A DNA stretch of 41,930 nucleotides from a virus. Shown in pieces: positions 1 through 41,930 of this stretch. The DNA lies in the IMG/VR virus record IMGVR_UViG_3300042691_018472, positions 1 through 41,930 of that record; one strand, written 5' to 3'. The notes under the pieces were generated by a model, which saw only the letters and a list, made by a program, of their open reading frames with translations, was not told the origin of the DNA and did no database searches. The first letter of the stretch is position 1; each line of letters begins with the position of its first letter. The position numbers and the translations under genes are program-made.

Positions 1-69
1 AAGTGCTCGGCCGGCGGTTCACGGATCAGGAACGTCAGGCGTTCGTGGAGTCGTACATCTCGCAGGAGC
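1..69. repeat. Terminal direct repeat, left copy (circular join)
   Basis: Bases 1-69 are identical to 41862-41930. An open reading frame starting at 40772 continues in the same frame through the repeat to the stop at 255-257, so the two ends join within a gene. This is what an assembler leaves when it closes a circular or circularly permuted genome. It is not evidence of a physical phage end, which would not normally lie inside a gene. Confidence 0.95.
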
Positions 70-257
70 GGGCACGGCAAGAACAGGTGTACGAGTTGGA
101 TGGCGGCGAGATGGCCGGTACGGCGTATCAGGCGATGGACCCGACGAGCGCCGTCGAACTGTACGCCCGTCAGAATGCGCCGGGGGCGTATGAGGCGCAG
201 GGTGCGGCGGATCTGTATACGCAACTGTTGAACTTCATTGGGGTGTCGTATGGCTGA
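1..257 (+). CDS. C-terminal part of 448-aa virion-associated protein (rest at 40772-41930)
   Basis: This is the 3' end of a gene cut by the linear ends of the window. Joined across the 69-bp overlap, it and the piece beginning at 40772 give 1347 nt, or 448 residues. The stop at 255-257 overlaps the ATG (250) of the transglycosylase gene by 8 bases, which fits one late operon. The fragment is acidic and helix-prone, with no motif of its own. A translation beginning at the GTG of base 3 would be an artefact of the cut. Its place between a 1464-aa giant and a lytic transglycosylase suggests an internal virion or DNA-ejection protein. I do not recognise the family. Confidence 0.85.
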   Translation, partial: VLGRRFTDQERQAFVESYISQERARQEQVYELDGGEMAGTAYQAMDPTSAVELYARQNAPGAYEAQGAADLYTQLLNFIGVSYG

Positions 258-1569
258 CCTGACCCTCGACCAGATCCTTGCAGCGATTCGCCAGCACGAA
301 TCGGGCGGGAACTACACGGCGAAGAACCCGTACGGGTCGGCGTCGGGCGCCTACCAGTTCATCGACTCGACGTGGCGTTCCGTGCTCGGCCAGATCGCCC
401 CGCAGCTTGTCGGCACCTACCCGACGGCCGCGTCCGCTCCGCCGGCCCTACAGGACCAGGCGGCGCGCCACATGGCGCAGGGGGCGTTCCAGCGGTACGG
501 GACGCTCGCTGCCGTCCCTGCCGTCTGGTATGTCGGCCACTACAACCCGAACAATCTGAACTACGTCCCGTCGCCAGAGTCGGGCAACAAGAAGACCGTC
601 GCGCAGTTCATCTCCGACATCTACGGGATCGCAGGGGGGCAACCGCCCGAGTTCGTTGCGGGCGCCGGCGGCAGCGTTGGCGGCGACAGTGTGACGCCAC
701 GCGCGACCGACGACGAGTACCAACGCGAGATTGACGAACGGTTCGGGGCGTTCTCTTGGCTGATGAACGACCCTCACGTCGGCCCTTTGCTTCGCGAAGG
801 GTTCGCCGGAGGGATCTCTTGGGCGGAGTTCCAGTCCCGGTTGCAGCAGACCCCGTGGTGGCGTAGCCACAGCGAGTCGCAGCGCAAGTGGGATGCGATG
901 TATTCGACCGACCCTGCCGAGGCGGCACGGCAGGTCAACCAGCGTCGTGCCGACATGCTCCGCACCGCGTCGACGTACGGGGTGACGCTTTCGCAGGACC
1001 GGGCGTCACTGCTTGCGTTCCAGTCGCTCCGGTTCGGGTGGCGCGACGAAGATGTGCAGCGGGCGATCCTCGCCGAACAGAAGTACCAGCGGCGCCAGGA
1101 AGGCGTGATCGGCTCGACGCAGACGCAGATCAAACAGTTGGCTGCCGAGTTCGGGATCAACGCGCCAGACAAGCGGGCGTTCAAGTTCGCGAAGCAAATC
1201 CTGTCAGGCGAGCAGACCCTCGAGGGGCTGCGGGAACGGTACAGGAACCAGGCACGCGCACTGTTCCCGGCGTTCCGTGACGAGATCGACAACGGTGCGA
1301 CCGTCGCCGACATCGCCGCCCCGTACGTCGACCAGGCGTCCCGGCTGCTCGAGGTCGGCACCGAACAGATCGACTTGACCGACCCGAAGTTCCAGCGGGC
1401 ACTCACCCATCGCAGGCCCGACGGGAAGGCCGCGCCACTCAGCCTCAGCGAATGGTCAGAGATGCTGATGAAGGACGACCGGTACGGGTGGGAGAAGACT
1501 GCGAATGCCCGTGACTCGGCGTACGGTCTTGTGCGCCAGCTTGCGGCCCGGATGGGGAGTTACGCCTGA
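250..1569 (+). CDS. Virion-associated lytic transglycosylase-like protein (439 aa)
   Basis: Residues 5-130 look like an SLT/Rpf-type lysozyme fold that cleaves the glycan strands of peptidoglycan. The probable catalytic Glu is E17 in IRQHESGGNY, followed by the GAYQF motif (33-37) and a WYVGHYNP stretch. The remaining 300 residues are alpha-helical, rich in Trp, Arg and Gln, and resemble an internal virion protein, not a free endolysin. There is no signal peptide. I chose the ATG at 250 over upstream codons because it gives a short overlap with the previous stop, and the next gene starts one base before this one ends (TGATG at 1569). The likely role is local wall digestion during DNA entry, like T7 gp16, although here the enzyme domain is on a separate mid-sized protein. 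Confidence 0.8.
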   Translation: MADLTLDQILAAIRQHESGGNYTAKNPYGSASGAYQFIDSTWRSVLGQIAPQLVGTYPTAASAPPALQDQAARHMAQGAFQRYGTLAAVPAVWYVGHYNPNNLNYVPSPESGNKKTVAQFISDIYGIAGGQPPEFVAGAGGSVGGDSVTPRATDDEYQREIDERFGAFSWLMNDPHVGPLLREGFAGGISWAEFQSRLQQTPWWRSHSESQRKWDAMYSTDPAEAARQVNQRRADMLRTASTYGVTLSQDRASLLAFQSLRFGWRDEDVQRAILAEQKYQRRQEGVIGSTQTQIKQLAAEFGINAPDKRAFKFAKQILSGEQTLEGLRERYRNQARALFPAFRDEIDNGATVADIAAPYVDQASRLLEVGTEQIDLTDPKFQRALTHRRPDGKAAPLSLSEWSEMLMKDDRYGWEKTANARDSAYGLVRQLAARMGSYA

Positions 1570-2405
1570 TGCCTGACAACTCTGCACGTCGGATCGTACG
1601 TCGCTGGCTCGAAGAGTTCCTGGGCGACCCTGCGCTGGCCGAGTCGTTGACCGGTTGGGCGTGGGGCCGGTTCAAGGAGCTTGGCGGGTCGGCCGACTCG
1701 TACGAGATCATCGACATTGAGATGCGGGACCGACGCGAGTTCAAGGCCCGGTTCCCCGCCTATGCGGCATTGCGCGACCAGGGGCAGGCGTGGGAGCCCG
1801 GCCAGATCATCAACTACGAACGGCAGGCGAAGTGGCTGCTCAGTGACGTCGGCGCCGACGACGACTACACGAACGCCGAGATCCAACAGTGGCTCATCAA
1901 CAACGTCTCGGAACGTGAACTGGCCGACCGCATCGGGATGGCGAAGACGGCAGCACAAGCCCCGTCGGAGGCGTCTGACGCGTTGCGGCGCATGTACGGT
2001 CTGGACGACAATCTGCTCGCCCGGTTCTGGCTCGACCCGGATCGGACGGCCGTGAAGATCGAGCAGATGTGGACGGCCGGCCAGATCGGCGCCCAGGCGC
2101 AGATCGCAGGGTTCGGTGGCCTGTCTGCCGACGAAGCCGAGATGATCGGCTCTCGCGTGTCGGTGCAGGAAGCGCAGGCGGCGTTCGGTGGCCTGACCGC
2201 ACAACGTGACCTGATGTCACAGCAGGTCGGCGACGAGGCTGGGGTGAGTCGGGACCAGCAGCTTGCGGCCGTATCGGGCGACGCGCGGGCGCAGGATTAC
2301 ATCCGGCGCCGGCAGGCGAAACGGCGTGCGGCATTCGACGGTTCCGGCGGGTTCGCTGCGGGGCAGCGTGGTGTTGTCGGGCTCGGATCGAATGCTGGCG
2401 TGTAA
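1569..2405 (+). CDS. Hypothetical virion protein (278 aa)
   Basis: This helical, soluble protein begins at the ATG overlapping the stop of the transglycosylase gene. It is rich in Gln and Ala with several Trp-containing helices (for example WGRFKEL and KWLLSDVG). Its texture is like the C-terminal part of the transglycosylase protein, so both may belong to the same internal virion assembly. It is the last gene of this run: a promoter and a long untranslated leader follow before the scaffold gene. Family not recognised. A head-completion or ejection function is inferred only from position. Confidence 0.7.
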   Translation: MPDNSARRIVRRWLEEFLGDPALAESLTGWAWGRFKELGGSADSYEIIDIEMRDRREFKARFPAYAALRDQGQAWEPGQIINYERQAKWLLSDVGADDDYTNAEIQQWLINNVSERELADRIGMAKTAAQAPSEASDALRRMYGLDDNLLARFWLDPDRTAVKIEQMWTAGQIGAQAQIAGFGGLSADEAEMIGSRVSVQEAQAAFGGLTAQRDLMSQQVGDEAGVSRDQQLAAVSGDARAQDYIRRRQAKRRAAFDGSGGFAAGQRGVVGLGSNAGV

Positions 2406-2427
2406 GGCACACATCGTGGCGCCACCT

Positions 2428-2442
2428 GTGGCATAATGCGGG
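2428..2442 (+). promoter_or_regulatory. Extended -10 promoter for scaffold/capsid genes
   Basis: TGGCATAAT at 2429-2437 fits an extended -10 element (TG-N-TATAAT-like) with no good -35 box. A perfect 10-bp palindrome, GTGGCGCCAC, lies just upstream at 2416-2425. The 15-mer at 2428-2442 matches 13 of 15 bases with the segment at 31873-31887 just before the terminase gene. Transcription from here would give a leader of about 150 nt before the ATG at 2597. Nothing else is seen in the 191-bp gap at 2406-2596. Confidence 0.55.
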
Positions 2443-2596
2443 TACCAGCACAGCAATGCACCGGCTGTGGCTGCGTAGATAGGTGCGACCGGCAGGCGTC
2501 CCGACCCGGCGTCTGGTCCGAGTATTGAGGGTCTTCTTCTTCCATGCTCCCGGCCCCCTGGGAAGCGTGCGTATCCGCGAAGGGGTGTCTTTCATC

Positions 2597-3106
2597 ATGT
2601 CCGAACCCGTCACCAACGACGACCTCGACCTCGAGACGAACGACGAGCCGAACGGCCCGAAGGAACTCCGACAGGCGTACAAGCAGGCAGCAGCAGCGAA
2701 GGCCCAGGCCGAAGCTGAGGCTGCCGCAGCCCGAGCAGAACTCGACCAGATCCGCCGTGAGCAGGCGTTTGCGAACGCCGGCATCGACGTGAACTCCCCG
2801 CAGGGGAAGTTCTTCGCCGAGAACTACAACGGCAGCCCGGACGAGATTGCCGCGAAGGCCGCAGAGCTCGGCCTGGTCGGAGCGAAGACCCCTTCGGTTC
2901 CGGTTGCGGAGCAGCAGGCATGGCAATCGACTGCGAACCTGTCGGCGGGCGCTCCTGCCGCGCCGGCCGCAGATGAGAGTCACGGCATCCAGTACGGGGA
3001 TTCCCCGCAGGTGATCGCCGAGAAGCTGCGACGTGCCGGTCAGCCGGTCGGTTCTTCGGTCCAGCAGGGTCCGGGTGGTCCGATGTGGACGGGTCGACCC
3101 GCCTGA
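2597..3106 (+). CDS. Putative capsid scaffolding protein (169 aa)
   Basis: A small acidic protein with an Ala/Glu/Gln-rich predicted coiled coil (about residues 20-55), lying directly upstream of the major capsid gene, where scaffolds usually sit. Its C-terminus is Pro/Gly-rich and more basic. The frame is open upstream to 2483, but that extension has no acidic or coiled-coil character. I therefore use ATG 2597, preceded by a purine run (AAGGGG). The scaffold is expected to shape the procapsid and leave before or during packaging. The assignment rests on composition and position, not on a catalytic motif. Confidence 0.7.
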   Translation: MSEPVTNDDLDLETNDEPNGPKELRQAYKQAAAAKAQAEAEAAAARAELDQIRREQAFANAGIDVNSPQGKFFAENYNGSPDEIAAKAAELGLVGAKTPSVPVAEQQAWQSTANLSAGAPAAPAADESHGIQYGDSPQVIAEKLRRAGQPVGSSVQQGPGGPMWTGRPA

Positions 3107-3123
3107 AAGGCAGGTAGCCAGAA

Positions 3124-4113
3124 ATGCCGATCGACGTAACAACCCAGGCGAATGTTGGGTGGGACAAGACCGCCTACAACCTCGCCGTCGACTACGCGCT
3201 GCGCCCGCAGCTCCCGTTCAACGCCGTCGCCGATGTGATGCCGCTGAACCTCGACCACCCCGGCGCCACGATCAAGTTCAAGGTGATGACCGAGCTCGCC
3301 GCTGCGACGACCGCTCTCACCGAAGACGAGGACGTGACCCCGGTCGACATGGGCTCGAGTGAGGTCACCCTGACCCTCGCCGAGTACGGCAACTCCGTCC
3401 GCATGTCGCCGGTCCTCACCGGCACCGGTTACATCCTCCCGTTCGACCCGATCGCCGCCGAGCTCATCGGGTTCAACGCGGCGCTGTCGCTCGACTCCCT
3501 CGCCCGCGATGCGGTGCAGGGCAAGTCGGGTTCGGAGCCGTCGAACATCAAGTGGGCGTCGCCGACGTCGACCGAAGCGGCGAACAACGAGGTCGACACG
3601 GCCGACACGTTCACCGGTGCGTTCGCCCGCTACCTCTACACGAAGCTGTCGGCGAACAACGCGATGCCTTCGTCGGGGAACACCTACACCGGGTTCATGC
3701 ACCCGGACGTCGCCTACGACTTCCAGCAGGACACCGGCACCGGCAACTGGCTCGCCGCCTACCAGGGCAGTGGCGACCTCGACCCGCTCCGCACGAACAG
3801 CATCGGCGTCTTCGCCGGCACGAACTGGGTCGTGACCCCGCGGTCCCGACTCATCGCCGACGCCGGCAACGGCACCGGTGGCGCCGGCACCATCGACGTC
3901 TACGGCGTCTCCGTGGTCGGCCGTCAGGCCGTCTGCAAGGGTTACGCGCAGGCGACGTCGGGGCCGCTGCCCGACCTGCGTCCGATCCCCGTGACGGACG
4001 TCCTGTCCCGTTTCTCGGGTATCGGCTGGTACTGGTACGGCGGGTTCGCCCGCTACCGGGAGGCTGCGGCATACCACGGCCGTGTGGCTTCCTCGATCGG
4101 CGCGAACACCTGA
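3124..4113 (+). CDS. Major capsid protein, N4-gp56-like (329 aa)
   Basis: Length, position after the scaffold, and overall pattern fit an HK97-fold major capsid protein. The pattern includes an N-terminal arm, long amphipathic helices around residues 105-130, and a beta-rich C-terminal half with GYAQA and a final WYWYGGFARYREA segment. The C-terminal part resembles the N4-gp56 family as I remember it. A GGCAGG ribosome site lies 8-13 bases before the ATG. The gene is closely flanked by the scaffold upstream and a strong hairpin downstream, consistent with high and separately controlled expression. Alternative: another HK97-fold capsid family; the capsid role itself is fairly secure. Confidence 0.85.
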   Translation: MPIDVTTQANVGWDKTAYNLAVDYALRPQLPFNAVADVMPLNLDHPGATIKFKVMTELAAATTALTEDEDVTPVDMGSSEVTLTLAEYGNSVRMSPVLTGTGYILPFDPIAAELIGFNAALSLDSLARDAVQGKSGSEPSNIKWASPTSTEAANNEVDTADTFTGAFARYLYTKLSANNAMPSSGNTYTGFMHPDVAYDFQQDTGTGNWLAAYQGSGDLDPLRTNSIGVFAGTNWVVTPRSRLIADAGNGTGGAGTIDVYGVSVVGRQAVCKGYAQATSGPLPDLRPIPVTDVLSRFSGIGWYWYGGFARYREAAAYHGRVASSIGANT

Positions 4114-4130
4114 TCGGAGTAGTGGCTATA

Positions 4131-4154
4131 GCCCCCGGCCTTCGGGCCGGGGGC
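4131..4154 (+). terminator. Strong GC hairpin with UUCG loop after the capsid gene
   Basis: A perfect 10-bp stem (GCCCCCGGCC with GGCCGGGGGC) closes a TTCG tetraloop 17 bp after the capsid stop. No T-run follows, so it may act as a partial terminator of the type common in actinobacteria, or as an RNA 3'-end stabiliser. Either would raise capsid output over the tail genes. The next gene has its own GGAGG site at 4168-4172. Confidence 0.75.
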
Positions 4155-4177
4155 CGGCTGCTCTCTCGGAGGCGACG

Positions 4178-5992
4178 ATGGCGCTGAACTGCTACCGGTA
4201 CGGACAGAACGAAGATGGTGTCGCCCGGAACCGTTCGGTCGAGCGTGCGTTCTTCTGGAACGACCCGTCGGACGGGACGACCGCAACGACGGTCAGTGAG
4301 AACTACAGCCTGATCGTCGCGATAAAGAACCGGCAGACGTGGCGCGAGTCGATCGTGGAGCATTCGACGCTCCCCCAGCCTGTCTGGCAATACATCCTGG
4401 CGACCGAACTGCGCGGCCGCGGGCATCCGACGGCGAACAGCAACTTCGGCGACCGTCTCAACAACAACGTCGCGTGGCGTGATGCAGTCTCGAACGTGTG
4501 GGTTGACGTCGATGAGACGGCTGCCGGCCTGTACGAGACGAACCGGGACTGGTTCCTCTACCACAACGAGGACGGCCCGATCATCGACTCGGCGACACAG
4601 ACCGGTATCGCCGTGTCGAGCGTTGACCTTGCGAACAACGAGCTGGTGACCGGTTCGGCGCACGGCCTCGCTGCCGGCCAGCCGATCTACGTCGGATGGG
4701 CGTCCGGGTCGATCACCGGCCTGACCGAGTGGAAGCTCTATTGGGTGCAGTCGGCGTCGACCACGACACGGGTCACGCTCGCCGCAACGCACAATGGCGC
4801 GGCAATCGACCTGACCGCATCGACTGCGACGACCGTCGAACTGTTCCGTGCCAGCACCTACTTCATGGACCCTGGCGCGACCGGCTACCGGGACTACTTC
4901 GTGTCGCAGGTCGAGGACTACTGGACCGATTACGACCAGTGGGACCATATTTTCCTCGACAACATTTTCCGTTCGGTCGGTTCGGCTGCCGGCGGGATCG
5001 CGTTGCGGGCGAACAGCATCGTCGGGGACACGGCCGTCAAGTACCGCCGCGACGGCGTCTACACCGCCTACACGAACGACGCGTACACCGATGCGGTCGC
5101 AGGGTTCCTCGCACACTTGCAAACGAACCTGACTGACGTGTACGGGACGGAGATTTGGGCGAACATTGTCGAGGCCCGCAACTACGACGGCGCCGAGAAA
5201 TACTTCCCGTACCTTCAGGGCGTGATGCTCGAGCGGTGGGCGACGGACTTCTCTGGCGACAACGACTACCCGTCCCTTGCCGACTGGAACGCCGACCTCG
5301 AGCTCGCCGAAGCGGCACTCGCCGCCGGGACGAAAGTCCTGTGTGTCGGCTTGGGCGCTGAGGCGAACACGGCGCTACAGGAGTTTGCGCTCGCGTCGTA
5401 CCTGTTGATCGCGGAGCCTGACGAGACATGGTTCCGGTACGCGCACAGTTCGAACTACGGCGAACATTGGGATTTCGCGAACTACGACACGACGCTCGGC
5501 AAGCCGCGCGGCGCCCGTGTTGAGGTCGACACGGACGTCTGGTTCCGCGAGTACGAGCTCGGCTACGTCCAGGTGAACGCCGACACGCACGACGTGACGA
5601 TCCACCATTCGGAGCCGCACGTCGTGTTCCCGACGGCGAGCTACTACGGCTGGTGCTTGACATGCCAGTCGCAAGGGTTCATCGAGAACGGCGAGTTCAA
5701 AGACCCGCGGGCGACAACGACGGTCGTGACGGTCGATGATGCGACGATCACGGCCGGGACGACGTTGACGATGACCGCCACGGTCGACGCTTCGATCCTG
5801 ACGCCGGCCGGCACTGTCGAGTTCTTCGCCGATGCGGTATCGCTCGGGACTGCGACGTTGAACGCGTCAGGTGTCGCGACCGCGACGGACGACACGCTGA
5901 CCGCAGCGACCTACCAGATCACCGCCGTCTACGCCGGCGACACGACTCACGATACGTCCACTTCGGCGCAAGTCCAAGTGGTCGTCAGCTAA
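4178..5992 (+). CDS. Tail/spike protein with glycosidase-like barrel, inserted module and Ig-like domain (604 aa)
   Basis: The main body resembles the hypothetical glycosyl hydrolase 15-like TIM barrels (GHL15) found in phage tail proteins. It has a strand ending in FLDN (D261) and a later strand ending in GVMLER (E352), typical places for acid residues in such barrels. A beta-rich insert at about residues 137-225 interrupts the barrel and resembles two segments of the 1212-aa spike. Residues about 512-604 form a bacterial Ig-like domain (Thr/Val-rich, ending in VQVVVS). It could bind or cleave cell-surface glycans. Start: ATG 4178 with GGAGG 6 bases upstream; the frame is open earlier but runs through the hairpin. 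Enzyme activity is inferred. Confidence 0.75.
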   Translation: MALNCYRYGQNEDGVARNRSVERAFFWNDPSDGTTATTVSENYSLIVAIKNRQTWRESIVEHSTLPQPVWQYILATELRGRGHPTANSNFGDRLNNNVAWRDAVSNVWVDVDETAAGLYETNRDWFLYHNEDGPIIDSATQTGIAVSSVDLANNELVTGSAHGLAAGQPIYVGWASGSITGLTEWKLYWVQSASTTTRVTLAATHNGAAIDLTASTATTVELFRASTYFMDPGATGYRDYFVSQVEDYWTDYDQWDHIFLDNIFRSVGSAAGGIALRANSIVGDTAVKYRRDGVYTAYTNDAYTDAVAGFLAHLQTNLTDVYGTEIWANIVEARNYDGAEKYFPYLQGVMLERWATDFSGDNDYPSLADWNADLELAEAALAAGTKVLCVGLGAEANTALQEFALASYLLIAEPDETWFRYAHSSNYGEHWDFANYDTTLGKPRGARVEVDTDVWFREYELGYVQVNADTHDVTIHHSEPHVVFPTASYYGWCLTCQSQGFIENGEFKDPRATTTVVTVDDATITAGTTLTMTATVDASILTPAGTVEFFADAVSLGTATLNASGVATATDDTLTAATYQITAVYAGDTTHDTSTSAQVQVVVS

Positions 5993-6003
5993 GGAGCAAA
6001 CGA

Positions 6004-6216
6004 ATGGCGCTGTCCTGTCCCTCATGCAAGTCGGGCGACATCGTGTCGATGTTCTCGACCGAGTGCGAATACTCCTGCCTGTCGTGCGCGACCACGTTCT
6101 CGAAGGCCGAGTTCGAGGCGGCGAAGGCTGCCCGTCGTGCGCCCGCCGCCGCGCTGGCCGCTGACTCGGTTGTCGCCGAGGCGAAGCCGTCGATCCGCCG
6201 CGGCAAGAAGGCGTAG
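6004..6216 (+). CDS. Small zinc-ribbon protein (70 aa)
   Basis: Two Cys pairs, CPSC (5-8) and CLSC (25-28), space like a zinc ribbon, followed by an Ala/Lys-rich basic tail ending in RRGKKA. AAGGAG lies just upstream of the ATG. Structural Cys proteins of this size occur among phage head and tail genes, and the fold could also bind nucleic acid. The gene sits between two structural genes in the same operon. Function unknown. Confidence 0.75.
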   Translation: MALSCPSCKSGDIVSMFSTECEYSCLSCATTFSKAEFEAAKAARRAPAAALAADSVVAEAKPSIRRGKKA

Positions 6217-6218
6217 AT

Positions 6219-6590
6219 GTGACCTACACGTTCCGGCCTCCCGCGCGTACGGACATCCCGCGGCTCACCGTGAAAGAGCTCGCACGTCCGAGCGATGCTG
6301 GCACGCGTCTCGGCCGGTTCATCAAGGCCGGGACACGCAGCGTGAACGTGTGGCGTCTGGTCGACGGGACGTTCGTGGAGACGATCCCCGAAGACATCAC
6401 GCTCATCGACCGGTGGTTCCAAGGCGGCGGCACCCATGAGGTCACCGCCGGTGAGGCGGCGCAGCTCGAGGCTGCCGGTTACGACGTCGACTACGACGGT
6501 GAAGAACCGCCGCCTGACGAGGACGAGACGGCCGGCGCCGGGTTCGGTGGCGAACCGTACGGCGAAGGCCCCTACGGAGGATCTGACTGA
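6219..6590 (+). CDS. Hypothetical neck/tail-region protein (123 aa)
   Basis: Starts at GTG 6219, three bases after the previous stop; the nearby ATG (6217) is followed at once by a stop. It has a compact N-terminal domain with VWRLVDG and PEDITLIDRWFQGG, then a linker of Glu, Asp, Pro and Gly (about 90-123) that looks disordered. Similar short proteins with HxVT..E...L..AGY endings lie in actinophage structural operons, so a connector or fibre-linked role is plausible. Its stop overlaps the ATG of the spike gene. No firm family. Confidence 0.6.
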   Translation: MTYTFRPPARTDIPRLTVKELARPSDAGTRLGRFIKAGTRSVNVWRLVDGTFVETIPEDITLIDRWFQGGGTHEVTAGEAAQLEAAGYDVDYDGEEPPPDEDETAGAGFGGEPYGEGPYGGSD

Positions 6591-9500
6591 TGGCACGTCT
6601 GCGGTACGAGAACGTCGCCGGGACGCTCACATCCGACCTCGAGGCCGGCGTGACGACGCTGTCGCATCCGAACCTGGCCCGTATGGGCACGGTCGCTGCG
6701 CCTGACGTTGCGGCGATCACGATCATCGCGACGGACGGCCTCACCCATGAGGTCGTCCATGTGACATCGCATACCGATGGGGCGACGACCGCGACGATCA
6801 GCCGAGGGCAGGAAGGGACGACTGCCCTCGCGTTCGGCGCAGGGGCGGTCTGGACGCATGGTCCGACCGGTGCGGATTTCGCCGAGCTCGGAACGAACTT
6901 GACGGTCACGGCCGATACGGAACCGGACCCCGTGTTCGATTCGCACGCTGCGCTCGCAGTCGATTACCGGCCGTCGATCTTGGTCGACGGCGAGTACCAC
7001 GACGCGGCGTTCATCTACTGCCGGCCTTCGCTCGACCAGACGGTGTCGCGCTTGACCGGCTTGCGGATTTCGGGTGCGCCGGCCGGGACGCAGCCGCCCG
7101 ACGAGCAGATCGGCGCGTACCTCCATTGGGATGCGGCCGTCGGCATCACGACCCCGCTCTGTCTCGGCGTCATGTCGCACGTCGGAGTTGTAGGTGGGGT
7201 CATCACCGAGGCCCGCGCCTTCGTCGCCGAGATCCAACAACTGTTCGGGACGGTCACGAAAGGCGTCGGTTTCTTCCTGGCCGACGGGAAGAACGCGGCG
7301 ACAGACCCGTGGGCGTTCCAGACCGGCGACTACAAGTCGCAGCATCGTGGCCCGCTCGCTGTCGGCGGCGCGACCGTCGACACCGCCCCGGCCACATCAG
7401 CAAGCGTCGACCTACAGCACACGGATCGTGCGTTGATCTTGAACCGGGTGACGACGACGCAGCGGAATGCGTTGACGGCAGTCGAGGGGATGGTCGTCTA
7501 CAACACGACGACCGATCAGGTCGAGACGTATGCCGATTCGGCGTGGCGGCATGTGGTCGATGCGGGCGGTGCGACGTTCACCGGGACGGTCACCCTGTCG
7601 GACGGGAGCCCGGCTGCGTCGCAGGCGTACGCGGCCGGCTTGTCGACGGGGATCGTGTGGGCGTCGGCGTGTGCGGTCGCGGCGACGTCGAACGTGGCGT
7701 CCCTGTCTGGCGAGCAGACGATCGACGGGGTGCTCACGTCGACGTCGCGTGTCCTGTTGACGGGCCAGTCGACAACGTCGCAGAACGGCATCTATGTGAC
7801 GGCTGCGGGCGCGTGGTCGCGTGCGACCGACATGGATCAGACCGGCGAGTTCGTCGGGAAGTGGGTGCCTGTCTCGGCCGGGACGTCGAACTCGGGGATC
7901 TGGCGTTGCACGAACACGGCAGCGCCGACCGTCGGAAGCGACCCGATCGGGTTTGAGAAGCTGCCGATCGCATCGTTGTCCGCAGACGGTACGACGATCA
8001 CCCTGACCGGATCGACCCTGTCCCGTTCGGCGTTGACGGGCGATGTGACTGCGTCGGCTGGTTCGGCGGCGACGACGGTGACGGCGTGGCGTGGGCGTAC
8101 GGTCCACAATGCGACGCCGGTACATGGCGACATCTACGCGTACGACGCCGTGAACACGCGGTGGAGTCTCGACAAGCCGCTCGGCGCGGTTGTCTGCCGG
8201 CCTCCGACGGGGACTGCGGCGACCGACGAGGCGAACTTCATCGCCGCGTGTGACGAGGCCATCTCGGCCGGCACGAAGCGGGTGTGGCTGTCGGACGGGA
8301 CGTACATCTTCGATTCGACGGTGACGCTCACCACGACGTACAACGGCCTGACGGTCGAAGGGCCACGCACCGCGGAGATCAAGGCGTCGGCGGTCACTAT
8401 CAACCCGTTGAAGATCGAAGCGGACGACGTGACGTTGCAAGGGTTCACGCTCGACGGTGCCGACACGATCACTCCCGGCACCGGCGACCGTGCCGCGTCC
8501 GCGGCGAACCTGCTCATCTTGCAGGAATGTGAGCGGGTGACGGTCAGGGACGTGTGGCTCGAGTACGCGGGGAACAATGCGATCACGTTGAACTCGGCGT
8601 CGCGATGCCGGATCGTTGACAATACGATCTGGCAGTCGGGTGGGACGGCGATCTCCGGGCAGGCGAACCTTGCATCCTGCGAAGACAACGTGATCCGCGG
8701 GAACCTGATCGTCCGTACGGAACGGGTCGGCGACGACGGCTACACCGGCGGCGGCATCAAGATGATGGGCCATCAGGTCGGGCAGGGCGGGCAGGCCACC
8801 TACGGCGGTTGCCTGACCGACGATACGATCTCGACGTTCACGAACTCGTCGCGGACCACGCCAGGGAACCACGGCAAGTCGACCGGCGACCCGGTCTATG
8901 TCGCGGTCGAGACAGGCAGCGCCGGCATCGTGTCGGGCCGCAGGTATTACGTCGTCGTGATCGACGCAGACACGTTCAAGTTGGCGCCGACGTACGCAGA
9001 CGCGATCGCCGGCACGAACCTTGTGAACATCACGTCGACCGGGAACGTGAAGCTCGGCTACAACACACAACGACGCTTGAAGATCATCGACAACACGATC
9101 GTCCAGCCGTACATCTACGGCGGGCTGACCATCACCGGCTGTACCGCGACCGCCGGCGGCGTGTTCACGAAGACATCTCATGGCCTGCCGGCGTCGGGCC
9201 GTACCGAATGCCGTGTCCATACGTTCGCCGGCGGGTTCTCCGGGCCGACCGACACGACGACCGTCTACTATGCGCGGCGGATCACCGACGACACGTTCGA
9301 CATCTACACGGCCAGTTCGGGCGGGAGCGCAGTCGCGACGTCCGGGGCGGGGACGTGCTCGTTGACGACCGTGCCCGGCGAGGGTTCGGGCGGCAACGAA
9401 GGGGTCGTGATTCAGGAACCGTCGGCGATCGGCGCGGTCGTGTCGGGCAACACGACGGTCGGTTGCACGATCGGGATTTCGCTGTCGACATGCCAGTCGC

Positions 9501-10228
9501 CGTCGGTGTCGGGGAACACGGTGACCGGCTTCTCGAAGTTCGGCTTCGAGTATGCCGGCGTGCAAGATTTCACCTGTACCGGCAACACGGTCGACGGGAT
9601 GCAGGCCGAACTTTCCGACTCGATCGGCGCGTCGGCAGTGTCCGGCACGTCACATCTTGGGATTGTGGCATGGCCGGAAGATTCGGTCAGGTCGTCGTAC
9701 CGTGGCACGATCGTCGGGAACTCGGTGCGTGGCCTACGCCCGATGACGCAAGCGAACATGATCTCGAAGGGGATCGTCGTCCAAGACCCCGACGGCCGCG
9801 ACATGCAGATCGTCGTGGCCGACAACACGATCGCGGTCGCCGGCTACTCGAGTGTCGGTTCGTACGGCATCCATCTGAACAAGGCGTGGGGCGTGAACGT
9901 CCACGACAATCAGATCGACGGCGGCGAGCTCGGTGGGACCGCCCAGGAAGGCATTCGCATCCAGGGCGCGACGGGCGACTCGTTCGTCGGGGTGTTCGTT
10001 CGGGACAACCAGTTCCGGAACTTGAACACGGGCATCCGGTTCAACTGTTCGTCGGGACAGACCCCGGACTTCTCCGATTCGGAGATCAGCAGGAACATCT
10101 TCCATTCGTCGGTGTCGACGGTGCTGACTGATGATGTGGGCTGGACGTACACGTCGCGTGCTCGGTTCGTGGGGAACTACGGGTCGGCGACGGCGGCGAC
10201 CGACGAAGACCCGATGGTGAACACCTGA
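6590..10228 (+). CDS. Large tail spike/fibre with beta-helix (1212 aa)
   Basis: The N-terminal ~105 residues form a beta-rich virion-anchoring domain. Residues about 335-455 match the common fibre module with IDGV, VLLTGQ and NGIYVTAAGAW. From about 535 onward there is a right-handed beta-helix of the pectate-lyase/parallel-repeat type, with repeating N-N-I/V turns, in which spikes usually hold a depolymerase or receptor site. Two HG-L-type inserts lie at about 743-823 and 845-927. The ATG at 6590 is preceded by CGGAGGAT and overlaps the previous stop. A receptor-binding role is well supported; the substrate, and whether it is an enzyme at all, cannot be told. Confidence 0.85.
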   Translation: MARLRYENVAGTLTSDLEAGVTTLSHPNLARMGTVAAPDVAAITIIATDGLTHEVVHVTSHTDGATTATISRGQEGTTALAFGAGAVWTHGPTGADFAELGTNLTVTADTEPDPVFDSHAALAVDYRPSILVDGEYHDAAFIYCRPSLDQTVSRLTGLRISGAPAGTQPPDEQIGAYLHWDAAVGITTPLCLGVMSHVGVVGGVITEARAFVAEIQQLFGTVTKGVGFFLADGKNAATDPWAFQTGDYKSQHRGPLAVGGATVDTAPATSASVDLQHTDRALILNRVTTTQRNALTAVEGMVVYNTTTDQVETYADSAWRHVVDAGGATFTGTVTLSDGSPAASQAYAAGLSTGIVWASACAVAATSNVASLSGEQTIDGVLTSTSRVLLTGQSTTSQNGIYVTAAGAWSRATDMDQTGEFVGKWVPVSAGTSNSGIWRCTNTAAPTVGSDPIGFEKLPIASLSADGTTITLTGSTLSRSALTGDVTASAGSAATTVTAWRGRTVHNATPVHGDIYAYDAVNTRWSLDKPLGAVVCRPPTGTAATDEANFIAACDEAISAGTKRVWLSDGTYIFDSTVTLTTTYNGLTVEGPRTAEIKASAVTINPLKIEADDVTLQGFTLDGADTITPGTGDRAASAANLLILQECERVTVRDVWLEYAGNNAITLNSASRCRIVDNTIWQSGGTAISGQANLASCEDNVIRGNLIVRTERVGDDGYTGGGIKMMGHQVGQGGQATYGGCLTDDTISTFTNSSRTTPGNHGKSTGDPVYVAVETGSAGIVSGRRYYVVVIDADTFKLAPTYADAIAGTNLVNITSTGNVKLGYNTQRRLKIIDNTIVQPYIYGGLTITGCTATAGGVFTKTSHGLPASGRTECRVHTFAGGFSGPTDTTTVYYARRITDDTFDIYTASSGGSAVATSGAGTCSLTTVPGEGSGGNEGVVIQEPSAIGAVVSGNTTVGCTIGISLSTCQSPSVSGNTVTGFSKFGFEYAGVQDFTCTGNTVDGMQAELSDSIGASAVSGTSHLGIVAWPEDSVRSSYRGTIVGNSVRGLRPMTQANMISKGIVVQDPDGRDMQIVVADNTIAVAGYSSVGSYGIHLNKAWGVNVHDNQIDGGELGGTAQEGIRIQGATGDSFVGVFVRDNQFRNLNTGIRFNCSSGQTPDFSDSEISRNIFHSSVSTVLTDDVGWTYTSRARFVGNYGSATAATDEDPMVNT

Positions 10229-10407
10229 TGGACGCGAACGGCGTTCTCGCCTACAGCTACGACGACACTGATGTGGCCGGCCAGTTGGCGACGACAGAAG
10301 TGGTCGCTGCTGCCGGTCCTGGCGGGGTCACCCCGATAGATTTCGATGAGATCCTGCGCCGGTGTTACGACCCGGCGACCGCGTCGCTCAGGGTGGTGTT
10401 CATCTGA
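10228..10407 (+). CDS. Small fibre-associated protein (59 aa)
   Basis: Starts at the ATG overlapping the spike stop and ends overlapping the next ATG, so it is translationally coupled on both sides. Its opening [14 protein letters not shown] mirrors [14 protein letters not shown] in the following 444-aa fibre, and its end ([13 protein letters not shown]) resembles the usual phage fibre segment FD..T..LRV. It may be a separate N-terminal adaptor derived by duplication from the fibre gene. Confidence 0.65.
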
Positions 10408-11741
10408 TGGCGAAGCAAGCGACGGACGCGAATGGTGTCCTGAACGCCGTCTACGACGACACGAACCAGGCGTTGCGTGTCACGTCGGTCGGTGGCGGTG
10501 GCGGCGATGTCGCGACTGATGCGATATGGGACGCGAAGGGTGACCTTGCTGTTGGCACGGGCGCGAACACTGCGTCGAAGCTGACGGTCGGGACTGACGG
10601 TTATGTGTTGACGGCGGATAGCGCGACGGCGACGGGCGTGAAGTGGGCTGCCTCGAGCGGCGGCGGCGCGGCGGCTCTCGATGATCTGACTGATGTGACG
10701 ATCACGACGCCGGCTGTCGGTGCGACGCTCGTCTGGAACGGCAGCGCGTGGGTCGATGGCCAGGTCGACCTTGCTGACTCGGATGCGGTCACGGGCGTGC
10801 TGCCGGATGCGAACATTGCGTCCACGATCGCACGCGACTCGGAGGTTACGTCTGCGATCTCGGCGCATGAGTCAGACACGACATCAGTGCATGGGATCGC
10901 CGATACGTCGACCCTGTACCGGTCGGGCGGGACTGACGTCGCCGTCGCTGACGGCGGCACCGGCGCGTCCGACGCGTCCGGCGCCCGCACGAACCTCGGG
11001 CTTGTGATCGGCACGAACGTCCAGGCGTACGACGCCGACCTCGCCGACCTTGCTGGGATCACCCGCACGCGCGGCGACCTGATCGTCGGTGGTGCGTCGA
11101 ACTGGACCGACCTCGCTGTCGGCGCTGCCGCTCGCGTGCTCCGATCGAACGGGACCGACCCGTCGTGGGGGACCGCCGCCCGCATCATCGACTCCGATTC
11201 GGCCACGAAGACGATCTCGTCGTCGTCAGGGTGGGCGACCGAGACGACCGCGACATCGCTCCTGAACGGTGCGCTGGTCGTCCCGGCCGGGACGCTCGCG
11301 TTGGGGGACACGCTCCGCGTGCAGGCCGTCGGGACGATCACGAACAACTCGGGCGGGTCGCTCGTCTACACATGGTCGTTCGGCGGGAACACTGTCGGCT
11401 CGGTGTTCCAGACGGCGGCGATGTCGACGTTGGCGGCGAACGCGACGGCACGGCTCTGGTCGTTGGACATGACGCTCTACGCCGACGAAGCGACCAGCCT
11501 GACAAGCCTCTCGCTCTGGGCGCAGGGCTACCTTGCCGTCACCGGCACCACGTCGGCGTTCGGTGACGGCCTCAACGCCGTCGGGACACACGTCGTGATC
11601 GCCGGCACGTTGAACAGCAGCCTGAACGTCAACACGACCGATCTGAACCTGGAACTGCGAATCGCGTCGGCCGGTACGACCGACACGCAGTCGGTGACGA
11701 TGCAGCGTGCGTGGGTGACCCACATTCCGAGGATGGCATGA
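10407..11741 (+). CDS. Tail fibre protein with GDL-VGTG repeats (444 aa)
   Basis: ATG 10407 overlaps the previous stop. The body carries fibre repeats of the type [10 protein letters not shown]...[14 protein letters not shown]...GVKWA (about residues 48-85), repeated more loosely as [17 protein letters not shown] and so on. Repeats of this type make elongated trimeric fibre shafts. The C-terminal ~170 residues are a beta-sandwich-like tip with [11 protein letters not shown]. The 399-aa protein at 15679 shares the repeat. Role: receptor binding or side fibre. No catalytic motif. Confidence 0.8.
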
Positions 11742-12139
11742 CCGAGATCACTGCTCCGCTCCCGGCAGGGACGATCGCTGCGACTGTCCGCGACGCCGAA
11801 TGGCGCGGCGCACAGGTCGGCCTGCCCCGCCCACTCCTGTCGTACACCGACGAGCCGGTCACGACACTGACCTGGCGTTACCCGGACGGGACCGCCCTCG
11901 ACCCCGAGCTGGTCGAAGCATGGGAGACGGCGGTCGCCGACCCGACCGTTCCCGAGGACGCACCGTGGCACCGGTTCGACCCGGAGACGATCGGCGAAGC
12001 GGTCGCGTGGCTTGCTGCGCTTGTTGCGCTGCCGTCCACGGCGACGACGGTCGAAGGGTTGCGGACGGACGTGAACAACAAGTCGGCGGCGATCTCCGGC
12101 GCGCTCGAACAGATCGTCCTACTGCTCGGAGGCCAGTGA
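11738..12139 (+). CDS. Hypothetical protein after tail fibre, possible fibre assembly factor (133 aa)
   Basis: Starts four bases before the fibre stop (ATGA). It is an acidic, Trp-containing protein with an N-terminal part resembling a short tail-linked domain ([18 protein letters not shown]) and a C-terminal amphipathic helix ([19 protein letters not shown]). Position directly after a fibre gene is typical of fibre chaperones, but no known chaperone motif is seen. Confidence 0.6.
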
Positions 12140-12480
12140 TGGCCGTCAGTCGTACCGAACGGCGCCGTACCGTCGACTGGATCGAGTACGACGTCATAGA
12201 TGACGCGAAGAACGTCTGGATCGAACGCGACGACCTGGCCGACGGGAAAGTCGTCGGCACCGTCAGGCTCACCGAGCCGCGCCCGGAAGGCGCGCCAGCC
12301 CCGAAACCTCGCACGGCAGACAAGCCGACGAACCCGTTCGTGGTGCGCGTCCCGGCCGGCGTCAGGTTCTCGTTCGGGCACCAAGCCGAGAAAGCACTCT
12401 ACCGGGGGCTCATCCTCGGGGGGCTCGCGGCCGGGACTGCTATCGGAATCCTCAACTTGATCGGACAGGCGGTGTTCTAG
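12139..12480 (+). CDS. Hypothetical protein with C-terminal membrane segment (113 aa)
   Basis: The first ~80 residues are charged and soluble. The last ~28 (LILGGLAAGTAIGILNLIGQ) are hydrophobic and Gly-rich, like a transmembrane or membrane-inserting helix. Start ATG 12139 overlaps the previous stop and the stop abuts the next ATG. A virion protein that touches the host membrane, or a late membrane protein, are both possible. Family not recognised. Confidence 0.6.
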   Translation: MAVSRTERRRTVDWIEYDVIDDAKNVWIERDDLADGKVVGTVRLTEPRPEGAPAPKPRTADKPTNPFVVRVPAGVRFSFGHQAEKALYRGLILGGLAAGTAIGILNLIGQAVF

Positions 12481-12900
12481 ATGCCTCTCTACGTCTACCG
12501 GTGCGAAGCGTGCGGCGAAGAAGAAGACGTCACGCACGGCTTCAACGACACCCCCACCCTCTCCTGCCTCGCATGTGCGGCAGCACCACTTGTGAAGGTG
12601 CTCGGCCGGGGCATGTTCATCGGGGCGGGCGCCCTCCCGAACAAACGACACGGGGTCCGGGCGGCAGATCAACGCGAGTCGGAATGGAACCGCGACCTCC
12701 CGGCCTACAAGCGGATGCGTGACGCCGGCCTGCAACCGCCGTCCACGCAGGGCGCGGAACGGCTCGAGCGGTCCGACCCGTCCGACCAGTTCGACATCGA
12801 CTACCAGGCCACGATGAAGCGTCACAACGCGTCGCGTGCGCAGGTCGAGGATACGAAGGCTGCGCTGACCGAGGCCGGCGCGATCAAGGACATCCCATGA
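12481..12900 (+). CDS. FmdB-like zinc-ribbon protein (139 aa)
   Basis: The opening MPLYVYRCEACG is typical of FmdB/CxxC regulatory-type zinc ribbons, with a second Cys pair CLAC near residue 30. The remainder is charged and may be disordered. In phages this fold appears in structural operons as a small accessory protein; a transcription role is also possible. ATG follows the previous stop directly and the stop overlaps the next gene by four bases. Confidence 0.7.
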   Translation: MPLYVYRCEACGEEEDVTHGFNDTPTLSCLACAAAPLVKVLGRGMFIGAGALPNKRHGVRAADQRESEWNRDLPAYKRMRDAGLQPPSTQGAERLERSDPSDQFDIDYQATMKRHNASRAQVEDTKAALTEAGAIKDIP

Positions 12901-13787
12901 CGACCACGCTCGACCTTGTCCATGCGACCGCTCGGAACCTGCTCGGCACGTCACGCGAAAGCCTGAACCGGCTTGCTGCGCCGGCCACGTCGAGCGCGAC
13001 GACATGGACTCTCGAGCGGAGCCTGGACGACATCGCGGAAGGGTCGTACCTGTCGGTCGGCCTCGAGGTCGTGTATGTGTGGGAGAAGAACGATTCGGCG
13101 AAGACCGTCATGGTCGAACGCGGCCAGCTCGGCTCGACGCCCGCGGCTCACGCGCAGAGCGCGATCGTGACGATCAACGCCCGGTTCCCGCAGTTCGTGA
13201 TCTTCGAGGCGCTACAGCAGGAGTTCCGTGACCTGTCTGCCGCCGGCCTGTACCGGATGAAGACAAAGACGTTGACCACATCGGCCACGTCGTACGTCTA
13301 CGACCTCGCGGCCGATGATGTGATCGACGTCTACGACGTCCGGTTCGACCCGGCCGGCCCGGAAAACAACTATCCGCGTGTCCCGTTCCAGTGGATGTAC
13401 GGCGTCCCGACCGAAGCCGTCCCGAACGGCCCGGCCGTGTTCCTGCCTGGCACGGTCGAGTCGGGCCGGAACTTGCAGGTCTGGTACAAGGCGAAGCTTG
13501 GTGTCCTGACCGGCCTGACCGACAACGTCGAGACGGTGACGGGCATCCCGGCGACCGCCGTTGATATCCCGCCGCTTGGGGCTGCGGCCCGCCTGCTCGG
13601 CCCGCGCGAGTCGGTCCGGGTCCAGATCGAATCGCAGCCTGAGACGCGCCGCAGCGACGAAGTCGCCGTTGGCGCGACCGCCCGCGCCGGCCAGAACTTG
13701 CTCGCGTACCGGCAGCAACGTCTCGGCGACGAGATGACCCGCCTCGCCGCGCAATACCCGACGTTGACGCGGGCGTACGTCCGATGA
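12897..13787 (+). CDS. Putative head-tail adaptor or tail tubular-like protein (296 aa)
   Basis: A helical N-terminal domain is followed by a beta-rich domain. The size, and the pairing with a large beta-rich protein just downstream, resemble the adaptor (gp11) and nozzle (gp12) pair of T7-like short tails. A phrase such as FVIFEALQQEFRDLSAAGLY is typical of an adaptor helix. Sequence motifs are not decisive, and a minor tail protein is the alternative. It overlaps both neighbours by four bases. Confidence 0.55.
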   Translation: MTTTLDLVHATARNLLGTSRESLNRLAAPATSSATTWTLERSLDDIAEGSYLSVGLEVVYVWEKNDSAKTVMVERGQLGSTPAAHAQSAIVTINARFPQFVIFEALQQEFRDLSAAGLYRMKTKTLTTSATSYVYDLAADDVIDVYDVRFDPAGPENNYPRVPFQWMYGVPTEAVPNGPAVFLPGTVESGRNLQVWYKAKLGVLTGLTDNVETVTGIPATAVDIPPLGAAARLLGPRESVRVQIESQPETRRSDEVAVGATARAGQNLLAYRQQRLGDEMTRLAAQYPTLTRAYVR

Positions 13788-15682
13788 GTGCCGCGACGTA
13801 CGACGTCACCTATCTGCCGTCGTCGCCGTTCTACACAGGGCCGGCGGCGACGCGGGCGGTCGGCGCCGACTATGACGTGAGTATCGCCGGTGTCGGCTAC
13901 CTGATCGACTGGCAGTCAGGCATGTTCCAGCATGAGTCGATCCCTGCGATCCGGCAACAGGCCGACAACTCGGCCGAAGTCGGCGAACAGACCCTCAACC
14001 CCGAAGACCTCTGGTTGCGTGGCCAGACGTCCTGGCATGGTGGTGCCGGCCAGACCTATCTCGACCTGGCCGACCCGGACGGCGGCGTCGTCTCGAACCG
14101 GAAACGGTTCCGTGCGTCGAAGGGCGTCGATCCGTGGACGTACGGCGAGCTCAAGCTGTTGCGTGCGACGTCGCGGGTGCGGACGTCGGCAGATGCGAAC
14201 TGCCAGATGGTCGTAGCCGGAAGCCGGTGTTACGTCCTGTCAGGGAACACGCTCTATTTCTCGACTGATCTGTCCTCATGGACACAGGTCACGGCGGCAG
14301 GCGCGGCGCTGTCGGGGCCTGTGTCCATGTCGACAGACGGCTTCAACGTCTGGATCGTAGATAGCACCGACCTCTACTACACGACGACGTCGATCGCGAC
14401 CTATGCCCGCTGGCACGGAAGCGCCTGGGCATCGTCCTATCTCGTCCGGTATGCGAAAGGCCGGCTGTTCACGGCGCGCGGGACGGTCCTCTACAACCAT
14501 CTCGCGCAAGGGTCGGCGATCCCGACCGTGTCCTCGGATGGCCTGGCAGGGAACGGCACCTGGCATGTCAACAGCGGGTGGACGTGGACCGACATGGCGG
14601 AAGGGCCGAACGCGATCTACGCGTCCGGGTACGCCGGCGACAAGTCGTTGATCTACCGGACTGCTGTTGCCGACGATGGCACGGGCCTCGAGGCGTTCGT
14701 CGTCGCAGCCGAACTGCCCGACGGGGAGACGGCCCGGTCGATGGTCGGCTATCTCGGCGGGCTCCTGATCGGCACCGACAAAGGCGTCCGGTACGCGACC
14801 CTCGACCAGTCGGGCAGCGTCGCCGCGATGGGCGACGTGATCCCGACCGCGAACCCTGTCCGATGCTTCGAGCCGCAGGAACGGTTCGTCTGGTACGGGG
14901 TCACGAACCCGGATGCGACATCGACTGGCCTCGGCCGGGTCGACCTGCGGACCTTCACGTCGGATCTGACGCCGGCATGGGCGAACGACATCTACGCCGG
15001 GACGCAAGGCATCGTGTCGTCGGTCGCGACGTTCGGTGGCCGCAGGGTCTTCGCCGTCGCGTCGTCAGGGCTATGGGCCGAGTCGACTACCGACTATGTG
15101 ACCGAAGCCACATTGAACACCGGCTGGTTCTCGTACGGGCTCCCGCAGCCGAAGACGGCCGTCCAGTTGGATGTCGCCCATGCGGCCGGCGCCGGCGCCT
15201 ATAGCGTCGCGATCGCGAAAGACCATGAGACGGCCTCGACCCCGCTCGGCGTCGCCGTCACGACACTCTCGGCTCGAGCGGCACAGACGGCCTGGTCGAC
15301 ACAGTTGGTCCGTGGCGAGGCGTTCGAGCTCCGGTTCACGCTCACCGGTACCGGTTCTGCGACCCCAGTCTTGAAGCGGTGGACGCTCCGTTCGCAGCCG
15401 GCATCCCCGACCGGGTTGAAGATCACGGTCCCGATCATCCTCGCGGAGCGCGAGAAGACGAACTCGGGCCGGGACAAGGCACGGGACGTCCATGCGGCAC
15501 GGGACCGGATCAACGGGCTGCTCGAGGCGAAGACCGTCGTGACCTACCAAGAAGGCCCCGAGACGTGGAATGTGGTGGTGGAAGGCACGCGGTGGGTGCC
15601 GATGGGTAAGCGTGGCCCCAACCGTGGCGCATTTGATGGCACACTTGTGGTGCAACTCAAGACTGTGAAGGTGCTTGCATGA
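13784..15682 (+). CDS. Putative tail nozzle/propeller-like tail protein (632 aa)
   Basis: Long beta-rich protein with repeated blades of the form LYFSTDLSSWTQV, DLYYTTTSIATY and LLIGTDKGVRYATL, as in beta-propellers. A C-terminal module near residues 475-560 (FELRFTLTGTG...LKRWTLRSQP) resembles the end of many phage tail hub proteins. Together with the preceding adaptor it could form the short tail tube. Starts at ATG 13784, four bases inside the previous gene. No hydrolase motif seen. Alternative: a receptor-binding hub protein. Confidence 0.6.
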   Translation: MSAATYDVTYLPSSPFYTGPAATRAVGADYDVSIAGVGYLIDWQSGMFQHESIPAIRQQADNSAEVGEQTLNPEDLWLRGQTSWHGGAGQTYLDLADPDGGVVSNRKRFRASKGVDPWTYGELKLLRATSRVRTSADANCQMVVAGSRCYVLSGNTLYFSTDLSSWTQVTAAGAALSGPVSMSTDGFNVWIVDSTDLYYTTTSIATYARWHGSAWASSYLVRYAKGRLFTARGTVLYNHLAQGSAIPTVSSDGLAGNGTWHVNSGWTWTDMAEGPNAIYASGYAGDKSLIYRTAVADDGTGLEAFVVAAELPDGETARSMVGYLGGLLIGTDKGVRYATLDQSGSVAAMGDVIPTANPVRCFEPQERFVWYGVTNPDATSTGLGRVDLRTFTSDLTPAWANDIYAGTQGIVSSVATFGGRRVFAVASSGLWAESTTDYVTEATLNTGWFSYGLPQPKTAVQLDVAHAAGAGAYSVAIAKDHETASTPLGVAVTTLSARAAQTAWSTQLVRGEAFELRFTLTGTGSATPVLKRWTLRSQPASPTGLKITVPIILAEREKTNSGRDKARDVHAARDRINGLLEAKTVVTYQEGPETWNVVVEGTRWVPMGKRGPNRGAFDGTLVVQLKTVKVLA

Positions 15683-16878
15683 GTTACGAGCGGCGTGAGT
15701 TTGCAGGGGGGGCGGTCGCAGCGACCGTCACGGTCGGGCTGGCCGGTGCGACGTCGGCGCCTGGCGAGACGTTCACGATCTCGGCGACGACTGGCTGGCC
15801 GACCGGCGCAGCCGGAAAGTTCACCGTCGTGGTCGACCGTGCCACGGCCTCCGAAGAGAAGATCCTGTGTACGTCCCGGTCTGGTGGTGTCGTCACGATC
15901 GACACTCGCGGCTACGACGGCACAACCGGCGTCACCCATGTGCCCGGTTCGGCGACCGTTGAGCTGTGCATCACGGCTGTTGATGTCGATGAGGCGAACC
16001 GGGCGGTCGCACAGACGATCGGGCTCGTCACGACGAAAGGCGACTCGATCGTCGCATCGTCAGCGAACACGTTCTCGAGGCTCCCGGTCGGGACCGACAA
16101 CCATGTCCGCATCGCAGACGCCGCGCAGACGACCGGTCAGAAGTGGGGGCTGGTCACGCCGGTCAACGTGTCCGGGCTTGTCGGGATCACGAAGGGCGGT
16201 CTGGCGACGGCGACCGGGACGAACACGTTCGCGACGCTCGCGGTCGGGACGAACGACCAAGTGTTGATCGCCGATTCGACAGCCGGCACCGGCAACAAGT
16301 GGGGTCAGGTCGCGACCGGCGGCATCGCCGACGAAGCAATCACTGGCGACAAGATCGCGGCGAGCGCGATCGGCAACACCAAACTGCAAAGCAACTCGGT
16401 CAACACCCTCCAACTGTTCAACGGCGCGGTCACGACCGACAAGATTGCCGACGCGGCGATCACCGAAGCGAAACTCGCAGTCACGTCCACAACCTCATAT
16501 ACGCCGTCGTGGACGGCCGCGGGCGGGACCGCGCCAGCGATCGGATCAGGGACGCTCACCGGCCGGTACATGAAGATCGGCAAGATGGTCGACTTCTGGA
16601 TCTATCTGCGTGGCGCAGCCGACACGACATGGGGTTCCGGCGTCAACTTCTGGTCGTTCACACTCCCGCCTGCCTGTACGTCCATCGCCAGCCAACTGCA
16701 ACCGGTGGTGGTGCTCGTCTACGACTCGTCAGGGTCGAACTACGACGTCGGCGACCACCGTCAGGCCGGCGTGTTCGGCGGCGAGACGACCGTCCTGACG
16801 AACTTGCATTCGACGGCGCCGGTCACGTTCGCGAACCAGGACGTCGTCGCCATCTACGGACGGATCGAGGTCCAATGA
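15679..16878 (+). CDS. Second tail fibre protein (399 aa)
   Basis: An N-terminal ~110-residue beta-domain similar in layout to that of the 1212-aa spike (ending in GYDGTTGVTH) is followed by shaft repeats GDSIVASSANTFSRLPVGTD and TNTFATLAVGTNDQVLIADS. Next come ADEAIT/KIA-type repeats usual in collagen-like or fibre shafts, then a C-terminal jelly-roll-like tip (FWIYLRGAADTTWGSG). Likely a receptor-binding fibre. It is the last structural gene before the lysis cassette, and the overlap with the amidase gene is four bases. Confidence 0.8.
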   Translation: MSYERREFAGGAVAATVTVGLAGATSAPGETFTISATTGWPTGAAGKFTVVVDRATASEEKILCTSRSGGVVTIDTRGYDGTTGVTHVPGSATVELCITAVDVDEANRAVAQTIGLVTTKGDSIVASSANTFSRLPVGTDNHVRIADAAQTTGQKWGLVTPVNVSGLVGITKGGLATATGTNTFATLAVGTNDQVLIADSTAGTGNKWGQVATGGIADEAITGDKIAASAIGNTKLQSNSVNTLQLFNGAVTTDKIADAAITEAKLAVTSTTSYTPSWTAAGGTAPAIGSGTLTGRYMKIGKMVDFWIYLRGAADTTWGSGVNFWSFTLPPACTSIASQLQPVVVLVYDSSGSNYDVGDHRQAGVFGGETTVLTNLHSTAPVTFANQDVVAIYGRIEVQ

Positions 16879-17375
16879 GAGTCGTGACACGCGCCGAATG
16901 GAAAGCCCGCCCGCCCGTCGGGATCTCGACCCGGCCCCGATCACTGATCCGTGGTGTCTGCTACCACCATACGGCCGGCCCGCAACCTTCTCTTGTGCGT
17001 TCCGGGACACGAATCGTGCGCGAAACCCAGGCATATCACATGGATGTTCGGGGCTACTCGGATATCGCCTACAACGCGTTGATCGGCCCGAACGGACGGA
17101 TCTACGAAGGTCGCTCGATCGACGCCTACGGCGCACATTCGGACGGCGAGTGGAACGGACTTGCTGCGAACCAGTACCTGCTCGGGATCTGTTTCCTCGG
17201 GAACTTTGAGGACGGCGACCGGCTGACTGCACGGGCGAAGGATGCGGCGCTCACACTCGAGTATGTGTGGGGGCTGCGTCTCGGCCGGCGGCTCGCGTTC
17301 CTCGGGCACCGCGAAACGAAACCGACCGCTTGCCCCGGCGATGATGTCATCGCCTGGATTGACAGCCGGCGATGA
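16875..17375 (+). CDS. Endolysin: N-acetylmuramoyl-L-alanine amidase, PGRP/amidase_2 type (166 aa)
   Basis: Single-domain PGRP-like amidase that would cut the MurNAc-L-Ala bond of peptidoglycan. Zinc ligands are visible: His in CYHHTAG (H31/H32), H145 in FLGHRE and C153 in ACPGDD. Typical PGRP phrases VRETQAYHMD, YSDIAYNALIGPNGRIYEGR and GICFLGNF are present. There is no cell-wall-binding domain and no signal peptide, so release probably depends on a holin. Start ATG 16875 overlaps the fibre stop. The following membrane genes complete the lysis cassette. A separate transglycosylase is built into the virion (250-1569). Confidence 0.93.
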   Translation: MRVVTRAEWKARPPVGISTRPRSLIRGVCYHHTAGPQPSLVRSGTRIVRETQAYHMDVRGYSDIAYNALIGPNGRIYEGRSIDAYGAHSDGEWNGLAANQYLLGICFLGNFEDGDRLTARAKDAALTLEYVWGLRLGRRLAFLGHRETKPTACPGDDVIAWIDSRR

Positions 17376-17743
17376 ACGTCCCCCGGTGGGTGCGAGCATG
17401 GCTGCTCCGATGGCCGATCGTCGTAGCGTTCACCGCCGCGGCGAACGTGTGGGGAGTGTGGATCGACCATGCGACCTCGCTCCCCGTCGCCGCATACGCA
17501 GCACTCGCTGTCGTGTGCGTCGTCGCGACATGGCGACGCGGGCCGCTGATCGTCGCGCTCATGCCGGCGTTACTCGCCGCAGGACATGCGTCCCGGCTCG
17601 TTTCAGTGTGGGATGAACGAACGGTCCCGCTGCGATGGATCACCTCCACCAACGCTCTGCGCGACGTGCTGTTGCTTTCGCTCGCAGCCGTGTTTACGCA
17701 CGTCGCCGACGTACAAGCAGCGCAACGACGAGGGGTTGGCTAG
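17372..17743 (+). CDS. Small polytopic membrane protein, lysis cassette (123 aa)
   Basis: About four hydrophobic segments are seen (VVAFTAAANVWGVW; VAAYAALAVVCVVATW; LIVALMPALLAAGHA; VLLLSLAAVFTHVA) with a positively charged N-terminus. Directly after the amidase and overlapping it by four bases, it is a candidate holin or accessory membrane protein. There is no family match I can name. Confidence 0.7.
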   Translation: MNVPRWVRAWLLRWPIVVAFTAAANVWGVWIDHATSLPVAAYAALAVVCVVATWRRGPLIVALMPALLAAGHASRLVSVWDERTVPLRWITSTNALRDVLLLSLAAVFTHVADVQAAQRRGVG

Positions 17744-18024
17744 TGGACCCGGTACTCGTACTCAAAACATTCGGGTCGATCGCCAGTGCGCTCGCCGGGG
17801 CGTGGGTCGCCGCGTCAGCACGACTGCTCGGCGTCGCAATCCCCGAAGCTGCCGCGATCGGATTGACGATCGGTGGTGGCGCGCTCCTCATCGTCTGGCG
17901 TGGCGTCCGCATCCTGTCATCCGCTGCGGCGGAAGGCGACCGGGTGAACCGTCAGACAATCGCCCGTCTTGAAAGCGAACTGGCGGAGTGTCGAGCGAAG
18001 TTAGAGCGATACGAACAACGGTAG
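17743..18024 (+). CDS. Membrane protein with C-terminal coiled coil, holin or spanin candidate (93 aa)
   Basis: Starts at GTG 17743, sharing a base with the previous TAG. Two hydrophobic stretches (about 6-30 and 36-52) are followed by a charged heptad-like tail (RQTIARLESELAECRAKLER). That is typical of small phage lysis membrane proteins with a cytoplasmic coiled coil. The frame is open further upstream (to 17635), but that extension lies inside the previous gene and has no membrane character. Confidence 0.65.
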   Translation: MDPVLVLKTFGSIASALAGAWVAASARLLGVAIPEAAAIGLTIGGGALLIVWRGVRILSSAAAEGDRVNRQTIARLESELAECRAKLERYEQR

Positions 18025-18046
18025 ACCAGTCCGGGGAGGACACAGC

Positions 18047-18178
18047 ATGGCATTGAAGGAACGATGGCGGGGCCGGGTAGGAGGGCGGTCGATTGACGAG
18101 ATCAACGAACGTCTCGGTTCGATCGAGGCGTCCATGGCAGGCCACGTCGAGTGGCACCAACAGAAAGAAGCACAGTGA
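18047..18178 (+). CDS. Small hypothetical protein (43 aa)
   Basis: ATG at 18047 with a very good ribosome site (GGGGAGGA) 7 bases before it. The 43-residue product is charged and helical (DEINERLGSIEASM) and has no membrane segment. Its stop overlaps the GTG of the next gene. The strong ribosome site and tight coupling support it as real despite its size. Confidence 0.7.
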   Translation: MALKERWRGRVGGRSIDEINERLGSIEASMAGHVEWHQQKEAQ

Positions 18179-18357
18179 AAATCTGGAACCGCGAACCAGC
18201 ACTTGTCCTCGCCGCCGTGCAGGCTCTCCTTGCTCTGCTCATCTCGTTCGGTGCCGACCTGACCGTCGAGCAGACCGGCACGATCCTCGCACTCACCGCA
18301 GCGATCCTCGGCCTCATCACCCGCACGAAGGTCAGTCCGTCCAATGGGTCGCGCTGA
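18175..18357 (+). CDS. Holin-like two-helix membrane protein (60 aa)
   Basis: GTG 18175 overlaps the previous stop by four bases. It has two hydrophobic helices (ALVLAAVQALLALLISFG, residues 9-26, and TILALTAAILGLIT, about 36-49) joined by a short acidic turn, with a short charged start and end. This small holin-like form beginning near WNREPA is common in actinophages as far as I recall. Best holin candidate of the cassette. Confidence 0.7.
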   Translation: MKIWNREPALVLAAVQALLALLISFGADLTVEQTGTILALTAAILGLITRTKVSPSNGSR

Positions 18358-18628
18358 ACAGTTCGCGACCCCGCCCGGCAACCACCAGGGGCGGGCAGCG
18401 AACCACCGTGGCCGACTCGACGTGATCCTCGACGGTTGCCGCGACGAACCGGACCTGATCGAGAACCTGCTTCGTGCCATCGCCGACCCGATCGGCTGGC
18501 CGCACACGACGCTCGCGAAACGGATCGGGACGGTCCTCGGCGAATCCTGTTCGTACGAGACGGTCAGGAAGTACCGGGAGCGTGAGGCATGGAAGTTCCG
18601 GGATGACTGCCCGGAGGATCTTCGGTGA
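18344..18628 (+). CDS. Small DNA-binding-like protein (94 aa)
   Basis: It contains a helix-turn-helix-like stretch (TTLAKRIGTVLGESCSYETV) and ends overlapping the metallophosphoesterase GTG. Its first 11 residues, RAEQFATPP after Met-Gly, are nearly the same as those of the next gene (RAEQFAEPP). It may have been split from, or may act with, the phosphoesterase. No named family. Confidence 0.65.
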   Translation: MGRAEQFATPPGNHQGRAANHRGRLDVILDGCRDEPDLIENLLRAIADPIGWPHTTLAKRIGTVLGESCSYETVRKYREREAWKFRDDCPEDLR

Positions 18629-19656
18629 GTCGTGCCGAGCAGTTCGCCGAACCGCCCGACAGTGAAGTCGCGGAGCTCAGGCGGGCGCTCGCACGCACAC
18701 AACGCCAACTCGCGCAGGCGAAAGCGAAGACGGCAGACCACATCGACGCCGTCTATCAGGCTGCGCGCGATGCGGCGGTCGCGATCGGGCCGGCACCGAT
18801 CGTCCCGGCCCCGAAGCCGCGCAAGGGCCGGCACGAAGAAGTGATGCTGGTTCATACGACGGACTGGCAGGTCGGGAAACGGACGGCGTCGTACGATTCG
18901 GAGATCGCAAGGCACCGTCTGGTCGATACGTTCTGCCGGAAGGTCGGCCGGCTGGTCGAGATCCAACGTGAAGCCCACAAGGTCGACCGGGCTGTCTGGC
19001 TGTTCGGTGGCGACATGCTCGAGGGGACGAACATTTTCCGCGGGCAAGTATGGGAGGTCGACTCGACTCGGTTCGATCAACTGTTCAGGGTCGCGGCGAT
19101 CATGGAAGCCCAACTGCTGTTCTCGCTCGAGACGTTCAAGACCGTCGAGGTTGTCATCGAATGCGGGAACCACGGCAGGCTCGGCCGGTTCGGCGAAGAT
19201 GCACCCGGCGAGAACTTGGATCTGATCGCCTACCAGATCGTCAAGGATCGGCTACAGCGGTATATCGACAAGGGCCGGCTCGTCTGGCACGACCATCCCG
19301 GCACCGACTACGTCCCGTTCACGGTCGGGAACTACCGCGGGCTACTCATTCACGCGGATGAGATACGCAGTTTCGGGCAGACGCCGATGTTCGCGATTCA
19401 CAAACGGATCACGGCATGGAAGGCCGGCGGTATCCCGGTCCCGTTCCAAGACACCTACGGCGGGCATTACCACACGCCGTTCGTGATCGTCCTGCCCGAC
19501 GGCCACAGGTATTTCGGAACTGGTTCCCCCGAGTCGGGGAACCAGTTCGCCAGTGTGGTGATCGGCGCAACGTCACAACCGTCGCAACGTGTCCACATGA
19601 TCGACCCGGAACGTGGACGCGTCACGGCCGAGTATGTGGTCAACGTCGATGAGTGA
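18625..19656 (+). CDS. Calcineurin-like metallophosphoesterase (343 aa)
   Basis: The metallophosphoesterase motifs are in order: D80 in HTTDWQVG (usual D-x-H replaced by D-W-Q), D130 in GGDMLEG, N182-H183 in CGNHGR, H in IHADE, and H281/H283 in GGHYH. These bind two metal ions and hydrolyse phosphodiesters or phosphomonoesters. An N-terminal coiled coil (residues about 12-45) precedes the catalytic domain. Proteins like this in phages are often called Mre11-like, with a presumed DNA-processing role. The D-W-Q change at motif I is a small departure. It is encoded at the end of the late region, just left of the integrase. Confidence 0.85.
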   Translation: MSRAEQFAEPPDSEVAELRRALARTQRQLAQAKAKTADHIDAVYQAARDAAVAIGPAPIVPAPKPRKGRHEEVMLVHTTDWQVGKRTASYDSEIARHRLVDTFCRKVGRLVEIQREAHKVDRAVWLFGGDMLEGTNIFRGQVWEVDSTRFDQLFRVAAIMEAQLLFSLETFKTVEVVIECGNHGRLGRFGEDAPGENLDLIAYQIVKDRLQRYIDKGRLVWHDHPGTDYVPFTVGNYRGLLIHADEIRSFGQTPMFAIHKRITAWKAGGIPVPFQDTYGGHYHTPFVIVLPDGHRYFGTGSPESGNQFASVVIGATSQPSQRVHMIDPERGRVTAEYVVNVDE

Positions 19657-19858
19657 CCTGGACGCGCCGCCTGTCCCGCCCGAATCGGAACGGCACATCG
19701 TCATCACCGTGTCGCGTGTCGGGCCGTTACCGCATGAGGTAACGGTGACGCTCGACCTGGGCGAGCTCGATGCGATCGCCGGCCGTGCGTACATCGAAGT
19801 CGCGCTGCTCGAGTTGGAGGCCGGCTACGACGAGCCGGCAGAGGTCGAGGACGAATGA
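19649..19858 (+). CDS. Hypothetical acidic protein (69 aa)
   Basis: ATG 19649 lies just inside the end of the phosphoesterase gene and the stop overlaps the next ATG. It is an acidic protein with a VTVTLDLGELDAIAGRAYIE strand-helix pattern. No recognisable motif. Coupling to both neighbours makes it a likely real gene. Confidence 0.6.
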   Translation: MSDLDAPPVPPESERHIVITVSRVGPLPHEVTVTLDLGELDAIAGRAYIEVALLELEAGYDEPAEVEDE

Positions 19859-20067
19859 TCGCACCGTACGACCAGTGGTGTGACCGGTGCGAAGTCGGAG
19901 AACGGGCCACCCGTATCCGCCCCTGCTGGAACTGCGGGAGACTGATGCGAGTGGCCCGATTCGAGATCGCGAGCCGAGCAGCAATGCACTACACGGCGAC
20001 GCACCCTCGGCCGGCTCAGAGCTCGCCAATACCGAGCGCCGCCCGTTCCGGCGACCACGCCGTATAG
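19855..20067 (+). CDS. Small zinc-finger-like protein, overlaps integrase end (70 aa)
   Basis: Contains CDRC (9-12) and CWNC (24-27), spaced like a treble-clef or ribbon zinc site. The last 17 codons overlap the 3' end of the leftward integrase gene, so the two transcripts converge and pair over about 52 bp. The C-terminal tail therefore may not be under its own selection. Function unknown. Confidence 0.6.
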   Translation: MIAPYDQWCDRCEVGERATRIRPCWNCGRLMRVARFEIASRAAMHYTATHPRPAQSSPIPSAARSGDHAV

Positions 20068-20897
20068 ACCGCAGTTGTCGCCGGCGACGAATGGCCCATC
20101 ATCTCCTGGACGAGACGCAGGTCACGGGTCTTCTCGTAGAGGCGTGTCCCGAACCGGTGCCGGAACGCGTGGAGTGTGGACCGGCAGCCGATGCCGCGCA
20201 GGTAGTCGGACGCTACCGTCTGCAAACAGCCGGGCGTGATCTGCGCCCCTGACTGTTGCCGGAACACCGGCCCACGGCCCGGAACGCCCGCCAACGCCTC
20301 TCGTACGCGCGGGTGCATGGGAACCACACGCTGCCGTCCTCCTTTGCCGTCGGCGACGATGATCACGCCACGTTCCAGGTCGACATCTTCGCCACGCAAC
20401 CCGGCGATCTCTGCGCCACGAAGCCCGGCGTATCCTGCGAGAATCAGCCACGGCCGCACCCTGTCCGGTGCCTGCCCGATCGCCCGTTCCATCTCGTCTT
20501 CCGATACCGGCCGGGGGACGCCTCGCTTGCGTCGCGGCATCGGCAAGTGTCGTGTCGGATCGTCCGTACGGAGCCCGTCATCGAGCGCCCAGGCGTAGAA
20601 CGACCGGAGGTGCGACAGGTCGACTGCCCGTGCCGGCGCCGACGCAGGGTGGGCGTCCCACCAGGCGTCGATCTGCGCCCGTGTGACCTCGCACGGGCAG
20701 ACCCCGGCCGACCGTTGCAGCCGGCTGAGGACGCCGCGGCGTGTCGCCATCGTCGTGGCCCGCAGCCCTCGCCGTTCACACCAGCGGAGATGGCGTTCGA
20801 CGTCATCACACGCATGTACCCGCCCACATACCCCCATAGCGGACGGAATGTACGGAACGAGGCCGTACTGGTCTACGGTTTGTGACGCCTGTCTCAT
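20016..20897 (-). CDS. Tyrosine integrase (293 aa)
   Basis: Tyrosine recombinase with the catalytic set R160 (GLRGAE), H243/R246 (LHAFRHRFG), H269 (MGHSS) and Y278 (TAVYTAW). Residues about 22-110 form the SAM-like core-binding domain. It joins phage and host att sites, which makes the phage temperate. The frame is open far upstream to 21833, but those residues are antisense to real genes. I use the ATG at 20897, whose ATGA overlap couples it to the repressor upstream. No arm-binding N-terminal domain is obvious, so it is a short form. No accessory recombination directionality factor was identified. Confidence 0.92.
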   Translation of the reverse strand: MRQASQTVDQYGLVPYIPSAMGVCGRVHACDDVERHLRWCERRGLRATTMATRRGVLSRLQRSAGVCPCEVTRAQIDAWWDAHPASAPARAVDLSHLRSFYAWALDDGLRTDDPTRHLPMPRRKRGVPRPVSEDEMERAIGQAPDRVRPWLILAGYAGLRGAEIAGLRGEDVDLERGVIIVADGKGGRQRVVPMHPRVREALAGVPGRGPVFRQQSGAQITPGCLQTVASDYLRGIGCRSTLHAFRHRFGTRLYEKTRDLRLVQEMMGHSSPATTAVYTAWSPERAALGIGEL

Positions 20898-21223
20898 GCG
20901 GCTACCTGAGGCTTCCCGCGTAGGCTGTGAAGGTTGTCTTTGAGTGCTTCGAGCTCGTCGGCATGTTCGGGTGACACGGCCCGCAGGTCGATGCCGAGCA
21001 CCTGACAGATCGCGGAGAGCGTGACCGGGGTCACCTTTTCGAGCGGTGTCTCGCCCGACTCGATCTTCCGCAGGATCTCGCGGCTCATGCCGCGGCGGCT
21101 GCCGAGGATTCGGTACACGTCGACGGCGACGACGTCGATCCGGTAGCCGCGCTGTTCGCGGGCGGCGGTGAGCATCCGTGCTCCCGGTGACGGGTTCGCT
21201 GGTGTCTGTCTCGGTCTTGCCAT
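20894..21223 (-). CDS. XRE-type repressor (109 aa)
   Basis: A helix-turn-helix of the XRE type is seen in GMSREILRKIESGETPLEKV through LSAICQVLGID (about residues 45-85). ATG 21223 has a near-perfect AAGGAGG upstream on the reverse strand; a longer form from 21301 would skip this site. It lies divergently from the early operon and is coupled to integrase by an ATGA overlap, as expected of an immunity repressor. The C-terminus ends in QVAA, a small hydrophobic tail that resembles an ssrA-type degradation tag. Regulation is probably by binding the repeats in the adjoining control region. Confidence 0.82.
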   Translation of the reverse strand: MARPRQTPANPSPGARMLTAAREQRGYRIDVVAVDVYRILGSRRGMSREILRKIESGETPLEKVTPVTLSAICQVLGIDLRAVSPEHADELEALKDNLHSLRGKPQVAA

Positions 21224-21272
21224 GTTGTTGCCTCCTTGGGCGTAGCGGAATCTCCCCACGATCCCGGCTCGG

Positions 21273-21301
21273 ACTGTAACGGCAACCGTTCGCACAATCA
21301 A
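21273..21301 (-). promoter_or_regulatory. Leftward repressor/integrase promoter
   Basis: On the reverse strand TTGATT (21301-21296) and TACAGT (21278-21273) are 17 bp apart. A 5-3-5 inverted repeat, AACGGcaaCCGTT (21278-21290), sits between and across the -10 element, where a bound repressor would block its own synthesis. Transcription would start near 21266, about 43 nt before the ATG. Confidence 0.45.
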
Positions 21302-21302
21302 G

Positions 21303-21378
21303 CGAAAGTTTGTCGCATTCAGGACTGACGGGCATGTTCTCCCAGGTCAGACGAAAGTTGCACGAAACAGGTTGCAAC
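21303..21378. promoter_or_regulatory. Candidate operators in the divergent control region
   Basis: CGAAAGTT occurs at 21303-21310 and again at 21352-21359, 49 bp apart. The first sits next to the leftward -35 box and lies in an imperfect palindrome GCGAAAGTTTGTCGC. The second runs into GTTGCACGAAAC and the perfect palindrome GTTGCAAC (21371-21378), which overlaps the rightward -35. These are plausible repressor and Cro sites in the 184-bp gap, and no gene is seen there. Confidence 0.4.
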
Positions 21379-21399
21379 ATCGCAGCATTCATGTATCTT
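21372..21399 (+). promoter_or_regulatory. Rightward early promoter (leaderless)
   Basis: TTGCAA (21372-21377), a 16-bp spacer and TATCTT (21394-21399). The expected start point, near 21406-21408, falls at the ATG (21408), and no Shine-Dalgarno sequence precedes it. The early operon would thus begin with a leaderless mRNA, common in actinobacteria. Confidence 0.5.
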
Positions 21400-21407
21400 C
21401 TGCTGCC

Positions 21408-21887
21408 ATGAGTACGAGCCCCCCGGCCAAGATCCTCGCCGCCTCCCTCAACACCGGCAGCGACCCAAGCCGCATCCACCACCAAGTCCGCACCTGGCGC
21501 GACGAAGGCCGCTCCTGGCCGCAGATCGTCGCCCTCATGGACAGCCGCTACGGCGTCACCGTCAGCCGGCGCAGCCTCGCCGCCTGGGCACCAGACCCCG
21601 AAGGGTTCGACGTCCGCATCCCTCGAGGCCGAGCACGGAACCACCCCCGGCTCCCCGCCCGCGACGTCGACCAGCTCACCCGGCTCCGCGACCGAGTCCT
21701 CGCCGCAGCCAGCAAAGGCCCGTGCGCCAACTACCCGCACGTCGCCGCGCTGCTCAACGTCGCAGCCCACGAACTCGACCAGATCATCACCGTCCCGGTC
21801 CCCTCGCTCCCACGGGACGGTGACCGGCCGCACCCGCCCGCCTCCTTGGCGGGTGCGGCCACCCTCGAACCGGAGCCGGCCGCATGA
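21408..21887 (+). CDS. First early gene, helix-turn-helix protein, Cro-like position (159 aa)
   Basis: Divergent from the repressor, in the Cro position. The N-terminal half has a HTH-like stretch (SWPQIVALMDSRYGVTVSRR, about residues 37-56) and a basic linker. A second helical part (LTRLRDRVLAAASKGPCANY) follows, and the Pro-rich tail ends in EPEPAA. Two stem-loops lie in the last 100 bases. I chose ATG 21408; an in-frame ATG at 21372 would lie within the promoter. It could be a Cro-like or excision regulator, but sequence alone does not show which. Confidence 0.65.
   Translation: MSTSPPAKILAASLNTGSDPSRIHHQVRTWRDEGRSWPQIVALMDSRYGVTVSRRSLAAWAPDPEGFDVRIPRGRARNHPRLPARDVDQLTRLRDRVLAAASKGPCANYPHVAALLNVAAHELDQIITVPVPSLPRDGDRPHPPASLAGAATLEPEPAA
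21790..21860 (+). promoter_or_regulatory. Tandem intragenic stem-loops, possible attenuator before whiB
   Basis: Two hairpins follow each other within the end of the HTH gene. One pairs CCGTCCC (21790-21796) with GGGACGG (21814-21820). The other is a perfect 13-bp stem, GGCCGCACCCGCC (21826-21838) with GGCGGGTGCGGCC (21848-21860), and a 9-nt loop. The stop codon follows 25 bases later. Coding constraint alone rarely gives such a perfect stem, so an attenuation or RNA-processing role is plausible. Confidence 0.55.
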
Positions 21888-22138
21888 GCAACTACGAGTG
21901 GATGGACGAAGCGGCCTGCCGGCAACCGGCCCACGACCTCGCCTGGTGGCATCCCGAACCCGGCCACCGTGGCGTCAACACCGCCCGCAAGGCCAAGAAG
22001 ATTTGCTTCGAGGAATGTCCGGTGCGGGAAGCGTGCCTCGAGCACGCAATGAAGTTCGAGGAAATGCATGGGATTTGGGGCGGCCTGTCGAAGAACGAAC
22101 GCCGCGACGTGAGGAGGGGGCGACGCGATGTTGCGTGA
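21884..22138 (+). CDS. WhiB-family iron-sulfur regulator (84 aa)
   Basis: Four cysteines (C12, C41, C45, C51) and the turn GIWGGLSKNER are the WhiB signature; these proteins bind a 4Fe-4S cluster and control transcription through the primary sigma factor. The family is confined to actinobacteria and their phages, so this fixes the host phylum. The middle pair is spaced CX3C (CFEECPVREAC), not the usual CX2C; I recall this spacing from host WhiB5. A short basic tail (RRDVRRGRRD) may contact DNA. It overlaps the HTH gene by four bases. Phage WhiBs can alter host gene control or superinfection, but no specific role is shown here. Confidence 0.93.
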   Translation: MSNYEWMDEAACRQPAHDLAWWHPEPGHRGVNTARKAKKICFEECPVREACLEHAMKFEEMHGIWGGLSKNERRDVRRGRRDVA

Positions 22139-22334
22139 GATCCGAGTGAGTGGCTTGCGGCGCGGCGACGTTTACACCGCCGACGGCCAGGACTGGCACG
22201 GCGTCGACGCCGTGCGCCGCTGGTGCACCGGCCCGGACGCCGTTGTGGAAGTCGACTGCGGCTACGGCACAAACCTTTTCGACCCGTACGCGACCTGCTG
22301 GATCGAGGAACGCGGCGAACGGTGGATGCGATGA
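22128..22334 (+). CDS. Hypothetical protein (68 aa)
   Basis: ATG 22128 follows GAGGAGGGGG by 8 bases and overlaps the WhiB gene by 11. It is a compact beta-rich protein with Trp and Cys (DVYTADGQDWHGVDAVRRWC), like the small SH3-type proteins of actinophage early operons. No function assigned. Confidence 0.6.
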   Translation: MLREIRVSGLRRGDVYTADGQDWHGVDAVRRWCTGPDAVVEVDCGYGTNLFDPYATCWIEERGERWMR

Positions 22335-22444
22335 GCGTCCTGAACGAGCCCCTGTTCTGGCTCGGCGCGGTCGTCGGCTACCTGGCGTTCGCCGTCCTGG
22401 TCGGGAAGTTGTTGAGCATGAGTGACGAATGGGAGCAGCGATGA
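22331..22444 (+). CDS. Tiny single-pass membrane protein (37 aa)
   Basis: MSVLNEPLFWLG begins a 37-residue product with one hydrophobic helix (FWLGAVVGYLAFAVLVGKLL), then a charged end (SMSDEWEQR). ATG 22331 and the stop at 22444 overlap both neighbours by four bases, which supports it as real. Role unknown. Confidence 0.6.
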   Translation: MSVLNEPLFWLGAVVGYLAFAVLVGKLLSMSDEWEQR

Positions 22445-22698
22445 AGGTCCGACGCACCGAACTGTACGACGCGTTCGCCGTCACGGCCGGCACCCCGCCG
22501 CAGGGCTGGACGATGGCGCATGTCTGGTCGCATGACCGGGCACGCACCCTGATGGTCTGCCGCGGCGACAAGTTCTGCGAGCTCCACGCGAGGCGCGCAC
22601 GTTGGTTGGACTACATCGTCTACGACGCAGACGGCGACGACTGGCACGTCTACGCGTCAGACGACTTCCACCGTCTGTTCACGATCGAGTCCGAATGA
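22441..22698 (+). CDS. Hypothetical protein (85 aa)
   Basis: Coupled by ATGA overlaps on both sides. It is a beta-rich protein with many aromatic and acidic residues (WLDYIVYDADGDDWHVYASD). No known motif. It precedes the nuclease gene in the replication operon. Confidence 0.6.
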   Translation: MKVRRTELYDAFAVTAGTPPQGWTMAHVWSHDRARTLMVCRGDKFCELHARRARWLDYIVYDADGDDWHVYASDDFHRLFTIESE

Positions 22699-23702
22699 AC
22701 GCCGGCCCCGCACACGCGAAGACCGGCCGTAGCGGCAGCCGCCAGTACGAACACCCTGTCGAGTGGCTGAACATGGTGCCCGGTGCGGACGGTCTGCCGT
22801 GCGACTCGGTCACGACGATCCTGAAAGGGATCGGCTCGAACGAAGGGCTCATCAAGTGGGCCGGGACCGAAGCTGCGATCTGCGCGCAAACCGAACGGGA
22901 CTACATCGCGACGCTCACGCACGACGAAGCCGTCCGGTACATCGGCACCGCACACACCCGTAAGCGGGACAGTGCAGCGAACCGCGGCACCGACGTCCAC
23001 ACCGTCGCCGAGAAGATGCTCCGCGGCCAACCGATCAGCAAGATCGAACGCGACATCTACGGCGGATACATCGACGCCCTCGAAGCCTGGTTCCTCGAGC
23101 ACAAGCCGCGCCCGCTCGCGATCGAAGCGACCTGCTGGAACTTGCCGGCCGGGTACGCCGGCACTGCCGATGTGATCGGCCGCATCCGAGGGAACCGTGG
23201 CCTTGCCGTCTTCGACTGGAAGACCAGCAAAGACATCTACTCCGAAGCCGCCGCCCAGCTCGCCGCCTACGCCGCCTGCCCGATCTACACGGAAGGTGCG
23301 AGCACCGAACCGCAGGGGATGCCGGCGATCACGCGTGGCTATGTCGTACGTCTGTGCGATGACGGCCGGTGGGAGATGCGCGAAGCCGACTTGAAGGCGG
23401 GCAAGCAACTGTTCGATGCGGCACTCGCAGTCAAGAAGTTGAATCGGGTGTCGGCTGTCTACAAGGCGAAGAAGACGAAAGGGGATGCCGGCATGGCATC
23501 GGTCGAGCAGAAGGTCGCCGTGTTGCGTCAGCGTGCGACGGCGATCGCAGAGCATGATCTTGGGGCGTTCGAGCGTCTGGCCGCCGACTGGCCGGCCGGT
23601 GTGCTCACGTTCAAGAACGGGGGGCCGCAGACCATCGCGGAGGTTGCGTTGGTGGAGCGGCTGGTGTCACAGGTCGAGCTCGACTTCGGCGTCCCGTTTT
23701 AG
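22695..23702 (+). CDS. RecB/Cas4-like PD-(D/E)XK nuclease (335 aa)
   Basis: The core motifs are AGTADVIG (D159), FDWKTSKD (D174 and K176) and QLAAY (Q188-Y192). Together they give the GxxD / D-x-K / QxxxY set of RecB-family and Cas4-like exonucleases. An N-terminal helical region with the sequence AANRGTDVHTVAE holds the conserved His. The enzyme probably trims DNA ends for phage recombination, together with the OB-fold-like protein downstream. Length is usual for the phage form. Four-cysteine Fe-S ligands of true Cas4 are not evident, so it is closer to lambda-like or RecB exonucleases. Confidence 0.85.
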   Translation: MNAGPAHAKTGRSGSRQYEHPVEWLNMVPGADGLPCDSVTTILKGIGSNEGLIKWAGTEAAICAQTERDYIATLTHDEAVRYIGTAHTRKRDSAANRGTDVHTVAEKMLRGQPISKIERDIYGGYIDALEAWFLEHKPRPLAIEATCWNLPAGYAGTADVIGRIRGNRGLAVFDWKTSKDIYSEAAAQLAAYAACPIYTEGASTEPQGMPAITRGYVVRLCDDGRWEMREADLKAGKQLFDAALAVKKLNRVSAVYKAKKTKGDAGMASVEQKVAVLRQRATAIAEHDLGAFERLAADWPAGVLTFKNGGPQTIAEVALVERLVSQVELDFGVPF

Positions 23703-23734
23703 TTCTCGTTACACAACACAAGGCAGAAAGGATG

Positions 23735-23747
23735 ACCCATCATGGGT
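23735..23747 (+). promoter_or_regulatory. Palindrome over the start codon of the OB-fold-like gene
   Basis: ACCCAT-C-ATGGGT is a perfect inverted repeat whose right arm begins with the start codon at 23742. In RNA the ACCC and GGGT could pair around the AUG, and as DNA it could be an operator. It may reflect translational control, as in autoregulated SSB genes, but could be chance. Confidence 0.3.
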
Positions 23748-24113
23748 TTCGATTGGTCCGCCCACAAGGGCGGCAGCGGTGACAACTGGACGTTCGACTC
23801 GGTCGGCACGAGGCTCGTCGGGACGGTGCGTGGTATCCGCACGCACCTGTTCCCTGACAAGTCCGAGCCGACGCCGATCCTCGCGGTCGAGTCCGACGAG
23901 GGCGTGACGAAGGATCTGATCTGCGGGCTGGTGAACCTGCGCCGGCAGGTCGCCGACTTCGACGTGCAGGTCGGTGACCGGATCGCGGTGACGTACACCG
24001 GCGAAGAGAAGCTGCCGGGCCGTCCGCAGGCGATGAAGGTCTTTGAGGTTGTCGTGAAGAAGTCCGAGACGCCGGCGCCGAGCTCGGGCGTGTCGGCCGC
24101 AGACCTCCTGTAG
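23742..24113 (+). CDS. OB-fold-like, possible single-strand DNA-binding protein (123 aa)
   Basis: A beta-rich domain (about 15-108) with Gly turns and a G-D-R-I-A-V-T-Y strand pattern resembles an OB-fold, then a short acidic C-terminal end (SGVSAADLL). Position directly after the exonuclease gene, as in many actinophages, suits a recombination-linked SSB. There are 39 bp between the genes, with AAAGGA at 23728-23733. A 6-1-6 palindrome covers the start codon. Identification is moderate: the fold is inferred by eye. Confidence 0.55.
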   Translation: MGFDWSAHKGGSGDNWTFDSVGTRLVGTVRGIRTHLFPDKSEPTPILAVESDEGVTKDLICGLVNLRRQVADFDVQVGDRIAVTYTGEEKLPGRPQAMKVFEVVVKKSETPAPSSGVSAADLL

Positions 24114-24169
24114 CACCTTCGCCCTCGTCCGTTCAGCGGTACGCCCGTCGTAGGGCAACGGGGGCTCTT

Positions 24170-24484
24170 ATGACTGTGACTGAACTTCCTGTCTGGCGGA
24201 ACGTCCGTTGGAACCGTGGAGACACGACAATCCCACGGCTCCCTGCCCGACCGTTACTCGACTGGCTCGGCCCGGACGCGTCCGTGACGATCACCAGCAT
24301 CGGCTACGGACGTGACGCCCTCTACCAGTGGCGGCAACGTGGCCTGACCGACATTCTCGCCGACCAGATCGCCTGCCGGCTCGGCGTCCACCCGTCAGCC
24401 ATCTGGGGCGAATGGTGGTGGCACACCGCACCCGTGCCCGAACCCGAACCGAACGACAGATTCTGCGGAAGGAACACACGATGA
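24170..24484 (+). CDS. Small helix-turn-helix protein (104 aa)
   Basis: It contains a repeat of the HTH type common in actinophage early genes: RDALYQWRQRGLTDILADQ followed by IACRLGVHPSAIWGEWW (about residues 50-86). The Trp-rich end is typical of this small DNA-binding family. The tail is Pro/Glu-rich. It starts at ATG 24170, with a 56-bp gap after the previous gene. Target unknown; a regulator of the operon is likely. Confidence 0.65.
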   Translation: MTVTELPVWRNVRWNRGDTTIPRLPARPLLDWLGPDASVTITSIGYGRDALYQWRQRGLTDILADQIACRLGVHPSAIWGEWWWHTAPVPEPEPNDRFCGRNTR

Positions 24485-24864
24485 CAACCGACTGGTCGAC
24501 CTTGGAACCCGGCACGATCATCAGGCACAAGACGCAGAGCGGTCGTACGGCACGGGTGATTGCCTTCGATGACGGTTACTACATCGTGCGGTCGGTGTGG
24601 CCCGACGGCCGACAAGGCGCTGTCTCCGAGGCTCACCCTGCGATGTGGGAGCCGGTGCCGCCCGAACCGCGCTACCTCAAAGTCGGGGACGCTGTCTACG
24701 GCAGCCGCAGAGCAGTAGCCGAGATGGTCTACACCGAGAGCGTCGGGTGGATCGCTGTGCTCGACGGCGGGCTCGTCTGGAAGCAGGTCGACTTTCGCCG
24801 CGGCGTTACCAACAGCGACGGCGTGCTCGTCCCGTGGCCTCCCGCACCCGAGGTGCAGCCATGA
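24481..24864 (+). CDS. Hypothetical protein (127 aa)
   Basis: Beta-rich, with two SH3-like or Tudor-like segments (TIIRHKTQSGRTARVIAF and LKVGDAVYGSRRAVAEMVY). The ATG at 24481 overlaps the previous stop and the stop overlaps the next ATG. No catalytic motif. Function not assigned. Confidence 0.55.
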   Translation: MTTDWSTLEPGTIIRHKTQSGRTARVIAFDDGYYIVRSVWPDGRQGAVSEAHPAMWEPVPPEPRYLKVGDAVYGSRRAVAEMVYTESVGWIAVLDGGLVWKQVDFRRGVTNSDGVLVPWPPAPEVQP

Positions 24865-24995
24865 CCTACATGCGCGTTGTGTTCATCGGAGTGCTCGCTG
24901 GTCTGATTGGAGAGGGGAAGCCCGTCATCACCGCAGTGGCGGGCCTCTCCCTCACCTTCCTCCTCTTGAACGCCGCACTCGGGGAGGACGCATGA
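24861..24995 (+). CDS. Tiny membrane protein (44 aa)
   Basis: Two hydrophobic segments (MRVVFIGVLAGLIG and VITAVAGLSLTFLLLNAAL) are followed by ALGEDA. The stop lies in the ATGA of the next gene. Its last 25 bases, including the GGGGAGGA ribosome site of the next gene, recur exactly at 25371-25395. Role unknown. Confidence 0.6.
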   Translation: MTYMRVVFIGVLAGLIGEGKPVITAVAGLSLTFLLLNAALGEDA

Positions 24996-25393
24996 CCGAA
25001 CTGCGTGACGCCATCGCAGACGCACTTGCACGCGCCAACGGACACGACAGCCTCGCCGCCGCACACGAAGAAGGCGAAGACTGGTTCGAGCAAGACGCCG
25101 ACGCGATCATCGCCATGATGCGGGGACGCGACGACGTGATCCTCGACGCCGCCCCACTGCGCTCGGCGATCCGCAAGATCGAAGATCAAGAATCGGTGAG
25201 TCTGTTCGTAGACGCCTACGGCCTGACCGCCGCCGAGTTCTACGCATGGCTCGCCGCACTCGGGGAGGAGACGTGCCCCACTTGCGATGGTCTTGGCGTG
25301 GATGGATACCGCATAACACCGCTCGGCCTCGCCCGACCAAAGCCCTGCCTCACCTGCGGTGGGAACAGCACCGCACTCGGGGAGGACGCATGA
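24992..25393 (+). CDS. Hypothetical protein with DnaJ-type Cys repeats (133 aa)
   Basis: The N-terminal part (about 1-92) is helical and acidic. The C-terminal part holds CPTCDGLG and CLTCGG, as in the Cys-rich zinc domain of DnaJ. The end is again ALGEDA. Partway through (bases 25254-25269) there is a third copy of the CCGCACTCGGGGAGGA cassette, encoding ALGEE at the seam between the two domains. This suggests that a zinc-ribbon piece was fused onto a shorter ancestor that ended there. Confidence 0.6.
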   Translation: MTELRDAIADALARANGHDSLAAAHEEGEDWFEQDADAIIAMMRGRDDVILDAAPLRSAIRKIEDQESVSLFVDAYGLTAAEFYAWLAALGEETCPTCDGLGVDGYRITPLGLARPKPCLTCGGNSTALGEDA

Positions 25394-25449
25394 CCCTCGA
25401 CATCCACGGATGGCTGCCCGCCGCCGCCGACAAGGAGACGACGGCATGA
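25390..25449 (+). CDS. Micro-ORF between duplicated ribosome-site cassettes (19 aa)
   Basis: ATG 25390 carries the GGGGAGGA cassette upstream and ends in the GACAAGGAGACGACG cassette, giving MTLDIHGWLPAAADKETTA. It overlaps both neighbours by four bases. Translation is plausible because of its ribosome site, but it may serve mainly to hand ribosomes to the next gene. Confidence 0.45.
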   Translation: MTLDIHGWLPAAADKETTA

Positions 25450-25583
25450 CCCGCCTCGAATACTGGACCCTCATTCTGTTCGTCACCACATCACCCGTCC
25501 TGTCCGACCGGTGGCGCGCGATCACCGCATGGACTGCTGCGGCCGGCGCGCTCATCGCAATCATGCGAGAGGCCATCGCATGA
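25446..25583 (+). CDS. Tiny membrane protein (45 aa)
   Basis: ATG 25446, preceded by AAGGAG. Two hydrophobic segments (WTLILFVTTSPVL; AITAWTAAAGALIAIMREA) with a charged loop (SDRWR). The start and stop overlap neighbours by four bases. Role unknown; one of several tiny membrane proteins in this operon. Confidence 0.55.
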   Translation: MTRLEYWTLILFVTTSPVLSDRWRAITAWTAAAGALIAIMREAIA

Positions 25584-25915
25584 CCGCCAGCATGACCCCG
25601 TTCACGCTCAGACGCCACGGCAACGACCACGTCGCACTCACATTCCAAGAAGGGTGGCACACATACCAACTGACCCTCGATCGGGTGTGGGCGGCGAACC
25701 TCGCCGCCGAACTCGACGCCTGGCTCGCCGGCACCGACCAGATCCCCGAGGTGGACTACCCGACGCACGTCTTCCGCGACGTCAGCCCCGGCGATCAGGT
25801 GTACGTCGCCGGCAAGTGGCATACCGTCGCCGCCTTCCACAAGCTCGTTGACGACGGCGTCTTCGTGGTCGACGCGACCACCCACCCGGGGGCCGACCCG
25901 AAGGAGACGACGTGA
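25580..25915 (+). CDS. Hypothetical protein (111 aa)
   Basis: Beta-rich, with a mid-domain (VSPGDQVYVAGKWHTV) resembling an SH3-like barrel. The C-terminus PGADPKETT comes from the AAGGAGACGACG cassette that serves as ribosome site for the next gene. Overlaps with both neighbours support it as real. No function assigned. Confidence 0.55.
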   Translation: MTASMTPFTLRRHGNDHVALTFQEGWHTYQLTLDRVWAANLAAELDAWLAGTDQIPEVDYPTHVFRDVSPGDQVYVAGKWHTVAAFHKLVDDGVFVVDATTHPGADPKETT

Positions 25916-26274
25916 CGCCCGGAGCGCACTGCCAGGAATGCGGGCGGTGGCGCCCAGCCCGCCACATCGACGTCCGATGGGTCCGCGACCCGTGGAGCCA
26001 AGACGTCTGCGGCGAATGGATCTGCAACAACCCGACGAAATGTGCTCGCCCGTGGACACGCTTCGACCGGCTCGGCGGTACACGGCTCGGTGACCTGTTC
26101 AAGTTCCGACTCGCACGCGACCCCCGCGACGACAAGAAAAGGGCCTCCACCCCGAAGGGTGAAGGCCCTGCATCACCGTCGCAGACGGAGCAGCTGTTCC
26201 GCGTCGGCCAGCCTAACAGCGACACGGCGATGACCCCCGTACAGCGGCTCGCCGCCGACAAGGAGACGACGTGA
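25912..26274 (+). CDS. Cys-rich small protein containing an internal terminator hairpin (120 aa)
   Basis: GTG 25912 follows AAGGAGACGAC. The N-terminal 50 residues hold C7, C10, C32, C38 and C44 (CQEC, C.EWICNNPTKC), like a zinc-binding domain. From about residue 75 the sequence is low-complexity (KKRASTPKGEGP) because it runs over a perfect-looking stem-loop, so this part may be an insertion. The C-terminus ends in RLAADKETT, matching the cassette used in other genes. The first 75 residues are the more secure part. Confidence 0.5.
   Translation: MTPGAHCQECGRWRPARHIDVRWVRDPWSQDVCGEWICNNPTKCARPWTRFDRLGGTRLGDLFKFRLARDPRDDKKRASTPKGEGPASPSQTEQLFRVGQPNSDTAMTPVQRLAADKETT
26137..26169 (-). terminator. 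Intrinsic terminator facing left, inside a rightward gene
   Basis: Stem GGGCCTcCACCC (26141-26152) pairs with GGGTGaAGGCCC (26157-26168) around a CGAA loop, with one mismatch. On the reverse strand the stem is followed by TTTTCTTGTC, a good U-tract, so it should stop leftward transcription. No leftward gene is seen just to the right, so it may guard against antisense reading or be a remnant of inserted DNA. Confidence 0.65.
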
Positions 26275-26369
26275 CGGCCACCTACCACGTCGGCGATCGC
26301 GCCTACACGCGTCTCGGCGCGATCCGCAAAGCATCGAAGCGTGCCGCAGCCGGGGATGACGCCAGATGA
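26271..26369 (+). CDS. Tiny basic protein (32 aa)
   Basis: GTG 26271 with AAGGAG upstream from the repeated cassette; the stop overlaps the next ATG. The product is MTATYHVGDRAYTRLGAIRK followed by a short Ala/Lys/Arg tail. Positively charged, with no motif. Coupled to neighbours on both sides. Confidence 0.5.
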   Translation: MTATYHVGDRAYTRLGAIRKASKRAAAGDDAR

Positions 26370-26701
26370 GCGCGGCTCGCCGGAAAGGCACCGAAGGCGA
26401 GACCGCCGTCGTGGAGTTCCTGAAAGCCCACGGCTGGCCGCACGCCGAACGTCGCGCCCTCGCCGGGGCGAAAGACCGCGGCGACATCGCCGGCATCCCA
26501 TCCGTCGTCCTCGAAGTGAAGAACGCCAAGCAGATCCAACTCGGCACCTGGCTCGCCGAACTGCTCACCGAGATCGACAACGACGGCGCAGACCTCGGCT
26601 GGCTCGTCATCAAACGCCGCGGGCACACGAACCCTCGCGACTGGTACTGGATCACCACCGGGCGCTACGCCGCACAACTGATGAAAGAAGCCGACCGGTG
26701 A
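26366..26701 (+). CDS. Holliday-junction-resolvase-like PD-(D/E)XK nuclease (111 aa)
   Basis: The catalytic-looking set is D40 in RGDIAG, E50 and K52 in VLEVKN, plus an N-terminal Glu (E10/E12) in a helix. This is the pattern of archaeal-type Hjc resolvases and phage relatives of this length. It would cut four-way junctions or other branched DNA before packaging. A long helix follows the core (GTWLAELLTEIDNDG). ATG 26366 overlaps the small gene upstream, and the stop TGATG overlaps the primase start. A VRR-NUC-type enzyme is the main alternative. Confidence 0.75.
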   Translation: MSAARRKGTEGETAVVEFLKAHGWPHAERRALAGAKDRGDIAGIPSVVLEVKNAKQIQLGTWLAELLTEIDNDGADLGWLVIKRRGHTNPRDWYWITTGRYAAQLMKEADR

Positions 26702-28692
26702 TGGCATCCGTTCGTAGCGCGCTCGACCATGCGCTCATCTACGCACAATGGGGATGGCGTGTCGTCCCGATCAAACCCGGCACGAAACGCCCCGCCCTCG
26801 ATGACTGGGTGAAACGTGCCACGACCGACGCCGGCCTGATCTCCGACTGGTGGCAAGCCCACCCCGACCATGGTGTCGGGATCGTCACCGGCGAACAGTC
26901 AGGCATCTGGGTCTTGGACGTCGACCCCGACCATGGCGGCGACGACAGCCTCGCCGACCTCGAACGCATTCACGGCACACTCCCGAACACGATCGAAAGC
27001 ATCACCGGTGGCGGCGGCAGACACATCATCTTCCGTTGGCCCGGATGGAACCCCGGCACGGGTGCCGGCAAGCTCGGCCCCGGCCTCGACGTGCGAGCCG
27101 AAGGCGGGCAGATCGTCGCACCGCCATCCGTCCATCCCGTGTCCCGGCAGGTGTATTCGTGGGATCTTGACGTCGACCCGATGCAAGGCTGCGCGCCGCA
27201 AGACGCGCCCGACTGGCTGCTCGACCTGCTCAAGACCGAACCTCGAGCGGAGAAGCCGCGTTCGCAGTACGGGACGCCCGTACGCGACCTCGACCGTCCA
27301 GGCGACCGGTTCGCCGCCGTCACCACCTGGCCGCAACTCCTCGAAGCCGACGGTGCGACCTGCATCGGCACCCGGCTCGACGTGACCGGCAACAACTATG
27401 AACTGTGGTGCCGGCCCGGCAAAGCGCCGCGTGACGGCGCGTCCGCGACGCTCTACTACGGCGGTTCGGATGTCCTGAAAGTGTTCACGTCGAACTGGCC
27501 GGGGCTGACGGCAGGCGAGACGTACACGAAGTTCGGGTACTACACCGCAACCCATCATGGCGGCGACCATCATGCGTCCGCGTCCGAGCTCGGCAAGAAA
27601 CAATCGAACGACGCGCTCCGCACCTGGCTCGAGAACGTCGCCCGCACCCCATCGCCCGCCGTCGCACAAGCGGCGACCGCGACGTCGGCGTCGGTCGATG
27701 AACAGTTCGTGCAACAGGTCGAACAGATGGTCGCCGGCGAAGACGAACATCTCCGCGACATGCTGGTCGACTGGTCGACGTTCTGGCAGATGGAACATGA
27801 CGACGACGACTGGTTCGCCGAACCGGTCTTCGCCCGAGCCCGCGGCCACGCGATCTACGCGCCAGCGAAACTCGGCAAGTCGCTCCTGATCCTCGACATC
27901 ATGGCGGCAGTCGCAACCGGACGCGAAATCCTCGGCCGCGCAAACCCGCACGGCCCGAGACACGTCCTCTACATCGACTACGAGATGACACTCCGAGACG
28001 TACATGAACGTCTCACCGACTACGGCTACGACGAAACATGCGACCTGTCATACCTGCACTATGCGTCGCTGCCGTCGTTGCCTCCGCTCGACACATTCGC
28101 CGGCGGCGCGATGGTGCTCCGTCTCGCACGGCTCGTCGGCGCAGAGTTCGTCGTGTTCGACACGATCAGCCGTGCCGTCGAAGGCGAAGAAAACTCAGCC
28201 GACACGTTCCGTGCGTTCTACCGACACACCGGCATGATGCTCAAAGCCGCAGAGATCGGCTGGGCGCGCGTCGCACACGCCGGGAAAGATGCCGAGAAAG
28301 GGATGCGCGGCTCGTCCGCAGCGAACGACGACGTCGATGTTGTCTGGCGGATCGAAGCAGCCGAAGGCGGCCTGAACTTGAAGCGTACGCACGCGCGTAT
28401 GGGATGGGTTGATGAGCGGCTGGCGATCAAACGGAAGACCGAACCGGAGCTGAAGCATGTGCTCGGCGTGAAGAACTGGCCGGCCGGCGTCAAAGAATGC
28501 GCCGAAGCATTGGACGCGCAGGGGATTGAGACTGACTTGGGTATCCACCAGTCGTATGCGGCCGTGAAGGCAGCAGGCTTGAAGTTCTCGCGTCGTACCG
28601 TCGGGTACGCGCAGGAGTACCGTCGGGACCGGACCGAACGCGAATACATGCGCCGGATCGACAGTGGCGACGACGAGGCGGGCGGCGAGTAA
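26701..28692 (+). CDS. Primase-polymerase fused to helicase-type ATPase (663 aa)
   Basis: The N-terminal ~190 residues look like an AEP-type prim-pol domain, with D73-x-D75 in VLDVDPDH and GGGGRHI (H108), plus the DVRAEGGQIVAPPS stretch. The C-terminal half has a RecA-like ATPase with Walker A YAPAKLGKS (K393), Walker B VVFDT (D487), and sensor-like segments as in RepA/AAA_25 phage helicases. The fusion would both prime and unwind at the phage origin. Length is typical. This is the last gene of the operon. No phage DNA polymerase is seen in the window. Confidence 0.85.
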   Translation: MASVRSALDHALIYAQWGWRVVPIKPGTKRPALDDWVKRATTDAGLISDWWQAHPDHGVGIVTGEQSGIWVLDVDPDHGGDDSLADLERIHGTLPNTIESITGGGGRHIIFRWPGWNPGTGAGKLGPGLDVRAEGGQIVAPPSVHPVSRQVYSWDLDVDPMQGCAPQDAPDWLLDLLKTEPRAEKPRSQYGTPVRDLDRPGDRFAAVTTWPQLLEADGATCIGTRLDVTGNNYELWCRPGKAPRDGASATLYYGGSDVLKVFTSNWPGLTAGETYTKFGYYTATHHGGDHHASASELGKKQSNDALRTWLENVARTPSPAVAQAATATSASVDEQFVQQVEQMVAGEDEHLRDMLVDWSTFWQMEHDDDDWFAEPVFARARGHAIYAPAKLGKSLLILDIMAAVATGREILGRANPHGPRHVLYIDYEMTLRDVHERLTDYGYDETCDLSYLHYASLPSLPPLDTFAGGAMVLRLARLVGAEFVVFDTISRAVEGEENSADTFRAFYRHTGMMLKAAEIGWARVAHAGKDAEKGMRGSSAANDDVDVVWRIEAAEGGLNLKRTHARMGWVDERLAIKRKTEPELKHVLGVKNWPAGVKECAEALDAQGIETDLGIHQSYAAVKAAGLKFSRRTVGYAQEYRRDRTEREYMRRIDSGDDEAGGE

Positions 28693-28730
28693 AGCCAGGG
28701 AGGTTGCCGCACTGGCGAGCGCCGCTCGCT

Positions 28731-28772
28731 GTGAGAATCGTTCTCACTTGACCGAGAATGAGACTCATTCTC
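28731..28772. promoter_or_regulatory. Two Fur/Zur-box-like palindromes
   Basis: GTGAGAA-TCG-TTCTCAC (28731-28747) and GAGAATGAG-A-CTCATTCTC (28754-28772) lie 7 bp apart in the 144-bp gap after the primase-helicase gene. They are about 65-105 bases before the start of the small gene at 28837. Their form resembles actinobacterial Fur/Zur operators. Similar elements occur at 31646-31698. Confidence 0.5.
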
Positions 28773-28836
28773 ACGTTCCGACCTTCCGGCGCCCGACTCT
28801 TGCCGTCATGCCACGTTCCATGTTCCAATGCTCGGC

Positions 28837-29058
28837 ATGACTGACCACGTTTCGGAACTTGCTCGCGCTATCGACACTGCCCTAGCCGTAGCGGACGCTG
28901 CGGCCGACGACATCGTCGGCCGCTATCGAGCATCGGCCGGCGACGACGCCGAGATCCACGCCCTACTCGGTCGGATCGCCGACGCGGCCGGAGTGCTAGG
29001 CGGGCTCGAGCGCGCGCTTACGGAAGTTGATGCCGAGCTCGTTCGCGCCGGCGGCTAG
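28837..29058 (+). CDS. Small helical protein (73 aa)
   Basis: Helical and Ala/Asp-rich (AIDTALAVADAAADDIVGRYR), with no membrane segment or motif. The nearest start is ATG 28837; ATG 28828 in the same frame is also possible. There is no clear ribosome site. It is followed at once by a very strong terminator and preceded by two palindromes, so it may be a monocistronic, separately regulated gene. Confidence 0.6.
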   Translation: MTDHVSELARAIDTALAVADAAADDIVGRYRASAGDDAEIHALLGRIADAAGVLGGLERALTEVDAELVRAGG

Positions 29059-29074
29059 ATGCTCGAGCACGCGA

Positions 29075-29104
29075 CAGAGCCCCGACACTGATGTCGGGGC
29101 TCTG
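29075..29104. terminator. Strong convergent terminator hairpin
   Basis: A perfect 13-bp stem CAGAGCCCCGACA with TGTCGGGGCTCTG and a CTGA loop, followed by TTCGTTC on the forward side. It lies between the end of the rightward gene (29058) and the end of the leftward operon (29145), so it can serve both directions. Confidence 0.85.
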
Positions 29105-29144
29105 TTCGTTCGGGACAGTAGGGCGCCGGCGCCGGCGCTAGACG

Positions 29145-29270
29145 TCAATCGTCGGCAGGCTCCCTATGATCATGCCGCCGGCAGAGCAGCTCGAGCGCTA
29201 CCACAGCGCCGAGCACGAGCACGAGGCCCGTAGCGCCGAACAGGATCGGCCAGGCGTACACGCCAGTCAC
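29145..29270 (-). CDS. Tiny membrane protein, last gene of leftward operon (41 aa)
   Basis: Read on the reverse strand from GTG 29270, sharing GTGA with the stop of the gene before it. The product has a hydrophobic stretch (WPILFGATGLVLVLGAVVAL) and then LLCRRHDHREPADD, a membrane anchor with a short charged His-rich tail. The tight overlap and membrane pattern support a real gene. Role unknown. Confidence 0.55.
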   Translation of the reverse strand: MTGVYAWPILFGATGLVLVLGAVVALELLCRRHDHREPADD

Positions 29271-29431
29271 TGCCGGCGCTCCCGCGCCGGCCGCGACCAA
29301 TAGCACGCACACTCATCGGCACGCCAGCCACACCAATGGCAGATAGGCCCGCGCCGATGCCGAGCAAACTCCCATGCGCCGGCGAACAGAGCCCACACGA
29401 CGAACACTGTCAGAGCATAGGTGAGGCTCAT
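29267..29431 (-). CDS. Tiny membrane protein with Cys-rich tail (54 aa)
   Basis: ATG 29431 overlaps the upstream stop by four bases (ATGA). One N-terminal membrane helix (YALTVFVVWALFAGAWEFA) precedes a tail with CHWCGWRADECAC, which could bind a metal. The last part is basic (RPARERRQ). It is placed in a coupled five-gene operon. No family recognised. Confidence 0.6.
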   Translation of the reverse strand: MSLTYALTVFVVWALFAGAWEFARHRRGPICHWCGWRADECACYWSRPARERRQ

Positions 29432-29877
29432 GCGTCGGCCTCTGAGAACGGCCCTGGCATCCGGCCTAGTTGCGACACGCGGAACGTGCGCGGCGCGAAG
29501 ACACGCGCGAGCTCCCGCCGTTCCTTATCGGCCGCCGAACGCGAAAACGCCCGACGCCACACGTCGCCATCGTCATCAACTACCGCCCACGTCCCGAGAA
29601 TCGACGCCGCGCGTGCCGTCACCTCGCGCAAGCCGGCCGCGTCGACGTCGACCCTGCCGAGACCCACGACGTCGGGCCGACGCCACACGTCCGGCATCCG
29701 ATCCGACCACTGGTACCCGCGCTCGAACGCGTCGACCACGGGGCCAGCCCACGTCGAGCTCGCATCATCCCCGATGCTGCGCAGCAGCCACCACCCGCGT
29801 GGGTTTCCGTTCACATCGTTACGCGCCCGGAACATCTGCGCGACATACCGCACGCCACTACCCTCGTTCCCGCTCAT
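29428..29877 (-). CDS. Hypothetical soluble protein (149 aa)
   Basis: I use ATG 29877, preceded by GAGGGAGA on the reverse strand; the open frame further upstream would cross a series of hairpins. The protein is soluble and Trp/Arg-rich (GNPRGWWLLRSIGDDASSTW; WAVVDDDGDVWRRAFSRSAA), with a basic C-terminal part. No motif seen. Its gene begins after a 117-bp gap with three stem-loops and is coupled to the following membrane gene. Confidence 0.6.
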   Translation of the reverse strand: MSGNEGSGVRYVAQMFRARNDVNGNPRGWWLLRSIGDDASSTWAGPVVDAFERGYQWSDRMPDVWRRPDVVGLGRVDVDAAGLREVTARAASILGTWAVVDDDGDVWRRAFSRSAADKERRELARVFAPRTFRVSQLGRMPGPFSEADA

Positions 29878-29904
29878 GTCAGAGTCTCCCTCTGGTATCG
29901 AGTA

Positions 29905-29986
29905 GCCGGCGCCCGGATACAGCCGGGCGCCGGCACTTACTGCCACCGTGGCAGTCCCCACGGGCGCCGACCGGAGCCGGCGCCCG
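29905..29986. other. Three consecutive stem-loops in the leftward operon
   Basis: GCCGGCGCCCGG pairs with CCGGGCGCCGGC (29905-29934, 6-nt loop). ACTGCCAC-C-GTGGCAGT is a near-perfect palindrome (29939-29955). CGGGCGCCG pairs with CGGCGCCCG (29961-29986, 8-nt loop). All lie in the gap between the 243-aa and 149-aa genes. They could end or weaken transcription, or act as RNA processing sites setting the ratio of the two halves of the operon. Confidence 0.65.
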
Positions 29987-29994
29987 AGAGACAG

Positions 29995-30726
29995 TCACGC
30001 GACAGGCGCGCCAGCCTTCCTGACGTAGTAGGCAACCTTCCCGCGTACCTTCTCCGCCCACGGCGCGCCCGGATCGGCCGGCGCCGATGCACCCTCGAGC
30101 ACATGCGCGATCCACGCCGCGGCGTACTCACGCTTCGGCCCGTACACCAGACGGCCGAGGTAGTCATCGAGCATCGGCCCGAGACACTTGCCCGGAGGCG
30201 CCAACGGCTCGACATGCGCCCGCGCCGGCACGGGCTCAGCCACGGGCTCGGCTCGAGTTTCGACCACAGCGACGACCGGCTCACGCTTCGGCTTTGCGGC
30301 ACGCTTCGGCTTCGGTGCGACCTCGGGCGCCGGCGCCGGCACCGACCCGAGCGGGAACGACACGACATCCCGACGGCCCATCCATGCCGCACCCCATTCG
30401 GTGCGTCCGATGCCGACAGCCTCGAGCGCCGAACGCAGATAGGCGCCCGTCTCCGCATCGGAACGGGCCACACCATCGACCGACACCAGACCATCGGCGC
30501 CGTACGTCCACTCCCGGATCGCGCCGACGCGCCACGCCCGGTGTGCCTCGTCCAATAGGGCACGCTGGGCGGCGGCACCACGCCCGGACGGTGCCGGCGG
30601 CTTCGGCCACTTCCGCACCGCCTGGATGGCGTGCCGCTCGGCGTTGGCGTCGGACCGATGCCCCCAGTCCTTCACGTCAAAGTGGCATGCCGGCGCCGGG
30701 CGCTCGAGGACGGTCACGGCGCTCAC
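29995..30726 (-). CDS. Hypothetical two-domain protein with Pro/Lys linker (243 aa)
   Basis: GTG 30726 overlaps the preceding stop by four bases. The first ~125 residues are a compact domain (DWGHRSDANAERHAIQAVRK, then WTYGADGLVSVDGVARSDAE). A linker rich in Pro, Ala, Lys and Glu follows (about 130-180), and a final helical domain (MLDDYLGRLVYGPKREYAAA) ends in basic residues. It may bind DNA or a protein partner, but no known fold is evident. It is the largest gene of the leftward island. Confidence 0.65.
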   Translation of the reverse strand: MSAVTVLERPAPACHFDVKDWGHRSDANAERHAIQAVRKWPKPPAPSGRGAAAQRALLDEAHRAWRVGAIREWTYGADGLVSVDGVARSDAETGAYLRSALEAVGIGRTEWGAAWMGRRDVVSFPLGSVPAPAPEVAPKPKRAAKPKREPVVAVVETRAEPVAEPVPARAHVEPLAPPGKCLGPMLDDYLGRLVYGPKREYAAAWIAHVLEGASAPADPGAPWAEKVRGKVAYYVRKAGAPVA

Positions 30727-30995
30727 CGGTCACCCGCCGTCATCGGCGCCCACATCTCGAGCTCACGTTCCGCCGTGTTCGCACACCGCAACCGGAAATG
30801 CTCCGTCTCCGCCATGATCGGCTCGAGCATCATGCCGAGCTCGGCGCACGCCGTACGCCCATTCCAATAGCCAGCCTGGTTGGCCTCGTCGGCGAGTTCG
30901 GCCACGAAGTCGCGTGCAGCCCTCACGTACTCGACCAGACGCGCAGCCTCACGCTCGAGATCCCGCGCGTCGCGAATAGTGCCGGTCACTCTCAT
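30723..30995 (-). CDS. Hypothetical helical protein, first gene of leftward operon (90 aa)
   Basis: ATG 30995 has a strong AAGGAGGG ribosome site on the reverse strand, about 45 nt after the predicted transcription start. It is helical and acidic (ARDLEREAARLVEYVRAARD), with possible coiled-coil character and several Cys and Met near the end. No family seen. It leads a coupled operon of five genes running to 29145. Confidence 0.7.
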   Translation of the reverse strand: MRVTGTIRDARDLEREAARLVEYVRAARDFVAELADEANQAGYWNGRTACAELGMMLEPIMAETEHFRLRCANTAERELEMWAPMTAGDR

Positions 30996-31048
30996 TGCTC
31001 ACCCTCCTTACTCCCGGCCCGACACAGAACATGTCGGACTCCAAGCCC

Positions 31049-31077
31049 ATTATCGGCCCGGTAACGGGCAGAGTCAA
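31049..31077 (-). promoter_or_regulatory. Strong leftward promoter for the accessory operon
   Basis: On the reverse strand TTGACT (31077-31072) and GATAAT (31054-31049) are exactly 17 bp apart, the best sigma-70-like promoter I see in the window. The spacer contains an inverted repeat (GCCCG-gtaa-CGGGC, 31056-31069), and ACGGGCAG is repeated at 31064-31071 and 31084-31091. This suggests that a regulator binds over the promoter. A leader hairpin (CCGACA with TGTCGG, 31019-31037) follows the start point. Confidence 0.7.
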
Positions 31078-31093
31078 GCCATTACGGGCAGCA

Positions 31094-31300
31094 GTACGTA
31101 CCGGCGCCGACCGGTCCCCCAACAGTACGGCACGGTATGGTTGATAAGTGGGCGACGGTACGGCAACGGTACGTACCGCCCCGAGCCTCTGACCAGGACA
31201 AACGCAAGCCCTCGGACCGGTACGGGCACCGGTACGGCCCGTCAGCCATACCGGTATTCTGCGTACCTATAGATGGTACGCAGATACCGGAGGCCGGTAC
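31094..31300. repeat. GTAC-rich repeat cluster, candidate origin or binding array
   Basis: Eleven GTAC tetramers occur in about 207 bp, mostly within GGTACGG or its complement, with about 0.7 expected by my rough estimate from base composition. Special elements are GTACGTAC at 31094-31101, the palindrome ATACCGGTAT (31248-31257), and CTGCGTACC-tatagat-GGTACGCAG (31259-31283), a 9-bp perfect inverted repeat with an AT-rich centre. It lies between divergent transcripts and holds no convincing gene. Confidence 0.6.
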
Positions 31301-31645
31301 CGGGACACGACACGAGACGTGCAACCGAGCCCGGCGCCGGCACCGACGCCCACGCCTACAGCCGACACCCACGGCCAGCCTCGAGCCTCCCGAGCAACCT
31401 CTCGGCGCCAGCCTCGGCGCGACCACGTGCACCCTGCTCACGCCTCTGCCTGGGCGGTAGGAGTATTGGCACGAACAGTGCCACAACTTGCGCGTTTGCC
31501 TCCACCCGGCCTCGAGTCTGCGCCGATCCGCCGGCATCCGGCCCCGAGCTCGGACTATGCGGATAGTGTCTGCCGCCGGCACCCCACCAGACGCAACATG
31601 ACATGTGTTCGGCGCAACTTGGTAGCGAGCTCGGACCCCAGCGCC

Positions 31646-31698
31646 GGCCGAGAATGAGAACCACTCCCAATCCCAGGCCGAGAATGAGAACCATTCTC
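31646..31698. promoter_or_regulatory. Tandem Fur/Zur-box-like repeats upstream of terminase
   Basis: GGCCGAGAATGAGAACCA occurs identically at 31646-31663 and 31676-31693, 30 bp apart. The second copy continues into the palindrome GAGAATG-agaac-CATTCTC (31680-31698). The motif matches the pair at 28731-28772 in core sequence (GAGAATGAGA). The repeats sit about 155-210 bp before the terminase promoter. Confidence 0.5.
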
Positions 31699-31854
31699 AC
31701 GACCATTTGACCGGGGCATGTGCCTCGGGCGCCCGACCCGGGTAGCGGAGTATCCGCCCATGCACATGCAGGCCAGCGGGCCGGGGCTCAGGCCGGAAGG
31801 CCGGCCCGGGCCGGTGCGCCTGCTACCGGCTCAGGGCCGGGAGGCGCAGCAACC

Positions 31855-31882
31855 TTGATTATCGCATGTTTCGTGGCATCAT
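31855..31882 (+). promoter_or_regulatory. Terminase promoter, probably leaderless
   Basis: TTGATT (31855-31860), a 16-bp spacer and CATCAT (31877-31882), with an extended TGG before the -10. The GTG start codon at 31889 is where transcription should begin, so the terminase mRNA may be leaderless. The 15-base stretch at 31873-31887 nearly matches that of the scaffold promoter. Confidence 0.5.
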
Positions 31883-31888
31883 GGGGGG

Positions 31889-33094
31889 GTGAAGGAAGGT
31901 GCGACGACGCGTCGGTGGCAGGAGGGGGCTGATCGTCGCGCGGAGATGTTGCGTCTGGTGCAGGGCGGGATGCCGATTTCGGAGGCGTGGCGGGCGGTCG
32001 GTTGGGCGGGGGAGGGTTCGTATCGGAAGGCGCGGGCGAATCATCCGCAGTGGGCTGCGCTGGTCACAGAGGCGGCTGCACGTCACCGGCAGGTGGAGCT
32101 TCGTCCGGGGCAGACGTACGAGAAGTTGTCGCATAGCGACTGGTCGAAGTTGTTTTGTCACCGGTCGCATCTGGCGCATCAGGTGGAGATCGCTGAGGCG
32201 CTCGATCGGACTGAGCCGGGCGAGATGACGTTGTTCAATCTGTGGCCGGGCGCCGGCAAGAGCTCGGTGGTGGTCGATTGGGTGACCCGGAAGTTGGCGG
32301 AAGACCCGGATCATCGGATCATGTACGTTTCGGAGTCGTCGAAGCTGGTGTCGGATTTCGTGTCGCAGATCCAGAAGCGGATGACGAACCAGTCGACGGT
32401 GCGGCTTCCTGGCGGCGAGGACGGGGATTTCTCTCTGTTGGTGTCGATGTATGGGCCGTTCTACGAGCCGGGGCAGGAGCGCCGGTCGAAGCGTCCGTGG
32501 GGGGCGTCGGAGTTCACGGTGGCCCGGTCGACGCGGGACGAGAAGGATCCGTCGATCGCGGCGTATGCGATCTCGTCGGTGGCGTACGGCTCGCGTGCGG
32601 ACACGTTGATTGTGGATGATGTCCAGTCGCAACGGTCGTTGTCGCAGACGGAGAAGGTGCTCAAGACGTTGCGGACGACGTACTTCAACCGTGGTACGCC
32701 GTCTCGGCCGCTGCGGATCTTTGTGATCGGGACGCGGATCGGCCGGGGGGATATTTACGAGGCGTTGCTCGATGAGGGCATCGTGGATCACAAGGTGGAG
32801 TTGTCGGCGACGGTGTTCGATCCGGGCCGGGGCCGGTTTGTGCCGCGGTCGCCGGCGGCGTGGCTGTTGGGGAACCCGAAGTTCGATCTGGATTCGATGT
32901 CGTCGGATGAGATGTTGGAGGCGGCGATCGTCGTGATGGACCGTCAGCGCCGGCGGGTCGGGGAAGAGGCGTGGTGGGCGAACTATGAGCAGGCGCCGAT
33001 GACGGTTGCGCTCTCGACGTTCGGTGAGGCGTTGGATGGCTGTTTGGATTCGACGCGCCGTATCGGGCGTCTGGTGCTCGGAGAGGCTGCGTGA
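31889..33094 (+). CDS. Terminase large subunit, ATPase part only (401 aa)
   Basis: Packaging motor ATPase with Walker A WPGAGKSS (K124), Walker B TLIVDDVQ (D243-D244) and a coupling motif FVIGTRIGRGD just after. The N-terminal ~90 residues (GGMPISEAWRAVGW) resemble a small-subunit-like HTH, so the two roles may be partly fused. The end, WWANYEQAPMTV...TFGEALDG, is where a normal large subunit would run on into its nuclease. Here it stops, and the nuclease is a separate gene starting 206 bp later. GTG 31889 is chosen because it fits the promoter; ATG 31946 is an alternative. Confidence 0.85.
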   Translation: MKEGATTRRWQEGADRRAEMLRLVQGGMPISEAWRAVGWAGEGSYRKARANHPQWAALVTEAAARHRQVELRPGQTYEKLSHSDWSKLFCHRSHLAHQVEIAEALDRTEPGEMTLFNLWPGAGKSSVVVDWVTRKLAEDPDHRIMYVSESSKLVSDFVSQIQKRMTNQSTVRLPGGEDGDFSLLVSMYGPFYEPGQERRSKRPWGASEFTVARSTRDEKDPSIAAYAISSVAYGSRADTLIVDDVQSQRSLSQTEKVLKTLRTTYFNRGTPSRPLRIFVIGTRIGRGDIYEALLDEGIVDHKVELSATVFDPGRGRFVPRSPAAWLLGNPKFDLDSMSSDEMLEAAIVVMDRQRRRVGEEAWWANYEQAPMTVALSTFGEALDGCLDSTRRIGRLVLGEAA

Positions 33095-33300
33095 TGGGTT
33101 CGTATGCGGAGTTCGCTGCGGAAGTGCAGGTGCGGAAGCATCTTGCGGAGACGGGTTGTGATTGTGAGCCGGATGTGGTGCTCGTTTCGGCTGGCGAGCG
33201 CGATCTGCTCTGCGAGGTGGAGCACGCGGCGTCGTGCAAGACGATCGCGTGCGCGACGTCGGGCGATGTGTCGCTGTCGGAGTTGGTGGTGGGCCGCTGA
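33094..33300 (+). CDS. Small Cys-rich protein inserted between terminase halves (68 aa)
   Basis: ATG 33094 shares one base with the ATPase stop, and its own stop shares a base with the nuclease ATG, so the three genes form one coupled unit. Five cysteines and two histidines (HLAETGCDCEPDV, CEVEHAASC, C53) look like a metal site. Small proteins starting with a similar CDC motif are common in actinophages. It may be a linker subunit or just a guest between the terminase genes. Confidence 0.7.
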   Translation: MGSYAEFAAEVQVRKHLAETGCDCEPDVVLVSAGERDLLCEVEHAASCKTIACATSGDVSLSELVVGR

Positions 33301-33914
33301 TGGACGACGCACAGGTGGTTTTGGGGATGGACCCGGCGCTTGGCGGCGGGACGGCGATCGTGGCGTGTGCTGCAACCTCGGACTGCCTGTACGTTCTGGA
33401 CGCAGAGGTCCGCTATGGCCTGAACCGGAACGAGGAACAGTTGGAGATGATCGAGTCGTTCGCGCGGCTCTATCAGCCTTCGTTGTTGATCCTCGAGTTC
33501 GACTCGCATCAGAAGGGGTTGGGGAACGACGACCGGTTGCGGTCTGCGGCGTCGGAGCATGGGTTTGTGATCCGGCCGCATCTGACCCGGATGCAGAAGC
33601 AGGATGTGACGTTCGGGACGGCGCAGATGAACCGGTCGTTCGTTGCGCGTGAGGTTTCGATCCCGTGGGCGGATGAGCCGTCCCGTGACCGGATGGCGCC
33701 GTTGGTGTCGCAGTTGCGGGCGTGGCGGCCTCCGGTGATCGACTCGGCGACCGGCCGGGTGAAGAAGCAGCCGAAACAGGATCTTGTGATGGCTCTCTGG
33801 TTCGTCTGGAAATGGTGGTTTCAGATGGTGCAGGAGTTGCGTGAGCATCGGCCTCCGGTGGTGGCGCAGTCTCGGCCGTCGTGGGTTGGGCGTGACCGGA
33901 GGTTGATTGCGTGA
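33300..33914 (+). CDS. Terminase large subunit, RNase H-like nuclease part (204 aa)
   Basis: The acidic triad of the terminase nuclease is visible: D11 in VLGMDPALGGG, E66/D68 in LLILEFDSHQKG and D161 in KQDLVMALWF. The domain cuts the phage concatemer at packaging start and end. It begins right at ATG 33300; an open frame from 33234 would lie inside the previous gene. The usual terminase carries this as its C-terminal domain. Here it is a free protein that must associate with the ATPase at 31889-33094. The stop overlaps the portal GTG. Confidence 0.85.
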   Translation: MDDAQVVLGMDPALGGGTAIVACAATSDCLYVLDAEVRYGLNRNEEQLEMIESFARLYQPSLLILEFDSHQKGLGNDDRLRSAASEHGFVIRPHLTRMQKQDVTFGTAQMNRSFVAREVSIPWADEPSRDRMAPLVSQLRAWRPPVIDSATGRVKKQPKQDLVMALWFVWKWWFQMVQELREHRPPVVAQSRPSWVGRDRRLIA

Positions 33915-35710
33915 AGTCTGCTGAGGCGATCTTTTCGCTGTATCAGGCGCGGCGGCAACGTCTCGCGCCGGTGCAGTCTGCGATGCTCGAGCTGCAAGGT
34001 GTCATCGGCGGCGAGATGATGATTCCGTTGCCTGAGATCAACGAGGCGGAACGGCCGGCGGTCGCGAACTTGATCGCGCAGACCGTCGACCAGAAGGCCA
34101 TGCGGATCGCGTCAACGATGCCGACGGTGAAGTACCCGGAACGCCGGCCGGGGATCAAGCGCAGTGAGGATCTGGCCCGGAGGCGCCGGCAGATCACGCT
34201 CGGCTGGTGGGGCGACGAACGGATGGGCTTGAAGCTCCGTGAGCGTGCCCGTCATGCGATCGCCTACGACGCGTCGGCGGTGATGCTCCGGCCCGACTTC
34301 GAGTACCAGCGGCCGTGCTGGAAGGTCCGCGATCCTGTCTCGGTCCTACCGGCGGAGATGGAGTCGGGGTGCCTGGTGCCTGACGATGTGATCTTCGCGT
34401 ACAAGTTGCCGTTGCATGAGATCGCCGAGTATTGGCCGGATGCTGCGGCCCGGATCAATAAGCGGGAAGTGAAGCCCGACTCGTCGTTCACTGTGTTGGA
34501 GTACGTCGACGCCGAAGAGATGGTGATGATCGTCTGCGGCGAAGGCGACGCGAACACCGGGATCGGGTATCACAATGCCGGCGAGTATGTCGAGGCGTCG
34601 CGTGTCCCGAACCGTGCGGGTCGGCCGCTCGCGGTGATCGCCGGCCGGGTGCATCTTGGCCGGTCGTTGCCTCGCCTCTACCAGTCGATCGGCATGTATC
34701 AGGCGCAGGCGCAGCTTTTCGCGATGGAGCTCATCGGGATGCAACGGTCGATCTGGCCGGAAACGTGGTTCCGTGACACGGAGAACGGGACCGGCAAGAT
34801 CGTGACGATGGCCGACCCGATCCGCGGGATTGTCGGTCATGTGCAGGGCGGGACGGTCGAGCAGTTCTCGCCGACGCCGTCGCCGTTCGGCTTGAACCTC
34901 GCCGACCGTCTCGAACGGAACATGCGGGTGCAGACGTCGACGCCGGCCGAGTTCGGTGGCGAGTCGCAGACGAACGTGCGGACGGGCCGTCGTGGCGACA
35001 GCATCATGTCGGCCGCGATCGACTTCGAGCTCCAAGAGATCCAGCAGCTGCTCGAGGCGTCGCTACAGGAAGAGAACAAGATCGCGATTGCGATCGACAA
35101 GGCGTACTTCGGCGGGACGAAGACTGTCTCGTTCTATTCGTCGGCGCTCGGGGAGATCACCTACGACACTGGCGAGGTGTGGGAGTCGGATGACAACTAC
35201 GTCATCTATTCGGCTGCCGGGTTGGATCAGCAGGAACTTGTGATCGGAGGGTTGCAGCGTGTCGGTGCGGGGACGTTGGCGAAGCGGACGTTCATGGACA
35301 TCGACCCGATGGTCGAGGATGCCGAACGTGAGAACGATTCGATCGTCTATGAACGTCTCAACGAGGCGTTGCTATCGGCGGTACAGACGCGTGCGGCGAA
35401 CGATCCGACGTTTGTGAAGCCGCTCGCCGAACTGATGCAGGCGGTACGGACCGACCGGAAGGATCTTGCGGACGCATACCTGGCTGCGGACCGGAAGATG
35501 CAGGAGGAACAGGCTGCGGCTGCGGGGCCGGCTGAGGGTGATCCGTTGGCGGCGTTGGCTGGTGGGCCGGCGCCGGAAGAGATGCCGGGCCTGGTGGAGC
35601 CGGGGCCGATGGTTCCTGAGCAGCAGCCGTCGCAGCAGAACTTGCAGTCGTTGCTGATGGGGCTGCGGAACGCGCAGTCTGCGGGCATGTCTGCGGTTGG
35701 GGGTGCGTGA
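33911..35710 (+). CDS. Portal protein (599 aa)
   Basis: Length, place directly after terminase and composition fit a portal. It has an N-terminal wing (KSAEAIFSLYQARRQRLAPV), a long central alpha/beta region with AQAQLFAMELIGMQRSIWPE, a stretch rich in helices (EIQQLLEASLQEENKI), and a Pro/Gln-rich disordered end. The dodecamer forms the DNA entry vertex and binds the terminase. GTG 33911 overlaps the nuclease stop by four bases. The family could not be named more precisely. Confidence 0.8.
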   Translation: MKSAEAIFSLYQARRQRLAPVQSAMLELQGVIGGEMMIPLPEINEAERPAVANLIAQTVDQKAMRIASTMPTVKYPERRPGIKRSEDLARRRRQITLGWWGDERMGLKLRERARHAIAYDASAVMLRPDFEYQRPCWKVRDPVSVLPAEMESGCLVPDDVIFAYKLPLHEIAEYWPDAAARINKREVKPDSSFTVLEYVDAEEMVMIVCGEGDANTGIGYHNAGEYVEASRVPNRAGRPLAVIAGRVHLGRSLPRLYQSIGMYQAQAQLFAMELIGMQRSIWPETWFRDTENGTGKIVTMADPIRGIVGHVQGGTVEQFSPTPSPFGLNLADRLERNMRVQTSTPAEFGGESQTNVRTGRRGDSIMSAAIDFELQEIQQLLEASLQEENKIAIAIDKAYFGGTKTVSFYSSALGEITYDTGEVWESDDNYVIYSAAGLDQQELVIGGLQRVGAGTLAKRTFMDIDPMVEDAERENDSIVYERLNEALLSAVQTRAANDPTFVKPLAELMQAVRTDRKDLADAYLAADRKMQEEQAAAAGPAEGDPLAALAGGPAPEEMPGLVEPGPMVPEQQPSQQNLQSLLMGLRNAQSAGMSAVGGA

Positions 35711-35964
35711 TGGGCGACGTGCTGCTCATGGCTGGCGGGGTCGCGCTCGTCGGCGATACGCCGGAACGGATGGCCGCGGCGGTCGCTGCGACTGCACGCC
35801 ATGCGACCGAGTTTCTGGCCGGGCATGGTGTGCCGGTCGAGAAGGTGACGTGGCAGATGTTCTACCGGTCGCCGGTGATGAGCGTTCTCGGTGCATCGTT
35901 CGACCGCGACTTGTACGACGGGCCGTTCGCCCGCATCGAGCATGACGTGAAGGCGGGTGTGTGA
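35710..35964 (+). CDS. Hypothetical small protein downstream of portal (84 aa)
   Basis: ATG 35710 overlaps the portal stop; the stop overlaps the next ATG. It is a soluble alpha/beta protein (GDTPERMAAAVAATARHATE; VTWQMFYRSPVMSVLG). No motif. Position suggests a head-completion or accessory virion role. Confidence 0.6.
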   Translation: MGDVLLMAGGVALVGDTPERMAAAVAATARHATEFLAGHGVPVEKVTWQMFYRSPVMSVLGASFDRDLYDGPFARIEHDVKAGV

Positions 35965-36377
35965 TGGCTGGGCAGCCTGGACGTTCGGGTGGGCCTCGAG
36001 CCGGCACCCCCGGCACGACGTATACCAACCGCTCAGACTTGAACACACAACGCGTCACGGCACGCCCGTCGCAGCAGTACGGGGAGCGGGCCGCGGCAGA
36101 GAACGCGCAGCGGGCGGTGCCGTTGCCGGCGATGCCTGCGCCTGGCGACCCGTCGGTCGCGTTGGGCGCGCCGACGCAACGGCCTGACGAGCCGGTCACT
36201 GCCGGCTTGCCGTTCGGTCCTGGGCCTGGCCCGGAGGTGTTGCCGGCGTCTGCGGGGGTGGTGCCTGATCCTGGGCAGCCGGATCAGGCGAAGGCGACGT
36301 TGGTTGCGCTCTACCAGAAGTTTCAGTACCCGGAACTGCTCGACATGATCGAGGAACTGGACAGGCGGGGCTACTAG
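35964..36377 (+). CDS. Hypothetical Pro/Gly-rich protein (137 aa)
   Basis: About 100 residues of low-complexity Gly, Pro, Ala and Gln precede a short helical end (TLVALYQKFQYPELLDMIEE). This looks like a disordered linker protein with one docking helix, common in virion assembly. ATG 35964 overlaps the upstream stop; the stop abuts the giant gene. No family known. Confidence 0.6.
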   Translation: MAGQPGRSGGPRAGTPGTTYTNRSDLNTQRVTARPSQQYGERAAAENAQRAVPLPAMPAPGDPSVALGAPTQRPDEPVTAGLPFGPGPGPEVLPASAGVVPDPGQPDQAKATLVALYQKFQYPELLDMIEELDRRGY

Positions 36378-39300
36378 ATGGCGATGGTGCGCCCGCCGGT
36401 CAGTCGGGAACAGGCTGACTATCGCGCCTACCAGGCGCAGCAGAACGCCGTGTATTCGGCGTCGCAGACGTATGCGACGGCGAACCCGCTCGCTCAACGT
36501 CTCGTTGCGATCGACCGGAAGTTCCCGAACATGCGGCCGTCGCTGCTGCTCGCCGCCGCACAGTCGAACCTTTCTGACGACCAGATCGAGGTTCTGTGGA
36601 CGCGCCAGCAGGAGATGGAGGCGGAAACCGGAACCGATTCGCGTTGGTCGGGCGGGTTTTGGAGTGATGCGCTTGCCGGCGTGCAGTCGGTCGGTGAGAC
36701 GGCGATGCGGAACGTCGTGAAGCCGACGACCCGGCTGACGGTCGCAGCGATGGCCGCACCGTACGAGCTCGTCGTCGGGACGACCGCAAGCCTCGCTGCT
36801 GCCGTCGGGAACGCGACGGGTGACGATGATGTGTTCGGCCAGAACTATGAGGGTGGCTGGCGGAACCCGTTCGCGCAGACTCGCCTCGGGCAGTTCTTGG
36901 CGAACCCGACTGCCGACCAGGGCGACGGGTTCTTCATGGGCGGCGACATCGAAGACCAGACGTACGAGGCGCAACGTGAGGCGATGACGCTCACGAACGA
37001 CCGGAACGGGAACCTCGGCAGGACGTTCACGTTCGGACGGGCCGTGTTCGGCGGTGTCCCCGGTACGCCGGGGCGCATCCTCGAAGGCACGACCGACTTT
37101 GCGATGGCGTTGGCCGGCGACCCGGTGAACTACATCGCGCCGCAGGCGAAGAGCATCGGGGTCGCGCGGGGCGTGCTGCGCGCCGCAGATGACATTGACG
37201 AGGCTGCGGGGCTGGTGCGGAGTTGGCGTACGGTCGTGCATGGGCCGACGGCGCGTGCGTGGCTTGACGGCGAGACGGGCGCGCGGGTGATCGACTCGTT
37301 TGCCGGCACGGATGATGCGGCGACGATCTGGCGGGCGACGAACAAGAAGATCCCGGTGCAGGTCGCACGCGAGCTCGCAGAGACGGCCGACCCGGTCGAA
37401 GTCCGTAAGATTCTCGACCGGCATCTCGGCATCGACGTCGTAGAACGCCCATCGGAGATCCTTGACGGCGGGCGCCTTGCCCGTCGCAAGTATCGGCCTG
37501 AGACGCGTCGGTTGATCTCGAAGTTGCCGGCGACGGTGGTCGACCCGAACGATCTGGACGACATGGCGTTGCAGTTGGACCGGTCGATGGTGCAGGCGAA
37601 AGTGCCGCTCGCAGACCGGGACCGGGTGATCTCGGAACTGGCCGGGTCGCAAGGCCCGAACGACACCTACAACGCGCTCAAGTCGTACACGGACGCCGTG
37701 TTCGACGCGATCATCCGCAAAGACCCTCGCCGCCCGGACCTGACCGCGGCGCAGGAAGAGTTCATGTCGGAGACGTTGCGGCTGTGGACGCGCACGACGG
37801 ACAGCAGCCGGTCGTATGCGGTCGACGCGGTCGGCAAGCCGATGCACGATCAGGTTGTCGTGATCGGCGGCGCCGCCGGCCATCAAGCGGTTGTCGGTTC
37901 TGGCCCGATCGCCTGGACCGAGCTCCTGTCCCGTAACGTCGTGTTGCCTGACGCCCGGTCGTTGCGGCAGTTGACGTCGAACCATCGCCGGTTCTTTGCT
38001 CTGTCGAAGTATGTGGGCGATGAGGGCGCGGTGATGAACGTGTGGGATTCGTTCGTGATCGCGCCGCTCGACAAGTTCAACCAGTTCTGGCGTTCGATGA
38101 TGCTGCTCCGTGGCGGCGCGATGATCCGCAACGTCGGCGAAGCACAACTGTCGATGGCTGCGTCCGGGTATGCGTCGATGTTCAAGCATCCGCTCGAATA
38201 CATGGCATACGTCATGGGCGTGCCGGGACAGAAGGCGACCCGGATGCTGACCGAGTCGTTGACCGGTACGAACTGGATTGACGACGCTGCCGAAGAAGGC
38301 ACGATCATCTCGCGTACGACAGGCAAGTCGGCGCGGATGCGCCGCGATTACGGGAAGCAGTTCACGGGCGGGCACAAGCTCTACACGCGTGGCGAACGGT
38401 ACTTCGTGACGGCATGGGCCGAAGAGGTCGCGCGCATGTCGATCGACCCGATCGAGCGCAGCATCGCGCAGGCGTTGCGCGAGCCCGACCCGGCGGGGGC
38501 GCTCCGCGCGTTGAAGGACGACTTTTGGGATGGGTCACTGTCGAAGTTCCGTAAAGGGCTGGTCGACCCGGACGACGTCGCAGACGGTGCGACGCCTCGC
38601 CTGCGGCAGACGATTGGCTCCCGGCAAGGCTCCGACGCGTACATCGACACGGAGCTCGAGCGGCTACAGGGTGTTGTCGGCGGGAACGACACGATCCTCG
38701 AGGCGATCGCGACGCAACGTCTCGGCGGGCAGGCGCTCACGAACCAGAAGCGTGTCTCGAAGGAACTGATGCGCGAGTTGCGGCGCATGGCCGACAACGA
38801 GCAGGGGCTCCCGTCGGTGTTCGGCCGTGAAGCCATCGCGATCAAGGACGAGAAGACCGGCTGGTCGATGGCCGCAGACGGCCTATGGGATCTGCTCTAC
38901 TCGATCCCGTCGAATCGTCTGTCGCTCCACCCTGGCTTCAAGCAGTTCTACGCGGAAGAGCTCGGCCGGCTGTTCATGTACGGCGACGACGCTGCACGCG
39001 AGGCGATCGAACAGTACGTCCCTGGGAAGATGTTGCGCCGTACCGTCAACAAGAACGCGAAACTCCCCGACGACGTCGACTTCCTGACGATGGCCGAACT
39101 GGACCGGGTCGCGCAACGTCGGGCGCTCGACCGGGCGAAGCAAGTGTTCTACGACATCTCGTCAGACGAGAAGGTCGCCGCGTGGGAGACGTTGCGGTAC
39201 ATCATGCCGTTCGGTGCCGCGTGGGCTGACGCGACGAAACGGTGGGCGAAATACACGTTCCAGAACCCGAACCTGTTGCGCCGGCTGCACCAGGGGTTGA

Positions 39301-40772
39301 ACGGCGCCGAGTCGGCAGGGATCATCCAGGAAGACCCGGAGACGGGCGAACTGATGATGAACCTGCCGCTATCCGGGCTGGCCGCAGCCGGGACCGGTAT
39401 CCCGATCGGGATGCAAGGCCGTGTCGCCGGCCTGAACATGATCGCGCAGGCATACCCTGGCGTCGGGCCAGTCCTCGCGATCCCTGCGGTCACGTTCCTC
39501 CCCGACGACAATCCCGCATGGCTAACGTTGCGTGACACGATCGCGCCGTTCACGTCAGGGAAACAGGACATCATCTCGGCGACGCTCGACTCGTTGACAC
39601 CCGGATGGTTCGACCGCATCCAGTCGTCGGTGTCGCCAACCGAGAACCAGAAACGCGTCCATGCGAATCAGGTCGGCCGGAACATCATCTACCTTGCGTC
39701 GACCGGCGAGTACGACCTGACCGACCCGGCCGAGATCCGGGCACTGGTCGACAAGGCACGTCGTGCCGCGGACACACAGTCGTTCTTCCGTGGCGTCTAC
39801 CAGTGGTTCTCGCCGACGGCACCGTCGTTCAACCCGAAACTGATGCTCGAGGCCGGCACCGGCGCGGAACGTCTCGGCGACTTCTACCAGATATCGAAGG
39901 AACTGCGGGACCGGGAAGCCGAGCTCGAGCGGGAAGGGGCGGAAGACCCGCTCGGCGAGGCGGCGACCGAACTGCTCGCACGGTACGGCCCGAACCTCTA
40001 CATGCTGCTACAGCCGATGTCGTACTCGACCGCCTACGGGTCGGAGCCGACAGCCGAGTTCGATGAGTTCCGGTTGAAGAACCCGGACGTGTTCGGCGAG
40101 TACGCCGACATTGCTGGCCTGTTCGGGCCGGCGCATGGCGAGTTCTCGCTCGACTCGTACAACCGGCAGTTCCGGCGTGGGGAACGGGCGTCGTACTTCG
40201 AGGACGGGACAGCAAAGTCGTTCGAGGATTGGGTGGCGCTCAGCCAACACAAGTTCGGCCAGGTCGTCTACCGGAACCAGTTGAAGCGCCTCACACAGAT
40301 GGGCCTCGACCAGAACCCGTACGAGGTTGCCCGCCTGAAACAGTGGGTGCATGAGCAGTATCCGGGCTGGCAACGGCAGGACATCGTGTCGAACCGGAAC
40401 AAGTTGGCGTCGTCGGACGCGATCGAGATGTTGGAACAGTTGGTGGTCGACCCGAAGATGCAGTCGATGCCTGGTGTCGAGTCGGCCCGGACCTATCTAC
40501 AGTTGCGGCGTCAGGCGCTCGCAGAGGTACAGCGGGCAGGGTTGACGGCGTACGAGAATGGGCGTCTGGTGGTGTCGGAAGCGAAGGCGGTGTTGCCGAT
40601 CCGGCTGTGGCTCGCACAGATGGGAAACCAGTTGATGTTGCGTGACCCATATTTCGTGAAGCTGTGGGATGAGATGTTGTCATTCGAGGGCAACATTGGT
40701 GATGCGTTCACTGAGGCGGCCGGCTTGGATGCGGGTACGGGTACGGACACGGTGCAAGGGGTGATTGGCTGA
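36378..40772 (+). CDS. Giant virion protein, probable internal/ejection protein (1464 aa)
   Basis: The longest gene in the genome. Mostly alpha-helical, with hydrophobic stretches near residues 118-147 and 995-1040 (LSGLAAAGTGIPIGMQGRVA), which could cross or line a membrane. No enzymatic motif is obvious. Very large proteins of this type in short-tailed phages lie inside the capsid and are ejected to make a DNA channel; the neighbouring transglycosylase fits that model. It could instead be a tape-measure-like protein, but no tail-tube gene is seen. ATG 36378 follows the previous TAG directly. Confidence 0.7.
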   Translation: MAMVRPPVSREQADYRAYQAQQNAVYSASQTYATANPLAQRLVAIDRKFPNMRPSLLLAAAQSNLSDDQIEVLWTRQQEMEAETGTDSRWSGGFWSDALAGVQSVGETAMRNVVKPTTRLTVAAMAAPYELVVGTTASLAAAVGNATGDDDVFGQNYEGGWRNPFAQTRLGQFLANPTADQGDGFFMGGDIEDQTYEAQREAMTLTNDRNGNLGRTFTFGRAVFGGVPGTPGRILEGTTDFAMALAGDPVNYIAPQAKSIGVARGVLRAADDIDEAAGLVRSWRTVVHGPTARAWLDGETGARVIDSFAGTDDAATIWRATNKKIPVQVARELAETADPVEVRKILDRHLGIDVVERPSEILDGGRLARRKYRPETRRLISKLPATVVDPNDLDDMALQLDRSMVQAKVPLADRDRVISELAGSQGPNDTYNALKSYTDAVFDAIIRKDPRRPDLTAAQEEFMSETLRLWTRTTDSSRSYAVDAVGKPMHDQVVVIGGAAGHQAVVGSGPIAWTELLSRNVVLPDARSLRQLTSNHRRFFALSKYVGDEGAVMNVWDSFVIAPLDKFNQFWRSMMLLRGGAMIRNVGEAQLSMAASGYASMFKHPLEYMAYVMGVPGQKATRMLTESLTGTNWIDDAAEEGTIISRTTGKSARMRRDYGKQFTGGHKLYTRGERYFVTAWAEEVARMSIDPIERSIAQALREPDPAGALRALKDDFWDGSLSKFRKGLVDPDDVADGATPRLRQTIGSRQGSDAYIDTELERLQGVVGGNDTILEAIATQRLGGQALTNQKRVSKELMRELRRMADNEQGLPSVFGREAIAIKDEKTGWSMAADGLWDLLYSIPSNRLSLHPGFKQFYAEELGRLFMYGDDAAREAIEQYVPGKMLRRTVNKNAKLPDDVDFLTMAELDRVAQRRALDRAKQVFYDISSDEKVAAWETLRYIMPFGAAWADATKRWAKYTFQNPNLLRRLHQGLNGAESAGIIQEDPETGELMMNLPLSGLAAAGTGIPIGMQGRVAGLNMIAQAYPGVGPVLAIPAVTFLPDDNPAWLTLRDTIAPFTSGKQDIISATLDSLTPGWFDRIQSSVSPTENQKRVHANQVGRNIIYLASTGEYDLTDPAEIRALVDKARRAADTQSFFRGVYQWFSPTAPSFNPKLMLEAGTGAERLGDFYQISKELRDREAELEREGAEDPLGEAATELLARYGPNLYMLLQPMSYSTAYGSEPTAEFDEFRLKNPDVFGEYADIAGLFGPAHGEFSLDSYNRQFRRGERASYFEDGTAKSFEDWVALSQHKFGQVVYRNQLKRLTQMGLDQNPYEVARLKQWVHEQYPGWQRQDIVSNRNKLASSDAIEMLEQLVVDPKMQSMPGVESARTYLQLRRQALAEVQRAGLTAYENGRLVVSEAKAVLPIRLWLAQMGNQLMLRDPYFVKLWDEMLSFEGNIGDAFTEAAGLDAGTGTDTVQGVIG

Positions 40773-41930
40773 TGGCCGAGAAGACGGAGCAGCAGTCGAA
40801 GGCCGAGTTTTTCCGGGCGTTCGCGGAGAGTGCCGGCGCTGGTGATCTGGCGTCGGTGCTGGCGGTCGTTGCGGCGAACGATGATGCTGGTGCGGCGGTC
40901 GCGTCTGTTGGCGCGGGCGCCCGTACGGTGAAGAACCTCTCGGACGATGAGCGCGCGTCGTTGCTCGATGCTGGCTTTTCGGTGGAGAAGACCGCTGAGG
41001 GCTGGCAGATCAGTGGTGATACGGCGACGCGGAATGCGGTGCGTCGTCTGGTGGGGGAGGCGGAGCGGGCGTGGACGCAGGAGTTGATCGACCGGGAGAA
41101 CGCGCCGGCCGATGAGGTCGAGAAGCAGGCTGGCGAGACGTCGGACGAGCAGGCTGCGGAGGACATCGGCCAGATCGTGTCGGGTGCGCCGGTGGAGCCG
41201 GGGATGGGCGGGACTGCGCTCGACCCGAACGACCCGCTCGGCGCGGGGGCGGGGACCGGCATGCCTGCCATCGGCGGGGCGCAGTCGGGGGACGTCCCGC
41301 GAGAGCAGAACCTGATAGGGGTCCAACCCGGTTACGTCGCGCGCATCCCGGGCACGGACCTGTACGAACGCGAAGGAACCCTGTACGACAAGCAGGGAAG
41401 GTTGCCGGCCGATCTCCCGCCTGGGCATGACCCTGGCGGCGACATGCTCGGCGCTGCCGGCTTTAGCACGCGTGAGCGGATGACGAACGAGGGGGGCGTG
41501 TGGACGCGCCGCAGCGCGAACGCCCGCCTCCCCATGTACGAAGAGTTCGATGAGCTCCAAGGCGCCGGCTGGGAGCACGACAAGATCGGGCGGGTGCAGG
41601 CCCGCCTCGTCGCCGCCGGGCTCTTGAAGGACGGTGAGTACCGGGCGCGCGTGTGGGACCCAGCCACGGCGGGCGCGTTCAAGGAAGTGCTCGCACAGGC
41701 GAACGTGTACGGGTCCGACTGGAACTCGACGCTACGACGCCTCGAGCAGTCCCCGCTCGAGGATGACGGCACCGGTGGTAGCGGTTCGGATCGGGCGCCG
41801 CTGGTCTACTCGTTGCCTGACCCGGACGAGCTCGGTCTGGTCGCGGAGCGGGTGTCGGCGGAAGTGCTCGGCCGGCGGTTCACGGATCAGGAACGTCAGG
41901 CGTTCGTGGAGTCGTACATCTCGCAGGAGC
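40772..41930 (+). CDS. N-terminal part of 448-aa virion-associated protein (continues at 1-257)
   Basis: ATG 40772 overlaps the giant gene's stop (TGATG). The reading frame has no stop before the end of the window and continues in frame at base 3 across the 69-bp repeat to stop at 257. The N-terminal ~120 residues are helical and charged; an Asp/Gly/Pro-rich linker follows. Around residues 280-309 is LVAAGLLKDGEYRARVWDPA, a peptidoglycan-binding-like repeat pattern often seen near phage lytic proteins. The likely role is in the same virion complex as the transglycosylase. Confidence 0.8.
   Translation, partial: MAEKTEQQSKAEFFRAFAESAGAGDLASVLAVVAANDDAGAAVASVGAGARTVKNLSDDERASLLDAGFSVEKTAEGWQISGDTATRNAVRRLVGEAERAWTQELIDRENAPADEVEKQAGETSDEQAAEDIGQIVSGAPVEPGMGGTALDPNDPLGAGAGTGMPAIGGAQSGDVPREQNLIGVQPGYVARIPGTDLYEREGTLYDKQGRLPADLPPGHDPGGDMLGAAGFSTRERMTNEGGVWTRRSANARLPMYEEFDELQGAGWEHDKIGRVQARLVAAGLLKDGEYRARVWDPATAGAFKEVLAQANVYGSDWNSTLRRLEQSPLEDDGTGGSGSDRAPLVYSLPDPDELGLVAERVSAEVLGRRFTDQERQAFVESYISQE
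41862..41930. repeat. Terminal direct repeat, right copy
   Basis: Identical to bases 1-69. It marks the closure of the circular assembly; see the left copy. Confidence 0.95.

What the first reader, a model, noticed from the sequence alone, without database searches (positions are those of the whole stretch)
31889..33914. Split terminase large subunit: ATPase and nuclease on separate genes with a Cys-rich gene between
Seen: Walker A and B motifs and a coupling motif lie in a 401-aa gene (31889-33094), while the RNase H-like acid triad (D11, E66/D68, D161) lies in a separate 204-aa gene (33300-33914). A 68-aa gene with five Cys fills the gap, and all three genes share one-base overlaps. Known: terminase large subunits normally carry ATPase and nuclease as one polypeptide. 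Inference: the motor must assemble from two chains, and the small protein may act as a bridge, a regulator or a chance guest. The split falls at the hinge between domains, so it does not look like random decay.
Basis: partly seen in the sequence, partly recalled or inferred. Interest (0 to 1): 0.72.

Follow-up and report, generated by a model that had tools for sequence, protein, structure and literature searches.

The report
Phage packaging motor split in two
In this phage and three relatives, the enzyme that pumps DNA into the virus head and cuts it is made as two separate proteins instead of one; the split is real and inherited, but another phage group with the same kind of split has already been reported.

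Summary
The terminase large subunit (TerL) is encoded as an ATPase gene (31889-33094) and an RNase H-fold nuclease gene (33300-33914), with a 68-aa Cys-rich gene between. Both match one TerL family, phrog_38, over consecutive profile stretches (272-521 and 546-714). Catalytic residues are invariant in 23 relatives: K124, D243/D244; D11/E66/D161. The record's ends overlap by 69 bases, so the 41,861-bp genome is effectively complete; no second terminase was found. Among IMG/VR relatives only the four closest contigs (three distinct lineages) are also split; every other relative read across the seam is fused, apart from one GenBank record with a likely sequencing frameshift. Split genes form one clade (support 99/97), implying one fission in the interdomain linker with neither domain lost. 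At the seam: no gene (L001, L003/L004), one gene (window) or about 1.36 kb of small genes (L002). The small protein is therefore not a required bridge, and ribosomal rejoining is implausible. Most likely the two chains assemble non-covalently on the portal (inferred). Precedent: Arthrobacter cluster AY phages have a similarly split TerL, in an unrelated TerL lineage. This is an independent case with genes inserted at the seam.

The parts
31889..33094 (+). TerL chain 1: N-terminal helical region aligned with a family helix-turn-helix, then packaging ATPase (Walker A WPGAGKS with K124; Walker B LIVDD with D243/D244; GTR motif 281-283); flexible tail after about residue 370
   Evidence: phrog_38 5.8e-26; invariant residues; AlphaFold2 pLDDT 86; nearest folds PhiV-1 TerL 9.5e-10 and T4 gp17 ATPase domain 7.2e-5; HTH_23 in 10 of 21 family members, none in the window member itself
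33094..33300 (+). 68-aa Cys-rich gene lying in the seam; no known homologue; TGATG overlaps on both sides
   Evidence: codon usage; GGAGAG about 8 nt before ATG; no homologue; absent from the other split records
33300..33914 (+). TerL chain 2: RNase H-fold nuclease, catalytic triad D11/E66/D161
   Evidence: phrog_38 2.3e-4; invariant residues in 23 relatives; AlphaFold2 pLDDT 86; Foldseek to RuvC, PhiV-1 TerL, HCMV, P22, G20c and T4 terminase nucleases at 3e-6 to 9e-5
33911..35710 (+). Likely portal protein (599 aa), GTGA overlap with the nuclease gene
   Evidence: homologue follows TerL in L001-L005, L016 and L046; position matches the Beephvirinae portal near TerL; no convincing HMM hit of its own

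Best explanation
An ancestral one-chain TerL of the phrog_38 lineage underwent a single gene fission inside the linker between ATPase and nuclease. The window phage and three related lineages inherited the two-gene form. Each chain keeps a complete fold and all catalytic residues. The chains are translated separately, coupled by overlapping stop and start codons where the genes abut, and are inferred to reassemble non-covalently on the portal: chain 1 pumps DNA and chain 2 cuts it at the start and end of packaging. Once the linker was broken, the seam became an ordinary intergenic site where small accessory genes can settle; the 68-aa gene is one of these. Shown here: fission, monophyly, conservation, genes present at the seam in two lineages. 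Inferred: two-chain assembly, translational coupling and the roles of each chain.
For: Both halves match one TerL family over consecutive stretches. IMG/VR relatives: 36 of 40 fused in the first scan, the four closest contigs split; after the wider scan every relative read across the seam outside that clade is fused, except record JXY1. Split rows form one clade at 99/97, nested beside fused L046, one change on the tree. The break falls in the linker: chain 1 ends shortly after the conserved CLDxxR motif and chain 2 starts 5-10 residues before the catalytic Asp, with total linker length like that of fused relatives. Seam contents: none in L001 (ATGA) and L003/L004 (GTGA), one gene in the window, about 1.36 kb with 7 stops in the nuclease frame in L002. 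dN/dS about 0.28-0.42 for window vs L001, and about 0.3 for the more saturated L002 vs L003 pair, in both genes. L003 and L004, from two metagenomes, have identical ATPase and near-identical nuclease genes. No second phrog_38 match in an apparently complete genome. Domain folds.
Against: No experiment shows that the chains bind each other or the portal; no complex was modelled. The window's nuclease alone scores only 2.3e-4 against phrog_38, though L001 and L002 reach about 1e-9. Only four independent split lineages are known, all from metagenomes. TM-scores to solved terminases are modest (0.3-0.6).
Confidence: 0.8

Rival explanations
1. The two genes are rejoined into one protein during translation by programmed frameshifting or stop readthrough.
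For: Successive genes lie in successive -1 frames; the middle and nuclease frames are open for some distance upstream of their starts, so two -1 shifts could in principle give one chain.
Against: L002 has about 1.36 kb with 7 stops in the nuclease frame at the seam. I saw no shared slippery heptamer at the junctions by eye. L001 and L003 have exact ATGA/GTGA start-stop overlaps with the start at the equivalent position.
Confidence: 0.05
2. The split is a sequencing or assembly frameshift in a normal fused gene.
For: Such an error probably occurs in Streptomyces phage JXY1, where the break falls inside the ATPase domain.
Against: Here the break is in the linker in four divergent lineages, with separate starts and a whole extra gene or several at the seam; two near-identical contigs come from different metagenomes.
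Confidence: 0.02
3. A self-splicing intron at the seam joins ATPase and nuclease mRNA.
For: Introns in phage terminase genes are known (background knowledge); mirusvirus terminases trans-splice ATPase and nuclease parts (PMC12768974).
Against: No intron family at the window or L002 seam with Rfam; L001 and L003 have no spare DNA at the seam.
Confidence: 0.02
4. The ATPase chain works alone as a translocase and the nuclease acts as a free enzyme, not held on the motor.
For: The phi29 packaging ATPase works without nuclease activity (PMC11476376); nothing here proves that the chains bind.
Against: Neighbouring genes, start-stop overlaps in three of four lineages, same hinge position, and family-wide conservation of both domains suggest a retained joint function.
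Confidence: 0.12
5. The 68-aa Cys-rich protein is a needed bridge or regulator of the split motor.
For: It is in the same apparent operon, overlaps both genes by one base, and looks coding.
Against: Absent from the sister lineage L001 and from L002-L004; no homologue found anywhere searched.
Confidence: 0.07

Closest known systems
Arthrobacter cluster AY phages (BillyTP PP978841, BlueShadow): TerL ATPase and nuclease domains on two consecutive genes (PMC11920828, PMC12820723)
   Same: TerL split between the ATPase and nuclease domains, with the genes side by side and before the portal
   Different: Unrelated TerL lineage (phrog_9/19179/21277 instead of phrog_38; no BLAST similarity); genes overlap by 17 bases with nothing between; siphoviral-type neighbours
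One-chain TerL of Beephvirinae Streptomyces phages (FlowerPower, Immanuel3) and IMG/VR fused relatives (L046 nearest)
   Same: Homologous ATPase and nuclease, same catalytic residues; Beephvirinae portal also near TerL
   Different: Single polypeptide
Mirusvirus terminase with ATPase and nuclease parts encoded about 30 kb apart and trans-spliced (PMC12768974)
   Same: ATPase and nuclease parts separated in the genome
   Different: RNA is rejoined, and the break lies near Walker B; here no rejoining mechanism is seen

Membership tests
Terminase large subunit, phrog_38 lineage | ATPase domain with Walker A/B and coupling motif | tested here: met
   (5.8e-26); K124, D243, D244, G281, R283 invariant; T4, PhiV-1 and P74-26 terminase folds
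Terminase large subunit, phrog_38 lineage | RNase H-fold nuclease with acidic triad | tested here: met
   (2.3e-4)
Terminase large subunit, phrog_38 lineage | Both domains on one polypeptide | tested here: not met
   separate ORFs in window and L001-L004
Terminase large subunit, phrog_38 lineage | Packages and cuts DNA at the portal | not testable with these tools
   needs experiment
Split TerL as in Arthrobacter cluster AY | ATPase and nuclease on separate neighbouring genes | tested here: met
   met in layout, though in the window one small gene intervenes
Split TerL as in Arthrobacter cluster AY | Common descent of the split genes | tested here: not met
   different best PHROG families and no BLAST similarity
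Intron-interrupted terminase gene | Catalytic intron RNA at the seam | tested here: not met
   no Rfam intron match in window or L002

The most novel reading that the evidence does not exclude
The packaging ATPase and the nuclease are functionally uncoupled in this clade: the ATPase ring translocates DNA alone and the nuclease is a separately recruited enzyme, so cutting and pumping can be regulated or exchanged independently.
Probability: 0.12. Interest if true: 0.65.

Novelty: new variant of a known kind. Interest (0 to 1): 0.42.

Why it matters
It shows that the covalent link between motor and nuclease has been lost in a second, independent terminase lineage, and that unrelated genes can settle between the two. 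These phages offer a natural test of whether the link is needed to coordinate pumping with cutting. It is also a practical warning: automatic annotation can miss the nuclease half of a split TerL, as its own family score is weak.

Tried and rejected
A single-protein scan of viral contigs with the ATPase gave no hit; an alignment query gave only the four split contigs and one weak one. A genome-contig scan gave one distant fused relative. The middle protein gave no homologue. Streptomyces phage JXY1 looked split but its break is inside the ATPase domain, probably a sequencing error. Rfam found no intron; two sub-threshold hits in the window are chance level. A sequence profile of the nuclease found no PDB relative; only the fold search did. 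A search for 'split terminase' found no paper.

Full report
Observation. The ATPase runs 31889-33094, the middle gene 33094-33300 and the nuclease 33300-33914. Both junctions read TGATG, a one-base overlap. The nuclease gene then overlaps the next gene, the likely portal, by GTGA. The middle ORF uses codons like the neighbouring genes: 0.235 bits per codon in frame, -0.70 or lower in the other five frames.

Identity. Both halves match the same PHROG terminase family, phrog_38, over consecutive stretches: ATPase 272-521 (5.8e-26) and nuclease 546-714 (2.3e-4). The nearest fused relative, L046, matches 212-724 of the same profile in one chain. In 23 aligned relatives the ATPase keeps K124, D243, D244, G281 and R283, and the nuclease keeps D11, E66 and D161. 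AlphaFold2 models have pLDDT 86. Foldseek puts the nuclease with RuvC and with terminase nucleases of PhiV-1, HCMV, P22, G20c and T4, and the ATPase with PhiV-1 and T4 terminase. Many family members carry an N-terminal helix-turn-helix that Pfam detects (10 of 21, best 4.6e-8). The window protein aligns there but has no Pfam hit of its own.

No second terminase. The first and last 69 bases of the record are identical, and a 467-aa open frame spans the join. The record is therefore most simply a circular assembly of a complete 41,861-bp genome, although IMG/VR calls it linear. phrog_38 has no other match in it, and the ATPase query found only itself.

Distribution. Of 40 IMG/VR relatives found by the nuclease, the four closest contigs are split and 36 are fused. 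A wider alignment scan added only fused or truncated relatives. The one other break, in Streptomyces phage JXY1, falls inside the ATPase domain and looks like a sequencing error. A tree of 30 non-redundant sequences puts the split ones in one clade (support 99/97), nested beside fused L046, with one change of state. L003 and L004 come from two metagenomes with identical ATPase genes and one codon change in the nuclease. Both genes are under purifying selection: dN/dS is about 0.28-0.42 between window and L001, and about 0.3 in the more saturated L002-L003 pair.

Anatomy of the break. In fused relatives of this branch roughly 30-36 residues separate the conserved Phe (F378) from the catalytic Asp. 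In the split forms the ATPase keeps the part up to the CLDxxR motif plus a short tail, and the nuclease starts 5-10 residues before the Asp; added together they give about the same length. So the linker was cut and neither domain lost anything.

The seam. L001 has no gene there (ATGA overlap), nor do L003/L004 (GTGA). The window has the 68-aa gene. L002 has about 1.36 kb with several small ORFs, one collagen-like, and 7 stops in the nuclease frame. This argues strongly against ribosomal rejoining and against the 68-aa protein being a needed bridge. No homologue of that protein was found. No intron RNA family is present at the seam of the window or L002. Small genes also sit between nuclease and portal: an endonuclease VII-like gene in L002 and two ORFs in L001. 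The neighbourhood thus readily takes up small genes.

Mechanism. The best reading is a motor assembled from two chains on the portal, with expression coupled by overlapping stop and start codons. Assembly and coupling are inferred, not shown. A nuclease working free of the motor is not excluded.

Prior art. [quoted passage not shown] PMC12820723). In BillyTP the genes overlap by 17 bases. They belong to a different TerL lineage with no detectable BLAST similarity to the window, so the fission most likely arose independently. Mirusviruses separate the two parts too, but trans-splice them (PMC12768974). The window is therefore a new, independent variant of a known arrangement, distinguished by genes inserted at the seam.

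Noticed in passing
window 1-69 and 41862-41930: Exact 69-base end overlap and a 467-aa open frame across the join: the record is probably a complete circular assembly although IMG/VR calls it linear.
   Followed up: yes
L042 1186-2199 and 2264-3160 (NC_048854.1): TerL of Streptomyces phage JXY1 is annotated as two genes, but the break is a frameshift inside the ATPase domain, probably a sequencing error.
   Followed up: partly
window 31889-32090 and family alignment: Family members carry an N-terminal helix-turn-helix (HTH_23 and similar) on the packaging ATPase, which could do a small-terminase job; the window has no Pfam hit there itself.
   Followed up: partly
L002 3663-5009: Collagen-like (GPTGPT) ORF and other small ORFs between ATPase and nuclease genes; endonuclease VII-like gene right after the nuclease at 5598-6317.
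   Followed up: partly
window 36378-40772: 1464-aa protein after the likely portal with almost no database match; position recalls the very large gp9 of Streptomyces phage FlowerPower.
   Followed up: no
window 20016-21833 (-): Integrase-like gene (phrog_1, 2.4e-40) on the minus strand, suggesting a temperate phage.
   Followed up: no
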